A stretch of 64,000 bases of DNA, taken from Chloroflexota bacterium (GTDB taxonomy: Bacteria > Chloroflexota > Anaerolineae > Anaerolineales > Villigracilaceae). The notes under the pieces are model-generated. The model saw only the letters and a program-made list of their open reading frames with translations. It searched no databases and was not told the origin of the DNA. The stretch is taken from contig JACPVF010000017.1 in assembly GCA_016191845.1 (NCBI GenBank), positions 62,001-126,000 on the forward strand. Direction: 5' to 3'. Position numbers and translations under genes: made by a program. Positions 1 through 64,000 of this stretch are shown one piece after another (the stretch's first letter is position 1; every line of letters starts with the position of its first letter).

Positions 1-69
1 GGTGTAGGTCACCTGCCGATGATGGAATCCCCGCGGGCAGTGGCCGAAGCGCTCAAGACCTTGGTTTGA
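1..69 (+). CDS. C-terminal end of an alpha/beta-hydrolase-like protein (partial)
   Basis: Only the last 22 codons are in the window; the gene enters from the left edge and stops with TGA. The peptide begins GVGHLPMMESPRAVAEALKT. A Gly-x-Gly-His followed by a Pro and then E(S/R)P just before a final helix is the usual end of alpha/beta-hydrolase fold enzymes, where this His is the catalytic one. The substrate cannot be told from so little sequence. A strong intrinsic terminator follows directly. Confidence 0.55.
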   Translation, partial: GVGHLPMMESPRAVAEALKTLV

Positions 70-77
70 GAATCACC

Positions 78-108
78 CGCGCCCGTCGAATTCGACGGGC
101 GCGTTTTA
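78..108 (+). terminator. Intrinsic terminator after the partial hydrolase gene
   Basis: Positions 78-103 are a perfect 26-base inverted repeat (arm CGCGCCCGTCGAA), followed by TTTTA. It starts nine bases after the hydrolase stop codon. It may also serve the minus-strand receiver gene that ends at 135, although the T-run is on the plus side. Confidence 0.8.
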
Positions 109-134
109 TAACGGGATCAGGTTGTAGATCCAGT

Positions 135-566
135 CTAACGGATGGGCTGGGGGTGAGTCCCTATTGTGGGGTGAAAGGGGCCCGTTGCCCGCAGAGTCCC
201 GGTGCCCGTGCGGCGCACCAGTTGTTTGATGTGAGCCACCAGCACGCTGCTAGGCGTGGGCTTGGTGAGATAATCGTCGGCGCCCGCATCGAGGATGCTG
301 GCAATCATACCGGGATCGTTGAGCGCTGAGAGAATAATGATGGGGACGTTGCTGAAGCTGCGCACACTCTTGCAGACTTCCCATCCGTCCATGTCTGGCA
401 TCATCAGGTCGAGGACGACCAGGTCGATCTTTTTCTCGCGCAAAATGGCGATGCCTTCGGGGCCGCTATTGACCGCCGTGACCTCATACCCGTGCGACTT
501 GAGCAACAGGGAGAGCAGTTCAGTTACAGCGTTATCATCATCAATGACCAAAAGGTTGATAGGCAT
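135..566 (-). CDS. Stand-alone response regulator receiver protein
   Basis: Single CheY-like receiver domain of about 120 residues with a short basic C-terminal tail and no output domain. The acidic pocket (VIDDDN), the phospho-acceptor Asp in VVLDLMMPDMDG and the conserved Lys in YLTKP are all present. It probably passes phosphate or acts by protein-protein contact. The start is placed at the ATG giving MPINLLVIDDD, with GGAAA upstream; an in-frame ATG ten codons earlier (596) is possible. No kinase is adjacent, so the partner is unknown. Confidence 0.85.
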   Translation of the reverse strand: MPINLLVIDDDNAVTELLSLLLKSHGYEVTAVNSGPEGIAILREKKIDLVVLDLMMPDMDGWEVCKSVRSFSNVPIIILSALNDPGMIASILDAGADDYLTKPTPSSVLVAHIKQLVRRTGTGTLRATGPFHPTIGTHPQPIR

Positions 567-596
567 ATGAGTTTCCAATCTGACCCTATTATCCAT

Positions 597-960
597 GATT
601 TGTCGCTCTTTTTACTTTGCAGTAGGTTAACAGTTACATGCATGGAAATGTGTTATCCTTTGCAAAATGGTAAGCATGCAACGACCTCTTCCACAGATTG
701 TTGTTCATCTCTTCCCGAAGGACCATGGATCTGTGATGCACGATGTCTTGGAGAAGACTTTTTTGTTGACGTTTACTAAAATTAGATGATTCGTTCCCGC
801 CTCATTTGCTGTAAGAAAAGGTAGGTTAGGACGGTGGAGGTGATCTTTTTTTATTTTGTTGTCGCACCCAACTTACTGACAATCGTATGCAAAAGTCATC
901 ACTTTTGTCCAAATTCCTTGTGGTAAAATTCACACAATTAAATCGATTTCATAACCTGTA
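597..960. other. Intergenic region between divergent receiver and PPDK genes
   Basis: About 360 bases, more AT-rich than the flanking genes, holding the divergent promoters. A TAAAAT hexamer at 924-929, 42 bases before the PPDK start, is a possible -10 box, but no good -35 box accompanies it. No convincing small gene, RNA fold or repeat was seen. Confidence 0.4.
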
Positions 961-971
961 AGGAGGTTCAT

Positions 972-3815
<2,844 letters not shown>

Positions 3816-3833
3816 GATCGTTCGTGAAAATAC

Positions 3834-3865
3834 AAAACTCCCCGCCACATGGCGGGGAGTTTTTG
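3834..3865. terminator. Bidirectional intrinsic terminator between ppdK and the DUF5667-like gene
   Basis: Inverted repeat with arm AAAACTCCCCGCC, loop ACAT and matching arm ending in TTTTT. It has A/T runs on both sides and sits between two convergent genes, so it can stop transcription from either strand. Confidence 0.85.
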
Positions 3866-3877
3866 ATTCAGGGGTGA

Positions 3878-4894
3878 TTAGGGTCTTCCACCCTGGCCGC
3901 CGGGGACGGCAGGCGAAGTGCCCTGGTTGCCATTTCCCCCCGGGGTGGTCTGGGATCCTGAACCGCTGCCGTTCTCCGAGCCACTGCCGCTGCCCGTGCC
4001 GTTCCCGCTTCCGTCATTGTTCTGCGGTCCCGGTGTGCCTGGGACGGGGTTGCCATTTCCGTTGCGGTACTGTTCACCCGTGCCGTCGAGGGCGGGGGTG
4101 CAGGAGTCTTGCGGGGTGACCGTCACATCGGTGGGGACAGGGGTGCCTGTCACGTCCGGGGTCTGGGTGGTGCGAGTCTGATTCTGGCGGCGGTAGGCAT
4201 TGCGGAAGGCCTGCGGGTCAGCCAGCCCATTCTCGACCTCGTTGATCTGCGTGTGCAGCATGTCACGTGTGCGCTGCAGGATGGGGTCGCAGTCGGTGCA
4301 GGAGCCGTCCTGGAGGCGAAGCATCTGCTGGTCCTGGGTCTGTAACTGTTCGCGGATGCGAGTCAGCGTGGCGGTCATGGCTGCATCATCGTTCAGGTCG
4401 GCTGCCTGATGCAGCGCCTGTTGGATGCGGTTCTGCGTGCGGAGGAGGAGGGCCTCGTTGGGGACGGTGCCTTGGGTGACCAGCATGGCCATTTCCTGGG
4501 TGCGGGTCTGGGCCTGCTCCATCAGCACGTCGACCTTGCTCATGGGGTCAGCGGTGAAGGCGAGGTCTGCTTCTTCGCTGGCGAGCTTGATCTGGTACAG
4601 CGCGCTGGTGGGCAGGGCCTCCTGCGCAGCGGCGACAGTAGCGCTGCCACCGAACAGCAGGCCGACGATCACAAGGGTGGTGGTGATTAGTTTCATGGCA
4701 AATTGCTCCTTTTGTGAGAAGATGTTCCACACACTGTGACGCGCTTTGCCTTGTGCAGATACGGCCTGGGCCAGGAATTGGCTGCGGGCGCGGGAGGCGG
4801 CCCGAGGGTCCCGTGCGGGGACGGCTTTGAGGTCACCCAACAGGGAGGCCAGTCGTGGTTCAAGCTCTTTGTCCATTTTCATGTCATGCCTCAT
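3878..4894 (-). CDS. Single-pass membrane protein, DUF5667-like, likely partner of the adjacent sigma factor
   Basis: 338 residues. A short N-terminal cytoplasmic part (about 1-65) is followed by one hydrophobic segment (about 68-90, MKLITTTLVIVGLLFGG) and an outside part with a helical region (QIKLASEEADLAF onward) of the type seen in DUF5667 proteins. The last 90 residues are Gly/Asn/Ser/Thr/Pro-rich and look unstructured. The start codon overlaps the upstream sigma gene by 11 bases, so the two are translationally coupled. An anti-sigma role is inferred from this arrangement; no zinc-binding ZAS motif is seen. An internal ATG near the membrane segment could give a secreted form. Confidence 0.7.
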   Translation of the reverse strand: MRHDMKMDKELEPRLASLLGDLKAVPARDPRAASRARSQFLAQAVSAQGKARHSVWNIFSQKEQFAMKLITTTLVIVGLLFGGSATVAAAQEALPTSALYQIKLASEEADLAFTADPMSKVDVLMEQAQTRTQEMAMLVTQGTVPNEALLLRTQNRIQQALHQAADLNDDAAMTATLTRIREQLQTQDQQMLRLQDGSCTDCDPILQRTRDMLHTQINEVENGLADPQAFRNAYRRQNQTRTTQTPDVTGTPVPTDVTVTPQDSCTPALDGTGEQYRNGNGNPVPGTPGPQNNDGSGNGTGSGSGSENGSGSGSQTTPGGNGNQGTSPAVPGGQGGRP

Positions 4895-5411
4895 CCAGTA
4901 GCAATTTCTTCAGTCGTTCCAGCGCGCGATGCTGCAATGACTTAACCGCGCCGACAGGCTTACGGACCACGCGCGCAATCTCATCGTTGTCCCAGCCTTC
5001 GACGAACTTGAGCGCGATCACCTGTTGCTGGTCATCGGTCAGCTCGCGCAAGGCAGCACGCACCCGCTTCTGGCGCAGGTTCAAATTGACGCTTTCTTCC
5101 ACGCTTCCATTGACGGGCAGGTCATCCTTCAACGGTTCGGGTTCAGGCGCGCGGCGATAGTGGTCGGCGATCCAGTTGTGCGCGGTACGGAAGAGATAAG
5201 CCTGCAGATGGTCGCGCGGACCCCTGCCAGCCTGCAAGGCTTGCAGGAAACGGCTGAAAGTCTCGGCGACACAATCCTCCGAGATTTGCGCATCGCCCAG
5301 CAGACGCATGGCGTAACGATACAGACGCGGGCTGTACAGGTCATAGATCTCTGCCAGCGTCTGTTCTTCGAGGGCGTACGCCGCATGCAACAGTTCCTGT
5401 TCGATGATCAC
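4884..5411 (-). CDS. ECF-type RNA polymerase sigma factor
   Basis: 175 residues with sigma region 2 (LYSPRLYRYAMRLLGD, SEDCVAETF) and region 4 (LRELTDDQQQVIALKF and the helix-turn-helix up to KPVGAVKSLQHRALERLKKL). It directs RNA polymerase to a small regulon, probably for envelope or stress functions. The start is GTG, with GGAAA upstream. It overlaps the start of the membrane protein gene downstream, which is the usual layout for a sigma/anti-sigma pair. The DUF2202 gene upstream on the same strand is separated by a terminator, so it is probably a separate unit. Confidence 0.9.
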   Translation of the reverse strand: MIIEQELLHAAYALEEQTLAEIYDLYSPRLYRYAMRLLGDAQISEDCVAETFSRFLQALQAGRGPRDHLQAYLFRTAHNWIADHYRRAPEPEPLKDDLPVNGSVEESVNLNLRQKRVRAALRELTDDQQQVIALKFVEGWDNDEIARVVRKPVGAVKSLQHRALERLKKLLLDEA

Positions 5412-5463
5412 GATGTTTCCAATCTATATGACGTAGAAAATGGACTTTGGATACGGGGCGAAA

Positions 5464-5496
5464 ACAGGAGCGCGGGACTCCCGCGCTCCTGTCGGT
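5464..5496 (-). terminator. Intrinsic terminator after the DUF2202 gene
   Basis: A 14-base arm (ACAGGAGCGCGGGA) and its complement with almost no loop, followed on the minus strand by TTTT. It lies 15 bases past the DUF2202 stop codon and before the sigma factor gene. Confidence 0.75.
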
Positions 5497-5506
5497 TTAT
5501 CTGGAT

Positions 5507-6256
5507 CTAGTGGTTGCCACCGTTGCCCCAGCCGCGGCCACGCCAATAACCATTCCCGTTCTCACCTGTGGTGGTTATGATCTGATACTGGTCTGCACTC
5601 AAGTACTGTGGCTGGTAGGTCTCGCCGGTCTGCGTGAGCAGGGTGTTGGTGAAGGCTTGCAGGTGGTGGTAGGAACCGCTCATCAGGTTGTTGAAGACCT
5701 GCCGAATGTCGGCGTTATCGGTCAACGCGATGCGGGTCTGCAGATCGCGGATGTCGATCTCTTCGATGGTTGCGCCGACTTTGAGCGCGTCAGCCAGCGA
5801 GAGGCTGCCCCGGGCGGTCAGCTGGGTGTACAGCGCCTGGAGGTTGGCATCGGTGAATTGACCGGGAGCCAGCGCGGGGTCGGTCAGGCCATAGCGGTCG
5901 AGCAGCAGCTTGATCTCGTCCATGTGCTTCTGCTCGCTGGCGGCGATGTTTTGGAAGGCGGGTTGTCCCCAGGTGGTGTACAGGGCGTTGTATACGTCGC
6001 AGGCCAGTTTCTCTTCCTCGCGCATGTAGAGCAAGGCGGCGGTCTCGTCCGCGTTCAGGTCGGAGGCGGGCAGGTCAAGCACGGAAGTGCCCGCGCCGTT
6101 GCCATATCCGTATCCATTGGCTGAAACTACCTGGGACATGTTGTCGAGCGGACTCATGCCAGGTGCGGCCATGACGGAATACACGTTTGCGCCAATGGCG
6201 ATCAGCAGGGTGGCGGCCAGAACGCCAGCCAGGATGTGTTTGAGTGTTTTGAACAT
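5507..6256 (-). CDS. Exported DUF2202 (ferritin-like) protein
   Basis: 249 residues. An N-terminal hydrophobic segment (about 8-30) suggests export or membrane anchoring. The body matches the DUF2202 family: a four-helix ferritin-like pattern with EEEKLACDVY, ASEQKHMDEI and SGSYHHLQAF supplying Glu and His residues that could bind metal. The C-terminus is Gly/Asn/Trp-rich. Function is unknown in the family. The start ATG follows AAGGATAAACATC. It is monocistronic and bounded by terminators. Confidence 0.85.
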   Translation of the reverse strand: MFKTLKHILAGVLAATLLIAIGANVYSVMAAPGMSPLDNMSQVVSANGYGYGNGAGTSVLDLPASDLNADETAALLYMREEEKLACDVYNALYTTWGQPAFQNIAASEQKHMDEIKLLLDRYGLTDPALAPGQFTDANLQALYTQLTARGSLSLADALKVGATIEEIDIRDLQTRIALTDNADIRQVFNNLMSGSYHHLQAFTNTLLTQTGETYQPQYLSADQYQIITTTGENGNGYWRGRGWGNGGNH

Positions 6257-6369
6257 GATGTTTATCCTTGTTTCTTGGTTTGAGAAAGTCGTTTTTGTTT
6301 ACGACCTTGCCCCCATCTTATTTTGCGAATGTAAAGGAATGATAAATTTCCAGACAAGGTTGTGCGAAA

Positions 6370-6408
6370 AAAAACAGGTCCGCATTTTCTAGATGCGGAC
6401 CTGTTTTT
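6370..6408. terminator. Hairpin with A/T runs on both sides
   Basis: Arms AAAAACAGGTCCGCAT and its complement with a short loop (TTTCTAG). Reading on the minus strand it follows the SUMF1-like gene stop by about 14 bases and ends in a long T-run, so it mainly terminates that gene. Confidence 0.8.
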
Positions 6409-6421
6409 GTATGGTGTGAAA

Positions 6422-7336
6422 TTATTCCGCGCTTTGTGCGCAGCGGAATCCGCGGCTGAGACCGGGTGACTTGGGGTCGTGATTGTAACGATGATAGATG
6501 GCAATGCCCTTCCATGACTCGTTGTACGAGCCGCTGCGCAGGGAGCGCTCCAGACCCGAGGTGGGGCCGAGCGGATTCGCGTTGGGCGAATACTGATAGT
6601 AGTCAGCGGCGAACCAGTCCGCCACCCACTCGCGCACGTTGCCTGACATGTTGAGCACACCGTAAGGGCTGGCTCCCAGCGGATAGCGGTACGCGGATAC
6701 AGCCTCATGAATCATAGTCTCGCTGAAGTTGGCCAGGCTGGGGTTGGGCGGTTCGTTTCCCCACGGATAGGAACGGCCATCGGTGCCACGTGCGGCCTTC
6801 TCCCATTCTGCCTCGGTTGGCAGGCGTCGCCCCGCCCATTGGCAATACGCGCCCGCCTGCTCCCAACTGACGTACACCACGGGGTGGTCGCGATAGATCC
6901 ATTTGCCGTAAAACGGGTTGACGCCCGGGGTCGGTTCGCTGCACCCGCCCGCGCGGACGCATGTCTCGTACATGGTGTTGGTGACTTCGACCTGGTCCAT
7001 CCAGAAGGCATCCAGATACACGGGATGCGCGGGCGAGTCGCGGCCGTCGCCTGTCACGCCGTCACCCATCTGGAAGACGCCCTCGGGCACGTAGACCTGG
7101 ACCATGCTGTCCAGCGGCGAGGTGCGGATCGCCACTGGAGTGACGGGCAGCCCTTGTCCCAGGTTGAAGGCCGCGATCTCGTTGCGGATCCGCTGCAGGC
7201 TGAGCGTGCCCGCCTGGGCCGCCTGGAACAGCGAAAGGGTCACGTCTGCATTCCAGACGAGCAAAAATGTCAGCAGGAGCAGCAGGATGATGAAGAGGGC
7301 AAGCAGAAGGTTTCGAACGGAGAATGGTCTGGTCAT
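6422..7336 (-). CDS. Membrane-anchored SUMF1/formylglycine-generating-enzyme-like protein
   Basis: About 304 residues. One N-terminal transmembrane helix (LLLALFIILLLLLTFLLVW) is followed by a juxtamembrane region and a complete FGE-sulfatase fold: VPEGVFQMGDG, VEVTNTMYE, RRLPTEAEWEKAARG, NMSGNVREWVADW and the closing SRGFRCA. True sulfatase-activating enzymes need two specific Cys near the end; I do not see that pair clearly, so this may instead be a structural or ligand-binding member of the family. The start is placed at the ATG (7336); a GTG three codons earlier is possible. No sulfatase is nearby. Confidence 0.8.
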   Translation of the reverse strand: MTRPFSVRNLLLALFIILLLLLTFLLVWNADVTLSLFQAAQAGTLSLQRIRNEIAAFNLGQGLPVTPVAIRTSPLDSMVQVYVPEGVFQMGDGVTGDGRDSPAHPVYLDAFWMDQVEVTNTMYETCVRAGGCSEPTPGVNPFYGKWIYRDHPVVYVSWEQAGAYCQWAGRRLPTEAEWEKAARGTDGRSYPWGNEPPNPSLANFSETMIHEAVSAYRYPLGASPYGVLNMSGNVREWVADWFAADYYQYSPNANPLGPTSGLERSLRSGSYNESWKGIAIYHRYNHDPKSPGLSRGFRCAQSAE

Positions 7337-7479
7337 GAGGCTCACGCGCGTGGGAATATGAACAAGGCGCGATTCTACCCCGTTTATGCCGCCGTGGGTT
7401 TGTCATTCAGAAGCAATGAGGCGATACATGCAACGGGGGTATCATGGATGGGCAATCCATCCCACCCAGGCAGGCATCC

Positions 7480-8910
7480 ATGACCGCACTCGACCTCATC
7501 CTCACCCGTTTTGAACAACTCTCCGCCGTCCCGCGCGACACCAAGAACGAGGCGGGACTCCGTCAGTGGCTGATCGATTGGGCAAACGGACGCGGACTGA
7601 GGTCCACAGTGGATGAGGTGGGGAATCTGATCGTGTACGTCCCTGCCAGCCAGGGGCGGAAGGACCGTCCCGCGCTCATCTTACAGGGACACCTCGACAT
7701 GGTCTGCCAGAAAACGGCTGACTCACCCCATGACTTCACCCGCGACCCGATCCGCGTCATGCGTGACGGCGACTGGCTCAAGGCCGACCGCACCACCCTT
7801 GGCGCGGACAACGGCATCGCCATCGCGTTGATGATGGCTCTGGCCGAGGACGCGGGTGTGGCACATCCGCCGCTCGAATTACTGCTGACGGTCGAAGAGG
7901 AAGTCAGCGGCGTGGGGGCCGATTTCCTCGAACCGTCCAACCTGACGGGCAAGACCCTGCTCAACCTGGACTCGGAAGAGGACGGCGTCTTTACCATCGG
8001 TGCCGCAGGCGGCGGGTCGGTCTTCCTGCACATGCCGACTGCATGGGAAGCGGTGGGGCAGGGCGCGGCCTTCCGCCTGACGGTGGACGGCCTGCAGGGT
8101 GGGCATTCAGGTGGCGACATCTACAAGAATCGCGGCAACGCCAACAAACTGCTGGCACGTGCCCTTGACGACCTGCAGCGCGGGTTCCCGATCCGCCTGG
8201 CGAGCATCCAGGGTGGGAGTGCCCGCAATGCCATCCCGCGCGAGGCGCACGCGGACTTCGTCTGCGATCAGGAAAATGCGGCTCGGTGCGGCGAGCTGGT
8301 CGCGGACTTCGAGCGGATTCTGCGCGAAGAGTTTTCCGCCACCGAAAGCGGGCTCCGCCTGACGCTCACCGCCGTGGAGAGTCCCATCCGCGTGATGAGC
8401 CTGCCCGAGTCGAATGCTATCGTGCGGCTGCTGCTGTCTCTGCCGAATGGCGTCTCCGAGATGTCGGCCGATATCCCGGGCTTCGTGGAGACTTCGAACA
8501 ATATCGGCATCGTGGAAACACTCGAAGAGGAAGTCCACATCATCAGCAATCATCGCAGCGCGGTCTTCACACGGCTGGAGGCCATCACGCGCCGCGTGGA
8601 GGCCATTGGCCAATTGGCGGGCGCACGCATGGAGCGCAACAAAATGTTCCCGCCCTGGCAGCCGAACCTGGCGTCATCGTTGTTGAAGAAATCTCTGGCG
8701 GTCTACGAGCGGACCTTCGGTCAACCTGCCAAGGTGGAGATGACGCACGGCGGCCTGGAATGCGGCATCATCAGCGACCGCTGTGGCGGCCTGGACACGC
8801 TTTCCTGTGGGCCGACCATCGAAAATCCGCACTCGCCCGACGAACGTTTGTACATTCCATCGGTGCAGCGGGTCTGGGACTTCCTGGTGGGGTTGCTGGC
8901 TGAGATGTAG
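7480..8910 (+). CDS. pepD: Aminoacyl-histidine dipeptidase (M20 family, PepD type)
   Basis: Cytoplasmic zinc dipeptidase, typically cleaving Xaa-His dipeptides such as carnosine. Metal-binding motifs are visible: LQGHLDMVCQK (His and Asp), GADNGIAIA (bridging Asp), TVEEEVSGVGA (Glu), and LNLDSEE. The lid domain (QGGHSGGDIYKNRGNANKLL) and the closing metal site near CGPTIENPHSPDERL are intact. The start is set at the ATG giving MTALDLI by comparison with the family; an ATG 12 codons earlier (7444) is in frame. No Shine-Dalgarno decides between them. It is divergent from the SUMF1-like gene. Confidence 0.9.
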   Translation: MTALDLILTRFEQLSAVPRDTKNEAGLRQWLIDWANGRGLRSTVDEVGNLIVYVPASQGRKDRPALILQGHLDMVCQKTADSPHDFTRDPIRVMRDGDWLKADRTTLGADNGIAIALMMALAEDAGVAHPPLELLLTVEEEVSGVGADFLEPSNLTGKTLLNLDSEEDGVFTIGAAGGGSVFLHMPTAWEAVGQGAAFRLTVDGLQGGHSGGDIYKNRGNANKLLARALDDLQRGFPIRLASIQGGSARNAIPREAHADFVCDQENAARCGELVADFERILREEFSATESGLRLTLTAVESPIRVMSLPESNAIVRLLLSLPNGVSEMSADIPGFVETSNNIGIVETLEEEVHIISNHRSAVFTRLEAITRRVEAIGQLAGARMERNKMFPPWQPNLASSLLKKSLAVYERTFGQPAKVEMTHGGLECGIISDRCGGLDTLSCGPTIENPHSPDERLYIPSVQRVWDFLVGLLAEM

Positions 8911-8950
8911 TCCTGCTGCGATGGGGGATGGAGGTTGATCTAACGAAATA

Positions 8951-8990
8951 AAAAAACTCTCCCAGAGGTATGTGCCTCTGGGAGAGCAAA
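8951..8990 (-). terminator. Intrinsic terminator after the 506-residue hypothetical gene
   Basis: Arms CTCTCCCAGAGG (8957-8968) and its complement (8975-8986). On the minus strand the hairpin is followed by seven T residues. It lies just past the stop codon at 9003. Confidence 0.85.
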
Positions 8991-9002
8991 AGGAGAAGCA
9001 AA

Positions 9003-10523
9003 TTAGCGGGTAAATTTCTTGCCCGTGGCCAGTTCGACGCTCTTGTACGCGCCGTCGTAGATGCCAATGCTCTTGTTCTTGACGATCTGGTCGCAGAACA
9101 GCGTAAGCAGGTCCTGCTCTTCGGTCATCAGATCGATGGCCTGGAGCGTCTGCGGAATGGTGCGGGTCTCGACGGTGCTGTCGCCGATCTCCGCGCCACG
9201 GATGGCGCCCCACATCTCGTGTCCGCCGACGCGGGCGTTGAAGATCTTGGGTACGGGGTAGAAGGCCAGTTCGCTGGGCTTGGTGATCATCACATCGATC
9301 ACACGCATCAGGTAGTTGGTGGCGTACACGGCGTGGAAGGTGTTGTCGTGCAGGAAGACGTGCAGTCCGCTGGCCGAGTTATGGCGGATGCTGTCGGTGA
9401 ACTCGCGGGTGTCGTCCCAGGTGAAGTGGGTGTGGATCATATCCTTGTGATGGACGAGCTGCTCTTGCAGCCAGACCCAGTTGTCTTTGTGATCGCCGAG
9501 GTTGACGAACAGGGTGACCTTTCCCTTCTGGATGAGCGGGATGGCGTGCTCAATGATGGCCTTGAACAGCTCACGCTGCGCGCCCGCCCCGCCCATGGTG
9601 ACGAGGAAGCGGCGCGGCTCGCCCGCCTTCATGCGTTCGATGCGGCCCGTGCAATCGGCTTCGATGTTCTCGACCAGCTCATGGTCCACGTGGTGACCCG
9701 TGTAGTAAAGCGCATCCGTGGGGACGGGCTTCATCACGCGGCCCTTGTCGTCGAAGCCGCGCATCACACGGAAGCCGTAGTAGCCGGAGGGGGATTGGAC
9801 GGCGTGTTTCGCGCCTTCGGTCAACTGGAAGGCCATTGGCCAGTTATCGAACATCATGTCCACGACGTTGGTCATGCCGCCTGCGACAGCGCCCATGCAG
9901 TTCCACATGTGCGAGGTCAGGATGGGCATGTCGGAGGGCAGGGCCGCGTACAGGTTGCGGAACAACTCGCTCATCTTGTAGTCCTTGACCTCGGTCTTGA
10001 TAAAACGCCACGGCCAGGTCACGATCCAGTTGTTGAACAGGGTGTTCAAGCCCGGCAGGGACGGTTCGCCTGTGGTGAGCGACTCCCACACGTACTTGTC
10101 GAACCAGGGATAACGCTGGGAGATGCGCGAGTATTTGCTGTAGTTGGTGTTGCACCAGTTGATGACGTCGGTGGTGATGCCCGGGATGGACAACAGGTCG
10201 AGCCAGTAGGGGGTGAATCCCATCGCCTTGGCCGCCGAGACGCCTGCCATGGCGATGCGGTAATGACCAAAGCCCATGCGGATGGTGCTGACGACCACCC
10301 CGTTTGTCTTGTCGAGTGGCGCGCCGCTCCCATCGCGGACGATGTCCTTCAAGCCGAAGATTCCGCCGCCGTAGGGGTGATCCTTGACACTCAGGTTGAA
10401 TTTTTCATTGGGGTCGAAACTGAATTTCTTGGCCAACATTTCCTGCCAGCGATCCGCAGCGCGGCTTTGTGACTCTGTGATCGGGTTGCCGTACAGTTCG
10501 TAGCGGCCGTTCTTCTTTTGCAT
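9003..10523 (-). CDS. Conserved-looking cytoplasmic protein of unknown function, possibly GT-B-like
   Basis: 506 residues, no signal peptide or membrane helix. I do not recognise the family with certainty. The start of the globular part (VVVSTIRMGFGHYRIAMAG) and a mid-protein strand-loop (FLVTMGGAGAQRELFKAIIE) recall the two Rossmann halves of GT-B glycosyltransferases such as MurG and MGDG synthase, where a G-G/F-G-H loop and a GGAGAQ-type loop bind acceptor and donor. That assignment is an inference. It has a good Shine-Dalgarno (AAGGAGAAAG). It follows the ABC transporter genes on the same strand after a hairpin and has its own terminator. Confidence 0.6.
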   Translation of the reverse strand: MQKKNGRYELYGNPITESQSRAADRWQEMLAKKFSFDPNEKFNLSVKDHPYGGGIFGLKDIVRDGSGAPLDKTNGVVVSTIRMGFGHYRIAMAGVSAAKAMGFTPYWLDLLSIPGITTDVINWCNTNYSKYSRISQRYPWFDKYVWESLTTGEPSLPGLNTLFNNWIVTWPWRFIKTEVKDYKMSELFRNLYAALPSDMPILTSHMWNCMGAVAGGMTNVVDMMFDNWPMAFQLTEGAKHAVQSPSGYYGFRVMRGFDDKGRVMKPVPTDALYYTGHHVDHELVENIEADCTGRIERMKAGEPRRFLVTMGGAGAQRELFKAIIEHAIPLIQKGKVTLFVNLGDHKDNWVWLQEQLVHHKDMIHTHFTWDDTREFTDSIRHNSASGLHVFLHDNTFHAVYATNYLMRVIDVMITKPSELAFYPVPKIFNARVGGHEMWGAIRGAEIGDSTVETRTIPQTLQAIDLMTEEQDLLTLFCDQIVKNKSIGIYDGAYKSVELATGKKFTR

Positions 10524-10570
10524 GATGGGTTCTTTCTCCTTGAGTGGGATGATTCCAGGGATATTTTTTG

Positions 10571-10601
10571 AAACCGCCAGCCTTTGTTTGGCTGGCGGTT
10601 T
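10571..10601 (-). terminator. Hairpin at the end of the ABC transporter operon
   Basis: Perfect 12-base arms (AAACCGCCAGCC) with a seven-base loop, 19 bases past the end of the permease gene. The following minus-strand sequence lacks a T-run beyond the TTT of the arm, so termination may be partial and the 506-residue gene may be read through. Confidence 0.55.
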
Positions 10602-10620
10602 GCCCTAGTATACTCTTGTG

Positions 10621-11841
10621 TCAACCTTTGACGCCGCTGCTGGCTACACTTTCGACGAAGAAGCGCTGGCCGAGGATGAAGACGATCAGCGGCGGGATGA
10701 TGGCAATGGCTGCGCCCGCCAGGATCAAGTTGGGGGTGTCGGAGGCGCGCCCGCGCAGCACGTTCAGGGCCAGGGTGAGGACGTGGTTCTTCTCATTGCC
10801 CACGTTGATCACCACCAGCGGCCAGATGAACGAATTCCAGGCGTAGAGGAAGGTGAAGGTGGCCTGGGTGGCCAGGGCAGGGATGGAGGCCGGGATGAGG
10901 ATGTCACGTAGAATCTGCAGGCGCGAGGCGCCGTCCAGGACTGCAGCTTCTTCGATTTCCTTGGGGAAGGTGATGAAGTGCTGGCGCATGAGGAAGGTGC
11001 CGTAGGCGGTAAAAATCCACGGGATGATGAGCGAGGCCAGGCGGTCGGTCCAACCGATGGCTACCATCAGTTGGTAGAGAGGCACGATCAGCATTACGAA
11101 GGGGATCATGATGGTACCGAGGTAGAACACGAACACCGTGTCACGGCCTGGGAATTTCAGGCGCGCGAAGGCATATCCGCCCAGCACCGAAGTCAGCAAT
11201 TGACCGAGCACCACCAGGATGGTGACCAGCGCGGTGTTGGTCAGGGCGCGGTCCAGGCCCTGAAGCTCGATCACCGCGTTGTAGTTTTCGGGGTGCCAAC
11301 TCAGATTTTCCACGGGCTGGCTGAGGCGCACGTTCTGATACGCCTTGATCTCGGGATTTTGCGGGTCGATGAACTCACCTACGGTGGTCTGACTGAGCAG
11401 GATCATCGGGACGACCTGCCCGTCCACCGTCACGTCGTAGAGTTTCTCCTCCTTGCCGTTGACAGCGACCGTCTTCTGGTCCATTGCGCCGCCCGTGGGA
11501 CTCACTTCTGAGAGGTAGCGTTCCACGCTCGCCGAGGGATCGTCGGCCGGGGCAAAGGTGCCCACCTTGATGTTGCTTTTGGCGAGTGCAAATTCCTTCT
11601 GCCCTCCATCTACTTCGATGTAGTAGAGCGGAAGCGGTTCCTTGTAACCTGTCACGGTGACGCTGACGGGGTCGCGCGGCAACATGCGCGGTGGATAGCG
11701 GAAGGTGTCGGCGGGCAGCTTGAACGAGGTGGACAACATGTACAGGAACGGGAACAGCATGATGAATGCGAAGAAGATCAGAACCACATACACGGCCAGG
11801 TTGTTCAGGAAGCGGATCAGACGATAGGATTGAGGTTTCAT
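10621..11841 (-). CDS. Sugar ABC transporter permease, MalG type, with large external insertion
   Basis: 406 residues against the usual 280 or so. The C-terminal half is a standard binding-protein-dependent permease with the ATPase-contact EAA loop (EEAAVLDGASRLQILRDILI). The extra length is a hydrophilic stretch of about 140 residues between the first and second membrane helices (about 45-190), which would lie outside the membrane and could contact the binding protein. The start follows a strong ACAGGAGG. It is 13 bases downstream of the MalF-type gene. No ATPase gene is in the cluster, so a shared MsmX/UgpC-type ATPase encoded elsewhere is likely. Confidence 0.9.
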   Translation of the reverse strand: MKPQSYRLIRFLNNLAVYVVLIFFAFIMLFPFLYMLSTSFKLPADTFRYPPRMLPRDPVSVTVTGYKEPLPLYYIEVDGGQKEFALAKSNIKVGTFAPADDPSASVERYLSEVSPTGGAMDQKTVAVNGKEEKLYDVTVDGQVVPMILLSQTTVGEFIDPQNPEIKAYQNVRLSQPVENLSWHPENYNAVIELQGLDRALTNTALVTILVVLGQLLTSVLGGYAFARLKFPGRDTVFVFYLGTIMIPFVMLIVPLYQLMVAIGWTDRLASLIIPWIFTAYGTFLMRQHFITFPKEIEEAAVLDGASRLQILRDILIPASIPALATQATFTFLYAWNSFIWPLVVINVGNEKNHVLTLALNVLRGRASDTPNLILAGAAIAIIPPLIVFILGQRFFVESVASSGVKG

Positions 11842-11854
11842 GCGGCGCCTCCTG

Positions 11855-13525
11855 TCAGCTTTCGTAGATGCTGGATTTGCGCTGGCGCTGGAACTGGATG
11901 AGCGTCAGCCCGAAAATGACGATGAACAGCACCCAGGCGATGGCGGATGCGTATCCCTGTTTGAAGTTCTGGAATCCGCTGCGGTACAGGTAGAGCACCA
12001 GCGTGATGGTCGAGTTGTTCGGACCTTCGGGTGGGTTCATCAGAATAAAGACCTGTTCGAAGACCTGCATGGCCTGGATGGTGGTGGTGGTGACCACGTA
12101 AAACGTGGTCGGTGCAAGCATGGGCAGGGTGATACGCCAGAACTTGTCCCACGGACCTGCGCCGTCCACGGTGGCGGCCTCGTACAACTCGCCCGGAACG
12201 TTTTGCAGGCCCGCCAGGAACAGCACGGTGTTGAAGCCCATCGTCTGCCAGGCGGCGATGATGATGACAGCCAGCAGGGCGGTTTTCTCGTCCGAGACCC
12301 ATTGGATCTTTGGGTCAACAATTGCGATATGGAATAGGTTGTTCCAGAATTCGATGCCGAGCGTGATGAAATAGTTGATGTAGCCGATGGTGGCGTTGTA
12401 CAACCATTGCCAGACCAGCGAGATGCCCACCACGGCAGCGATGCTCGGCATGAAATACACGGCGCGGAAGAACTTCATGCCGGGCAGTTTGCTGTTGAGG
12501 ACGTTGGACAACACTAAGGCGGGTATTACACTCATGGGTACGGCCAGCAAGGCAAAGGTCAAAGTGTTGCGGAGGGCGATCCAGAAGAATTTGTCGGCCG
12601 CGGCGAACAGGATCCCAAAATTGCCGACGACCAGGCGGCCTACCTCGTCGTAAATCTTGACGTCGATCACTTCGCGTGCGAGTTGGGTGGGGGAGTTGAG
12701 CAGCGCCAGGCGGATGTTGAGGATCTTGGCGTAATTGGCGAAGCCAATCCAGTTGGGCGGGTTGAATGCGTCTGAGTCGGTGAAAGAAAAATAGAAGGAG
12801 AGCAGGAGCGGGCCCGCAAAGAAGATCAAGAATCCCAGCAGGTTGGGAGAAAGGAACAGCCAGCCGTTGAGGACCTGTTCGTGATGGGTCTTGACGTTCA
12901 TGGCTGTGGCGGTTGGTTCGCGCCACATGGCCCACAGGGACAGACCGAATACCAGCATGCCTGCGACAGATGCCAACCCTGCAGGTCGGGCGATCTTCCC
13001 GATTACATATATAAGGCCCTGGACCGCATCCACCTGCCAGAGGAACAGGACGAGACCGCCCACCATCACCCAGCGACTGACGGCTTTCAGGCTTTGTTCG
13101 GGGGTGTGCTTTTTAGGGAGGTAATCTTCGAGGGTGCCGAGCAGATATCCGAGCAGGACGATGCCCAGATAGGGGACGCCGTGCCCAAATGTCCCGCCGA
13201 GGGCGTCGATGCCGATGAAGACTTCGCCCGCGTTCAGAGTCAGGACGAAACAGGCCGCGAAGGCCAGATAGTCGAGCACCAGCGAGATCATTCGTCCGCG
13301 GTGGTCGCAGCGGCCAATGAGAACGGCAGCGATTCCACTTGCGATGGCAGCCGTGACCAGCACGACCGTCAACAGGATCTTTTGCCATAGCGCGGAGATG
13401 GGCAGGCCACCCGTCCACAAGGCGGTTGCGCCGCCTATGGTCAGGAGTGCAAACAACCAGCGCCAGATGGTGCTGAGACGCAGGAGAAGCATTGTGCGAG
13501 AATCTACCTTCAAGAGATCGGTCAT
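11855..13525 (-). CDS. Sugar ABC transporter permease, MalF type, with extra N-terminal membrane region
   Basis: About 556 residues. The C-terminal ~300 residues form the typical permease, with the EAA loop YEAATVDGAGPWDKFWRITL. The first ~210 residues add several hydrophobic helices not found in the usual permease (LFALLTIGGATALW, ILLTVVLVTAAIASGI and others), ending before LNGWLFLSPNLLGFLIFF. The start is set at the ATG preceded by GAGAGGC; an ATG 13 codons earlier lacks a ribosome site. It pairs with the MalG-type permease to form the channel. Confidence 0.88.
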   Translation of the reverse strand: MTDLLKVDSRTMLLLRLSTIWRWLFALLTIGGATALWTGGLPISALWQKILLTVVLVTAAIASGIAAVLIGRCDHRGRMISLVLDYLAFAACFVLTLNAGEVFIGIDALGGTFGHGVPYLGIVLLGYLLGTLEDYLPKKHTPEQSLKAVSRWVMVGGLVLFLWQVDAVQGLIYVIGKIARPAGLASVAGMLVFGLSLWAMWREPTATAMNVKTHHEQVLNGWLFLSPNLLGFLIFFAGPLLLSFYFSFTDSDAFNPPNWIGFANYAKILNIRLALLNSPTQLAREVIDVKIYDEVGRLVVGNFGILFAAADKFFWIALRNTLTFALLAVPMSVIPALVLSNVLNSKLPGMKFFRAVYFMPSIAAVVGISLVWQWLYNATIGYINYFITLGIEFWNNLFHIAIVDPKIQWVSDEKTALLAVIIIAAWQTMGFNTVLFLAGLQNVPGELYEAATVDGAGPWDKFWRITLPMLAPTTFYVVTTTTIQAMQVFEQVFILMNPPEGPNNSTITLVLYLYRSGFQNFKQGYASAIAWVLFIVIFGLTLIQFQRQRKSSIYES

Positions 13526-13612
13526 GGCGGGCCTCTCAGAGTGGATGGGACTCGACGACATCACAAAGGCACAAAGACACGGCTTGGTTCCTTGGGGATG
13601 GCGTTCAGCTTG

Positions 13613-13640
13613 GAGGGGCAGGCGTCACCGCCTGCCCCTC
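13613..13640 (-). other. Hairpin between binding-protein and permease genes
   Basis: Perfect 12-base arms (GAGGGGCAGGCG) around a four-base loop, without a T-run on the minus strand. It lies after the solute-binding-protein stop and before the permease gene. Such hairpins in ABC operons commonly protect the upstream message, giving more binding protein than permease; that role is inferred here. Confidence 0.5.
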
Positions 13641-13657
13641 ATCAAGAAGGAGAGAAA

Positions 13658-15049
13658 CTACTTGGTAAAGACCTTGTTGGCTTCGTCGCAGATGGTGGCT
13701 CCGAAGTCATCTATGGTGGTGCCGCCTGTCAACACGGCCTGGATGGCGGGACCGACGATCTTGTCGAACTCGGGCCAGGAGCCAGCCCACACTGGGCCTT
13801 CAGCGGTCGGCTTGGCGGAATCCGCGATCCCGTTCAGGAAGGCCTGGTTGTTGGCGGGCGGGGTGAAGGTCAGGAAGGCATCGAGGGCTTCCTGGCTGAC
13901 ACGGCTGGGGATGTTCGCGCCAAGGGCGGCGACCTTGCCCTGGGTCTGGGCGGTGGTCAGCGCCTGGACGAGTTTCCAGGCCTCTTCGGGGTGTTCGGTC
14001 TTGGCATTGATCACATACGCACCCCAGAACAGCCAGTTACCGGGCGTGCCCGAGGGACCGTTCGGCAGTTCGACCACGTCCCAGTTGAAGGTCACGGTGC
14101 GGACGCCGGGCGTGGCCCAGCGGCCATTCTGGAACATGGCAACCTTGCCGGCGCGGAAGGGCGGCTCGGGATCTTCGCCGTAGGGCACGGCCACATCGTA
14201 ATCAGCATACAGGGAGCGCTGGAAGTCGAGGCCCTTCAGGGCTTCGGGGGTGTTGAGGGCGCAGGCAGTCCGGTCGGCATTGAAGAAGGAGCCGCCAGCT
14301 GCATTGATCCACACGCCGTTCGGGCCCCACCAGGCGCTGGCGCCATAGCCGTAGATGTCGGAACCAAGGGCGCGAGTCTTCTGGGCCACCTCGAGGAAGG
14401 CGTTCCAGTCCCATTTGCCCTGCTTGGCCAGTTCACGCGGGTCGGGCGCGCCGGCTTCGTTGATCAGGTCCATGTTCAGGTACAGCGCGAAGGTCGATAC
14501 GTCACGGGGCAGACCCCACAGGGCGCCCGAGTCGGCACCGGTCTTGTCAGTGTCGGGGTTATAGGTCAGGTGGTACATGGGACCAGAATAGAAGGCTTTC
14601 ACGTCGAAGCCTTCGGTCTTGGTGGCCAGGTCGGAAACATTGAGGATCAGACCACGGGTGGCAAAGTCAGCCACATCGGTGCCGGGGATCCAGAAGACAT
14701 CGGGGGCCGTGCCAGCCGCCACTTCGGCGCGGAGCTGGTCCTGATAGTTCGCGCCTTCGGTGCCGCCCGGTTCGTAGGTCAGGCTGATGCCGTCCAACTG
14801 GCCGTCGAGCTCGTTACTGATCTCGCTATAGACATTGATCTCTTCCTGGTTGTCGGGGCGGGTGCGCCAGCGAAGGGCCACGTCACCGGCGGCGGGAGCT
14901 TCGGTCATCGCGGGGGCTTCCGTGGCGGGCGCCTTCGTGGGAGCCTCGGTGGCGGCGGGTGCCTCCGTGGCGGGCGTGCCGCAGGCTACGAGAACGAAGG
15001 AGGTGATGACAAGAAGGCTGATGACCTTCCAAAACAGGTTGTGTTTCAT
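13658..15049 (-). CDS. Sugar-binding lipoprotein of an ABC transporter
   Basis: 463 residues, extracellular solute-binding protein family 1. The signal peptide ends in a lipobox (LVACG) whose Cys would be lipid-modified. A low-complexity linker of repeated (T/A)EAPA units (residues about 24-54) follows, then the periplasmic-binding-protein fold (INVYSEISNEL, DVFWIPGTDVADFA, WGLPRDVSTFALY, AGKVAMFQNGRWA). It captures a sugar for the two permeases downstream. It is preceded by GAAGAAAAG and lies 76 bases after the LacI-type gene, in the same direction. Confidence 0.93.
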   Translation of the reverse strand: MKHNLFWKVISLLVITSFVLVACGTPATEAPAATEAPTKAPATEAPAMTEAPAAGDVALRWRTRPDNQEEINVYSEISNELDGQLDGISLTYEPGGTEGANYQDQLRAEVAAGTAPDVFWIPGTDVADFATRGLILNVSDLATKTEGFDVKAFYSGPMYHLTYNPDTDKTGADSGALWGLPRDVSTFALYLNMDLINEAGAPDPRELAKQGKWDWNAFLEVAQKTRALGSDIYGYGASAWWGPNGVWINAAGGSFFNADRTACALNTPEALKGLDFQRSLYADYDVAVPYGEDPEPPFRAGKVAMFQNGRWATPGVRTVTFNWDVVELPNGPSGTPGNWLFWGAYVINAKTEHPEEAWKLVQALTTAQTQGKVAALGANIPSRVSQEALDAFLTFTPPANNQAFLNGIADSAKPTAEGPVWAGSWPEFDKIVGPAIQAVLTGGTTIDDFGATICDEANKVFTK

Positions 15050-15125
15050 CTTTTCTTCTCCAGAAATTGAGGGTTGTTTTTATCAGACCTGGTCGTGCCG
15101 TTCGTGTGTCGTTTTATTGCGCGGG

Positions 15126-16139
15126 TCAATCACCTCCTTTGCCTGAAGTGGATTGACGAACAACCAACTGGGCAGTTAGCTTCAATTGACGGGGGGTGCT
15201 GTTCCTGCCTTGTAGGATGTCAACCAGCATACGGGCCGCCTCCTGGCCGATGCGCGGAATATCCTGGCGCATGGTGGTGAGCGGAGGATCGAAATAGGAG
15301 GCCAGCGGCATGTCGTCCACGCCGATGACGGCCAGTTGGTTGGGGACATGAATGTTCATATCGCGGGCTGCATGCATCACGCCCATGGCCATACGGTCGT
15401 TCTGGGCGAAGACCGCGCTGGGAACGCGTCCCTGCTCGGCGAAGGAAAGCAAGGCGTCTTGTCCTGAGGTAGCCGTCCAGTCGCCTTCCACAATCATGGA
15501 CTTGTCCACGGGCAGGCCCGCCTCATGCAGGGCGCGCGCATATCCTTCGGCGCGATCCTGGGAACAATCCTCTTCCATGGGTCCTGTCACCAGGGCAATG
15601 CGGGTATGGCCCTGCGAGAGCAGGTGACGGGTGGCTTCATAGGCTACCTTCTCGTCATCCAGGGAGACAGAGCTAATGTTCGAGTCATGCGAGCGCGCGC
15701 CCACGAAAACAAGCGGAAAATTCTGTGGGATGTATTCAAATCGCTCGTCCGCATAGGGGTTGATGACGATCAATCCATCCACGCGGCTGTGGCCGACGAG
15801 TTCATCCACCAGCGCGCGGAAAGCTTGAGGGTCGGCCGCCGAGGAGGAAAGCATGAAATAATCATGCTGGCGGGCTTCCATTTCTGCGCCTTCGATCACG
15901 CTGGCAAAGGTGAAGTCGGTCAGGTTGGGGGAGATGCAGGCCAGGGTGTGGGTCTGTCCGCGCGCCATCGAGCGGGCAATCGCGCTTGGGCGGTATCCCA
16001 TTTGTTCGATGGCAGCCTCCACCAGGGCACGAGTCTCTGGCAGGACGTCTGCACTGCCGTTGATGACGCGCGAAACCGTTTGGTGTGAAACACCAGCTTG
16101 GCGGGCAACATCGCGAATGGTGGGGCGGGAGTTGGACAT
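15126..16139 (-). CDS. LacI-family transcriptional regulator
   Basis: 337 residues: an N-terminal LacI helix-turn-helix (TIRDVARQAGVSHQTVSRVIN) and hinge (YRPSAIARSM), then a periplasmic-binding-protein-like sugar sensor domain (LACISPNLTDFTFASVIEGAE, VIGVDDMPLASYFDPPLTT). It probably represses the downstream binding protein and permease genes, and itself, until an effector sugar is present. The start giving MSNSRPTIRD has AAGAG upstream; ten earlier codons in frame overlap the operator palindrome and are unlikely to be coding. Confidence 0.93.
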   Translation of the reverse strand: MSNSRPTIRDVARQAGVSHQTVSRVINGSADVLPETRALVEAAIEQMGYRPSAIARSMARGQTHTLACISPNLTDFTFASVIEGAEMEARQHDYFMLSSSAADPQAFRALVDELVGHSRVDGLIVINPYADERFEYIPQNFPLVFVGARSHDSNISSVSLDDEKVAYEATRHLLSQGHTRIALVTGPMEEDCSQDRAEGYARALHEAGLPVDKSMIVEGDWTATSGQDALLSFAEQGRVPSAVFAQNDRMAMGVMHAARDMNIHVPNQLAVIGVDDMPLASYFDPPLTTMRQDIPRIGQEAARMLVDILQGRNSTPRQLKLTAQLVVRQSTSGKGGD

Positions 16140-16153
16140 AGGATACTCTTGTT

Positions 16154-16185
16154 TGATGTTACCGGTCACGTGACCGGTAACATCA
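16154..16185. promoter_or_regulatory. Perfect 32-bp palindromic operator of the LacI-family regulator
   Basis: Every base from 16154 to 16185 pairs with its symmetry mate; the half-site is TGATGTTACCGGTCAC. LacI-family sites are even palindromes centred on CG, as here (CACG|TG core around ACCGGT). It begins 14 bases upstream of the regulator's ATG and touches the -10 box of the promoter, so bound repressor would block initiation. Confidence 0.8.
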
Positions 16186-16213
16186 TCTTACAGAATCCAG
16201 AGAGGTTTGTCAA
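16185..16213 (-). promoter_or_regulatory. Sigma70-like promoter of the LacI-type gene and ABC operon
   Basis: On the minus strand, TTGACA (16213-16208), a 17-base spacer and TAAGAT (16190-16185). The -10 box shares its last base with the operator palindrome, a layout expected for autorepression. Confidence 0.75.
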
Positions 16214-16379
16214 GCACTTTTTTGCTGCTGGTAGAAAATTGGGGTATTTTGCGCAAACTCTCGAACCAAAATGCGGTTTTGGCGGCCCAATCTCTTCTTT
16301 TGCAGCGGCGGCGAGGTAAAATGGCGTTATATTTTTTACTCGAGAGTTCCATAATCCACTTTGAGGTTGGAGGTTTCTC

Positions 16380-17144
16380 ATGCGAATGAAGGATAGGATC
16401 GTGCTCGTAACGGGTGGCGCGGCGGGAATTGGCAAAGCTACCGCCCTGCGTTTCGCCGAAGAAGGTGCGAAGGTCGTCATCTGTGACCTGAACGAGGCCG
16501 CAGGCCAGGAGACGCTTAAATCGCTCGGCGAGGGCGCCGCGTTCTACAAGGTCAACGTGGCCAGCCGCGCGGAGGTTCAAGCCTGGGTCGACGAGGTGTC
16601 TGCCAAGTTTGGCCGCATCGATGTGCTGGTCAACAACGCGGGCATCCTGCGCGACGGCCAGTTGATCAAGTTCAAGGAAGGTCAGTTGGTCGGGCAGATG
16701 TCCGAGGCTGACTTCGATGCGGTCATCTCCGTCAACTTGAAGGGCGTCTTCAACTGCACGCAGGCGGTCGCACCCGTGATGGCCAAACAAGGCGGCGGTG
16801 TGATCCTCAACGCCACCTCCATCGTCGGCCTGGACGGCAACTTCGGCCAGACCAACTACGTCGCCACCAAGTCGGGTGTGATCGGCATGACCAAGGTCTG
16901 GTCGCGCGAACTCGGCAAGTTCGGCATCCGCGTCAATGCCGTGGCGCCGGGCTTCACTGCCACAGAAATGGTGACCGCCATGCCCGAGAAGATCCTCGAC
17001 GGCATGAAGGCCCGCACGCCGCTTGGCCGTCTCGGCGAACCGCGCGACATCGCCAATGCCTACCTCTTCCTTGCTTCGGACGAGGCCTCGTTCATCACGG
17101 GCGAGACCCTGCGCGTGGATGGCGGCATCGTAGTCGGCACCTAG
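16380..17144 (+). CDS. Short-chain dehydrogenase/reductase (FabG-like)
   Basis: 254 residues, classical SDR. The NAD(P)-binding TGGAAGIGK, the NNAG motif, the catalytic Ser in NATSIVG and the YVATK Tyr/Lys pair are all present. The C-terminal end (ITGETLRVDGGIVVGT) is typical of FabG and of sugar or polyol dehydrogenases. The Asp at the end of strand 2 (VICDLNE) favours NAD over NADP. It is divergent from the LacI-type regulator and 15 bases upstream of the mannose-6-phosphate isomerase gene, so a sugar role is possible. GGAGG precedes the ATG. Confidence 0.88.
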   Translation: MRMKDRIVLVTGGAAGIGKATALRFAEEGAKVVICDLNEAAGQETLKSLGEGAAFYKVNVASRAEVQAWVDEVSAKFGRIDVLVNNAGILRDGQLIKFKEGQLVGQMSEADFDAVISVNLKGVFNCTQAVAPVMAKQGGGVILNATSIVGLDGNFGQTNYVATKSGVIGMTKVWSRELGKFGIRVNAVAPGFTATEMVTAMPEKILDGMKARTPLGRLGEPRDIANAYLFLASDEASFITGETLRVDGGIVVGT

Positions 17145-17159
17145 GCCTGGAGCATCGCC

Positions 17160-18104
17160 GTGACCTTGTGCTCATTTCTCAAACTCGATCCTGCGTATCG
17201 TGATTATGTCTGGGGCGGAGAAAAACTCCGCCCTGGATTCAATCCCACGGCCGAGGCCTGGGTGGTCTGGGAAGAAGATACCATCCACGCGGGACCATTG
17301 GCGGGTCTGACCCTCGGGGAGGCTGCCGCTCGATATGGCGGGACCCTGCTGGGGGCTCGTCCCGTTTCCCGCACAGGGACGCGTTTCCCACTCCTTATCA
17401 AGTTGCTGGACTGCGCCCAGTGGCTTTCACTGCAGGTCCACCCCGATGACAAGCTGGCGCTCGAGCTGGAGGGTCCCGGCCAGTTTGGCAAGACCGAAGC
17501 CTGGCACATCCTCGAAGCCGAGCCGGGCGCGAAGTTGATTGCAGGCTTCCAGCCCAACACATCTGCCGAGACCGTGGCGGAGGCCATCCGTAATCAAACG
17601 ATCATCGAGCATGTGCGATACGCTGCGGTGGGGCAGGGTGACACGGTCTTTATGCCCGCAGGGACACTGCACGCGCTCGGGCCCGGGCTGCTGGTCTACG
17701 AAGTGCAGCAGACCTCCGACTGGACCTACCGTGTCTACGACTGGGGCCGCCCGCAGACCGAGAAGCGCCCGCTGCACATCGAGAAGTCGATCCGCGCCAC
17801 ACGGCCCGATTTCACCGCGCCCATCGTCCCGATGCCCGCCTACGGTGACGGCACATCCCACACCTTGGTCGGGTGCGATTACTTCACCCTTGACCTGCTC
17901 TCTGCCTCGACCCAGCCCATCGACCTGGACACGCGCGGCGAGTCCTTCCATGCAATTACCGTCATCGAAGGAAAGGCGTCGCTCATGGCAGATGGCGAGC
18001 GCGTGGATCTGGAACGCTTCCAGACCGCCGTGGTTCCTGCCAGTCTGGGTGCCTACCGCTTCGAGCCGCAAGTGGCTTGTCGCGCGCTCAAGTCAAGCGT
18101 ATAG
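17160..18104 (+). CDS. manA: Mannose-6-phosphate isomerase, class I
   Basis: 314 residues, type I phosphomannose isomerase, which interconverts mannose-6-phosphate and fructose-6-phosphate. The zinc-site motif LSLQVHPDD and the following GKTEAWHIL are clear, as is a second cupin part (VFMPAGTLHALG with a zinc His). The start is GTG (17160) with TGGAG upstream; no ATG is available near the N-terminus. It is likely cotranscribed with the SDR gene and may handle sugars brought in by the adjacent ABC system. Confidence 0.9.
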   Translation: MTLCSFLKLDPAYRDYVWGGEKLRPGFNPTAEAWVVWEEDTIHAGPLAGLTLGEAAARYGGTLLGARPVSRTGTRFPLLIKLLDCAQWLSLQVHPDDKLALELEGPGQFGKTEAWHILEAEPGAKLIAGFQPNTSAETVAEAIRNQTIIEHVRYAAVGQGDTVFMPAGTLHALGPGLLVYEVQQTSDWTYRVYDWGRPQTEKRPLHIEKSIRATRPDFTAPIVPMPAYGDGTSHTLVGCDYFTLDLLSASTQPIDLDTRGESFHAITVIEGKASLMADGERVDLERFQTAVVPASLGAYRFEPQVACRALKSSV

Positions 18105-18141
18105 CCATCTGGTAAAAGTGGGCGCTTTATCGGTACATCAT

Positions 18142-18157
18142 TGTGATTTTTATCACA
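18142..18157 (+). promoter_or_regulatory. CRP/FNR-family binding site upstream of hypA
   Basis: TGTGATTTTTATCACA is a perfect 6+4+6 inverted repeat matching the TGTGA-N6-TCACA consensus of CRP-type proteins. A TAAAAT -10 box at 18180-18185 would place a start at about 18192, with the site centred near -42, the classical position for a class II activator. The hyp genes serve anaerobic enzymes, so an FNR-like or Dnr-like regulator is plausible. Confidence 0.6.
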
Positions 18158-18194
18158 TATAAAAATCGGACAAAATGAGTAAAATAATTCCACC

Positions 18195-18536
18195 ATGCAC
18201 GAATTACCTGTCACCCAATCTATTTTGAAGATCGCCCTCGATCACGCGGAAAAGGCCAATGCCCAACGCATCACGGCTCTGAACATCGTGATGGGTGAGC
18301 TTTCGAGCATGGTGGACGACTCGATCCAGTTCTACTGGGAGATTGTTGCCAGGGACACCATTGCCGAGAAGGCGACACTCAACTTCCGCCGTGTGCCCGC
18401 TGAGCTGCAATGCATGACCTGCTTCCACAAATATCATCCCACCGACAAGGAATTGGTTTGCCCACAGTGCGGCGGAGTGGGTGCGAAGATCATCGCAGGT
18501 GAAGAGTTTGCGCTCGAATCCATAGACGTAGAATAG
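18195..18536 (+). CDS. hypA: Hydrogenase maturation nickel metallochaperone HypA
   Basis: 113 residues. It begins MHE, where His2 is the nickel ligand in the family, and carries the zinc-ribbon pair CMTC...CPQC (about 75-97). It delivers nickel to the [NiFe] hydrogenase large subunit together with HypB. First gene of a hypA-B-F-C-D-E operon. No Shine-Dalgarno precedes the ATG, and the candidate -10 box ends nine bases upstream, so the message may be leaderless. Confidence 0.95.
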   Translation: MHELPVTQSILKIALDHAEKANAQRITALNIVMGELSSMVDDSIQFYWEIVARDTIAEKATLNFRRVPAELQCMTCFHKYHPTDKELVCPQCGGVGAKIIAGEEFALESIDVE

Positions 18537-18551
18537 CAATACGGAAATCAT

Positions 18552-19208
18552 ATGCCAACCAACATCCCCGTAGTCGAAAACATTCTCAACGCCAACGACC
18601 GACTGGCGCAGGAGAACCAGGCCCGCATCGATGCCGCGGGCGTCTTCTCGATCAACATCATCGCCTCGCCTGGTGCAGGCAAGACCTCGCTCATCGAGCA
18701 GACGCTGCCGCTGTTGAAGGATAAATTGCGCGTGGCCGTTGTGGATGGCGACATCGCCACCTCCATCGATGCCGACCGCGCCGCGCAGGCGGGGGCGCTG
18801 GCCTCGATCCAGGTCAACACGGGCGGTGACTGCCACCTCGACGCCGTCATGCTGCGCGGCGCGCTCGAGCAACTCGACCTGACGCAGTTCGACCTGCTGA
18901 TTGTCGAGAATGTCGGCAATTTGGTCTGCCCTGCCAACTTCAAGCTGGGCACACACAAGACCGTGCTGGTCGCTTCCGTCCCCGAAGGCGACGACAAGCC
19001 CTATAAATATCCTGGCACCTATCGCGGCGTGGACGCGCTGATCATCAACAAGGTCGACCTGCTACCCTATGTCAATTTCCGCATGGATTACTTCCAGCAG
19101 GGCGTGCAGGTGCTCAACCCGGGCGTCACCACCTTCCCGCTCTCCTGCCGCACAGGCGAAGGCCTTGCTGCCTGGGTCGGGTGGCTGGTCCAGAACGCGA
19201 AAAAATAA
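18552..19208 (+). CDS. hypB: Hydrogenase nickel-incorporation GTPase HypB
   Basis: 218 residues, SIMIBI GTPase. The P-loop (SPGAGKTSLIEQ), the conserved metal-site region (GGDCHLDAVML, NVGNLVCPANF) and the guanine-specificity motif (INKVDLLPY) are intact. The N-terminus lacks the His-rich stretch and the CxxCGC motif found in some homologues, so it has no extra nickel store. Its stop overlaps the hypF start by one base. Confidence 0.95.
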   Translation: MPTNIPVVENILNANDRLAQENQARIDAAGVFSINIIASPGAGKTSLIEQTLPLLKDKLRVAVVDGDIATSIDADRAAQAGALASIQVNTGGDCHLDAVMLRGALEQLDLTQFDLLIVENVGNLVCPANFKLGTHKTVLVASVPEGDDKPYKYPGTYRGVDALIINKVDLLPYVNFRMDYFQQGVQVLNPGVTTFPLSCRTGEGLAAWVGWLVQNAKK

Positions 19209-21571
19209 TGCAAGGTTTGCAGGTCCATATCTCGGGCATCGTGCAAGGGGTCGGCTTCCGACCCTTTGTCTATAACCTTGCCACGCGACTGGACCTGAAA
19301 GGCTGGGTGCGTAACACCTCGGCGGGCGTGGACATCGAAGTGGATGGCGAGCAGGATGTGCTGGATGCCTTTGTGCGAGCCCTGCGCGACGAAGCCCCGC
19401 CACTCTCGCGCATCGACGAGTTCACTGTTTTCTCCCGCCCTGCCAACGGATTCCGTTCCTTCGACATTGTCCATTCTGAGGCGCTCGAAGGCGCGTTCCA
19501 GCCGATCTCGCCGGATGTGTCCATCTGCCCCGACTGTCTGCGAGAACTCTTCGACCCATCCGACCGACGCTACCATTATCCCTTCATCAACTGCACCAAC
19601 TGCGGACCGCGCTTCACCATCATCAAGGACATTCCTTACGACCGTCCCAAGACGACCATGGCGGGCTTTCCGCTGTGTCCCGATTGCGAACGCGAATACA
19701 CTGACCCGACCAATCGACGATTTCATGCGCAACCTGTGGCCTGTCCCGTGTGTGGACCGCATGTCTGGTTGGAAGGTGTAGGGGCGGACGGCCGTCCGCC
19801 TATGCAGAACGATGACGCCATTGCTGAAACGCGCCGCCTTCTTGCCAATGGAAAGATCGTTGCCATCAAAGGTCTGGGCGGATTCCACCTGGCCTGCGAT
19901 GCGACCAATGCCAGCGCCGTGGCCGAACTCCGCGCCCGCAAGCTGCGCGTGGACAAGCCCTTCGCGCTGATGATGCCTGACCTCGAAACGATCGAGCAAC
20001 ATTGCTACGTCAGCGACGCTGAACGCGAACTACTGCAATCTGTAGCGCGGCCCATTGTTTTGCTTAAAAAGAGACCCGAGTCGAATATTGTGGAAGAAGT
20101 CTCGCCCAAACAGCAATGGCTGGGCGTGATGCTGCCCTACACACCATTGCATTATTTGCTGCTTGATCGTGGACTGTTGACCGACTACCGCTCGCCGTCC
20201 ATAGCATCCCCTTTGGGGACAGTCCTTGTCATGACCAGCGGTAACCTCAGCGAAGAACCCATCGCCACCAACAACGACGAAGCCCGTACGCGCCTGTCCA
20301 AACTGGCTGATGCCTTCTTGATGCATGACCGTGATATTCACGTGAGATGCGATGACTCGGTGGTGTGTGTTTTTGACGATGGACCATGGACTGTAGACCG
20401 TGATGCATTGCCCACTGTCCGCCGTCCACGGTCGGTGTATCCCATCCGCCGTTCACGCGGTTACTCTCCCTTCCCTGTCAAACTGCCCTTCGAGGTGCCG
20501 CAGCTTCTCGCCGCAGGCTCGGAGTTGAAGAATACTTTCTGCATCACCAACGGCAATTATGCTTTCCTCAGCCACCACATCGGCGACATGGAAAATTATG
20601 AAACTCTGAAATCCTATGAGCAAGGCGTGGAGCATTTTGAGCGCCTGTTCCGCGTCAAGCCTGTGGCGATTGCGCACGACATGCATCCTAATTATCTCGC
20701 CACGCGTTATGCCCAGGAGCGTGCCGAGCGCGAAGGCCTGCCGCTGATCGCAGTCCAGCATCATCACGCGCATGTCGCGGCCTGCATGGCCGAGCATGGA
20801 CTGAACGAACCCGTCATTGGCATCTCGTTCGATGGCACAGGCTACGGCGATGACGGCGCCATCTGGGGCGGGGAAGTGCTGGTCGCGGATTACATATCCT
20901 ATCAGCGCGCCACCCATCTGGATTATTTCCTGCTGCCAGGCGGGGACGCGGCCATCAAGCGCCCTGCGCGCACTGCCCTGGCCTTGCTCTGGTCCCTGGG
21001 CCTGGAGTGGGACGACCGCCTCGCGCCTGTTTTGGAGTTCTGCGCCGAGGACCAGGTCAAGCTGCGCATTCAGTTGGAAAAGAAGATCAACACACCACAG
21101 ACCTCCAGCATGGGCCGCCTGTTCGACGCGGCGGCGGCGTTGGCGGGTGTACGCCAAAAGGTCAACTACGAGGGGCAGGCGGCCATCGAGTTCGAGGCGT
21201 TGGCGGATGAGGCTGAGGCGGGGATCTACCCGTTCGAGCTGGATCAGGCCAAAATCCAGACGCGAAGCGCGGTGGAAGCCCTCGTCGCGGATGTGCTGGC
21301 GGGTGTCCCGTTTCCGAAGATCTCGGCCCGCTTCCACAATGGTGTCGCAAATGCCGTGCGCGTAGTCACACTGGACATCAGCAGGGATGTACAAATTAAG
21401 AAAGTCGTTCTGTCGGGCGGAGTCTGGCAGAATATCACACTATTACGACGAACATTATCACTATTGGAAAAAGATGGTTTCGAAGTATACATACATCGAG
21501 AGGTACCGACGAACGATGGCGGACTCTCGTTGGGGCAAGCTGTCATCGCTGCGAACAAGTTGAGATACTAA
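19208..21571 (+). CDS. hypF: Carbamoyltransferase HypF with two repeat-derived insertions
   Basis: 787 residues. It makes the thiocarbamate precursor of the cyanide ligands of [NiFe] hydrogenase. Order: acylphosphatase domain (1-90, GIVQGVGFRPFVY), two zinc fingers (CPDC...CTNC and CPDC...CPVC), YrdC-like domain (about 200-380) and Kae1-like carbamoyl-transfer domain (HHHAHVAACMAEHGL). Two stretches look foreign: residues about 191-199 are encoded by a GTAGGGGC-type palindrome, and about 392-410 by a GGTCTACGGTCC-type repeat also found at 53.3 kb. Both keep the frame and fall between or at edges of domains. The start ATG overlaps the hypB stop; an upstream ATG inside hypB is less likely. Confidence 0.93.
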   Translation: MQGLQVHISGIVQGVGFRPFVYNLATRLDLKGWVRNTSAGVDIEVDGEQDVLDAFVRALRDEAPPLSRIDEFTVFSRPANGFRSFDIVHSEALEGAFQPISPDVSICPDCLRELFDPSDRRYHYPFINCTNCGPRFTIIKDIPYDRPKTTMAGFPLCPDCEREYTDPTNRRFHAQPVACPVCGPHVWLEGVGADGRPPMQNDDAIAETRRLLANGKIVAIKGLGGFHLACDATNASAVAELRARKLRVDKPFALMMPDLETIEQHCYVSDAERELLQSVARPIVLLKKRPESNIVEEVSPKQQWLGVMLPYTPLHYLLLDRGLLTDYRSPSIASPLGTVLVMTSGNLSEEPIATNNDEARTRLSKLADAFLMHDRDIHVRCDDSVVCVFDDGPWTVDRDALPTVRRPRSVYPIRRSRGYSPFPVKLPFEVPQLLAAGSELKNTFCITNGNYAFLSHHIGDMENYETLKSYEQGVEHFERLFRVKPVAIAHDMHPNYLATRYAQERAEREGLPLIAVQHHHAHVAACMAEHGLNEPVIGISFDGTGYGDDGAIWGGEVLVADYISYQRATHLDYFLLPGGDAAIKRPARTALALLWSLGLEWDDRLAPVLEFCAEDQVKLRIQLEKKINTPQTSSMGRLFDAAAALAGVRQKVNYEGQAAIEFEALADEAEAGIYPFELDQAKIQTRSAVEALVADVLAGVPFPKISARFHNGVANAVRVVTLDISRDVQIKKVVLSGGVWQNITLLRRTLSLLEKDGFEVYIHREVPTNDGGLSLGQAVIAANKLRY
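19778..19803. repeat. GTAGGGGC-family palindrome inside hypF
   Basis: GTAGGGGCGGACG followed by its near complement; 19783-19800 is a perfect 18-base palindrome. The same GTAGGGGC start occurs in hairpins at 46185, 50466 and 63784. Here it lies in frame within hypF, between the second zinc finger and the YrdC domain. Confidence 0.7.
20381..20437. repeat. GGTCTACGGTCC-family repeat inside hypF
   Basis: Contains GGACCATGGACTGTAGACCG and, further on, CCGCCGTCCACGGTC. Related strings (GGACGGTAGACGGCGGACGG and GGTCCACGGTCAATGG) make up the ilvD-ilvB spacer at 53.3 kb. It adds about 19 residues after the conserved RCDDSVV motif of HypF, where homologues run almost directly into RRxRGY. Confidence 0.65.
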
Positions 21572-21595
21572 AGGTCTCCAAGACCTTTAGTATCT
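21563..21595 (+). repeat. 15-bp perfect hairpin over the hypF stop codon
   Basis: Arm AGATACTAAAGGTCT (21563-21577), loop CCA, and exact complement (21581-21595). The hypF stop codon is in the left arm and the hypC Shine-Dalgarno begins just after. It has no T-run, so it is probably a repeat or message-stability element, not a terminator. Confidence 0.65.
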
Positions 21596-21610
21596 GACAA
21601 GGAGCATATT

Positions 21611-21868
21611 ATGTGTTTGGGTGTACCAGGCAAGATCGTTGAGACGTATGAAAAGGGCGGGTTGAAAATGGCCAGGGTGGACTTCGGCGGAGTCTTCCGC
21701 GAAGCCTGCCTCGATTACGTGCCCGAGGCCCGGGTGGGCGAGTATTGTGTGATCCACGTTGGGTTCGCGATCAGCGTGTTGAGCGAGGAAGATGCGCTCG
21801 AAACGCTTGACCTGTTGCGTCAGATCGGCAGCCTCGAAGAAGAACTGGGGACTGGATCAGCTGCATGA
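21611..21868 (+). CDS. hypC: Hydrogenase maturation chaperone HypC
   Basis: 85 residues, starting MCLGVPGKI with the essential Cys2 that binds HypD and the iron centre. It carries the Fe(CN)2CO unit and delivers it to the large subunit. Preceded by AAGGAG; its stop overlaps the hypD start (ATGA). Confidence 0.95.
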
Positions 21869-22956
21869 AGTACGTGACCGAATATCGTGACGCGGCGCTG
21901 GTGAAGAGCGTGATCGAAGAGATCCGCCGCACGGTGACGCGTCCGTGGACTTTGATGGAGATCTGCGGCGGGCAGACGCATGCCATCGTGCGGCACGGCA
22001 TCGACCAGTTGCTGCCGCCCGAGATCGAGCTGGTGCATGGCCCGGGCTGCCCCGTGTGCGTGACTCCGCTGGAGTTGATCGACAAGGCCTTGGAGATCGC
22101 TGCGCGCCCAGACGTCATCTTCTGTTCGTATGGCGACATGCTGCGCGTGCCTGGTTCGAAGCGCGACCTGTTCTCAGTCAAGGCGCAGGGCGGGGACGTG
22201 CGCGTAGTCTATTCGCCGCTGGATGCAGTGGCGTTGGCGCAGCAGCATCCAGACAAGCAGGTGGTCTTCTTTGCCATCGGTTTCGAGACGACCGCGCCGC
22301 CGAACGTGATGAGCGTGTTGCAGGCGCAGAAGCTGGGTCTGAAGAATTATTCCATTCTGGTTTCGCATGTGCGCGTACCGCCTGCGATCAATGCCATTCT
22401 GAGTTCACCTCACAACCGCGTGCAGGGATTCCTGCTGGCGGGACATGTCAGTGCGGTGATGGGTTATTGGGAATATCCGCCGCTGGTGGAGAAATTCAGA
22501 ATCCCAATGGTGGTGACGGGCTTCGAACCGCTCGATATTGTGCAGGGAATCCTGACCACGGTGCAATTGCTCGAAGCGGGTAAGATTGAGGTGGCCAATG
22601 CCTATCAGCGTGCGGTGACCTTTGATGGCCTGAAGCCTGCCCAGGCGGCGATCAACAAGGTCTTCATGGAATGCGACCGCAAGTGGCGCGGCATCGGCAT
22701 GATTCCCATGAGCGGCTGGTGCCTGCGCCCCGAGTTCGGTGAGTACAACGCCGAGAAGCGCTTCGACGTGGCCGACATCCACGCCGAAGAGTCGCCGCTG
22801 TGCATCGCGGGTGAGATCCTGCAAGGGTTGAAGAAGCCGCATCATTGTCCCGCTTTTGGCAAACAGTGCACGCCCGAAAATCCGCTCGGCGCGACGATGG
22901 TCTCGTCTGAGGGCGCGTGCGCGGCGTATTATAAGTACAAGAGAGTGGAAGCGTAA
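21865..22956 (+). CDS. hypD: Hydrogenase maturation iron-sulfur protein HypD
   Basis: 363 residues. It is the scaffold on which the Fe(CN)2CO moiety is assembled. Visible family motifs are [23 protein letters not shown] (Cys residues), and the C-terminal [4Fe-4S] region with [20 protein letters not shown] preceded by further Cys (CIAGEILQG). Start overlaps hypC by four bases; hypE begins two bases after the stop, so translation is coupled. Confidence 0.95.
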
Positions 22957-22957
22957 T

Positions 22958-24025
22958 ATGACCGATGAAACAGTAAACATCGAAGGCGCAGTGTGTGCGC
23001 CGCCTTTGCCACACAACGAACAGATCGTCATGGGACATGGCGCGGGCGGACGCATGAGTCACCAGTTGATCCAGAAGGCCTTCGTGCCCGCATTCCAGAA
23101 TCCAGCCTTGCAGCAGGGAGACGACGCGGCGTTGGTCGTGCCTGACGGGCTGCGACAGAAATTGTCGATCAGCACCGACGCACATGTGGTCTGGCCGTTG
23201 TTTTTCCCTGGCGGCGACATCGGCAAGCTGGCCGTGTGTGGCACGGTCAACGATGTGGCCATGCTGGGCGCAAAGCCGCTCTATCTCACCGCTGGCTTCA
23301 TCCTCGAAGAAGGTTTGCAAATGGACACGCTCAAACGCGTGATCGAGTCCATGCGGCAGGCGGCCGAGGAGGCGGGCGTGCAGATCGTGGCGGGCGATAC
23401 CAAGGTCGTGCAGAAGGGCAAGGCCGATGGCCTGTACATCACCACGGCGGGAGTGGGCGTGGTGCGCGAAGGCGTGAACGTCAGCGGTGCGAACGCCAGA
23501 CCTGGCGATGTGGTGCTCCTCTCGGGCAGCATCGGCGACCACGGCATCGCGGTCCTCGGCGCGCGCGGCGAACTGGGATTCGAATCCAGCCTGCAAAGCG
23601 ACGTGGCGCCGCTCAATCATCTGATCGCGGCCATGCTGGACGCCAGCCCGAACGTCCACGTGCTTCGTGACCCTACGCGCGGCGGGTTGGCTACCACGCT
23701 CAACGAGATCGCGGGTCAATCAGGGGTGGGCATCGTCCTCGATGAAGAGACCATCCCCGTGCATCCCGAGGTCAACGCGGCCTGCGAGATGCTGGGCTTC
23801 GATCCGCTGTACGTGGCGAACGAGGGTAAGCTGATCGCCATCGTGGCGCACGAAGATGCGGAGAAGGTGCTGGCCGCAATGAAGCAGACCCGCTATGGGG
23901 AAGGGGCGGTCGCCATCGGTGAGGTGGCTGCCGAGCCGAAGGGCCGTGTCCTGCTCAAGACTGCGTTGGGCAGCACCCGTGTGGTGGACATGCTGGCGGG
24001 TGAGATGTTGCCGCGAATCTGCTAA
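22958..24025 (+). CDS. hypE: Hydrogenase maturation dehydratase HypE
   Basis: 355 residues, PurM-like ATP-binding enzyme that dehydrates the thiocarbamate received from HypF into a thiocyanate. The conserved GHGAGGRMSHQLI start, DDAALVVPDG, and the C-terminal PRIC tail with the acceptor Cys are all present. The start is taken at the ATG immediately after the hypD stop; an earlier in-frame ATG lies deep inside hypD and is rejected. Last gene of the operon; a glycosidase gene converges on it 24 bases away. Confidence 0.95.
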   Translation: MTDETVNIEGAVCAPPLPHNEQIVMGHGAGGRMSHQLIQKAFVPAFQNPALQQGDDAALVVPDGLRQKLSISTDAHVVWPLFFPGGDIGKLAVCGTVNDVAMLGAKPLYLTAGFILEEGLQMDTLKRVIESMRQAAEEAGVQIVAGDTKVVQKGKADGLYITTAGVGVVREGVNVSGANARPGDVVLLSGSIGDHGIAVLGARGELGFESSLQSDVAPLNHLIAAMLDASPNVHVLRDPTRGGLATTLNEIAGQSGVGIVLDEETIPVHPEVNAACEMLGFDPLYVANEGKLIAIVAHEDAEKVLAAMKQTRYGEGAVAIGEVAAEPKGRVLLKTALGSTRVVDMLAGEMLPRIC

Positions 24026-24049
24026 GGTGAAATAAATATTCCTGTTCCG

Positions 24050-25291
24050 CTACGGGAGCGTTTTAAATATTTCATCTACGATTTGCCGAGCCTGATCGAA
24101 AGACGTGACAAGTTTATCCGACAGGAGCGCGCGCAATGCCTTGTTCCGATCATGTTCTACCACGGCCTGCGCAGTGAGCATTTCGAATGCGCAATGACTT
24201 TCGAGCATGACCTGGATGTCAGTCGAAAAATGAAGAGGATTTGGGGGTTGTAAGATGCCATTTCTTACTTCCACGAGTGTTTCTATAACGGCTTTTTCTG
24301 GCAAACCCGTCAATGCGCCATGATTCTCGATATTCAACGGGAAAATCCCGTCTCGTTTTTCGGCAAGAGTCACCAACAGAGGGGCGACAATCTTTTCGTA
24401 CCAGATCGCTCCCCGGGTCCGTAGTGTAGAAGGAGCGGAACCTGTCCCAGGCTTCCAACGTTGAAAATCTTCCAGCATGGAAGCGCCCAATTCAATCAGT
24501 TCTTGTGCTCTTGCGGGTCTGCCTGAAGTTTCCTTTAGAATTCGGTCAGGATGAAAGTAATACCGTATGAACGGGGATGGGATTGCTCCCAGCGCCCGCA
24601 CCAACTCAGGATCCACATGCAGTTTGGGCAGGCGTTCCACCTGTGCGAGGACCTCGGGAAGACGGTCCCGCCCTGCTTGGTGTACTGCCGTGATCCAACT
24701 GTGATGGTTCATGCCCCCTAGTCGGAAATCAAGTTCGGTCCGTGGAATGCCGAGCAAACCGGCCACACCCTCCATCATCACAACGGGTAATTCGCACAGC
24801 CCTATGATGTTCACATTCGTATATGTGCGAATGGCATATTGCAACAGGCTGCAGGGATTGGTCAGATTAAGCAGAATGATGTTTGGTGAGCTCCGCTCCA
24901 TGATATGGCAAAAATTCAAAACCACCGGCAGGCTTCGACAGGCATTGCTGAAGCCACCAGGGCCCAGAGTCTCTTCGCCGGGAATGCCGAAGCGGTGCGG
25001 GAAAGTCTCATCGAAGAGCCTTCCCTCGAGTCCGCCGGGCCGAATCTGATTGACACAATACGCAGCCCCTTCCAATGCCCGCTCGAAATCAGTTGTAACG
25101 GATACCTGAATGTACGCCTTGGAACCGTGTATCACTTCCTGCGAGACGCTTTGAACAAGTTTGAGTCTTTCCGTATTTCTGCCGACTAACACAATTTCAT
25201 AACCTGCATGAGGGGAACAGCGAGCAATGGCTTCCGCCAATAGTGGGGTGGATAGCGAACTCCCCCCTAGCACAACGACCTTGATTCTCAT
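24050..25291 (-). CDS. NAD-dependent glycoside hydrolase family 4 enzyme
   Basis: 413 residues. GH4 enzymes hydrolyse glycosides, often 6-phosphorylated ones, by a redox mechanism needing NAD and Mn. The Rossmann start (VVVLGGSSLSTPLL), the NP-loop (LLNLTNPCSLL), the metal Cys in IGLCELP and the metal His in GGMNHHSW are visible. It is divergent from a PTS operon, so a phosphorylated disaccharide or glycoside produced by that PTS is a likely substrate; alpha- or beta- and galacto- or gluco-specificity cannot be read from the sequence. AAAGGA precedes the ATG. Confidence 0.87.
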   Translation of the reverse strand: MRIKVVVLGGSSLSTPLLAEAIARCSPHAGYEIVLVGRNTERLKLVQSVSQEVIHGSKAYIQVSVTTDFERALEGAAYCVNQIRPGGLEGRLFDETFPHRFGIPGEETLGPGGFSNACRSLPVVLNFCHIMERSSPNIILLNLTNPCSLLQYAIRTYTNVNIIGLCELPVVMMEGVAGLLGIPRTELDFRLGGMNHHSWITAVHQAGRDRLPEVLAQVERLPKLHVDPELVRALGAIPSPFIRYYFHPDRILKETSGRPARAQELIELGASMLEDFQRWKPGTGSAPSTLRTRGAIWYEKIVAPLLVTLAEKRDGIFPLNIENHGALTGLPEKAVIETLVEVRNGILQPPNPLHFSTDIQVMLESHCAFEMLTAQAVVEHDRNKALRALLSDKLVTSFDQARQIVDEIFKTLP

Positions 25292-25617
25292 ATTCCTTTA
25301 CCTCGCTATCCGAATGGAATGCCTTCGAAGAATCAACATTCAACTTGGCACAATCACATTGGGTAATGGTATGTGCAAATCGAATATTTAATTATAGGAG
25401 TGGAATCTCTCGAATTTATCGACCATTCTGATCATTTTTTGTGGACCCCCAGGTGAATAATTCTTCATTTATAAATTGGTGTAATTGTTGATTAATTCCT
25501 TGCAAAAATGATATGATTTAGATGATTCTCAACCTGTTTTTTTGCTACTATTAATCTAATTTTAGACTGTATTTTGTCTAGGTAGATTCTGTAGTACTTT
25601 TGGACCACTCCCATCAT
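25292..25617. promoter_or_regulatory. AT-rich divergent promoter region between the GH4 gene and the PTS operon
   Basis: About 326 bases, clearly more AT-rich than the surroundings. On the plus strand TTGATT (25488-25493), an 18-base spacer and TATGAT (25512-25517) form a possible promoter for the PTS operon. No terminator, leader gene or clear operator palindrome was found, though the region is long enough to hold several sites. Confidence 0.45.
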
Positions 25618-27183
25618 ATGGATGTTCCGTTGACTTCAGTACAGGTTGCGATCTTGCTCGAACTGGAAGAGGCTCGAGCGCCGGTCTTTGCAGATACGAT
25701 TGCGAAGAAATTTGGCCTGTCCAGTGGGGTTATTCGGTATAACATTTCTGCGATCAATACCTGGCTGCAGCCGCGCTTTGGTCACATCGTCTCCCGTCCC
25801 AAGTTGGGTTATAAACTGGATATTGAAGAATCATGCCGCGAGTCCCTGCTCAACGAATTGAACCGGGTCAGGGTACAGGCGGTTTATTCCCCGGCAGAAC
25901 GCAAACAATTGCTGATCTTTGAGCTCCTGTGCAGTTCCGATTATCAGTCTCTCGAAAACCTCGCCAGGAGAGTCTCCCTTTCAAAAGCCACCCTTCTCCG
26001 GGAGTTAAGCATTGTCGAGGAGCGGCTCGCCGGTCAGCAGATCTTTTTGCAAAAACGCCCTCGTCGTGGAACAAGGGTTGTTGGCCCGGAGATCGCCATC
26101 CGCCACATGTTGGTGTTGTTGATCCTCGAAGTGGTTCCAGAAGTGACCTTGATGAAGTTGATCCAGTGGGGAATCGATGAGCAAAAGTCCAGCAATAATT
26201 TTTTGCACCCTGTTCAAAATGACATTATTCAAGTGCTGAAAACCTGGGACCTCCCTGGGGCGATGCGGCTCCTGAATCGCATGGAGGATGAGTTCTCGCT
26301 CGAATTTGGAGATAGCCGCTTCCTGTACCTGGCCCTGTATTGGGCCGTGGCTCTCTTCCGTTGTCGAAATGGACAGGTGGTGTCCATGCCCGGGGAATAC
26401 ACCGAGACGGCGCTTAGCGAAAAGGAAACAGGCGTCCTTCGGATGATCGAAGACGTTTACTTTCAGGAGAACCATCAGCACTTGCCCCAGGCTGAGGCGT
26501 TAGTCTTCCTGTTGGAGATCTTTTCCTCGCCGCGCAACAGCGACACGCTGACCGATGAACCCAGGGAACTTAAGCTCGATAACAAACACGTGGTTGCGCT
26601 TGCAGACCGCTTGGTGGGGCAGGTGGGGAAAATCACAGGGCGTGAGATCAATAATCCTGAATTGCTCGAACGCATGCAAAAGCACCTTGGGAACATGCTT
26701 GTCCGTTTCAAGTACAACCTGCCCATCGACAATCCCTTTGCAAATGACGTGATCCGCTCCTACCCGGACATTTGGCAGGCCACCGTGGATGCGATCAAGA
26801 CCCTCAGCCCGGAGTTGGGGGATCTGAGTCGCGAAGAGACGGCCTTCCTGGCGATGTATTTTGTCCTGGCCAGACAGATGGAGGAGAATGGAAAAAATAA
26901 AAAGCACTCCCCACGCGTGATTGTAGTTTGCCCCACGGGTGGGGTCTCCGTATGGATGCTGGTCTCCAGATTGAAAACCGAGATTCCCAACCTCGAGATC
27001 GTTGCCAACGTGTCGCTGCGGGAACTGTCTCGTATGGACAAGACCAATGTGGACGCCATCATCACCACAGCCCGTAATGTTGCAGACCGCGATCTGCCGG
27101 TGATTTGTGTAACCCCCTTCCTGTCTGAAGACGATATTCTCAAAATCAAAAAACAGTTCAGGGCCTGGGGTTATCCGTTTTAG
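25618..27183 (+). CDS. PRD-containing transcriptional regulator with PTS EIIB domain (BglG/MtlR type)
   Basis: 521 residues. N-terminal helix-turn-helix (VFADTIAKKFGLSSGVIRYN), a second Mga-like helix-turn-helix (LENLARRVSLSKATLLREL), one or two PRD domains (about 170-405, ending LSREETAFLAMYFVLARQ) and a C-terminal EIIB-like domain (VIVVCPTGGVSVWML with its phosphorylatable Cys). Such activators are switched by PTS-dependent phosphorylation and control their own operon. It is the first gene of the PTS cluster. Start set at ATG; a TTG six codons earlier is possible. Confidence 0.88.
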   Translation: MDVPLTSVQVAILLELEEARAPVFADTIAKKFGLSSGVIRYNISAINTWLQPRFGHIVSRPKLGYKLDIEESCRESLLNELNRVRVQAVYSPAERKQLLIFELLCSSDYQSLENLARRVSLSKATLLRELSIVEERLAGQQIFLQKRPRRGTRVVGPEIAIRHMLVLLILEVVPEVTLMKLIQWGIDEQKSSNNFLHPVQNDIIQVLKTWDLPGAMRLLNRMEDEFSLEFGDSRFLYLALYWAVALFRCRNGQVVSMPGEYTETALSEKETGVLRMIEDVYFQENHQHLPQAEALVFLLEIFSSPRNSDTLTDEPRELKLDNKHVVALADRLVGQVGKITGREINNPELLERMQKHLGNMLVRFKYNLPIDNPFANDVIRSYPDIWQATVDAIKTLSPELGDLSREETAFLAMYFVLARQMEENGKNKKHSPRVIVVCPTGGVSVWMLVSRLKTEIPNLEIVANVSLRELSRMDKTNVDAIITTARNVADRDLPVICVTPFLSEDDILKIKKQFRAWGYPF

Positions 27184-27239
27184 CGAAGACGTATCGATAT
27201 TTCGTACCGACAATTTTTTCACCACCCAACGGAGGAAGA

Positions 27240-27530
27240 ATGCCAGTAAAAAGGATCATCGTAGCTTGTGGATCGGGGGTCGCCACATCGAACGTTGCTG
27301 CAGAGAAATTACGGAATCTGCTGCGGGAACGCGGAATCCAGGCGGAGGTACGTGCTGTTGATATGAAAAGCCTGGAGTCGGAGGCGCGGTTGGCGGACTT
27401 GCTCGTGTCCATCACGCCTTACGCCTCCCGTGACAACGAACTTCCGATCCCTGTTCTGAGCGGCATCCCCCTGCTCACGGGCGTGGGCGTGGGGCCGCTG
27501 ATCGACAAGATCGCCGAAATGACAAAGTAG
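27240..27530 (+). CDS. PTS enzyme IIB, galactitol type
   Basis: 96 residues. The phosphocysteine motif ACGSGVATSNVAAEKL at the N-terminus is typical of the galactitol-family IIB (GatB/SgcB). It accepts phosphate from EIIA and passes it to the sugar carried by EIIC, the next gene. Preceded by GGAGGAAGA. Confidence 0.9.
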   Translation: MPVKRIIVACGSGVATSNVAAEKLRNLLRERGIQAEVRAVDMKSLESEARLADLLVSITPYASRDNELPIPVLSGIPLLTGVGVGPLIDKIAEMTK

Positions 27531-27654
27531 GGACATTGCAGTTGCCCATGGAATGCGCGGAAGGAGGCTCGAGCCTATAAGATCAAAATCATCACCTTGT
27601 AAAGTTCTGTTCTCTGTGGATTTAAGTTCCGAAACCTAACAAGGAGAATCAAGA

Positions 27655-29115
27655 ATGGCATCAGCACTTCAATTCATTAGCGACTTTCTCGGTTACGGCG
27701 CGAACGTTGTGCTGCCCGTGATCATGTTCATTTTGTGCCTGGCCCTGGGCATGAAATGGACCAAGGCGCTGGGCGCCGGCCTGCTGCTGGGTATTGCGTT
27801 CACCGGCATGAACATCCTGTTCGGATTTGCCTTCCCCGCCTTGCAAGGCGCTGGTCAGGCGATGATTGCCCGCTTCCCCACCCATCCTTTGCCCGCATTC
27901 GACCTTGGCTGGACCGTGGCTTCCGTGATCTCGTGGGCCTGGCCGTATGCCGTATTTATGTTCCCGCTCCAGATCGTCATCAACGTCATCATGCTCTGGG
28001 CTGGTTGGACCCAATGCCTCAATGTCGATATGTGGAATGTCTGGCACAAGGCCACTCTGGGCGCGTTCGTGTCTGCCTTGCTCAAGGACAGCTTCCTTGG
28101 CGAGGGTGGCGCTCTGGCGATGGGCTTTTTGGTCGCCGCGATTTGGGTTGTCCTCGAACTTATCAGCGCTGACTATACCCGCGAGCAGGTCTACAACCTG
28201 ACCAAGATTCCCGGCATTGCCGTCTCCCACAATATGTTGCTCGACATCATCTGGATGGCCCCCATCCTCGACCTGATCGAGAAGATCCCCGGCATCGAGA
28301 AGATCAAGACCAGCCCCGCCGACTTCCGCCGCCGCTTCGGCATCCTGGGCGAAAACTACATCCTTGGCGCCATCCTCGGCCTGATCTTCGGCCTGTTGGC
28401 TGGCTTCAATCTCAAAGACATTGCCACCCTCGTGGTCAGCTGTGCCGCCATCCTCACGATCTTCCCCATGATGGCTGGTCTGTTCGCCCGTGCCCTGGCC
28501 CCGGTCGCTGAAGGCGCCCAGGAATTCATGCAGAAGCGCTTCCCCGGCAAAGCCTTCTATGTCGGCCTGGACTGGCCTGTGCTCGGTGGTGTGGACGCCC
28601 TGTGGGTGACTGGCATCATCGCGGCCCCGTTCATCCTGGTCTTCGCAGCCATCCTGCCCTACAACATTGTGCTGCCATTCGGCTCGATCATCGCTGTCTC
28701 CCTGATTGCCACCACCACGGTACTTGCGCAGGGTGATGTGGTGAAGTCCTCCATCCTGGCGATCATCGGCATCCCGGTCTACCTCGGCGCAGCCAGCTAC
28801 TTTGCCCCCTATCTCACCGACCTGGCCAAGTCAACAGGTGTGTTCGAAACCCTGGCGAAGGATGCGCAGGGTTATGGCATGGTGACCTGGCTCGAGACCA
28901 ACGCCGCCGGCATGCGCTTGATGGTCTTCTCCATCATCGACATGTTCAATGGCCACCTTGCGCTTGGCGCCGTGTCCATCGTAGTGCTGGCCTTCTGCGG
29001 CTGGTACTATGTCCGCGCAATGAAGCGCCGTGAGAACGCCGCGGCCGCCGCAAGCGGCGGCATTGCCGGCAACCCCCGCCCCTATGCGGATGCCCCCGCT
29101 GGCGCAGCCGACTAA
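27655..29115 (+). CDS. PTS enzyme IIC, galactitol type
   Basis: 486 residues with about ten to twelve hydrophobic helices. Matches the GatC/SgcC family: YGANVVLPVIMFILCLALG at the start and FDLGWTVASVISWAWP in the second part. It forms the membrane channel that imports and phosphorylates a polyol or sugar with the EIIB just upstream. The C-terminal ~30 residues are Ala/Gly/Pro-rich and unconserved. The spacer to EIIB is 124 bases, with AACAAGGAG before the ATG. Confidence 0.92.
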   Translation: MASALQFISDFLGYGANVVLPVIMFILCLALGMKWTKALGAGLLLGIAFTGMNILFGFAFPALQGAGQAMIARFPTHPLPAFDLGWTVASVISWAWPYAVFMFPLQIVINVIMLWAGWTQCLNVDMWNVWHKATLGAFVSALLKDSFLGEGGALAMGFLVAAIWVVLELISADYTREQVYNLTKIPGIAVSHNMLLDIIWMAPILDLIEKIPGIEKIKTSPADFRRRFGILGENYILGAILGLIFGLLAGFNLKDIATLVVSCAAILTIFPMMAGLFARALAPVAEGAQEFMQKRFPGKAFYVGLDWPVLGGVDALWVTGIIAAPFILVFAAILPYNIVLPFGSIIAVSLIATTTVLAQGDVVKSSILAIIGIPVYLGAASYFAPYLTDLAKSTGVFETLAKDAQGYGMVTWLETNAAGMRLMVFSIIDMFNGHLALGAVSIVVLAFCGWYYVRAMKRRENAAAAASGGIAGNPRPYADAPAGAAD

Positions 29116-29132
29116 CAAACTCCTTTACTTTG

Positions 29133-29160
29133 ATCCCCCGGTGGGCCTCCACCGGGGGAT
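29133..29160 (+). other. Hairpin between EIIC and PfkB genes
   Basis: Perfect 12-base arms (ATCCCCCGGTGG) with a four-base loop, 18 bases past the EIIC stop. There is no T-run, so it may trim or stabilise the upstream message instead of ending transcription. It argues against a PfkB start upstream of it. Confidence 0.55.
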
Positions 29161-29177
29161 GCCTCGGACGGTCTGCC

Positions 29178-30113
29178 TTGATCCTCACTGTCACCATCCA
29201 CTCTGCGCTCGATAAGATCATCCGCCTGCCCCGCCTTCGCCCCAACGATGCTGTGCGCGCTCGCATTGAAATGGTCTATGGCGGAGGGAAAGGAAATAAC
29301 GCCGCGCGCGCCCTGACCCGTCTGGGCGTCCCTGTGATCGCCACCGGTTTCCAGGGCGGATACACCGGCGACCTGCTCATCCAGCAATTCGCATCCGAAG
29401 GAGTCCACACGGACTTCATGATCTGCCGCGCGCCCACCCGCACCTCGCTCATGATCGTGGAGGAGGAGACCGGTCAGACCTACGCCATCTATGAGCCCGG
29501 GCAAAAAGTGGAAGCCGATGAGTTGGAAAAATTCCGCAATCATTTTATTCATCTTCTCGATAATGCCAAACTCGTCCTGTTTTGCGGTTCGGGCCAGACT
29601 TCCGAGTTGGCGGCTCTCCACTTCGACCTGATCCAGTCTGCGGAGAAACGTGGCATCCCCTGCGGGCTGGATAGTTCGGGAATCTCCCTGCGAGAGGGGG
29701 CGCGGGCAAAACCCCGCTTGTTGAAAGTCAATCGTGACGAACTGGCGGAACTGGTCGGGCATCCCCTGGTCAGCCGCCAGGATCAGGTGCAGGCCATGCT
29801 CGAAATGCATCGCAGCGGCATCGAATGGGTGGCTCTCTCGCGCGGACGCGAAGGCCTGCTCGTCACCGATGGCAGCACCTGCCTCGAAGGTATGCTCGTT
29901 ATGGAAAATGTGATCAACGTCATGGGCTGCGGTGACTCCCTGTTGGCGGGCATGGCTTCGATGATGCTCGAAAACGGGAATCTTGAATCCGTCGCCCGCC
30001 GGGGGGTGGCATGCGGAGCGGCCAATACACAGGTAATTGGTGCAGGGTTCATTGACCCTGCCCTTGTCCAGCAATTGGAGGCGCAGGTTATCCTCCGCAA
30101 GGTCGAACTATAA
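29178..30113 (+). CDS. PfkB-family sugar phosphate kinase (1-phosphofructokinase/tagatose-6-phosphate kinase-like)
   Basis: 311 residues. Family signatures are GGGKGNNAARALTRLG and the catalytic loop MGCGDSLLAGMAS, where the usual GAGD reads GCGD but keeps the catalytic Asp. By its start (LTVTIHSALDK) it fits the FruK/LacC/tagatose-6-phosphate kinase group. It likely adds the second phosphate to the PTS product, making a bisphosphate for an aldolase. The start is taken as TTG at 29178, matching the family N-terminus; an upstream TTG would translate the hairpin. Confidence 0.85.
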   Translation: MILTVTIHSALDKIIRLPRLRPNDAVRARIEMVYGGGKGNNAARALTRLGVPVIATGFQGGYTGDLLIQQFASEGVHTDFMICRAPTRTSLMIVEEETGQTYAIYEPGQKVEADELEKFRNHFIHLLDNAKLVLFCGSGQTSELAALHFDLIQSAEKRGIPCGLDSSGISLREGARAKPRLLKVNRDELAELVGHPLVSRQDQVQAMLEMHRSGIEWVALSRGREGLLVTDGSTCLEGMLVMENVINVMGCGDSLLAGMASMMLENGNLESVARRGVACGAANTQVIGAGFIDPALVQQLEAQVILRKVEL

Positions 30114-30130
30114 GAATTGAGGAATAGAAA

Positions 30131-30736
30131 ATGTCCAACGAAATTTATGAAATGCGGAAAGCGATCGCAGAAATTGGTTCGGTCATGTATGAACGTTATC
30201 TGACCGATGCCGCCGGCGGCAACGTGAGTGTCCGCATGGGGGATGTGATCCTCATGACGCCACGCTATGCGGGCAGCAAGTTCCATTGGGATATGAAGCC
30301 TGAGAATATCCTGGTCCTCGACCTGGCAGCCAATAAACTGGAAGGCGATGGCGAGGTCTCGCGCGAGGTGCGCGTTCACAAGGACCTGCTCAATCGCTTC
30401 TACCCAGACGGCACGGCCGTGGTCCACGGGCACGCCCGTAACTCGCTGGTCTTCTGCTCGGTGGAAAAGCCCATCCCGTCCATGTTGTACTCGACCGATA
30501 AGTTTGGCAAAGAGATCGGTTACGTGCCCGATGCGCCTGCCCACACCCAGGACCTTGCCAATTATGTCTGTGGGTTTATGGAAGGACAGATCGAACGGGT
30601 TAAGAAACAGGCCGCCGTGGTCCTTGCACCGCGGCACGGGGTGTTCGTTTTCGCCAAGGATCTTGAATCTGGCTATGATGCGCTTGACCGCGTCGAGAAT
30701 TCGGCATATTGCGCTTTGATGAGCAAACTCATTTAG
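30131..30736 (+). CDS. Class II aldolase/adducin-family protein (FucA-like)
   Basis: 201 residues. The AAGGNVSVRMGD start is the substrate-phosphate loop of the fuculose-phosphate aldolase and ribulose-phosphate epimerase family, and VVHGHARNS supplies two zinc His. A third His is likely in APRHGVF; the catalytic Glu region is EVRVHKDL. It probably cleaves or epimerises a phosphorylated sugar from the PTS. Located between the kinase and the EIIA-HPr gene. Confidence 0.82.
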   Translation: MSNEIYEMRKAIAEIGSVMYERYLTDAAGGNVSVRMGDVILMTPRYAGSKFHWDMKPENILVLDLAANKLEGDGEVSREVRVHKDLLNRFYPDGTAVVHGHARNSLVFCSVEKPIPSMLYSTDKFGKEIGYVPDAPAHTQDLANYVCGFMEGQIERVKKQAAVVLAPRHGVFVFAKDLESGYDALDRVENSAYCALMSKLI

Positions 30737-30745
30737 GGGGGGACC

Positions 30746-31549
30746 ATGGAACAAACTGACTCTCCGATCCTCAACAGGGACCTGATCCTTGTTGGGCTGG
30801 AAGCGGCGACGGCAGAGCAGGCCATCCGCATCATGGCGGAGAACATGTTCGAAAAGGGATATGTAAAGGACACCTTTGCCAGCGCTGTCCTCCATCGCGA
30901 ATCTGTGTACCCGACCGGCATACCGACGGAGGTGCCCGTGGGTTTGCCGCATACCGATGTGGAACACTGCCTGAAACCTGGCATCTCTCTCGGCATCCTC
31001 AAGAATCCCGTCACGTTCCAGACCATGGGTGACCCGACCCAGACCGTGTCGGTGCACCTGATCTTCCTGCTCTCGGTGGTCAACCCGGCCAGCCAGGTCA
31101 AGCTGTTGCATCGTTTGATCGATTTCTTCCAGCAATCGGCGAAGATGAATTTCCTGGCGACGGTCGAGTCGCAGGAAGTGGCGCTGGCGACCCTGTCGGA
31201 GGGCCTGAACGTGGACGAACTGGCGGAGACGCCAGCGGGCGAAGCAGGTCAGGCCGCGGTGGAAGCGGTCCACAGTTTCGAGACGACGGTCCGTCACCCT
31301 TCGGGACTGCACGCCCGCCCCGCAGCGAAATTTGTCCAGGCGGCCAATGGATTCCCTTGTGAGATCACCATCAATAACCTGGAGAATTCCAAACCGCCCG
31401 CGAACGCCAAGAGCATCCTGAGCGTGCTCTCGCTGGAGATCTCACGCGGACACCGCATCCGCGTGCAGGCCACGGGCGAGCGGGCTGCCGAGGCGACCCA
31501 GTCTCTGCAGAACCTGGTGGAAAGTAATTTTGGTGAGGATGTGGGATGA
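30746..31549 (+). CDS. Fused PTS EIIA-HPr phosphocarrier protein
   Basis: 267 residues. Residues about 1-150 form a fructose/mannitol/galactitol-type EIIA with the active His in VGLPHTD. After an Ala/Glu-rich linker, residues about 178-262 form HPr with the active His in HPSGLHARPAAKF. HPr keeps a Ser in the AKSILSV helix, the position regulated by HPr kinase in Firmicutes, although no such kinase is here. Phosphate would pass EI to HPr to EIIA within or between these chains. Preceded by AGGGGGG; overlaps the EI gene by four bases. Confidence 0.92.
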   Translation: MEQTDSPILNRDLILVGLEAATAEQAIRIMAENMFEKGYVKDTFASAVLHRESVYPTGIPTEVPVGLPHTDVEHCLKPGISLGILKNPVTFQTMGDPTQTVSVHLIFLLSVVNPASQVKLLHRLIDFFQQSAKMNFLATVESQEVALATLSEGLNVDELAETPAGEAGQAAVEAVHSFETTVRHPSGLHARPAAKFVQAANGFPCEITINNLENSKPPANAKSILSVLSLEISRGHRIRVQATGERAAEATQSLQNLVESNFGEDVG

Positions 31550-33273
31550 AGACCATACAGGGCATCGGTGCTTCGGCTGGCTTTGCGGTGGGGCCTGTGT
31601 TCCTGTACACCGACGCGTTGCCGTCCATTGAACCCAAACGGGTGGATTCGGTTGAGGCGGAATTGGTCCGCCTGCGGGCTGCGCTCGAAAGGGTGGGGGA
31701 GAAGTTGGAAGCTCTGGAAACGGAAACCGCCGCAAAGGTCGGGAAGGCCGAAGCGGAAGTGTTCGCCGCCCACCGACTCTTCCTGGTCGATCCGTCCTTC
31801 ACTGGCGAGATCGAGAAGTCCATCCATGAACACAACATCCAGGCAGAGGCTGCCGTGCAAGGTGTGGCCTTGAAACTGCGCGAGACCTTCGAGGCCATGC
31901 AGGACGATTATTTCCGCGCGCGGGCCGCCGACATCATGGATGTGGGCGGGCAGGTGATTCGCGAGTTGATGGGCATCTCAGCCAGGGGCTTGGAGCAGAT
32001 CACCAGCCCGGTCATCGTGCTGGCGGATGAATTGGTTCCTTCTGCCACGGCCCGCATGGATGCTTCGCTCGTGTTGGGGCTGGTCACCAGCCGTGGCGGA
32101 AAGTCGGGCCACGCCGCAATCCTGGCCCGCAGCCTGGGCATCCCCGCCATTGTGGGCGCGGGGCCCGAGATCCTGAAGATCGACCCGGGCGCGTCCATCA
32201 TCATCGATGGCGGCGCAGGCACGATTCTGTTGGAGGCCGATCCACAAATCCAGCAAGAGTACCTGCAGCGCAAGAAACAACAACAGGCGCGGCTCTCGCA
32301 CGCTTTGACCAATGCCGCCCAACCCGCCGTCACACTGGACGGGGTGCGGGTGGAAGTGGCGGGGAATATCGGTTCGATGGCCGAGGCGGGCCGCGTGGTG
32401 GAGTTTGGCGGCGAGGGTGTCGGTTTGTTGCGGACCGAATTCCTGTTCCTGGATCGGCTGATCGCTCCAAGCGAAGAGGAGCAGTTCCAAACCTATGCGG
32501 GGATCTCGGACAAACTTGGGAACCGACCGCTCATCATCCGCACGCTGGATGTTGGTGGTGACAAGCCTCTGCCGTACCTGCCCGTCTCCAGTGAGGACAA
32601 CCCGTTCCTGGGAAATCGCGGCGTTCGCCTTTGCCTGGGACGGCCCGACCTGTTCAAGATCCAACTGCGCGCCATCCTGCGCGCGGCGCACGGGCGCGAG
32701 ATCCGCATCATGTTCCCGATGGTGACCACCGTGGGCGAGGTCCGCGCAGCACGGGCGCTGATTGCCGAGGCGCGGGATGAGATCGTCGCTGCAGGCGGAC
32801 AGGCGGGGACTCCGCAGGTGGGGATCATGGTCGAGGTCCCAGCCGCGGCGCTGACCTCAGACCTGCTCGCCGCCGAGGTGGATTTCTTCAGCATCGGCAC
32901 CAACGACCTGACCCAGTACACGCTGGCCGTGGACCGCACCAACCCGTCCGTCCAGAACATTGCCGACCATTTCCATCCCTCCGTGCTGCGGTTGATCCGC
33001 CTGACCATCCAGCAGGCTCACGAGCGTGGCGTGTGGGTTGGGCTGTGCGGCGAACTGGCGGGCGACCCGCTGGCAACCCCGTTGTTGTTGGGCATGGGCC
33101 TGGATGAGTTCAGCATGTCATCCGCGTCCATCCCGTTTGTTAAAGGCGTTATCCGCCGCTGGAGCAGGGAAGAGGCGGCTGCCCTGGTGGATTCCGCCCT
33201 GGGGCAGGAGGACGCGCAGGCTGTGGTCGCCTTCCTGCAACAACAAAAGAAACCAGAATCGGAGAATTCATGA
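31546..33273 (+). CDS. ptsI: Phosphoenolpyruvate-protein phosphotransferase (PTS enzyme I)
   Basis: 575 residues, full length. It transfers phosphate from PEP to HPr. Visible parts are the N-terminal HPr-binding domain, the phosphohistidine motif (GGKSGHAAILARSLGIPAIV), and the PEP-binding barrel (VGLLRTEFLFLDR, FFSIGTNDLTQYTLAVDR, LCGELAGDP with the catalytic Cys). The phosphohistidine motif reads GKSGHAA where most have G(R/K)TSHTA, a small change that leaves the His intact. Encoding EI inside a sugar operon implies this may be the only PTS in the genome. Confidence 0.94.
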   Translation: MKTIQGIGASAGFAVGPVFLYTDALPSIEPKRVDSVEAELVRLRAALERVGEKLEALETETAAKVGKAEAEVFAAHRLFLVDPSFTGEIEKSIHEHNIQAEAAVQGVALKLRETFEAMQDDYFRARAADIMDVGGQVIRELMGISARGLEQITSPVIVLADELVPSATARMDASLVLGLVTSRGGKSGHAAILARSLGIPAIVGAGPEILKIDPGASIIIDGGAGTILLEADPQIQQEYLQRKKQQQARLSHALTNAAQPAVTLDGVRVEVAGNIGSMAEAGRVVEFGGEGVGLLRTEFLFLDRLIAPSEEEQFQTYAGISDKLGNRPLIIRTLDVGGDKPLPYLPVSSEDNPFLGNRGVRLCLGRPDLFKIQLRAILRAAHGREIRIMFPMVTTVGEVRAARALIAEARDEIVAAGGQAGTPQVGIMVEVPAAALTSDLLAAEVDFFSIGTNDLTQYTLAVDRTNPSVQNIADHFHPSVLRLIRLTIQQAHERGVWVGLCGELAGDPLATPLLLGMGLDEFSMSSASIPFVKGVIRRWSREEAAALVDSALGQEDAQAVVAFLQQQKKPESENS

Positions 33274-33602
33274 ACGAGAACCCAACCTGTGAAGAGATCC
33301 TCCAGGAGCTTGCCAAAAGCATCAACCCTGAGGCTGCGCGCGGCCTCAACGTGGATATTCAATTCGTCTTCAGCGGTGCGCAGTCGGGAACATATTACCT
33401 TCACCTCGCCGACGGGAAGTGCAGTGTTCACAAGGGTGAACTCGGTTATGCCCGTCTCACCATCCGTACGGACGTGAACGACTGGATCAATCTTCAAACG
33501 GGCAGGACCAACTGGACGGAAGCCATGATGCAGCGAAAATTCATGGCTACGGGGAACTTCCCTCTGCTGGCACGCCTGCCGCAGATCTTCAAGATCGGGT
33601 AA
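33270..33602 (+). CDS. Small SCP2-like sterol-carrier-domain protein
   Basis: 110 residues. The pattern (VDIQFVFSGAQSGTYYLHL, LTIRTDVNDWINLQTGR, AMMQRKFMATGNFPLLARL) matches the SCP2 sterol-binding fold, a hydrophobic pocket that binds lipids or other apolar ligands. No catalytic residues. Its place between EI and an aldolase, with a four-base overlap to EI, shows it is cotranslated with the PTS, but no role is known to me for this domain in sugar uptake. Confidence 0.8.
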   Translation: MNENPTCEEILQELAKSINPEAARGLNVDIQFVFSGAQSGTYYLHLADGKCSVHKGELGYARLTIRTDVNDWINLQTGRTNWTEAMMQRKFMATGNFPLLARLPQIFKIG

Positions 33603-33612
33603 AGGCGGTCGC

Positions 33613-34437
33613 ATGGCAAAACCTACTCCCTTACAGATCGAAGCGATCCTGGCTGAAATGGGCGAGGTGGGGCGCCTGCTTCACCAGATGGGTGCGTGTG
33701 AGGGCGGCGCTGGGAACATTTCGGCGGGTGTGCGCGATGCCTTGGAGATTCGTCACCTGTTCCCACTCGAGGAGGAAATTCTGCTCCCCGACCCCGTGCC
33801 TGGCCTGGCTGGGATGACCTTCATCGCCACGGGCTCGGGCTGCCGCCTGCGCGACATCGAACGGTATCCCACTGCCAACCTGGGCTGTCTCGTTGTCAAC
33901 CATGGGGGGCAGACGGGCCGCCTGTTCACGGCGGGCGACCGTCATTTTACCCGCCTGACCAGCGAGTTCAACTCGCACCTGGCTGTGCACAATCTGTGGA
34001 TGGCGGATCGCAGCCTGAAATTCCATGCCGTCCTGCATGCTCAGCCGCTTCACGTCACCTACCTCAGCCACATCGAGCGATATCAGGAGGAGGAGTATTT
34101 CAATCATCACATGTTCCGTTGGGAGCCTGAAACCATCTTCCAATTCCCCCAGGGATTCGGCGTGTGCAAATACCAGGTGCCTGGCTCACCCGAGATGGAA
34201 GCCGTGACCCTGGAGTCGATGAAGAATCACACCATTGCCATCTGGTGTAAGCATGGTCTGATGACGCGCTCGGACGTGTCCATGATGCAGGCATTCGACC
34301 GCGTCGAGTATGCGGAGACCGCCGCGCAATACGAGCATTTCAACCTATCCCTTGGCGAGCCCAGTTCAGGACTCTCGGTGGAAGAGATCCTCGAGATTTG
34401 CAGGCGCTTCCACATCGACCAGAAGGTATTTGCCTAG
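33613..34437 (+). CDS. Class II aldolase, rhamnulose-1-phosphate aldolase-like
   Basis: 274 residues, longer than FucA-type members and closer to RhaD in layout. AGNISAGVRD is the phosphate-binding start, HAVLHAQPLHVTYLSH gives zinc His residues, and WCKHGLMTR gives the third. It would split a ketose-1-phosphate or bisphosphate into dihydroxyacetone phosphate and an aldehyde. Last gene of the PTS operon; a two-component gene converges on it nine bases away. Confidence 0.82.
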   Translation: MAKPTPLQIEAILAEMGEVGRLLHQMGACEGGAGNISAGVRDALEIRHLFPLEEEILLPDPVPGLAGMTFIATGSGCRLRDIERYPTANLGCLVVNHGGQTGRLFTAGDRHFTRLTSEFNSHLAVHNLWMADRSLKFHAVLHAQPLHVTYLSHIERYQEEEYFNHHMFRWEPETIFQFPQGFGVCKYQVPGSPEMEAVTLESMKNHTIAIWCKHGLMTRSDVSMMQAFDRVEYAETAAQYEHFNLSLGEPSSGLSVEEILEICRRFHIDQKVFA

Positions 34438-34446
34438 CGAACGCGG

Positions 34447-35493
34447 TCATCCTCCCGTGGCGATGGCCGTGGCTGCCGAACGGGTATGAACCTCTAATTT
34501 TTCGAAGATGGCTTTCAGGTGGCGCTTGACCGTGTTGGGGGTGATGTAGAGTTTTTCCGCGATCTCTTTGTTGGTCAGGCCTTGCGCCAGCAGGTCGAGC
34601 ACTTCGCGTTCGCGCTCGGTCAACAGACTGAGTTTGTTGTGGGTTGGGTGCGAGGCGCGGACCTCGTCCACCACACGACGGAAGACAGCGCGGTCGAAGT
34701 TTTGTTTCTCGATGAATGCCGAAATGGCATGTTCGGAGTAGATGCGCTGGATCTCCTCCGCGCTGGCGATGCCGCTGACCACGATGGTGGGCGTACCGTC
34801 CATGGAACTGCTGGAGAGCAGTTGATAGCCATCCAGGTCGGGATCGGCGGTGTGGGTGCTGACGCGGTTGAGCGACAGATCAATGACCGCCAGCGCGAAC
34901 GTCTCACGGCGGAGATATCCCATTGCATCGCCGAAGCTCGAGCAGGCACGGACCTGGAAGCCTGCATCGGTCAGTAATTCCTCCAGAATGCTGCGCCAGC
35001 CCGCATCATCATCGACCACCAAGGCAGTTTCGGTCGCTTCTTTGGGAGCGGCCGAAATTTTTTCGGCGCCTTTGACGGAGTCTGCTGCCGTTGTGGGCGG
35101 GGCGGTGGCGAGGATGCGCGAGATGATGTCGCGGAATTGTGCGCGCTGGAAGCTCTCTTTGCGCAGGAACGTGAACACGCCATAATCCGTCAGCGCGGTG
35201 ACGGCTAACTCGACGGTGGCAAAGCCCGTCAACAAAATGGATTGGCAATTGGGATCCAGTCGGCGGACGGCGTCGAGCACGCGCAGGCCGTCCTGGTTGT
35301 TGTGGTCGTTTGGCGAGAGCGACAGGTCCACCACGGCCAGACGGTGTGGTTCCGACTTGAGCGCCTGCGCCGCCTCGTCCACGCTGCTGGCTGTGTCCAC
35401 CTCCAACCCTGAATCGGACAGAATCTCGCTCAGGATCTGCTGCCAGGAGGGATCATCCTCGACGACGATCGCGCGGAAGGGGGCAGGACTCAC
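34447..35493 (-). CDS. Response regulator with two receiver domains and LuxR-type DNA-binding domain
   Basis: 348 residues. Receiver 1 (about 1-120, VEDDPSW, acceptor Asp in LAVVDLSL) and receiver 2 (about 155-265, VDDDAGW, LAVIDLSL) precede a NarL/FixJ helix-turn-helix (LTEREREVLDLLAQGL, TNKEIAEKLYITPNTVKRH). The usual Lys of receivers is kept in FLRKE and IEKQN. The start is GTG, overlapping the kinase stop in GTGA; the longer in-frame extension lies in the kinase gene and is rejected. It probably regulates transcription according to the GAF kinase just upstream. Confidence 0.88.
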   Translation of the reverse strand: MSPAPFRAIVVEDDPSWQQILSEILSDSGLEVDTASSVDEAAQALKSEPHRLAVVDLSLSPNDHNNQDGLRVLDAVRRLDPNCQSILLTGFATVELAVTALTDYGVFTFLRKESFQRAQFRDIISRILATAPPTTAADSVKGAEKISAAPKEATETALVVDDDAGWRSILEELLTDAGFQVRACSSFGDAMGYLRRETFALAVIDLSLNRVSTHTADPDLDGYQLLSSSSMDGTPTIVVSGIASAEEIQRIYSEHAISAFIEKQNFDRAVFRRVVDEVRASHPTHNKLSLLTEREREVLDLLAQGLTNKEIAEKLYITPNTVKRHLKAIFEKLEVHTRSAATAIATGG

Positions 35494-37763
35494 GGCTTTT
35501 CCTCCGCAATGGGCAGTCTCAACAGGAAGGCGGCCCCGTGGCTGCCGTCGCTTTCCACTGTCACCGAACCGCCCAGGCGGGTCATCAGAGTCTTGACCCA
35601 CCACAGGCCGAAGCCAAGTTTGCCAGGGTGAGAGTCGGCGCGGCCAGAGAAATCCAATTCGAAGATTTTTTCGTGCAATTCGGGAGAGATGCCCGGACCG
35701 CTATCGCGCACGGTCACCTCGACCCAACCTGCCGCGGACGCTCCCTGAAGGATGATCTCGCCTTTGCCTTTCATGGCGTCGATGGCGTTCTCGATCAGGT
35801 TCTTGAATACCAGCGTCAGGCTCTTACGGCCCGCGAGGACCTTGGGCAAATGCTCCAGCGTTTCGGTGCGGATGTTGATCTCGGCTGGGACCTGTGCGGC
35901 GAGGAGGGCGTCGGCCACACAGGTAGCGACCAGCACCTGTTCCATGCGGATGGGTCGCAGGTGTGAGACGTTTTCCTGCACAATTTGCAATGCATCCAGG
36001 GCGCTGCGTTCGATCTCGGCCAGATTCTTGGCCAGGTAGGCGTCGCTTTCGAGCAGGCTGTGGTATTTGTCCTGGATGGTCTGGACGCGCACGGGGATGG
36101 TGCCGACCTTGTTGTTCATGTTGTGCAGCAAATTAGACGAAATATCGCCCACCGCCGCGAAAGTTTCGGCGATCCAATGCTGTTCCCGCGAGGTCCGCAA
36201 CGCCTGCTGGCGCGACTCGTTTTGCAGGGCCAGCACCGCATAATGGGCCAGGCACATCAGGATCTTCTCGTCCCATTCGGATTCGGCGGCGCGGACACTC
36301 TCGGCGCTGAAGACCCCAAAGGCGCCCAGCGGCTGGCCGTCCACTGTCAGCAAGGGCATGACCAGATAACGGAACCCGCCCTCGGCGTCGGGTGGAGGGG
36401 TGAGAGTCCGCTTGCTGTGAATCGCCTCGCGGACGAGGTCCTCGCGCGGCAGCGTATTCCCGTTCGAGGCGGCCAGCGTCAACTCCTGGTTGGCCTGCAC
36501 CCAAATCCCACTGGACGAGGAGTTGAGCAGGTCATTGGCGGTGGCCACCAGATGGCCGAGCACGCTTGGGGTCGGCTGCGAGACTAGCACGCGGGCAATC
36601 TCCTGCAGGGCATCCAGCAGGCGTACTTCCTGGATGGCGGTGATGGCGTAGGTGGCCAGCGTTTGCAGCATGTGACGGTCGTCTTCGGAGAATGCACCCG
36701 GCGTGGGGCTTTCAACATTGAGCACACCTTCGAGACGGCCGCTGGCATTGATGAGCGGCACGGCCAGTTCGCAGCGCATCTCCATTTTGGAATCAAGCGG
36801 ATAGTAGATCTTCGACCACGGCTCCACGCGCAGGTCGGGGATGAGCAGAGACTCGCGGCTGTGCGCCACGTGCGCCATGACGCTGGTCCCGTTGAGCGGC
36901 AGCTTTTCGACGAGCGGCCCTTCGAGGTCTGCGCCTTTGACGACGCTCGTGACCAGGAATTCCCCGCCCCGATCCATCAGGCGGAAGATGCCGTAGCGTG
37001 CGTTGGTCACTTCCATGGCGAGTTGCAAAATAGACTCGAGCGTCTCCTCCAGCCGCAGGCGTGACGAGATGAGCAAACCCGCGCGACGCAGGCGTTTGAG
37101 TTCGTCCTCCTTGTGGGCCAGGTCGCGGCGGACGCTATCGAGGTGGCGGGCGTGGTAGATGGCCATGGCCGCCTGGTTGACGAAGTTGTCGAGCATCAGT
37201 TGTTCGAGCGGGGTGAACTCACGGTCTTCGTGGAGATAGACGTACAGCACGCCCACCACCTGTCCCGCCACGATGAGCGGATAGCAGGCCACGGCCTTCA
37301 CTCCCAACACGGCGTGATAGGGATGGATGTCGATGTCTGCTTCTTCGTAGGAGAAGATCTTGCACCTGCGCTGGATGGCGCGCATGCCCAGCCCGTTGGG
37401 ACGGGGGGCGTCATTCGAGGCGGTGTCCAGCGCGGACGGTTGCCCCTCTGGCCCGACCGAGGCGCGCAATTCGTTTTCCAGTTTTCCCGTGGAATCGTCG
37501 TAGGCATAGATCACTGCCGAAGCGCCTGGAACCACGCGCACGGCACTCTGCACGATCAGTGCGAGGCTCTGGTCGTGCTGATCCTCGTCGGAGGCGCTGA
37601 TCTGGTTGATGGAGTTGCTGATCTGATTCAGGCTGGCCAGTGCTTCGAACAGGCGCGTCTCGATCTCCTCGGGGGGCGTGGAGGAGTTCTTCTTCATGAG
37701 CTGGTACGCCTGGGCGGAAAACATAACTGGCAAAGTTTGATCATGGACCTGATTGTAATCCAT
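35490..37763 (-). CDS. Soluble GAF-domain sensor histidine kinase
   Basis: 757 residues with no membrane helix. Three GAF domains (about 70-200, 225-385 and 395-525) are followed by an atypical H-box (SSNLLHNMNNKVGTIPVRV) and an HATPase domain (NLIENAIDAM, VRDSGPGISPELHEKIF, LGFGLWWVKTLMTRLGG). It likely senses an internal small molecule or redox signal. Coupled to the double-receiver regulator by a four-base overlap. The start is uncertain: ATG at 37763 is chosen because an earlier ATG would read through a terminator hairpin; 37697 is also possible. Located downstream of glnA. Confidence 0.85.
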   Translation of the reverse strand: MDYNQVHDQTLPVMFSAQAYQLMKKNSSTPPEEIETRLFEALASLNQISNSINQISASDEDQHDQSLALIVQSAVRVVPGASAVIYAYDDSTGKLENELRASVGPEGQPSALDTASNDAPRPNGLGMRAIQRRCKIFSYEEADIDIHPYHAVLGVKAVACYPLIVAGQVVGVLYVYLHEDREFTPLEQLMLDNFVNQAAMAIYHARHLDSVRRDLAHKEDELKRLRRAGLLISSRLRLEETLESILQLAMEVTNARYGIFRLMDRGGEFLVTSVVKGADLEGPLVEKLPLNGTSVMAHVAHSRESLLIPDLRVEPWSKIYYPLDSKMEMRCELAVPLINASGRLEGVLNVESPTPGAFSEDDRHMLQTLATYAITAIQEVRLLDALQEIARVLVSQPTPSVLGHLVATANDLLNSSSSGIWVQANQELTLAASNGNTLPREDLVREAIHSKRTLTPPPDAEGGFRYLVMPLLTVDGQPLGAFGVFSAESVRAAESEWDEKILMCLAHYAVLALQNESRQQALRTSREQHWIAETFAAVGDISSNLLHNMNNKVGTIPVRVQTIQDKYHSLLESDAYLAKNLAEIERSALDALQIVQENVSHLRPIRMEQVLVATCVADALLAAQVPAEINIRTETLEHLPKVLAGRKSLTLVFKNLIENAIDAMKGKGEIILQGASAAGWVEVTVRDSGPGISPELHEKIFELDFSGRADSHPGKLGFGLWWVKTLMTRLGGSVTVESDGSHGAAFLLRLPIAEEKP

Positions 37764-37814
37764 GCGGATTACGCCAGGTTTTGAACGGGAAATGGTCAGG
37801 GCGGATGATAAGAA

Positions 37815-37861
37815 CCGACAACGGGTCGCGCATGCTGTCAATGTGCGGCCCGTTGTCGGCA
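37815..37861 (-). terminator. Hairpin terminator after glnA
   Basis: Long inverted repeat with arms beginning CCGACAACGGG and ending CCCGTTGTCGG, extended by a few more pairs with wobble. On the minus strand it is followed by TTCTTATC. It sits between the glnA stop (37902) and the kinase gene. Confidence 0.6.
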
Positions 37862-37901
37862 GAGAAAGGAGAAAAGGAGATAGAAACGGTGTCTTGAAAG
37901 G

Positions 37902-39314
37902 CTAGCAATCGAAGTACATGGTGAATTCGTACGGCGTCGGGCGCAGGCGCATCGGGTCGAGTTCGAACTCACGTTTGTAATCGATGTAAGCTTCGAGGAA
38001 GTCCTTGGTGAAGACGTCGCCCTGCAGCAGGAAGTCGTGATCCGCTTCGAGCGCGTCGAGCACGGCGCCCAGGGAGCCAGGCACCTGCTTGATCAGCTTG
38101 GCCTCTTCGGCGGGCAGTTCGTACAGGTCCTTGTCCTGCGGTTCGCCCGGGTCGATGCGGTTCAGGATGCCGTCGAGACCGGCCATCAGAATGGCCGAGA
38201 AACACAGGTACGGGTTGCTGGAAGGATCGGGCGCGCGGAATTCGACACGCTTGGCCTTCGAGCTCTTGGTGACCGGGATTCGGCAGATCGCGGAACGATT
38301 GCGCTGCGAGTACGCCAGGTTGACGGGGGCCTCGAAACCAGGCACCAGGCGGCGGAAGGAGTTGGTGGTGGGCGAGGTCAACGCGAGCAGGGCGGGGGCG
38401 TGTTTGAGGACGCCGCCGATATAATACTTGGCCGTATCGGACAGGCCTGCGTAGCCGGCCGCATCGTAGAAGACGTTGGTATCGCCCTTCCACAGGCTGC
38501 TGTGGACGTGCATGCCAGAACCGTTGTCACCGAAGAGCGGTTTGGGCATGAAGGTGACGGTCTTGCCGTTCTTGCGCGCCACGTTCTTGGCGATGTATTT
38601 GTACATCAGGAGCTGGTCGGCCATGCGGGTCAGGGTGTTGAAGCGCATGCCCAACTCGACCTGTCCAGCGGTGGCCACTTCGTGGTGATGGACTTCCATT
38701 GGGATGCCTGCTGCTTCGAGGGCGAGCACGATCTCAGTGCGGACGTCCTGCAGGGTGTCGGTGGGCGGGACGGGGAAGTAGCCGCGCTTCGGGGAGATCT
38801 GTCCGCCGAAGTTCTGCTTGTCGGCGCGGCCGCTATTCCACCAGCCTTCGTCGCTGTCGATATGATAGAACGACTCGTAGGTATTGCTGGAATAGCGGAT
38901 GTTGTCGAAGATGAAGAACTCAGCTTCGGGGCCCATGAAGACGGTGTCGGCAATGCCCGTCTGCTTGAGGTAGGCCTCGGCCTTGCGCGCCACGTAGCGC
39001 GGATCGCGCAGGTAAGGCTGGAGCGTGATCGGGTCGTAGACGTCGCAGGTCACGACCAGGGTGGGGATATTGGCTACGGGGTCCATGAAAGCAGACTCGG
39101 GGTCAGGCATAAGCAGCATGTCGGACTCGTGGATTTCCTGGAAGCCGCGGATGGACGAACCGTCGAAAGGCATGCCTTCCGTGAACAACTCTTCTTCGAG
39201 GCGGCGGGCGGGAAGGCTCACGTGCTGCCACTGACCGGGCAGGTCGATGAAACGAAGATCAATCACCTTTGCATCTTTGCCGAGGGCAAGGACGTCTGCG
39301 ATCGTTTTAGCCAT
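37902..39314 (-). CDS. glnA: Glutamine synthetase type I (adenylylatable form)
   Basis: 470 residues. Makes glutamine from glutamate, ammonia and ATP as a dodecamer. Motifs include [17 protein letters not shown], the ATP site [28 protein letters not shown], and the adenylylation Tyr in [11 protein letters not shown] near residue 398. That Tyr and the divergent glnE gene show it is controlled by reversible adenylylation. A good Shine-Dalgarno (AAGGAGAG) precedes the ATG. Confidence 0.97.
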
Positions 39315-39367
39315 GAATATCTCTCCTTATTTCCAAATGAACGATTTTCCTGTGTCAGGACGCTTGG

Positions 39368-39396
39368 ATTATAGGCACGCGGAAAGGCCTCGTCTA
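39368..39396 (-). promoter_or_regulatory. Promoter of glnA
   Basis: On the minus strand, TAGACG (39396-39391), a 17-base spacer and a perfect TATAAT (39373-39368), about 54 bases before the glnA ATG. Confidence 0.65.
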
Positions 39397-39461
39397 TTAC
39401 CCAAATGGAGCATATTTCGATGGGGAGGCCGCAAGCAGAGCTTGTGGAGTCCATATCCCTG

Positions 39462-39467
39462 TATAAT
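39462..39467 (+). promoter_or_regulatory. Candidate -10 box close to the glnE start
   Basis: Perfect TATAAT ending six bases before the ATG at 39474. No good -35 box is seen at normal spacing. If used, transcription would start at the ATG itself, giving a leaderless message. Confidence 0.35.
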
Positions 39468-39473
39468 CATGAC

Positions 39474-42400
39474 ATGGATTTTCAACTTCCCGCGAATCTG
39501 TCGGATCCAGCCTCGGCGGCGCGGCGCATTCAACGATTGCAGGATGCACAAGCTCGTGACTTTCCCGTTGTCTTTCAGCATTTATTTTCCGCGCTGGAGT
39601 CAGCCGCCGATGCCGACCGTTCGCTGACCTATTTCGAGCGCTTCACCGAAAATTACGGCGCGGAGTTGTTCCCCGTGCTGGAGAAGGATCCGCGCGTGAT
39701 CGAGATCCTGGTCACGCTGTTTTCCGCCAGCCAGTTCCTGACCGAAATCCTGTTGCGCAATCCCCAGTCGCTGTCGTTGCTGTTGGACCGTCAGACGCTG
39801 ACCCAGCGTAAAACGGTGGAGCAGTTCCAGAGCGAGGCGGAGGCAGCAGTCGCGCGCGCGGGGGACCGAACCGCATTCAACCGTTATCAGCACGGGGAGC
39901 TCTTGCGTATAGGCGTTTGCGACTTCCTCGCGCTGTTCGACTTCTCCACGGTGGTCTCACAACTCTCGCGCATGGCCATCGGCCTGACGCGCGCCTGCCT
40001 GCATTACGCCTCGCGCCAAACAGGAACCTCCACCAGCGGATTCGTCGTGCTGGCGATGGGCAAACTGGGCGGGCGCGAGTTGAATTACAGCTCCGACATC
40101 GACCTGATTTTCATCACAAAAGATGACTCGATCAACTACATCCCACTGGCCCAAAAGCTCATCGACCTGTTGGCTGCCTCCACTTCGCAGGGATTTCTCT
40201 ATCGTGTAGACATCCGCCTGCGCCCTTGGGGCAACGACGGTCCGCTGGTGGCAACAGTGGACGGTTATATGCGCTATATCGAGAAGAACGCGCGGCTGTG
40301 GGAAAAGCAGGCGCTCTTGAAGATGCGTCCCATTGCGGGTGACCTGTCGCTGGGGGAGCAGGTGCGCGAACGGGTGCAGCCGTATATTTTCAGCACACCT
40401 CCTGAAGAAGTGCGCGCAGGCGTGTTCGCGATGAAGCAGCGCACCGAAGAGTTCCTGCAATCGAAGGGACGCGGTTGGGGTGAGGTCAAACTGGGCGTGG
40501 GCTCGATCCGCGATGTGGAGTTCGTGGTGCAATACTTGCAGCTCACCAATATGAGCCAGTATCCGCAGATTCGTACGCGCGCCACGCTCAAGGGGCTGCG
40601 CTTCCTGCGGTCGGCGGGGTTGCTGACCTCGGTCGAGGCGCGGATTCTGTCCGACGGCTATACCTTCCTGCGCACCATCGAGCATTACCTGCAAATGATG
40701 GATTATCGGCAGACCTACACGCTGCCTTCCGAGCCATCGGCCATCGCCTTTCTGGCGCGGCGGCTGGGATTCGAGTCGGGGGAGAAATTCGTCGAGCGTT
40801 ATCAGGAACACTGCAAGGCGATCCGCGAAGTCTATCTGCGCTATGTGGGGAACGAATCCACGCCCGCGGAGCTGCCGGCCGTCAGCCGACACGTCGCGCG
40901 CATGGACGTCTCCTACGCCAAAACCTTCACACCCGAAGAGATCCATCGTCACGCCGAGCTGGCGCAAAAGTTGAGCGAGTCCCTGCCTGCCATCGTGGAC
41001 GCCGTTCCGCTCACGCCAGATACCTGGCGCGTGACCATCGTCGGCTACGATTACCCAGGCGAGTTGTCCATCATCTGCGGCCTGTTCTTCGTCTACGGCT
41101 TCGACATTCTCGACGGCAGCGTGTTCACCTACGAGGCAGCGCAGATCAATCAACCTGTGCCCACGCGAGCACGCAGGGGGCAGGTTTCGACACTCCATTC
41201 AGATACGCGCCAGAAGATCGTGGACGTGTTCACGGTCAAGTCAGTGTTCCTCGAACCACCGGGCAGTACCATCTGGGACACCTATACGCGTGACCTGTTC
41301 GGGTTGCTGGCCCTCTTCCGCGAGGGAAAAAGGCGCGAGGCGCGCGGTCAACTGGCCAGGCGGGTGGGAGCGGCCTTCCAGTCAGTGCCGGGCAGGGTCG
41401 CGCCGCTGCTGCCCATCGATATCGAGATCGACAACGAGACATCTGAACGCTACACCGTGCTGCGCATCGACGCGCCCGACACAGTCGGCTTCCTGTACGA
41501 GTTCACCAACGCGCTGGCTTTCACTCGTACGAACATCGTGCGCGTGAATATCAGCACGGAGGGCAGCCGCGTGCACGACATTTTGTACGTCACTGATGCA
41601 CATGGAATGAGGATCCTCGCGCCCGAGAAGCAGCGCGAACTGCGTGCGGCGGCGGTGCTGATCAAGCATTTCACACACCTGTTGCCGAACTCCCCCAACC
41701 CCGAGTCAGCCCTGCTACATTTCCGCGAATTTTTGGAGCAGCTCTTCAAACGTCCCAATTGGCCCGATGAAATTGCCACGTTCGAAAATACCGATGCGCT
41801 GCGCGCGCTGGCGCGTCTGTTGGGGGTGAGCGATTTTCTGTGGGACGATTTTCTGCGGATGCAATACGCGAATCTCTTCCCCGTAGTGCGCGACATGGAC
41901 GCGCTCGAAACCGCCAAACCGCGCGCGCAACTGGACCTGGAGTTGGCTCAGGCCCTCGACTCGTGCTCCATCGGCGGGTTGGATTATCCCAACTGGCGTG
42001 CCGCGCTCAATGCCTTCAAGGACCGCGAGTTGTTTCGCATCGACATGCGGCACATCCTCGGGCTGACGGGTGAGTTCTGGGATTTTGCCGCCGAGTTGAC
42101 CGAACTGGCCGAGGTGGTGATCACCGCCACCTTCGCGCGCGTCGCTCCCCCTTCCGCACGGATGACGGTCCTCGCGCTGGGCAAATGTGGTGGCCGCGAG
42201 TTGGGCTTTGCCTCGGATATCGAGTTAATGTTCGTGTATGACGAGCAGGCCACGGCTGCACTAAAGGGTGACGATTACGAAAAGTTCGTGCGCGACTTTG
42301 TCTCGACGATCCAGGCGCGGCAGGAGGGCATCTTCCAGATCGACCTGCAACTGCGTCCCTACGGCAAGGCGGGCAGTCTGGCGGTCCCATTGGAGAGTTT

Positions 42401-42992
42401 CCGCCGCTATTATGCGCCGACGGGTCCCGCCTGGGCCTACGAGCGGCAGGCCCTGGTCAAGTTGCGGCCGATCGCGGGTGATCCGACTCTCGGGCAGGAG
42501 GTCTGCACCTTGCGCGACGAATACACCTACTCTGCGGGCGCCTTCGATGTGACCGCCATGCGCGCCATGCGTGAGCGTCAGGTGCGGCATCTGGTCAAGG
42601 GTGGGACCTTCAATGCCAAGTTCAGCCCGGGCGGATTGGTGGACGTCGAGTATTTGATTCAGGGCTTGCAGATCAACCACGGCGTGGAACATCCGTCGGT
42701 GCGGACAACCAATTCGCGCGAAGCGATGTCCGCGCTGCACGAGGCGGACATTCTCTCGAAAGAAGATTACGACAATTTGCGCAGAGCGCATACCTTCCTG
42801 CACTGGCTGATCGACTCGCTGCGCGTGGTGCGCGGCAACTCGAAGGACATCACCGTTCCGCGCTACGGCAGCGACGAGTTCGCCTTCCTCGCGCGACGCC
42901 TGCGCTACGAGAGCGACCTCGACCGCCTGCGCGAGGACCTGGCGCGTTATCCGCACGATGTGATGGAGATCAATCAGAGGTTGTTGGGGTAG
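39474..42992 (+). CDS. glnE: Bifunctional glutamine synthetase adenylyltransferase/deadenylase with central ACT domains
   Basis: About 1172 residues, against roughly 950 in the family. The N-terminal deadenylase half (AMGKLGGRELNYSSDIDLIF, VGSIRDVEFVVQYLQL) and C-terminal adenylylase half (ALGKCGGRELGFASDIELMF, SPGGLVDVEYLIQGLQ) both keep their Asp pairs. Between them, about residues 515-715, are two ACT-like regions (WRVTIVGYDYPGELSIICG and YTVLRIDAPDTVGFLYEFTN), resembling the C-terminal sensor of GlnD. It modifies GlnA, encoded divergently. Start uncertain: 39474 has TATAAT six bases upstream and no Shine-Dalgarno; an ATG at 39405 is also in frame. Confidence 0.92.
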   Translation: MDFQLPANLSDPASAARRIQRLQDAQARDFPVVFQHLFSALESAADADRSLTYFERFTENYGAELFPVLEKDPRVIEILVTLFSASQFLTEILLRNPQSLSLLLDRQTLTQRKTVEQFQSEAEAAVARAGDRTAFNRYQHGELLRIGVCDFLALFDFSTVVSQLSRMAIGLTRACLHYASRQTGTSTSGFVVLAMGKLGGRELNYSSDIDLIFITKDDSINYIPLAQKLIDLLAASTSQGFLYRVDIRLRPWGNDGPLVATVDGYMRYIEKNARLWEKQALLKMRPIAGDLSLGEQVRERVQPYIFSTPPEEVRAGVFAMKQRTEEFLQSKGRGWGEVKLGVGSIRDVEFVVQYLQLTNMSQYPQIRTRATLKGLRFLRSAGLLTSVEARILSDGYTFLRTIEHYLQMMDYRQTYTLPSEPSAIAFLARRLGFESGEKFVERYQEHCKAIREVYLRYVGNESTPAELPAVSRHVARMDVSYAKTFTPEEIHRHAELAQKLSESLPAIVDAVPLTPDTWRVTIVGYDYPGELSIICGLFFVYGFDILDGSVFTYEAAQINQPVPTRARRGQVSTLHSDTRQKIVDVFTVKSVFLEPPGSTIWDTYTRDLFGLLALFREGKRREARGQLARRVGAAFQSVPGRVAPLLPIDIEIDNETSERYTVLRIDAPDTVGFLYEFTNALAFTRTNIVRVNISTEGSRVHDILYVTDAHGMRILAPEKQRELRAAAVLIKHFTHLLPNSPNPESALLHFREFLEQLFKRPNWPDEIATFENTDALRALARLLGVSDFLWDDFLRMQYANLFPVVRDMDALETAKPRAQLDLELAQALDSCSIGGLDYPNWRAALNAFKDRELFRIDMRHILGLTGEFWDFAAELTELAEVVITATFARVAPPSARMTVLALGKCGGRELGFASDIELMFVYDEQATAALKGDDYEKFVRDFVSTIQARQEGIFQIDLQLRPYGKAGSLAVPLESFRRYYAPTGPAWAYERQALVKLRPIAGDPTLGQEVCTLRDEYTYSAGAFDVTAMRAMRERQVRHLVKGGTFNAKFSPGGLVDVEYLIQGLQINHGVEHPSVRTTNSREAMSALHEADILSKEDYDNLRRAHTFLHWLIDSLRVVRGNSKDITVPRYGSDEFAFLARRLRYESDLDRLREDLARYPHDVMEINQRLLG

Positions 42993-43021
42993 GAACCCTT
43001 CCCCCAGTTTTCCCAAAACCA

Positions 43022-43049
43022 TTGACACATTTCTGCTTTCGAGTAGAAT
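43022..43049 (+). promoter_or_regulatory. Sigma70-like promoter of the arginine operon leader
   Basis: TTGACA (43022-43027), 16-base spacer, TAGAAT (43044-43049). The predicted start at 43056-43060 falls on or just before the ATG of the leader peptide, about 215 bases ahead of argG. Confidence 0.75.
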
Positions 43050-43059
43050 ACCGCCCAAT

Positions 43060-43164
43060 ATGTTCAGCCTGTTTGTGCTCCCGCGTACCCGTCGTCCGCA
43101 GCCCACTTCCCAAAGAAGGTCGGGAGTTTCCCGTTTGGATGACGCGAACACAAACGTGCGCTGA
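43060..43164 (+). CDS. Arginine-rich leader peptide of the argG operon
   Basis: 34 codons plus stop, between a strong promoter and an intrinsic terminator. Seven Arg codons: CGT-ACC-CGT-CGT at codons 9-12, AGA-AGG at 19-20, and single ones at 25 and 34. Arg is the end product of the operon it precedes, so ribosome stalling at these codons during Arg shortage is the expected switch. It would be translated from a nearly leaderless message. The AGA-AGG pair also forms the 5' strand of the proposed antiterminator. No match to a known leader is claimed; the call rests on position, length and composition. Confidence 0.7.
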
Positions 43165-43220
43165 CAAGCACACCTAGGTCAACCAAAACAGCCCGCCTTC
43201 TCGGCGGGCTGTTTTTATTT
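43114..43220 (+). promoter_or_regulatory. Transcription attenuator of the argG operon
   Basis: Three competing structures are visible. (1) Terminator: arms 43185-43197 and 43203-43215 (AAAACAGCCCGCC and complement), loop TTCTC, then TTTTTA. (2) Antiterminator: AGAAGG-U-CGGG (43114-43124) can pair with CCCGCCTTCT (43192-43201), ten pairs with one bulged U, which breaks the terminator. (3) A small hairpin CGGGA-GTT-TCCCG (43121-43133) that hides the CGGG part of the antiterminator. A further hairpin GTGC-N8-GCAC (43156-43171) spans the leader stop codon. Confidence 0.7.
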
Positions 43221-43271
43221 ACCCCCCTCGTTCCCCCCAAATGGGGGGAAGAAAAATCCAAAGGAGAACCA

Positions 43272-44543
43272 ATGAACCCGAAACCGAAACCGCAAGTAAA
43301 GAAAGTCGTCCTCGCCTATTCAGGCGGGCTGGACACGTCTGTGATCGTCCCGTGGCTGAAGGAAAACTACGGCTGTGAGGTCGTGTGTTTTTGTGCGAAT
43401 GTGGGTCAGGGTGACGAAGACCTGGCGGGCCTGGAACAGAAGGCCATCAAGAGCGGCGCGAGTCAATTCATCCTTCACGACATGCAGGAAGAATTTGCCA
43501 GTGAGTATCTTTTTCCCATGTTGAAAGCAGGGGCCGTGTATGAACACAAGTATTTATTGGGCACATCAGTAGCCCGTCCTTTAATTGCAAAACATCTCGT
43601 GGATGTCGCTCACGAAACGGACGCTGACGCGATCGCACACGGTGCGACTGGCAAAGGCAACGATCAGGTCCGCTTTGAACTCACCGTCATGGCGCTCGAT
43701 CCGCGCCTCAAGATCATCGCTCCCTGGCGCGAATGGGAGATCCGCTCGCGTGAAGACGCGCTCAATTATGCGGCCAAGCACAACGTGCCCGTGACTGCCA
43801 CCATCAAGTCGATCTACTCGCGCGACTCGAACCTGTGGCATCTCTCGCACGAGGGCGGCCTGCTCGAAGATCCGTGGAATGAACCTGAAGAGGTCATGTA
43901 TCAAATTTCCACCTCGCCCGAGAGTGCGCCTGACGAGCCCGAATACGTCGAGATCGAGTTCGAGAGCGGCAACCCTGTGGCGGTCAACGGCGAGAAGCTC
44001 TCGCCTGCGAAGATCGTGTCGAAGCTCAACGCCATCGGCGGCGCACACGGCATCGGCCGCGTGGACCTGGTCGAGAATCGCCTGGTCGGCATGAAGTCGC
44101 ATGGCGTGTATGAGACACCTGGCGGCACCATCCTGCTGTATGCGCATCGCGAACTCGAGTCGCTCATCCTCGACCGCCAGACCATGAACTTCAAGCAGGT
44201 CGCGGCGGTGAAGTATGCCGAGTTGGCTTACGATGGCCTGTGGTTCACGCCGCTGCGCGAGGCGCTGGATGCCTTTGTCAACTCCACGCAGGGACCTGTC
44301 ACGGGCGTGGTGCGGCTCAAACTCTACAAGGGCAACATCATCAGCGCAGGCCGCACGTCGCCGTTCAGCCTGTATCGCGAAGATTTCGCCACCTTCGGTC
44401 AGGAAGATGTCTACGACCAGAGTCACGCCGAGGGCTTCATCCGCCTGTTCGGACTCAGCATGAAGGTCCGCGCGCTCAACGGTCTGCCCGTCTCGGGCCT
44501 TGACATGCCGAAGCCTGATTATTCGAAGTTCAAGAGAGACTAA
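43272..44543 (+). CDS. argG: Argininosuccinate synthase
   Basis: 423 residues. Condenses citrulline and aspartate with ATP. The N-type ATP loop [18 protein letters not shown], the [13 protein letters not shown] citrulline/aspartate site and the typical C-terminal tetramer region are present. First structural gene after the attenuator; AAAGGAG precedes the ATG. It heads a run of arginine/lysine genes. Confidence 0.97.
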
Positions 44544-44544
44544 C

Positions 44545-44629
44545 GTCATTGCGAGGAGGGTGCTCTTCCCGACAAAGCAACCTCAAACTCAATCATGAGA
44601 TTGCTTCGGGCTGGCGCCCTCGCAATGAC
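44545..44629. repeat. CATTGCGAGG-family inverted repeat between argG and argH
   Basis: Begins GTCATTGCGAGG and ends CCCTCGCAATGAC, with an inner pair (AAGCAACCTCA / TGAGATTGCTT). One of six copies of this family in the 44-61 kb region; all lie between genes of the same operon direction. Confidence 0.85.
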
Positions 44630-44643
44630 GGAAAGGAAACCAC

Positions 44644-46008
44644 ATGACCCTCTGGGGTGGACGCTTTTCCACCAAACTCAACGATCAGGCCTGGGATCTG
44701 AATTCCTCGCTGTCTGTTGACCAGCGCATGGCCATTCAGGATGTGGATGGTTCCATCGCCTGGGCCGACGCCATCCACAAGGCGGGCATTCTCTCGGACG
44801 AAGAACACGAGCAGATCGCCCTCGGGCTGGATACCGTCAAAGCGGAGTTTTCCACGGGGCAGTTCGTCTTCGCCCCCGCCGACGAGGATATCCACACGGC
44901 CGTCGAGCGCCGCCTGAGCGAGTTGGTTGGCGCGGCGGCGGGCAAGCTCCACACGGGGCGCAGCCGCAACGATCAGGTCGCCACCGACTTTCGCCTGTGG
45001 ATGCTGGGTGCGATTCCGCAGCTCGATGCCGCGCTCAAGGATTTGCAATCTGCATTGGTGGAACAGGCCGAGGCCGCAGGCGAGATCGTCATGCCGGGTT
45101 ACACCCATCTGCAGCGCGCCCAGCCGATCCTGCTGTCGCACTGGTGGCTGAGTCACTACTGGCCGCTCGACCGCGACCGTGCCCGCCTCAATGACCTGAC
45201 CCCGCGTGTGGCCGTCCTGCCGCTGGGATGCGGCGCGCTGGCGGGCACTCCGCTGAACGTGGACCGCGCCGCTCTTGCCGATGCGCTGCATTTTGCCAAG
45301 CCTGCGCCCAACAGCCTGGATGCCGTCTCGGACCGAGACTTTGCGGCCGAGTTCCTGTTCTCTACCACGCTGATTGGTGTCCACCTCAGCAAGCTGGCCG
45401 AGCAGATTGTGCTCTACACCAGCGCCGAGTTTGGCTTCTTCGAACTCTCGGACGCTTATTCAACGGGTTCGAGTCTGATGCCGCAGAAGAAGAATCCCGA
45501 CGTGTTCGAACTGACGCGCGGCAAGGCGGGCACGTTGCTCGGTCTGCTGACGGGCTTGCTGGCCACGCTCAAAGGTCTACCCTCGACCTACGACAAGGAC
45601 TTGCAGGAAGACAAGGCCGCCGTCTTCGCCGCGTTCGACACGCTGACGATCATGCTGCCTGTCCTGGCGGGCGCGCTGCGCACCATCACCGCCAAGCCCG
45701 AGCGGATGCGTGCTGCCATCGACTCGACCATGATGGCCACCGACCTGGCGGATTACCTCGTGAACAAGGGCATCCCGTTCCGCGAGACGCATGCCATCGC
45801 AGGGAAAGCTGTCCGCGCGGCGCTGGAGAGTCAGCTTGGGCTGGAGCAAATGCCGCTCGAAGCGTATCAGGCTCTCAGTCCCGCCTTTGAAGCGGATGTA
45901 TACCAAGTGTACGACCCGCTGAGTTCCATCCAAAAAAGAAATGCGATTGGCGGCACGAGCCTCCAGTCGGTCAAAAATCAGATTCAAAAAATTAAGGAGA
46001 ATCAATAA
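44644..46008 (+). CDS. argH: Argininosuccinate lyase
   Basis: 454 residues, fumarase/aspartase superfamily. Splits argininosuccinate to arginine and fumarate. Signature GSSLMPQKKNPDVFEL, the TGRSRNDQVATD site and HLQRAQPILLSHW are visible. GGAAACC precedes the ATG. Its stop codon overlaps the lysW start by one base, so lysW is directly coupled to an arginine gene. Confidence 0.97.
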   Translation: MTLWGGRFSTKLNDQAWDLNSSLSVDQRMAIQDVDGSIAWADAIHKAGILSDEEHEQIALGLDTVKAEFSTGQFVFAPADEDIHTAVERRLSELVGAAAGKLHTGRSRNDQVATDFRLWMLGAIPQLDAALKDLQSALVEQAEAAGEIVMPGYTHLQRAQPILLSHWWLSHYWPLDRDRARLNDLTPRVAVLPLGCGALAGTPLNVDRAALADALHFAKPAPNSLDAVSDRDFAAEFLFSTTLIGVHLSKLAEQIVLYTSAEFGFFELSDAYSTGSSLMPQKKNPDVFELTRGKAGTLLGLLTGLLATLKGLPSTYDKDLQEDKAAVFAAFDTLTIMLPVLAGALRTITAKPERMRAAIDSTMMATDLADYLVNKGIPFRETHAIAGKAVRAALESQLGLEQMPLEAYQALSPAFEADVYQVYDPLSSIQKRNAIGGTSLQSVKNQIQKIKENQ

Positions 46009-46178
46009 TGTCTACCGTTGCCTGCCCTGAATGTGAAGCCGAAGTTACGCTGGATGCCGGCACCGAAGTCGGCGAGATCATCGTCTGTTCTGATTGCGGC
46101 GTGGACCTGGAAGTGACCTCGGTCGACCCCGCTGCCGTGCAGCTTGCGCCCATGGAACAGGAAGATTGGGGTGAATAA
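46008..46178 (+). CDS. lysW: Amino-group carrier protein LysW
   Basis: 56 residues. Zinc-ribbon start (CPECEAEV, then CSDCG) and the diagnostic C-terminal EDWGE, whose last Glu is joined to the alpha-amino group of alpha-aminoadipate (lysine route) or glutamate (ornithine/arginine route). The carrier protects and presents the substrate to LysZ, LysY, LysJ and LysK, all encoded downstream. AAGGAG lies at the end of argH. Confidence 0.95.
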
Positions 46179-46184
46179 ATTTTT

Positions 46185-46212
46185 GTAGGGGCGACTGGCC
46201 AGTCGCCCCTAC
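46185..46212. repeat. GTAGGGGC-family hairpin between lysW and lysX
   Basis: Perfect 12-base arms (GTAGGGGCGACT) around GGCC. Same family as the copies in hypF, lysK and the leuB-ilvE spacer. Confidence 0.8.
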
Positions 46213-46222
46213 GGAGAATATT

Positions 46223-47095
46223 ATGCAACTACGATTAAAGATCGGCGTCCTGTTTTCGCGCGTGCGTGTCGAAGAAAAATGGATCTTCGGCGCGATGGAA
46301 AAGCGCGGCATTGACTATGAGCGGCTCGATGATCGAGCGATCCATTTTGACCTGGATAAGCCTCAGTCCTGGCAGCAATACGACGCGGTGCTTGAACGCA
46401 GCATTAGCTATAACAGCGGATTGTATGCGCTGCGCCTGTTGAACTCATTTGGCGTGCCGACGGTCAACACGGCAGCGGTGGCGGAGGTCTGCGGTGACAA
46501 GCTGATGACCAGCGCCGCGCTGGCGCGAGCGGGTGTCCCTCAACCGCACAACGCGACCGCCTTCACCCCTGAGGCCGCGCTCGAAGCCATCGAAGCCTTT
46601 GGTTACCCCGTGGTGCTCAAGCCCGTTGTCGGTTCATGGGGACGGTTGCTGGCCAAGGTCAATGACCGCGATGCGGCCGAGGCGGTGCTGGAGCACAAGT
46701 CCACGCTGGGTTCGGTACAGCATTCGGTATTTTATATTCAGGAATACATCGACAAGCCTGGACGTGATATCCGCGCCATCGTTATCGGCGACCGCGTGTT
46801 GACCGCCATGTATCGCAACTCAGAGCATTGGATCACCAACACGGCTCGCGGCGGGAGCGGGGAATTGTGTCCCATCACACCCGAGATCGAGGATATTTGT
46901 CTGCGCGCTTCGAAAGCGGTGGGTGGTGGCCTGCTCGGTGTGGATCTGGTCGAGCATCCTGAAAAGGGATTGGTGGTCAATGAGATCAACCATACGATGG
47001 AGTTCCACACCATGCAGCCGTTGAGTGGGATCGACATCGCAGGTGAGATCGTAGAGTACACCATGAGTGTCGCCAGAATGAAAGCGGAAGGGTGA
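46223..47095 (+). CDS. lysX: LysW ligase (LysX, or ArgX acting on glutamate)
   Basis: 290 residues, RimK/ATP-grasp fold. Ligates alpha-aminoadipate or glutamate to the C-terminal Glu of LysW. ATP-grasp features: [37 protein letters not shown], and the metal site [12 protein letters not shown]. Whether it prefers aminoadipate or glutamate is not settled here; operon context favours at least glutamate. ATG preceded by GGAG. Confidence 0.92.
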
Positions 47096-47102
47096 TGTGG
47101 AC

Positions 47103-48146
47103 ATGACTACAACCGTTTCGATCATCGGTGCTTCAGGTTATGGGGGAGGGGAATTGCTGCGCCTGCTGTTGGGTCATCCCAATGTCGAGGTAAAGCAGGT
47201 GACTTCGCGCTCGCATCTGGGCGAGTATGTGTATCAGGTCCATCCGAATCTGCGTAAGCGGACGCAGCTCAAGTTCAGCGACCCTGCCACGCTGGAGCCC
47301 GTGGATATCCTCTTCCTGGCCCAGCCGCACGGACAAGCGCAACACCACATCGAAGAATACGCCAGCCTTGCACCGAAGGTCATCGACCTGGCGGCGGATT
47401 TCCGCCTACGCGATGCGGACTTTTACGAGAAGTGGTACGGCGAAAAACATGCCGCGCCCGAGTGGTTGAGCAAATTCGTGTACGGACTCCCCGAGTTGCA
47501 CCGTGCCGAGATGGCGACTGCCAACTACGTCAGCGGCGTGGGTTGCAATGCGACTGCCAGCAATCTGGCGCTGCTGCCGCTGGTCAAGGCTGATCTGTTG
47601 GATTTATCTTCTCCAATTTTTATTGAGATCAAGGTCGGTTCGTCGGAGGGGGGCGCGGAAGGGAACTCGGGCTCGTTGCACGCGGAGCGCGCCAACGTCA
47701 TCCGCACATTCTCGGCGTTCGGGCATCGTCACACCGCCGAGGTCATCCAGGAAATGGGTGTGAACGCGGAGCGTGTTTCCCTGACGATGACCGCCGTGGA
47801 CCTGGTGCGCGGCGTGTTGGCGACCGCGCATGCCAGGGTCAAGGCTGGTGTGGCGAACAAGGATCTATGGAAGGCTTATCGCACAGTGGCGAACGAGAAT
47901 CCGTTCGTGCGCGTGGTCAAGGAACAGCGTGGAATCTACCGCGTGCCCGAGCCGAAGATCCTGGCTGGCTCGAACTACGCCGACCTCGGCTTCGAGCTGG
48001 ACGAGAGCAACGGTCACATCGTGGCGATGTGCGCCATCGACAATCTCATGAAGGGTGCATCGGGTACCGCTGTGCAATGTATGAACCTGATGATGGGCTG
48101 GGACGAAACGCTCGGGTTGGAGTTCATGGGGTTGCACCCGATTTAA
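47103..48146 (+). CDS. lysY: LysW-gamma-aminoadipyl/glutamyl-phosphate reductase (ArgC-like)
   Basis: 347 residues, N-acetylglutamyl-phosphate reductase family. NADPH site GASGYGGGELLRLL, the catalytic Cys in YVSGVGCNATASNLALLPL, and the closing MKGASGTAVQCMNLMMG are clear. Reduces the LysW-bound acyl phosphate to the semialdehyde. The ATG at 47103 is used; a GTG two codons earlier is possible. Confidence 0.93.
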   Translation: MTTTVSIIGASGYGGGELLRLLLGHPNVEVKQVTSRSHLGEYVYQVHPNLRKRTQLKFSDPATLEPVDILFLAQPHGQAQHHIEEYASLAPKVIDLAADFRLRDADFYEKWYGEKHAAPEWLSKFVYGLPELHRAEMATANYVSGVGCNATASNLALLPLVKADLLDLSSPIFIEIKVGSSEGGAEGNSGSLHAERANVIRTFSAFGHRHTAEVIQEMGVNAERVSLTMTAVDLVRGVLATAHARVKAGVANKDLWKAYRTVANENPFVRVVKEQRGIYRVPEPKILAGSNYADLGFELDESNGHIVAMCAIDNLMKGASGTAVQCMNLMMGWDETLGLEFMGLHPI

Positions 48147-48154
48147 GAAATGTG

Positions 48155-48257
48155 TTCGCCTTGAGCGAAGTCGAAGGGCGTTTGTGCAGGAAAAAGTTAT
48201 ATCAAATGTCCTTCGACTGCGCAGCGTGAAAAGACGCGCTGCTCCGCTCAGGACGAA
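48155..48257. repeat. TTCGCCTTGAGC...GTCGAAGG-type inverted repeat between lysY and lysZ
   Basis: Contains GAGCGAAGTCGAAGGGC and, about 40 bases later, GTCCTTCGACTGCGC with CTCAGGACGAAG at the end. A related element fills the cimA-leuB spacer (62587-62706). Confidence 0.65.
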
Positions 48258-48269
48258 GATGGAGCATTT

Positions 48270-49079
48270 ATGGAAATCACAGTTGTCAAACTCGGCGGCA
48301 CCGAGGGTGTGGACTTTTCCGCGATTTGCAAGGATGCCGTGGAGTTGTTGAATCAGGGTAAGAGACTGGTATTCGTGCATGGCGGGTCGGCCGAGGCGAA
48401 CGCGTTGGGCGATGGGCTGGGCACGCCACCCAGGATGATCACCTCACCTTCAGGCTACACCTCGCGTTACACCGACCGCAAGACGCTGGAGATCTTTCTG
48501 ATGGCGGTCAATGGCAAGGTCAACTCGTTGCTGACCGAGCAGTTGCAGATGTTGGGCGTCAATGCCTTTGGCCTGTGCGGACTGGATGGCAGGTTGATAG
48601 AGGCCACGCGCAAGGATTCGATCCAGTCCATCGAGAACGGCAAGCGCAAGATCATCCGCGATGATTACACAGGCAAGATCGAAACGGTCAATGCGGGGTT
48701 GTTAACCATGCTGCTCGATGCAGGCTATCTGCCCGTCATCGCGCCTGTGGCGGTCAGCGAGAAGGGCGAGGCCCTCAACGTGGACGCTGACCGCGCGGCG
48801 GCGATGGTGGCGTCTGCGCTCAAGGCGCAGACACTGCTGCTGCTCACAGCGGTGCCTGGGCTGATGAAAAACTTCCCAGACGAGTCGACGCTCATTCGAC
48901 AGCTGCCGCAGAGTCAGCTTGGGGCGGCGAGCGAAGCGGCACAGGGTCGCATGAAGAAGAAAGTGCTGGGGGCCGAGGAAGCGCTCAAAGGCGGAGTCCA
49001 GCGCGTCATTATCGCGGACGGACGAATCCAGAATCCCATCTCGAATGCTTTATCAGGAAATGGAACTGTGATCCAATGA
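48270..49079 (+). CDS. lysZ: LysW-aminoadipate/glutamate kinase (ArgB-like)
   Basis: 269 residues, amino acid kinase fold. VVKLGGTEG, VHGGSAEANALGDGLG, and VDADRAAAMVASAL are typical of the ArgB/LysZ group. Phosphorylates the side-chain carboxylate of the LysW-bound substrate. GGAG precedes the ATG. Its stop overlaps the lysJ start (ATGA). Confidence 0.93.
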   Translation: MEITVVKLGGTEGVDFSAICKDAVELLNQGKRLVFVHGGSAEANALGDGLGTPPRMITSPSGYTSRYTDRKTLEIFLMAVNGKVNSLLTEQLQMLGVNAFGLCGLDGRLIEATRKDSIQSIENGKRKIIRDDYTGKIETVNAGLLTMLLDAGYLPVIAPVAVSEKGEALNVDADRAAAMVASALKAQTLLLLTAVPGLMKNFPDESTLIRQLPQSQLGAASEAAQGRMKKKVLGAEEALKGGVQRVIIADGRIQNPISNALSGNGTVIQ

Positions 49080-50254
49080 ACACCAAAGAAATTTTAGAGA
49101 TCGAGAATCAACATACCTCGGGCGTGTACGCCAAGCAGGCGCTGACCATCGTGCGAGGACAGGGTGCATCCTTGTTTGATGCGGATGGCGTTGAATACCT
49201 GGACTGTTCGTCGGGTCACGGCGTGGCGAATTTGGGTCATGCGCACCCGAAGGTGGCGGAGGCGCTCTACAAGCAGGCCAACACGCTGATCACGTTGTTC
49301 GAGTCCTTCCCGAATGACCAGCGCGCGATGCTGATGGAAAAGATCACATCGCTGGTGCCTGGCCTGGATCGCGTCTTCTTCTGCAACTCGGGTACCGAGG
49401 CCGTGGAAGCGTCGTTCAAGTTTGCGCGCATCTCCACGGGACGCAAGAACATCATCGCGGCCATGCGCGCCTTCCACGGGCGGACCTTTGGCTCGCTCTC
49501 AGCGACGTTCAACAAAAAGTATCGCGAAGGGTTCGAGCCGCTGCTGCCTGGCGTTTCGCATGTGGCCTATAACAACATCGAGGCGTTGGAGAAGACTGTC
49601 AACGAAGAGACGGCTGCCGTGATCCTCGAAGTGGTGCAGGGCGAGGGCGGCGTGTATCCCGCCTCGCAGGAATATATCCAGGCGGCGCGGCGGATCTGTG
49701 ACGAGCGCGGCGCGCTGCTCATCATCGACGAGATCCAGACGGGCTTCGGCCGCACGGGACGGCTGTTCGCCATTCAGCACTTCGGCGTGACCCCCGACCT
49801 GCTGACCTGTGCCAAGTCCCTGGCGGGCGGCGTGCCGATGGGCGCCGTGCTGATCGGACGCCACGTTCAGAATCTGACCCCAGGCGTGCACGGCTCGACC
49901 TTTGGCGGGAATCCGCTTTCGTGTGCGGCGGCCAATGCGGCGCTGGACATCATCCTCAGCGAGGACTTGCCGCGCCAGGCCGAGGTCAAAGGCGCGTATT
50001 TGATGGATCGCCTGAAGCGCATCCAGTCGCCGAATATCCGCGAAGTGCGTGGACTGGGATTAATGATCGGCATCGAGATGAAGCAGAAGGTCGCGCTGTA
50101 TCTCAAGGCGCTGCAAGAACGTCACATCATCGCTTTGAATGCGGGCATGACCGTCATCCGCCTGCTGCCGCCGTTGGTCATCACCTATGAGCAGCTCGAT
50201 CATTTGGTGGATGTTCTAAGCAAAGTCCTAATCGCTGAGCAAAAAGATGAGTGA
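49076..50254 (+). CDS. lysJ: LysW-semialdehyde aminotransferase (ArgD-like)
   Basis: 392 residues, class III PLP aminotransferase. [17 protein letters not shown], the [19 protein letters not shown] region and the PLP Lys in [14 protein letters not shown] are intact. Transfers an amino group from glutamate to the LysW-bound semialdehyde. Overlaps lysZ by four and lysK by eight bases. Confidence 0.93.
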
Positions 50255-51299
50255 TACTTTAATCGGCCTTGTCTCGCAGTACAGTCCATCTGGCCAGGAA
50301 CGCGGCGCGGTGGATTGGCTGGTAGCGCGGATGAAGTCCCTTGGCTATGACGACGCGTTCGTGGATAACGCAGGCAACGCTGTGGGTGTGATGGGGCAGG
50401 GACCGAAACAGGTAATCCTGCTGGGTCATATCGACACGGTGCCTGGGGAGATTTCCGTTGAATTTGTAGGGGCGACGGGTCCGTCGCCCGTGTTATATGG
50501 TCGTGGCTCGGTGGATGCCAAGGGTCCGCTGGCATGTTTTGCAGATGCGGTGGCGCAGGTCGGCGCGAAGGGGGGGTGGCAGTTCGTGGTCATCGGCGCG
50601 ATCGAGGAGGAGCGCGACTCGGATGGGGCGCGCTTTGTAGCGACCCAATACAAGCCAGACTTTGCCATCATCGGTGAGCCCAATCAGTGGGATCGTGTGG
50701 CCCTGGGATACAAAGGCAGTGCCTGGGCCAATGTGACCGTCAAACGCGGACAGGTCCATTCGGCCAGCGGCAAACAGACGGCCTGTGAAGCGGTGGTGGA
50801 GCTCTGGCAGGCAGTGAAGTCCTTTACGGATTCCTACAACGCCGATAAGCCGCGCGCTTTCGACCAGATCCTGCCGACGTTGCGCGGCATGGAGTCTGGC
50901 ATGGATGAAAACGAACAATGGGCTACGCTGAAGATCGGTGCCCGTTTGCCTGTGGAATGTCCGCCGCAAGATTGGTATGCCAAATTGAATGAACTCGCGG
51001 GCGATGCAAAGGTGCAGGCGGGTGGATACGCCATCCCTGCCTGGGCGTGCGAGAAGAACACCCCGCTGGTACGCGCCTTCTTAAACGGGATCCGCTCCCA
51101 GGGCGGAGAGCCGCGCTTCGTCTACAAAACGGGAACCGCCGACTTGAACATCGTCGCGCCTGTGTGGCAATGTCCCGCCGTAGTGTATGGTCCAGGCGAC
51201 TCGGCGATGGATCACACGCCCAATGAGCATATCGACCTGAACGATTATCGTAAGGCCGTGGATGTGTTGAGTGCGGCATTGTCGAAATTGACCGCTTAA
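50247..51299 (+). CDS. lysK: LysW-lysine/ornithine hydrolase
   Basis: 350 residues, M20 metallopeptidase family. Releases lysine or ornithine from LysW. Metal-binding motifs LLGHIDTVPG, YGRGSVDAKGPLACFAD, GAIEEERDSDGA and IIGEPNQWD are present. Residues about 74-82, just before the second metal motif, are encoded by a partly decayed GTAGGGGC palindrome (50466-50492), which adds a few residues without breaking the frame. Last gene of the arginine/lysine run; a separate promoter follows. Confidence 0.93.
   Translation: MSDTLIGLVSQYSPSGQERGAVDWLVARMKSLGYDDAFVDNAGNAVGVMGQGPKQVILLGHIDTVPGEISVEFVGATGPSPVLYGRGSVDAKGPLACFADAVAQVGAKGGWQFVVIGAIEEERDSDGARFVATQYKPDFAIIGEPNQWDRVALGYKGSAWANVTVKRGQVHSASGKQTACEAVVELWQAVKSFTDSYNADKPRAFDQILPTLRGMESGMDENEQWATLKIGARLPVECPPQDWYAKLNELAGDAKVQAGGYAIPAWACEKNTPLVRAFLNGIRSQGGEPRFVYKTGTADLNIVAPVWQCPAVVYGPGDSAMDHTPNEHIDLNDYRKAVDVLSAALSKLTA
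50466..50492. repeat. GTAGGGGC-family palindrome inside lysK
   Basis: GTAGGGGCGACGG followed by CCGTCGCCCGTG: the inner arms pair perfectly, and the outer end has decayed from CCCTAC to CGTG. In frame within lysK. Confidence 0.6.
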
Positions 51300-51313
51300 T
51301 TCTTTGTCAGATT

Positions 51314-51339
51314 TGTAAACACTCGGTTAATCGTTTACA
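51314..51339. promoter_or_regulatory. Inverted repeat upstream of the ilv promoter
   Basis: TGTAAAC (51314-51320) and GTTTACA (51333-51339) separated by 12 bases, ending 17 bases before the -35 box. A possible operator or activator site; no regulator is assigned. Confidence 0.35.
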
Positions 51340-51356
51340 TTTTCGGAAATTGCCCC

Positions 51357-51384
51357 TTGACGGATTTTCTTTTCTGCCTATAAT
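51357..51384 (+). promoter_or_regulatory. Sigma70-like promoter of the ilv-leu operon leader
   Basis: TTGACG (51357-51362), 16-base spacer, perfect TATAAT (51379-51384). The predicted start near 51391 leaves a 16-base lead to the leader ATG. Confidence 0.8.
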
Positions 51385-51406
51385 CGGGCGAAATACCTAG
51401 CGCCAA

Positions 51407-51511
51407 ATGAACACAATTTTCACCCTCTCCCTTATTGTCGTCCTTCTTGCGGTCCTTATTATTAAGGATCTATTTTTGGTTAGGATGGCAACGGTGAGAG
51501 TGCAAAAGTAA
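51407..51511 (+). CDS. Branched-chain amino acid leader peptide of the ilvD operon
   Basis: 34 codons plus stop. Seventeen residues are Ile, Leu or Val, with the run [11 protein letters not shown] at positions 9-19. It lies between a strong promoter and an intrinsic terminator, ahead of ilvD. Composition and position match leader peptides of classical ilv/leu attenuators; ribosomes would stall when charged Ile, Leu or Val tRNA runs short. No Shine-Dalgarno is seen. It has the same codon count as the argG leader. Confidence 0.8.
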
Positions 51512-51564
51512 GCACACACCAAGTAGGAACGAAGAGCCGCCCTAACCACGGGCGGCTCTTTTTG
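51477..51564 (+). promoter_or_regulatory. Transcription attenuator of the ilv-leu operon
   Basis: Terminator: perfect 11-base arms (AAGAGCCGCCC at 51532-51542 and complement 51550-51560), loop TAACCAC, then TTTTT. Candidate antiterminator: TGGTTAGG (51477-51484, inside the leader gene) pairs perfectly with CCTAACCA (51541-51548), taking the end of the left arm and the loop; GGC (51487-51489) can add three pairs with GCC (51536-51538). Hairpin GTGC-N8-GCAC (51500-51515) spans the leader stop codon. Confidence 0.72.
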
Positions 51565-51627
51565 TTACCCCAACCCCAGTTCCTTTCCAGGACGAAGTCA
51601 TGGAGAGGGAAGGACCAAAGGAGCCGT

Positions 51628-53307
51628 ATGCGTTCAGATACTGTCAAGAAAGGGTACGACAAAGCACCACACCGCGCGTTACTGCGCGCCACGGGGTTGC
51701 GGGATGATGATTTCGAGAAGCCGTTCGTTGCAATCGTCAATTCTTATGTGGATGTTGTGCCCGGTCATGTTCATTTGCAAGAATTCGGCAAGCTGGTAAA
51801 GGATGCTGTGCGCGCGGCGGGTGGTGTGCCGTTCGAGTTCAACACCATCGGCGTGGATGATGGCATCGCGATGGGCCACATGGGCATGAAGTATTCGCTG
51901 CCGTCGCGCGAGTTGATCGCCGACTGCGTGGAGACCATGATCGAGGCCCATCGTTTCGACGCGATGGTCTGCATCCCCAACTGCGACAAGATCGTACCTG
52001 GGATGTTGCTGGCTGCCATGCGTGTCAACATCCCGACCATCTTCGTCTCGGGTGGACCGATGGCAGCGGGTCGCACACCTGAAGGCGAGGCCATTGACCT
52101 GATCTCGGTGTTCGAAGGCGTGGGGGCTTTCTCTGCGGGGAAGATCGATGAGAAGCGTTTGTCTGTTCTGGAAAGATTTGCCTGTCCATCTTGCGGCTCG
52201 TGCTCGGGCATGTTCACGGCCAACTCGATGAACTGTCTGATGGAAGCCATCGGGCTGGCACTGCCGTACAACGGGTCGGCGTTAGCGAAGACTCCCGAAC
52301 GCGAGGACCTGGCGAAGCGTGCCGCGGCGCAGGTCATGACCTTGATCGAACGCGACCTCAAGCCGCGCGACATCGTGACCGCCGAAGCCATCGACGACGC
52401 CTTCGCTCTGGACATGGCGATGGGCGGCTCGTCGAACACGGTGCTGCACACGCTGGCGCTAGCCAACGAAGCGGGCGTGGACTATCCGCTGAGTCGTATC
52501 AACGCCGTGGCTGATAAGGTGCCGCACATCTGCAAGGTTTCGCCTGCGGGCAAGTGGCACATGGAAGATGTCCACCGCGCGGGCGGCATCCCTGCCATTT
52601 TGAACGAAGTTCAGCGTGGGACGGGTATGTTGCACATGGACCGTCCGACGGTCAGCGGCACGACGCTGGGGGAATCGATTCAAGGTTGTGAGATCCAGGA
52701 TGACGAAGTGATTCGTCCCTATGAAAATGCACATTCCAAGCGTGGCGGTCTGTCGATCCTTTTTGGTAATCTCGCCCCCAACGGCGCGGTGGTCAAGGTC
52801 GGCGGCGTGAGCGCAGCCATGATGAAGTTCAGCGGACCCGCGCGCATCTACGAGTCGCAGGATGCGGCGCTGGCGGGAATCCTGGCCAACGAGGTCAAGG
52901 CGGGGGACGTGGTCGTCGTCCGCTACGAAGGACCGAAGGGCGGGCCTGGGATGCAGGAGATGCTCTCGCCGACCTCTGCCATCATGGGACAGGGTCTGGG
53001 CGACAAGGTGGCGCTGATCACCGACGGCCGTTTCAGCGGCGGGACGCGCGGCGCCTGCATTGGTCACGTCTCGCCTGAGGCGGCGGCGGGCGGCCCGATC
53101 GCGGCGCTCCAGCCTGGGGATGTGATCGACATCGATTTAACGGAACGCAGGCTCGAGGTCCGCTTGAGCGCGGAGGAGATCGAGAGTCGCATCGCGGCGC
53201 TGCCTCCGTTCCAATCCAATGTGAAGAGCAAGTGGCTGAAGCGTTACTCGCATTTCGTGACCAGCGCAGATACGGGCGCAGTGTTGTCAACTGACGGTGG
53301 ACGGTAG
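51628..53307 (+). CDS. ilvD: Dihydroxyacid dehydratase
   Basis: 559 residues. Converts dihydroxy-isovalerate and -methylvalerate to the 2-keto acids. Iron-sulfur cluster Cys are in [11 protein letters not shown] and [31 protein letters not shown] and the C-terminal [11 protein letters not shown] are intact. The start giving [22 protein letters not shown] has AAAGGAG upstream; in-frame codons before it run into the terminator. The last codons and stop lie in a repeat. Confidence 0.96.
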
Positions 53308-53347
53308 ACGGCGGACGGAACGGTCCACGGTCAATGGTCTACGGTCC
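53296..53347. repeat. GGTCTACGGTCC-family repeat in the ilvD-ilvB spacer
   Basis: GGTGGACGGTAGACGGCGG followed by GGTCCACGGTCAATGGTC; the two halves are partly complementary. It contributes the final residues and stop codon of ilvD. A related repeat lies inside hypF. Confidence 0.65.
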
Positions 53348-53364
53348 AATCAAAGGAGCAGAGA

Positions 53365-55050
53365 ATGAAGAAAACTGGTGCAGAAATTATGTGGGAGTGT
53401 CTGGTGCGCGAAGGCGTGGAGGTGGTCTTTGGCTATCCTGGCGGGGCGAACATGCCGATCTACGATGCCATGCTCAATTACCCGATCCACCACGTGCTGG
53501 TGAGGCACGAGCAGGGCGGGGCGCACATGGCCGACGGATACGCGCGCGCCTCGGGCAAGGTTGGCGTGGCGATGGGCACCTCAGGTCCTGGCGCGACCAA
53601 CCTGGTGACGGGCATTGCCACAGCCATGATGGATTCGTCGCCTGTGGTGTTCATCACGGGACAGGTGGCCGCGCATTTGATCGGCGGCGACGCCTTTCAA
53701 GAGATCGACGTGACGGGCATCACCCTGCCCATCACCAAGCACAACTATCTGGTGACTCGCGCCGACGAGATCGCCGAAGTGGTGCGCGAGGCGTTTTACA
53801 TTGCCCGCAGTGGACGCCCTGGCCCCGTGCTGATCGACATCTGCAAGAACGCGCAGATCGAACAGACCGAGTTCATCTACCCCGAGGAAGTGAAACTGTT
53901 GGGCTATCAGCCGCCCGCGCGTGCGCCGCAGCATGACCTCGAAAAGGCTGTCCGTTTGATCGAGAAGGCCAAACGTCCCGTCATTTTGTGCGGACACGGC
54001 GTGATCGTCTCGGGCGCGGAAGAGGCACTGCTGCATTTCGCCACCAAGACGCAGACTCCCGTGGCCTCCACGCTGCTGGGACTGGGCGCCTTCCCCGCCT
54101 CGCATCCGCTGGCGTTGGGCATGATGGGCATGCACGGCGAGGCCCACACCAACCTGGCCATCCAGAACTCGGATTTGATCCTGGCCTTCGGCATGCGCTT
54201 CGACGACCGCGTGACGGGCAACCTGAAGACCTATGCGCCCAAGGCCAAGAAGATCCACGTGGAGATCGATCCGTCTGAGGTGCACAAGAACGTACACGTC
54301 GACCTGCCGCTGGTCGGTGACTTGAAGAATGTCGTCAGCGATCTGGTTCCGATGGTCGATGAGTATGACCACGACGAGTGGTTGAACGAGATCAATGGCT
54401 GGAAATCCGAAGCCGACGAGCGCTCGATCATGAATTGGCCCGAAGATGGCAAGCTGTATGTGGCGCATTTGGTCCACGATTTGTGGAAGGCCACGGGCGG
54501 CGGCGCGATCATCACCACCGACGTGGGTCAGCATCAGATGTGGACCGCGCAGTATTACGCGCTCGAAAAGCCCAATCGCTGGATCACCTCGGGCGGCTCG
54601 GGCACGATGGGCTTCGGCTTGCCCTCTGCCATCGGCGCCTGGTTTGCGAACAAGGACCAGGAGATTTGGGCCATCGCAGGTGATGGCGGCTTCCAGATGA
54701 CCGCCGCCGAGTTGACCACCGCCGTGCAGGAAGGCGCCAACGTCAAGGTCGCCATCATGAACAACAATTTCCTGGGCATGGTGCGTCAGTGGCAGGAGTT
54801 CTTCTTCGAGAAGCGTTACTCCGCCGTGAACATGGTCTCGCCCGATTTCGTCAAGTTGGCCGACGCGCACGGAGTCCCTGCCCGCCGCATCACCACCCGC
54901 GAGGAAGTGGATGAGGCCATCCAGTGGGCGCGTCAGACGCCTGGCCCCGTGGTGCTCGAGTTCCGCGTGGAGAAGGAAGATGCCGTGTACCCGATGGTCC
55001 CCGCAGGTGCGTCGCTCGACCAGATGATGCGCCGCCCCGTACGTCAGTAA
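53365..55050 (+). CDS. ilvB: Acetolactate synthase, large subunit
   Basis: 561 residues, thiamine-diphosphate enzyme. The catalytic Glu in VLVRHEQGGAHMADGYARAS and the TPP/Mg site (GDGGFQM...NNNFLGMVRQWQE) are clear. Makes acetolactate or acetohydroxybutyrate, the first common step for Val, Leu and Ile. AAAGGAG precedes the ATG. The small subunit gene follows 12 bases later. Confidence 0.96.
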   Translation: MKKTGAEIMWECLVREGVEVVFGYPGGANMPIYDAMLNYPIHHVLVRHEQGGAHMADGYARASGKVGVAMGTSGPGATNLVTGIATAMMDSSPVVFITGQVAAHLIGGDAFQEIDVTGITLPITKHNYLVTRADEIAEVVREAFYIARSGRPGPVLIDICKNAQIEQTEFIYPEEVKLLGYQPPARAPQHDLEKAVRLIEKAKRPVILCGHGVIVSGAEEALLHFATKTQTPVASTLLGLGAFPASHPLALGMMGMHGEAHTNLAIQNSDLILAFGMRFDDRVTGNLKTYAPKAKKIHVEIDPSEVHKNVHVDLPLVGDLKNVVSDLVPMVDEYDHDEWLNEINGWKSEADERSIMNWPEDGKLYVAHLVHDLWKATGGGAIITTDVGQHQMWTAQYYALEKPNRWITSGGSGTMGFGLPSAIGAWFANKDQEIWAIAGDGGFQMTAAELTTAVQEGANVKVAIMNNNFLGMVRQWQEFFFEKRYSAVNMVSPDFVKLADAHGVPARRITTREEVDEAIQWARQTPGPVVLEFRVEKEDAVYPMVPAGASLDQMMRRPVRQ

Positions 55051-55062
55051 AGGAGAAAGAGA

Positions 55063-55623
55063 ATGCAATACACATTCATTGCTTTAGTCGAGAACAAACC
55101 TGGCGTGCTGAACCGCGTGGCTTCGCTTTTCCGCCGCCGCAACTTCAACATCGAGTCGCTGGCGGTCGGGCGCACCGAAAAGCCCGAGGTCTCACGCATG
55201 ACCATGGTCGTGGATTGTCCCAACGGCGACATGGACGCGCACAAGATCGAGGCCAATCTGTACAAGCTGGTCAACGTGATCGACGTGCAGGATGTCTCCC
55301 GCCAGCCGTCGGTGACGCGTGACCTGGCCTTGATCAAGGTCAAGGCTGCGCCCGAGAGGCGCGCCGAGGTCAACAGCCTGGCGTCCATCTTCCGCGCCCG
55401 CATCGTCGACGTGGCGACTGATTCCGTTATCGTGGAAGTGACAGGCACCGAGGAGAAGATCGAAGGCATGGTCGAGTTGCTGCGTCCGCTGGGCATCATG
55501 GAAATGGTCCGCACGGGCCAGATCGCGATGACGCGTGGCGCGAATGCGGGCATTCGCCGCATGCCTGGCATGGAAGACAATGGCTACGAGTATGACCTCG
55601 AGGCCGCGGAGATGCTGCCGTAA
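55063..55623 (+). CDS. ilvN: Acetolactate synthase, regulatory small subunit
   Basis: 186 residues: N-terminal ACT domain (FIALVENKPGVLNRVASLFR, RRNFNIESLAVG) and a C-terminal ALS_ss domain (ALIKVKAAPERRAEVNSLA). It mediates valine feedback and stimulates IlvB. AAGGAGAAAG precedes the ATG. Confidence 0.96.
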   Translation: MQYTFIALVENKPGVLNRVASLFRRRNFNIESLAVGRTEKPEVSRMTMVVDCPNGDMDAHKIEANLYKLVNVIDVQDVSRQPSVTRDLALIKVKAAPERRAEVNSLASIFRARIVDVATDSVIVEVTGTEEKIEGMVELLRPLGIMEMVRTGQIAMTRGANAGIRRMPGMEDNGYEYDLEAAEMLP

Positions 55624-55631
55624 TTGGCCAC

Positions 55632-55734
55632 GTCATTGCGAGGGCGGTGTTCGTCCGCCCGAAGCAATCTCGCGGTATTAACAAAAATTTACTTTTGCGA
55701 GGAGATTGCTTCGGGCTACCGCCCTCGCAATGAC
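55632..55734. repeat. CATTGCGAGG-family inverted repeat between ilvN and ilvC
   Basis: Begins GTCATTGCGAGGGCGG and ends CCGCCCTCGCAATGAC, with an inner AAGCAATCTC / GAGATTGCTT pair. Confidence 0.85.
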
Positions 55735-55752
55735 ATAAAAGGAGAACTTATC

Positions 55753-56805
55753 ATGGCAAGAATCAATTTCGGTGGTGTGGAAGAAGAAGTCGTTACGCGC
55801 GGGGAATTCCCGTTGGAGAAGGCGCGCGAGGTCTTGAAGGATGAGGTCGTGGCCGTGTTGGGCTACGGTGTGCAGGGTCCCGCTCAGGCGATGAACATGC
55901 GTGATAACGGGATCGAGGTCATCGTCGGGCAGCGGCAGGGGACCAAGAACTGGGACCGCGCCGTTGCCGATGGATGGGTGCCAGGCGAGACGCTTTTCTC
56001 GGTCGAAGAAGCTGCCGAGCGCGGCACGGTCATCCAGTACCTGCTCTCGGACGCGGGTCAGCGCTCGCAGTGGCCGAAGATCGTCGAGTGCCTGAACGAA
56101 GGTGACATGCTGTACTTCTCGCATGGCTTTGCGGTTACCTTCAAGGACGACACGGGCGTGGTCCCGCCGCCGCACGTGGACGTGGCCCTGGTCGCGCCGA
56201 AGGGTTCGGGCACCAGCGTGCGCCGCAACTTTGTGGCGGGCAGTGGCATCAATGCCAGCTACGCCGTCCATCAAGATGCCACGGGCAAAGCCAATGAACG
56301 CGCCATCGCGCTCGGTATCGCCATCGGCGCAGGCTATCTGTTCCCAACCACCTTCGAGAAGGAAGTTTACAGCGACCTGACAGGTGAGCGCGGCGTATTG
56401 ATGGGCGCGCTGGCGGGCGTGATGGAAGCTCAATATAACGAGCTGCGCAGCCACGGTCACAGCCCCAGCGAAGCCTTCAACGAAACCGTGGAGGAATTGA
56501 CCCAGTCGCTGATCCGCCTGGTGGGTGAGAATGGCATGGACTGGATGTACGCCAACTGCTCGACCACCGCTCAGCGCGGCGCGCTCGATTGGAAGGACAA
56601 ATTCCGCGATGCGGTTGCTCCTGTTTTCTCTGACCTCTATCACAGCGTCGAAACGGGTAACGAGGCACGCATCACGCTCGAAGCCAACAGCCGTGACGAT
56701 TATCGCGAGCGGCTTGAGAAGGAACTCGCCGTCATTCGCAATTCGGAAATGTGGCAGGCTGGCGCAGCGGTCCGTTCGTTGAGGCCTGAGAACTGGAAGC
56801 AGTAA
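55753..56805 (+). CDS. ilvC: Ketol-acid reductoisomerase (variant type)
   Basis: 350 residues. Converts acetolactate to dihydroxy-isovalerate. The nucleotide loop reads LGYGVQGPAQAMNMRDNG in place of the commoner GYGSQGHAxALNLRDSG, and the protein is a little longer than the ~330-residue class I form. The Mg/substrate residues in the knotted helical domain (EKEVYSDLTGERGVLMGAL and EAQYNELRSHG) are retained. The start giving MARINFGGVEE follows GGAGAAC; earlier in-frame codons lie in the repeat. Confidence 0.93.
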   Translation: MARINFGGVEEEVVTRGEFPLEKAREVLKDEVVAVLGYGVQGPAQAMNMRDNGIEVIVGQRQGTKNWDRAVADGWVPGETLFSVEEAAERGTVIQYLLSDAGQRSQWPKIVECLNEGDMLYFSHGFAVTFKDDTGVVPPPHVDVALVAPKGSGTSVRRNFVAGSGINASYAVHQDATGKANERAIALGIAIGAGYLFPTTFEKEVYSDLTGERGVLMGALAGVMEAQYNELRSHGHSPSEAFNETVEELTQSLIRLVGENGMDWMYANCSTTAQRGALDWKDKFRDAVAPVFSDLYHSVETGNEARITLEANSRDDYRERLEKELAVIRNSEMWQAGAAVRSLRPENWKQ

Positions 56806-56813
56806 GAGTAATT

Positions 56814-56858
56814 GGTGATTTGTAATTGGTAATTACCATTTACCAATTACAAATCGCC
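56814..56858. repeat. GATTTGTAATTGGTAA-family hairpin between ilvC and leuA
   Basis: Nineteen-base arms (GGTGATTTGTAATTGGTAA and complement, one wobble pair), AT-rich and unlike the flanking DNA. A different repeat family from those in neighbouring spacers. Confidence 0.7.
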
Positions 56859-56871
56859 AGTAGGAGTTCGT

Positions 56872-58506
<1,635 letters not shown>

Positions 58507-58514
58507 TATTTGCC

Positions 58515-58553
58515 GTCATTGCGAGGGCGGTGCTTTTCCGCCCTCGCAATGAC
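58515..58553. repeat. Short CATTGCGAGG-family hairpin after leuA
   Basis: A reduced copy, 39 bases: GTCATTGCGAGGGCGG, loop TGCTTTT, CCGCCCTCGCAATGAC. It lacks the inner AAGCAATCTC pair, so it looks like a deletion form of the larger repeats. Confidence 0.85.
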
Positions 58554-58576
58554 ATAAATGAAAAGGAGAGACCACC

Positions 58577-58735
58577 ATGACCACTCAGAATGAAGAACGC
58601 GACGTTTTCGCCACCCATTGCTTTGACCCGTTCCCCGAGCCGCAGACCATCCCCGCTGGCTGGGACACGAGCGTATTCTCCGCGACCTCTCAGTCTACTT
58701 CCGCTATGGAAGAGGATGACTCAGCCCAGGGCTAA
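58577..58735 (+). CDS. Small acidic protein of unknown function between leuA and leuC
   Basis: 52 residues with a strong Shine-Dalgarno (AAAGGAGAG) seven bases before ATG. It contains HCFDPFPEPQTIPAGWD in the middle and an acidic tail (EEDDSAQG). One Cys and one His could bind metal, but there is no known motif. I do not recognise a family. Its place inside the leucine operon, flanked by two intergenic repeats, suggests a real gene and perhaps a function tied to isopropylmalate enzymes. Confidence 0.6.
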   Translation: MTTQNEERDVFATHCFDPFPEPQTIPAGWDTSVFSATSQSTSAMEEDDSAQG

Positions 58736-58739
58736 ATGC

Positions 58740-58829
58740 CATTGCGAGGAGCGATAGCGACGAAGCAATCTCATGTTTGATATTTACTTGAGATTGCTTC
58801 GGGTGGACGAGCACCGCCCTCGCAATGAC
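58740..58829. repeat. CATTGCGAGG-family inverted repeat before leuC
   Basis: Begins CATTGCGAGGAGCG and ends CGCCCTCGCAATGAC, inner pair GAAGCAATCTCA / TGAGATTGCTTC. Confidence 0.85.
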
Positions 58830-58842
58830 GAAGACATTGATT

Positions 58843-60243
58843 ATGCCAAAGACACTCTTCCAAAAAATCTGGGACTCGCACGTTGTTGCGGAACAACCCG
58901 ATTCCCCAGCCGTCCTGTACATTGACCTGCACCTCGTGCACGAGGTCACCTCGCCGCAGGCCTTCACGGGTCTGCGTCAGCGCGGATTGAAAGTCCGCCG
59001 CCCCGACAAGACTCTCGCCACTATGGATCACTCCATCCCGACCACGCCCATCGATGTCCCGATCGCGGATGCAATGGCTGCGGCCCAGATCAAGCAGATG
59101 GAGACCAACGCCGCTGAGTTCGGCATCACGCTGCACGGCATGACCAGCCCGCACCGCGGCATTGTCCACGTCATCGGCCCCGAGCTGGGACGCACCCAGC
59201 CTGGCATGACCATTGTCTGCGGCGATAGTCACACCGCCACGCACGGCGCCTTCGGCGCGCTGGCCTTCGGCATCGGCACCTCCGAGGTCGAGCATGTGCT
59301 CGCCACCCAATGCCTGTTGCAGAAGAAACCCAAAACCTACGAGGTCCGCGTGGATGGCAAGCTCGGCGTGGGTGTCTCTGCCAAGGACATCATCCTGGCA
59401 CTGATCGCGAAGATCGGCATCGGTGGGGGGACGGGGCACGTCTTCGAGTATACGGGCGAAGCCATCCGCGGGCTGACGATGGAACAGCGCATGACCATCT
59501 GCAACATGTCCATCGAGGGCGGCGCCCGCGCGGGCATGGTCGCTCCCGATGACAATACCTTTGAGTATCTTGCGGGTCGCGAGTTCGCACCCCAGGGCGA
59601 AGAATGGGACGAGGCCGTCGCCAGATGGCGCGCCCTGCCCAGCGACGAAGGCGCGACCTATGACAAGTCCATCACGCTCAATGCTGCCGACCTGGAGCCG
59701 ATGATCACCTACGGCACTAACCCTGGCATGGGCATGCGCATCACGGACCGTGTCCCCACCGCGGATTCATTCTCCGATGCCTCGCAGCGTTCTGCTTTTG
59801 AGAAGGCCATGACCTACATGGGCCTCCAGCCTGGACAGTCCCTGCTCGGCCAGAAGGTGGATGTAGTCTTCATCGGCTCCTGCACCAACTCGCGCATCTC
59901 TGACCTGCGTTTGGCGGCGGCCATGCTCAAGGGCCGCAAGGTCTCTGAGAGTACGCGCGTGATGGTCGTGCCTGGTTCGCAGGATGTCAAGAAACAGGCC
60001 GAGCAGGAAGGCCTCGACAAGGTCTTCAAGGAAGCAGGCGCGGAATGGCGCGAAGCGGGCTGCAGTATGTGTATCGCGATGAACGGCGATCAACTCCAGC
60101 TTGGACAGTACGCCGTCTCCACCAGCAACCGCAACTTCGAAGGCCGTCAGGGCAAGGGCGGACGTACGTTCCTGTCCAGCCCGATCACCGCGGCTGCGAC
60201 TGCCATTGCAGGCCAGGTCACCGACCCGCGGACGATGTTCTAG
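58843..60243 (+). CDS. leuC: 3-Isopropylmalate dehydratase, large subunit
   Basis: 466 residues, aconitase family. [4Fe-4S] Cys are in [11 protein letters not shown] and [32 protein letters not shown] is the substrate-binding region. Isomerises 2- to 3-isopropylmalate with LeuD, and also serves the citramalate route. The start giving [13 protein letters not shown] is used; an ATG six codons earlier is inside the repeat end. Confidence 0.95.
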
Positions 60244-60245
60244 AT

Positions 60246-60327
60246 GTCATTGCGAGGAGGGTGTTCTTCCCGACGAAGCAATCTCCAGTAAACAGGAGAT
60301 TGCTTCGGGCTTCGCCCTCGCAATGAC
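60246..60327. repeat. CATTGCGAGG-family inverted repeat between leuC and leuD
   Basis: Begins GTCATTGCGAGGAGGG and ends CGCCCTCGCAATGAC, inner pair AAGCAATCTCC / GGAGATTGCTT. Confidence 0.85.
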
Positions 60328-60347
60328 ATAAATTGATTGGAAATCAC

Positions 60348-60929
60348 ATGGCCCAATTCACAACACTCACTTCCCGCGTCATGCCGCTGCCTGTCAACGA
60401 CATCGACACGGACCAGATCATCCCTGCGCAGTTCCTCAAGGTCACAGACAAGAACGGCCTGGCCGACGCGCTGTTCTTCAACTGGCGCTACAACGATGAC
60501 AAATCGCCCAAGGCTGACTTCATCTTGAACCAACCCAGTTCCCAGGGCGCGCAGATCCTGCTGGCGGGCGACAACTTCGGGTGTGGCTCCAGCCGCGAAC
60601 ACGCTCCGTGGGCGCTGACCAGCTACGGGTTCCGAGCGGTTATTTCCACCTCGTTCGCCGACATCTTCCGCAATAACTCGCTCAAGAACGGTCTCATCCC
60701 GATCATCGTCGATGAGGCCACGCACAAGATGCTCTTCGACCTGGTCGAGGAAGTGCCCGCCGCCGAGTTCAACGTGGACCTCGCTTCGCAGACCTTGTCC
60801 TTCCCGAACGGATCGGTCACGTTCCCCATTGACCCGTTCAACAAGACCTGCCTGCTCAACGGCGTGGACGAGTTGGGCTACATCCTCGGTTTTGAAAAGC
60901 AGATCGCGGAGTTCGAGGCAACTCATTAA
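60348..60929 (+). CDS. leuD: 3-Isopropylmalate dehydratase, small subunit
   Basis: 193 residues, swivel domain. [14 protein letters not shown] and [17 protein letters not shown] are diagnostic. Forms the active dehydratase with LeuC. The ATG giving MAQFTTLTS is used; an earlier ATG five codons upstream has no better ribosome site. Confidence 0.95.
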
Positions 60930-60932
60930 CAT

Positions 60933-61016
60933 GTCATTGCGAGGGTGCAGCCCGAAGCAATCTCAAGTAACCACGAAACATGAGATTGCTTCGTTGCTAT
61001 CGCTCCTCGCAATGAC
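60933..61016. repeat. CATTGCGAGG-family inverted repeat between leuD and cimA
   Basis: Begins GTCATTGCGAGGG and ends GCTCCTCGCAATGAC, inner pair AAGCAATCTCA / TGAGATTGCTT. Confidence 0.85.
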
Positions 61017-61028
61017 ATTAGGATAATT

Positions 61029-62585
61029 ATGCAAAAAATCCAAATCTACGACACCACTCTGCGCGACGGCACACAATCCGAAGGCTTCACGCTTTCGGGA
61101 AATGACAAGGTCCGTGTGGCGCAGCGCCTCGACGACCTGGGCGTGGCCTTCATCGAAGGTGGCTGGCCTGGCTCGAACCCGAAGGATGTCGAGTTCTTCG
61201 AACGTGCCCGCGACATGCAATGGAAGAACGCGCTGATCGCTGCGTTCGGTTCCACCTGCCGCGTCAAGGGCGGCCCCGAGGATGACGCCAACATCAAGGC
61301 CCTGCTCGATTCGCACACGCCCGTCTGCACCATCTTTGGCAAGACCTGGACCTTGCACGTCACCGACGTGCTGCTTACCACGCTGGAAGACAATCTGCGT
61401 ATCATCGAGGACTCGGTGGCCTATTTGCGTTCGCAGGGCCGCCGAGTTATTTATGATGCCGAACATTTCTTCGACGGTTACAAGGCCGACTCGGTTTACG
61501 CGCTCGAAACTTTGAAAGCCGCGATCCGCGGTGGCGCCGAGACGGTTGTCCTGTGCGACACCAACGGCGGGACCCTGCCCTGGGAAGTGGAACGCATCAT
61601 TCGGGACCTCAAGCCTGCTCTTAACCACCCGTTCGGGATCCACACCCACAACGACTCGGAATGCGCCGTGATCAACTCGCTGATCGCTGTCCGTGAGGGC
61701 GCGATTCAGGCGCAAGGCACGATCAACGGAGTGGGCGAGCGCTGCGGCAATGCCAATCTCATCTCGATCATGGCTGACCTGGAATTGAAGATGGGTTACT
61801 GCTGCCTGCCCGATGGCAACATCTCCAAGTTGACCGATCTTTCGCACTTCGTGGCCGAGGTGGCCAACATCACGCCTGACGAGCATCTACCGTTCGTTGG
61901 TAAATCGGCTTTCGCGCACAAGGGCGGAGTCCACGTGGCGGCTATGCGGCGCAGCGCGCAGTCGTATCAGCACATTGCGCCCGAGGTGGTTGGAAACAAG
62001 ATGCGCGTGGTCGTCTCGGATTTGTCGGGGCGCGGTAATCTGCTCAGCAAGGCCGAGGAACACGGTGTGGAGGTCGAAGGTGCGGAGGTCGTGCCTGTGC
62101 TCAACGAGATTAAGGAGCTCGAAGCGCGCGGCTTTTCCTTCGAGGCTGCCGAAGCGTCGGTGGCGATGATGCTCAAACGTCAGGAATATGGCTACAAGCC
62201 GCCCTTTGAGCTGGTGGACTTTTTTGTCAACGTTGAGCATCGACAGGGACGTGGCATCTTCGCCGAAGCGATGGTCAAGGTCCGCGTGCAGGGCGAGGTG
62301 TTGCATACCGCCGCCGAGGGCAATGGCCCCGTCAACGCGCTGGATCAGGCGCTGCGCAAAGCCCTGATCGGATATTATCCGCAGATCGCAAATTTTCATC
62401 TGTCTGATTACAAGGTCCGTATCCTCGATTCGGACCACGGCACTGAAGCCATCACCCGCGTGCTGATCGACACGCGCAACAGCAACAGCCGCTGGAGCAC
62501 TGTCGGCGCGAGCACCAATATCATCGAAGCCTCCTGGCGCGCCCTGGCGGATTCGGTGGAGTATGGGTTGATGATCGCACACTAA
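61029..62585 (+). CDS. cimA: (R)-Citramalate synthase
   Basis: 518 residues, LeuA-like family. Condenses pyruvate and acetyl-CoA to citramalate, giving isoleucine without threonine. The citramalate-type start (YDTTLRDGTQSEGFTLSGND) and FIEGGWPGSNPKD distinguish it from LeuA. The metal site HTHNDSECAVINSL and a C-terminal regulatory domain follow. With leuCD and leuB in the same operon the pathway to 2-ketobutyrate is complete. Confidence 0.94.
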   Translation: MQKIQIYDTTLRDGTQSEGFTLSGNDKVRVAQRLDDLGVAFIEGGWPGSNPKDVEFFERARDMQWKNALIAAFGSTCRVKGGPEDDANIKALLDSHTPVCTIFGKTWTLHVTDVLLTTLEDNLRIIEDSVAYLRSQGRRVIYDAEHFFDGYKADSVYALETLKAAIRGGAETVVLCDTNGGTLPWEVERIIRDLKPALNHPFGIHTHNDSECAVINSLIAVREGAIQAQGTINGVGERCGNANLISIMADLELKMGYCCLPDGNISKLTDLSHFVAEVANITPDEHLPFVGKSAFAHKGGVHVAAMRRSAQSYQHIAPEVVGNKMRVVVSDLSGRGNLLSKAEEHGVEVEGAEVVPVLNEIKELEARGFSFEAAEASVAMMLKRQEYGYKPPFELVDFFVNVEHRQGRGIFAEAMVKVRVQGEVLHTAAEGNGPVNALDQALRKALIGYYPQIANFHLSDYKVRILDSDHGTEAITRVLIDTRNSNSRWSTVGASTNIIEASWRALADSVEYGLMIAH

Positions 62586-62586
62586 C

Positions 62587-62706
62587 CTTCGCCCTGAGCA
62601 GAGGATCGAGCAGAGCGAGACCTGTAGTCGAAGGGCAAATCCCAAGATATATGCGCTTCGACTGCCGCTTCGGTTCGCTTCGCTCACTCAGCGTCCGCTC
62701 AGCGCG
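62587..62706. repeat. TTCGCCCTGAGC...GTCGAAGG-type inverted repeat between cimA and leuB
   Basis: Contains TTCGCCCTGAGCAGAGG, GTAGTCGAAGGGC and then CGCTTCGACTGCCGC with a Ser/Leu-like CTTCGCTCACTCAGCG tail. Related to the lysY-lysZ spacer element. Confidence 0.6.
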
Positions 62707-62720
62707 AAATAAGGAACATA

Positions 62721-63779
62721 ATGAATTTCAAACTCACCCTCCTGCCTGGCGACGGCATCGGCCCCGAGATCGTCGCGGAAGCTGTGCGCGTGCTGGACGT
62801 CGTCGCCAGCAAGCATGGACATTCTTTCACCTATACTGAACGCCTGATGGGCGGCTGCTCCATCGACAAATACGGTTCCTCGCTGACCGATGAAACTCTC
62901 GCTGATTGCAAGTCCGCGGATGCGGTGCTGCTGGGCGCGGTCGGCGGCCCGAAGTGGGACGACCCCGCCGCCAGGGATCGCCCCGAGCGTGGATTGCTCG
63001 CGTTGCGCAAGGGACTGGGCGTGTTCGCCAATTTGCGCCCCGTCAAGGTACATCCCGCGCTGATCGACTCGTCGCCGCTCAAGCCCGAGAAGCTCAAGGG
63101 CGTGGACATCATGGTCGTGCGTGAACTGACGGGCGGCCTGTACTTCGGCTGGCCCAAGGGACGCGACGTCAAGGACGGCCGCGAGCGCGCCGTGGACACG
63201 CTCGAGTATTACGACTACGAAATCAAGCGCGTGATGGAGCTGGCTTTCCAACTGGCAAAGGGCCGCAAAAAAAAGGTCACTTCGGTGGATAAGGCCAATG
63301 TGCTTGAGTCCTCGCGCCTGTGGCGTCAGATCGCTGTCCAGGTTGGGAAGGCGAATCCCGATATCGAGCTGGAACACACACTGGTGGACACCGCCTCCAT
63401 GCGGCTGATCACGGGTCCCGCGTGGATGGATGTGGTCGTGACCGAGAACATGTTCGGCGACATCCTGACCGACGAGGCCTCGGTGTTGGCGGGGTCGATG
63501 GGGATGCTGCCCTCGGCCAGTTTATCGGAGTCAGGCCCAGGCTTGTACGAACCGATCCACGGCTCGGCGCCTGACATCGCGGGCAAGGGCATCGCCAACC
63601 CGATCGGCACCATCCTGTCGACGGCCATGCTGCTGCGTTATTCGCTGAAGCTGGAAGCCGAAGCCGCGTCCATCGAAAACGCCGTGGACGCGACCATCAC
63701 CGCGGGTGCGCGCACCGCCGATATCGGCGGCAAACTGACCACCCGTCAGATGGCGGACGAGATCATCAAGAATCTGTAA
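62721..63779 (+). CDS. leuB: 3-Isopropylmalate dehydrogenase
   Basis: 352 residues. Oxidative decarboxylation of 3-isopropylmalate (and of 3-methylmalate in the citramalate route). [30 protein letters not shown] and the signature [20 protein letters not shown] are intact. NAD preference cannot be confirmed by eye. AAGGAAC precedes the ATG. Confidence 0.95.
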
Positions 63780-63783
63780 ACCC

Positions 63784-63842
63784 GTAGGGGCACGGCGGGG
63801 CGGTTTCAATCATGTTGTGCGATTGTTCCGCCGTGCCCCTAC
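63784..63842. repeat. GTAGGGGC-family hairpin between leuB and ilvE
   Basis: Perfect 15-base arms (GTAGGGGCACGGCGG and complement) with a 29-base loop. Longest-looped member of the family also seen at 46185, 50466 and 19778. Confidence 0.8.
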
Positions 63843-63862
63843 CATTAAAAGGAGAAATCATC

Positions 63863-64000
63863 ATGGGAATGGAATCCAAATTCATTTGGATGAACGGCGA
63901 ACTGGTGCCGTTCGAAAAAGCCACGCTGCACTTTCTGACGCCTGCGCTGCATTACGGTGCAGCGGTCTTCGAGGGCATCCGCGCCTACGATACGCCGAAG
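63863..64000 (+). CDS. ilvE: Branched-chain amino acid aminotransferase (partial, cut by window end)
   Basis: First 46 codons only. FIWMNGELVPFEKATLHF and the HYGAAVFEGIRAYDT motif are typical of class IV branched-chain aminotransferases, the last common step to Val, Leu and Ile. AAAGGAGAAATC precedes the ATG. It continues past the right edge. Confidence 0.93.
   Translation, partial: MGMESKFIWMNGELVPFEKATLHFLTPALHYGAAVFEGIRAYDTPK

Follow-up and report, generated by a model that had tools for sequence, protein, structure and literature searches.

The DNA analysed here, a stretch of 64,000 nucleotides (hereafter the window), carries on its forward strand a run of arginine genes that opens with argG, encoding argininosuccinate synthase (43272..44543; 627 bits against a cut-off of 334) and preceded by a Shine-Dalgarno-like AAAGGAG at 43260. 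It continues with argH, encoding argininosuccinate lyase (44644..46008; TIGR00838, 571 bits), lysW, encoding an ArgW-type carrier (46008..46178; TIGR01206), lysX/argX (46223..47095; TIGR02144), argC/lysY (47097..48146; TIGR01850), and genes for an argB/lysZ-type kinase (48270..49079; NF010659), an argD/lysJ-type transaminase (49076..50254; TIGR00707) and an argE/lysK-type hydrolase (50247..51299; NF003367), all scoring over the model cut-offs. The run from argG through the argE/lysK gene is presumably one transcript. Upstream of argG, positions 39405-42992 encode a GlnE-type protein of 1195 residues, in which two GlnE parts flank an ACT/GlnD-like stretch (about residues 490-750); this arrangement looks unusual.

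The region in front of argG, the first gene under its putative control, has a compact layout, also on the forward strand. A sequence scan places a near-consensus promoter at 43022..43049 (TTGACA at 43022-43027 and TAGAAT at 43044-43049, with a spacer of 16 nt), the sole promoter-like site within 42500-43500, where shuffles give 0.1. Ten nucleotides behind the -10 box TAGAAT, the ATG at 43060 opens a leader frame with a predicted leaderless start (43060..43164), which encodes 34 residues, seven of them Arg, and ends with TGA at 43162-43164; codons 9, 11 and 12 are the Arg codons of the motif CGT-ACC-CGT-CGT (43084..43095). Between this frame and argG lies a predicted and covarying intrinsic terminator, AACAGCCCGCC-TTCTC-GGCGGGCTGTT followed by a U run (43187..43216; predicted -21.7 kcal/mol). 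It was not listed by a simple terminator scan of the region; the predicted fold shows it. As a whole, the leader folds better than its shuffled versions (0 of 200 as good, z -4.69). A first-pass annotation had named the promoter, frame, Arg codons, terminator and argG, though not the probable leaderless start or the second putative attenuator described below, and a check of the sequence found each of the named pieces in place: the TTGACA-N16-TAGAAT promoter directly before the 34-residue, seven-Arg frame occupies 43022-43164, and the order of intrinsic terminator, then argG, is borne out by the fold and by the profile score of argG.

A scan of both window strands for a promoter, a frame of 8-60 codons and a terminator, blind to the amino acids encoded, returned two places in total, the argG leader and an Ile/Leu/Val leader before ilvD, and each of the two frames is rich in codons matching the product of its operon. 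The second putative attenuator (forward strand) comprises an Ile/Leu/Val-rich 34-residue leader (51407..51511) and a terminator (51532-51563), and is followed by ilvD, which starts at 51628 and matches its profile over the cut-off. By eye, ilvB, ilvH, ilvC and leuA-like genes follow downstream, and GGTTAGG in the ilvD leader can pair with CCTAACC of its terminator.

Of 152 same-family genomes, 74 contain DNA matches to the argG leader region, short pieces counted. We collected argG loci from the best 80 contigs of a longer match list and from the same-family genomes, a sample that leans to close relatives; removal of own-genome copies and of regions identical in their last 200 nt left 93 argG upstream regions, the window included. 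A frame with at least three Arg in six codons together with a terminator was present in 72 of these 93 regions (from best matches and family), 60 of them with a promoter. In the reverse complements of the same regions, this combination was found 12 times, once with a promoter, and in five dinucleotide-shuffle sets 2-4 times, never with a promoter. When twelve other residues were tried as the cluster, with the promoter required, the commonest was Pro, with 11 found. The Arg-cluster test failed in 21 of the 93 regions, including one that is too short (74 nt) and two (L091 and L096) with two Arg plus Lys; the remaining ones contain, by eye, coding sequence or nothing similar. A terminator kept without the frame or its Arg codons, the pattern named by the first-pass annotation as speaking against it, is thus absent in most of the relatives examined, 72 of 93 keeping both.

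Conservation of the frame is also seen when leaders are selected without regard to Arg. Starts chosen by promoter and ATG alone, which worked for 63 of the 93 regions, have Arg at codons 9, 11 and 12 in 54, 55 and 55 of 63 leaders, respectively. A stop occurs once within the first 16 codons of these leaders; the two alternative frames have 30 and 18, and 11 of those 30 overlap the ATG itself. In 49 leaders anchored on the Arg codons, variation is greatest at the third position for every codon from 6 to 13, but not for codons 3, 4, 5 and 16. Arg codons 9, 11 and 12 are CGT in 135 of 147 cases in these 49 leaders, and in the 11 coding genes of the window CGT makes up 64 of 311 Arg codons. A helix built of Arg codons (the outer helix described below) may explain this preference in codons 11 and 12; it does not account for codon 9, which is CGT in 40 of the 49 leaders. 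A ribosome-mediated attenuator is expected to have a short frame in which codons for the amino acid made by the operon are clustered; such a frame is conserved here and predicted to be translated. The AGA-AGG pair had been counted among the sensing codons in the first-pass annotation; we rejected this assignment, because the reading frame shifts there and relatives read the same stretch in other frames. That stretch is segment 2 of the antiterminator. According to the alignments, the sensing codons are instead the CGT triplets 9, 11 and 12.

Past the Arg run, frame and length vary (17-36 residues, with differing C-termini). This counts against the idea that the frame is a functional microprotein gene followed by a constitutive terminator that merely sets the level of argG, as does the match between segment 2 and its own terminator; the conservation of some residues around the Arg run is what such a gene might show, and we regard this explanation as extremely improbable. 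The same residues bear on another alternative, an arginine-sensing arrest peptide, in which nascent FALPRTRRP would bind free arginine or otherwise stall the ribosome; the fungal arginine attenuator peptide is a precedent for arrest of this kind. In the 49 leaders, F, A, L and P before the Arg run and P after it are the commonest residues, with mostly free third positions, and in near relatives F-A-L-P is kept beyond what codon sensing would need. However, the residues flanking the Arg run are mostly lost in distant leaders, which keep mainly the run itself (e.g., MNLNLVRRPRRKYL, MNGKVVRARRPRRPKR and MFSSADPRSRRRSRR), the Pro codon after the run belongs to the outer helix, and sister leaders of other operons (see below) carry Lys, His, Ile/Leu/Val or aromatic codons, which fits codon sensing. 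We consider an arrest peptide very improbable.

For the analysis of RNA structure, 7 of the 72 leaders were judged mis-called and dropped, leaving 65 (64 distinct), 50 of which make up alignment A1. Segment 2 (AGAAGGTCGGG, 43114..43124) is common to two mutually exclusive predicted structures. In the protector, it pairs with segment 1 (CCCACTTC, 43102..43109; 94.6% and 90.0% of cells paired), and an outer arm built of Arg codons (CGTCGTCC, 43090..43097) pairs with 43137-43144 (85.2% of cells); the conserved protector is thus CCCACTTC/GAAGGTCGGG plus the outer helix CGTCGTCC/GGATGACG. In the antiterminator, segment 2 pairs with segment 3 (CCCGCCTTCT, 43192..43201), which comprises part of the 5' arm of the terminator and its loop. 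The ten pairs proposed between AGAAGG-U-CGGG and CCCGCCTTCT in the first-pass annotation form as claimed (6+4 pairs, one bulge). Its further suggestion that a CGGGA/TCCCG hairpin (43121..43133) hides the same CGGG holds for the predicted fold of the window but not as a conserved part of the leader, in which role we rejected it: of 65 leaders, only that of the window has the hairpin. In the lowest-energy fold of the window, CGGG sits in this local CGGGA/UCCCG hairpin, only CUUC/GAAG of the 1:2 helix forms, and the outer helix appears. The 3' arm of the outer protector lies within TTTGGATGACG (43134..43144), which could also extend the antiterminator by pairing with a possible upstream arm of segment 3 (GTCAACCAAA, 43178..43187). 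This TTTGGATGAC/GTCAACCAAA pairing, present in 66.1% of cells with two-sided changes no more frequent than in shuffles (286 of 500), may be such an extension.

Across alignment A1 (50 leaders), segments 2 and 3 are paired in 93.1% of cells, and sliding the segment 3 partner lowers this value to 42-74%; none of 500 shuffles, a control that leaves relatedness among the leaders in place, was as high. Three 2:3 pairs change on both sides (shuffles 1.0; 4 of 500 as high), and the covariation score of 2:3 is reached by 20 of 500 shuffles. The 1:2, outer and 3:4 helices are jointly paired in 91.9% of cells (0 of 500 shuffles). In the 3:4 terminator, 96.5% of cells are paired and 7 of 11 pairs change on both sides; in the number of two-sided-change pairs, some slid structures equal or exceed the real one (up to 12 vs 7). 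The 1:2 and outer helices, each taken on its own pairings, show one-sided changes only; in the consensus fold, three sequences have both partners of one 1:2 pair changed. We also exchanged partners among 29 hand-picked divergent leaders of the 64. The cognate 2:3 duplex has a mean of -17.1 kcal/mol vs -14.0 kcal/mol for swapped partners, and none of 20000 permutations was as good; nevertheless, the cognate partner takes first place in only 4 of the 29, and five leaders (L052, L055, L057, L058 and L060) pair more weakly with it than with foreign partners on average. Cognate matching is clear in GTTCGGGG/CCCCGAAC of L107 and TTGGAAGGTTG/CAACCTTCCAA of L059. Apart from the five exceptions of the swap test, the antiterminator is exclusive with the terminator, conserved and changing in step; the protector that would hold segment 2 when no ribosome stalls is conserved, nearly all of its changes being one-sided. 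The first-pass annotation had advised an alignment of relatives, in which Arg codons should be conserved and terminator/antiterminator pairs should covary; both emerged.

The spacing of these elements is constrained. From the last Arg codon to segment 2, the median distance is 18 nt (10th-90th percentile 15.4-20; 65 leaders), and the stop codon follows segment 2 in 58 of 65 leaders, falls inside it in 5 and precedes it in 2. We folded the RNA as far as segment 3, with part of it masked by a ribosome, and calculated how probable upstream pairing of segment 3 is. A ribosome placed on the last Arg codon, with all RNA behind it left out of the fold, gives a mean of 0.84 in this model, and 65 of 65 leaders exceed 0.5; for naked RNA the mean is 0.31 (16 of 65 above 0.5), and with the ribosome eight codons past the Arg run it is 0.16 (1 of 65). 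A mask limited to the footprint gives 0.79 at the last Arg codon (62 of 65); moved codon by codon, it yields a plateau of 0.71-0.80 from -4 to +3, followed by 0.42 at +4 and 0.27 at +5. The Arg codons fall inside this plateau; in the model, they are placed so that a stalled ribosome would free segment 2. The value for a ribosome at the stop codon (mean 0.44; 29 of 65 above 0.5; 0.56 for the window) is the weak point of the model. Since modelled antitermination there is 0.44, shut-off would have to rely on passing ribosomes or on refolding of the protector after release.

How the leader frame would be entered is suggested by its upstream end. Promoter and ATG are present in 63 of the 93 argG upstream regions, and 47 of 65 leaders have 10 nt between the -10 box and the ATG (in 6, no box was found). 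A Shine-Dalgarno-like motif precedes the leader ATG in 0 of 65 leaders, and argG itself in 52 of 65. Given this spacing and the absence of Shine-Dalgarno motifs before the 65 leader starts, translation of the leader peptide is probably leaderless, and transcription would start at about 43056-43060.

Taken together, we think it very likely that the region in front of argG acts as a ribosome-mediated transcription attenuator responding to the level of charged arginyl-tRNA. Transcription would start at about 43056-43060, and a ribosome would begin on an almost leaderless AUG. When Arg-tRNA is scarce, it would stall at CGU codons 9, 11 or 12, cover segment 1 and break the Arg-codon outer helix, leaving segment 2 (AGAAGGUCGGG) free once segment 3 (CCCGCCUUCU) is made; the 2:3 antiterminator would form, the terminator would be blocked, and argG-argH and the LysW-type arginine genes would be transcribed. 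When Arg-tRNA is plentiful, the ribosome would run over segment 2, whereas without translation the protector would hold it; in both cases 3:4 would form and transcription would stop before argG. The promoter, start, frame, Arg codons and spacing are conserved, the pairings are exclusive, and no ArgR is recognisable; translation of the leader, stalling and the response to arginine are what we infer from them. Ribosome-dependent control by arginine through competing structures, as proposed in the first-pass annotation, is thus supported by frame, Arg codons, pairings and model, as a prediction at the RNA level.

A third alternative takes the frame as incidental and has a protein or small molecule act on the RNA or DNA, as in a T-box, a riboswitch or control by an ArgR-like protein. 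The RNA is highly structured (z -4.69, as given above), and its protector and antiterminator would by themselves form a switch. Three results speak against this: the Arg codons and open frame are more conserved than the helices require, an Rfam scan of the window gave no family at gathering score, on which ground we rejected a T-box or other known Rfam RNA, and none of 152 family genomes has a match to the Arg repressor model PF01316 above its cut-off. The last result, obtained with PF01316 alone, included one weak match (G077) and none in the genome of the window; the same model was over cut-off in 8 of 14 control genomes and in 39 of 201 genomes of the phylum. All 41 phylum genomes with a PF01316 match at E 0.001 are labelled as outside the class, whose share of the sample is not given. 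We rejected ArgR as the regulator for the family Villigracilaceae, and find the incidental-frame explanation highly improbable. In a T-box, uncharged tRNA binds the RNA directly and no leader peptide is involved. The argG leader would share RNA-level control of arginine genes with arginine T-boxes and differs in having a peptide frame and no Rfam match. Arginine T-boxes are mentioned in the part of PMC1262725 used here.

The spread of the attenuator was assessed with R1, a covariance model of the argG leader. At E 0.01 or better, R1 matched 133 of 301 genomes of the order, representing 61 of 113 genera, weak matches including sister leaders and bare terminators. Across the phylum at E 0.001, it matched 14 of 301 genomes, all in the same class (the genome of the window, 10 of the same family, 2 of the same order and 1 of the same class, the last three weakly), a number that does not bound the spread outside the class, because R1 favours near relatives and strict filters were applied. 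Run on the window's own genome, R1 picked up the leaders of argG and ilvD (the latter at E 3.6e-6) plus 14 weak matches. Compared with reference proteins, 40 further fetched matches precede argG in 16 cases, carA in 7, lysW-lysX in 4, a homocitrate-synthase-like gene in 2, and ilvD or a relative in 2; 9 precede none of the references. One strong second copy of the argG-type leader, with R-T-R-H replacing R-T-R-R (L208, G151:C150:2809-2967), has no argG, carA, lysW-lysX, ilvD, hisG or homocitrate-synthase-like gene behind it by this comparison, and is perhaps a displaced or decaying copy. A match in G052:C25 (L123) was rejected as a leader, being merely a similar terminator.

Leaders of other operons carry codons of their own product. 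Arg leaders precede carA in L120, L201, L204-L207, L209 and L216, more weakly in L207 and L216. Before lysW-lysX, an Arg run is clear in L203 and L210 and weaker in L221 (two Arg), and L217 has a mixture of Lys and Arg. Lys-codon leaders, mostly with KRKP, precede a homocitrate/isopropylmalate synthase-like gene in L112-L118, L122, L225 and L227; the scanned fragment of this gene is under every cut-off. His leaders precede hisG in L119 and L121, and in the genome of the window a His leader, MRNQMHPRHHANTLLPGRAA, with a terminator precedes hisD (L154 343-520, G000:C13:153142). Also in this genome, a Tyr/Phe/Trp-rich leader, MNLSHRYYFAWYFYGFQKSVAVGGA, containing YYFAWYFYGF and followed by a terminator, precedes aroH-aroF (L155 360-500, G000:C13:171259). 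Ile/Leu/Val leaders precede ilvD in L211 and in the window, and a relative of ilvD in L228. A short frame containing KHHHP before a lipoprotein-like gene, perhaps part of a transporter, was noticed in L233 (G305:C21:12813) and is a possible His leader.

The trp and his attenuators of enteric bacteria combine tandem regulatory codons in a leader peptide with alternative 1:2, 2:3 and 3:4 helices. The argG leader resembles them in its leader peptide with regulatory codons, its protector (1:2), its antiterminator (2:3) and its terminator (3:4); it differs in that it would respond to arginine rather than Trp or His, is probably leaderless, has an outer protector helix made of Arg codons, and belongs to Chloroflexota. 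The enteric his attenuator is also described in the part of PMC9413887 used here. A leaderless or nearly leaderless start, as predicted for the argG leader, is known from the ilvBNC attenuator of Corynebacterium glutamicum, where the start codon lies one nucleotide from the transcription start and there is no ribosome binding site; by the portion of that paper used here, this attenuator also has three competing hairpins, but it concerns branched-chain amino acids and Actinobacteria (PMC11857589). The leader peptides leuL, trpL, ilvL, thrL and metL of Streptomyces lividans, located before amino-acid genes, are leaderless too; the list, in the part of the paper drawn on here, covers Leu, Trp, Ala, Ile, Met and Thr with no Arg or Lys, and several of these leaders, unlike the argG leader, are without a clear terminator (PMC8079986). 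The nearest arginine case found is orf34 of Salmonella speF, a short upstream frame in which pausing at two consecutive Arg codons switches the RNA structure; however, according to the sections of the source used here, speF controls polyamine (putrescine) synthesis, and does so via Rho and RNase G, whereas the argG leader has an intrinsic terminator and precedes arginine genes (PMC6386406).

Among the matches listed in the open-access literature, we found no ribosome-mediated arginine attenuator of arginine genes, a 2010 survey by Lopatovskaya and others being a place that could hold cases, and no attenuator study in Chloroflexi; the remark in the first-pass annotation that arginine attenuation is unfamiliar from Chloroflexota agrees with this literature, in which no earlier report turned up. 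We think it probable that Anaerolineales control arginine synthesis without ArgR, through leaderless Arg-codon attenuators before argG, carA and lysW-lysX that belong to a wider Arg/Lys/His/Ile-Leu-Val/aromatic set, several of them built on one promoter-start module, and that arginine and lysine join, as new specificities, the amino acids whose synthesis bacteria regulate by ribosome-mediated attenuation. This would extend codon-sensing attenuation to arginine, perhaps also to lysine given the sister leaders (ribosome-mediated lysine attenuation, to which the Lys-codon leaders point, would be unusual as well), and to Chloroflexota, and it offers a sequence-based answer to how arginine synthesis could be controlled in a large, mostly uncultured group with no recognisable ArgR. 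The codons of a leader may also point to the product of a pathway that is otherwise ambiguous: an Arg leader immediately in front of lysW-lysX, as is clear for L203 and L210, suggests that the LysW pathway of these species makes arginine. The three-helix leader is also present in a named strain, Longilinea arvoryzae KOME-1 (MYRHLVMPRSRRPHPTSPRKGWEFWLWMSA, L057), where it is directly testable.

Two further observations were made in passing. In the window's own genome, a pattern of promoter plus ATG after 5-11 nt matches 56 times, compared with 24 times for the reversed control pattern. We inspected 48 of the 56 matches: apart from the one in the window, two resemble leaders (L154 and L155), and of the 47 outside the window, 19 open frames of at least 90 codons, so leaderless genes may be common in this genome. 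Between the terminator and argG, the window has an inverted repeat, CCCCCC-AAAT-GGGGGG (43222-43249). The same gap holds this repeat with small changes in L015 and L092, and a different inverted repeat, AAACCTGACAGGTTT, in L008, L021 and L033, as if dispersed repeats often insert there.
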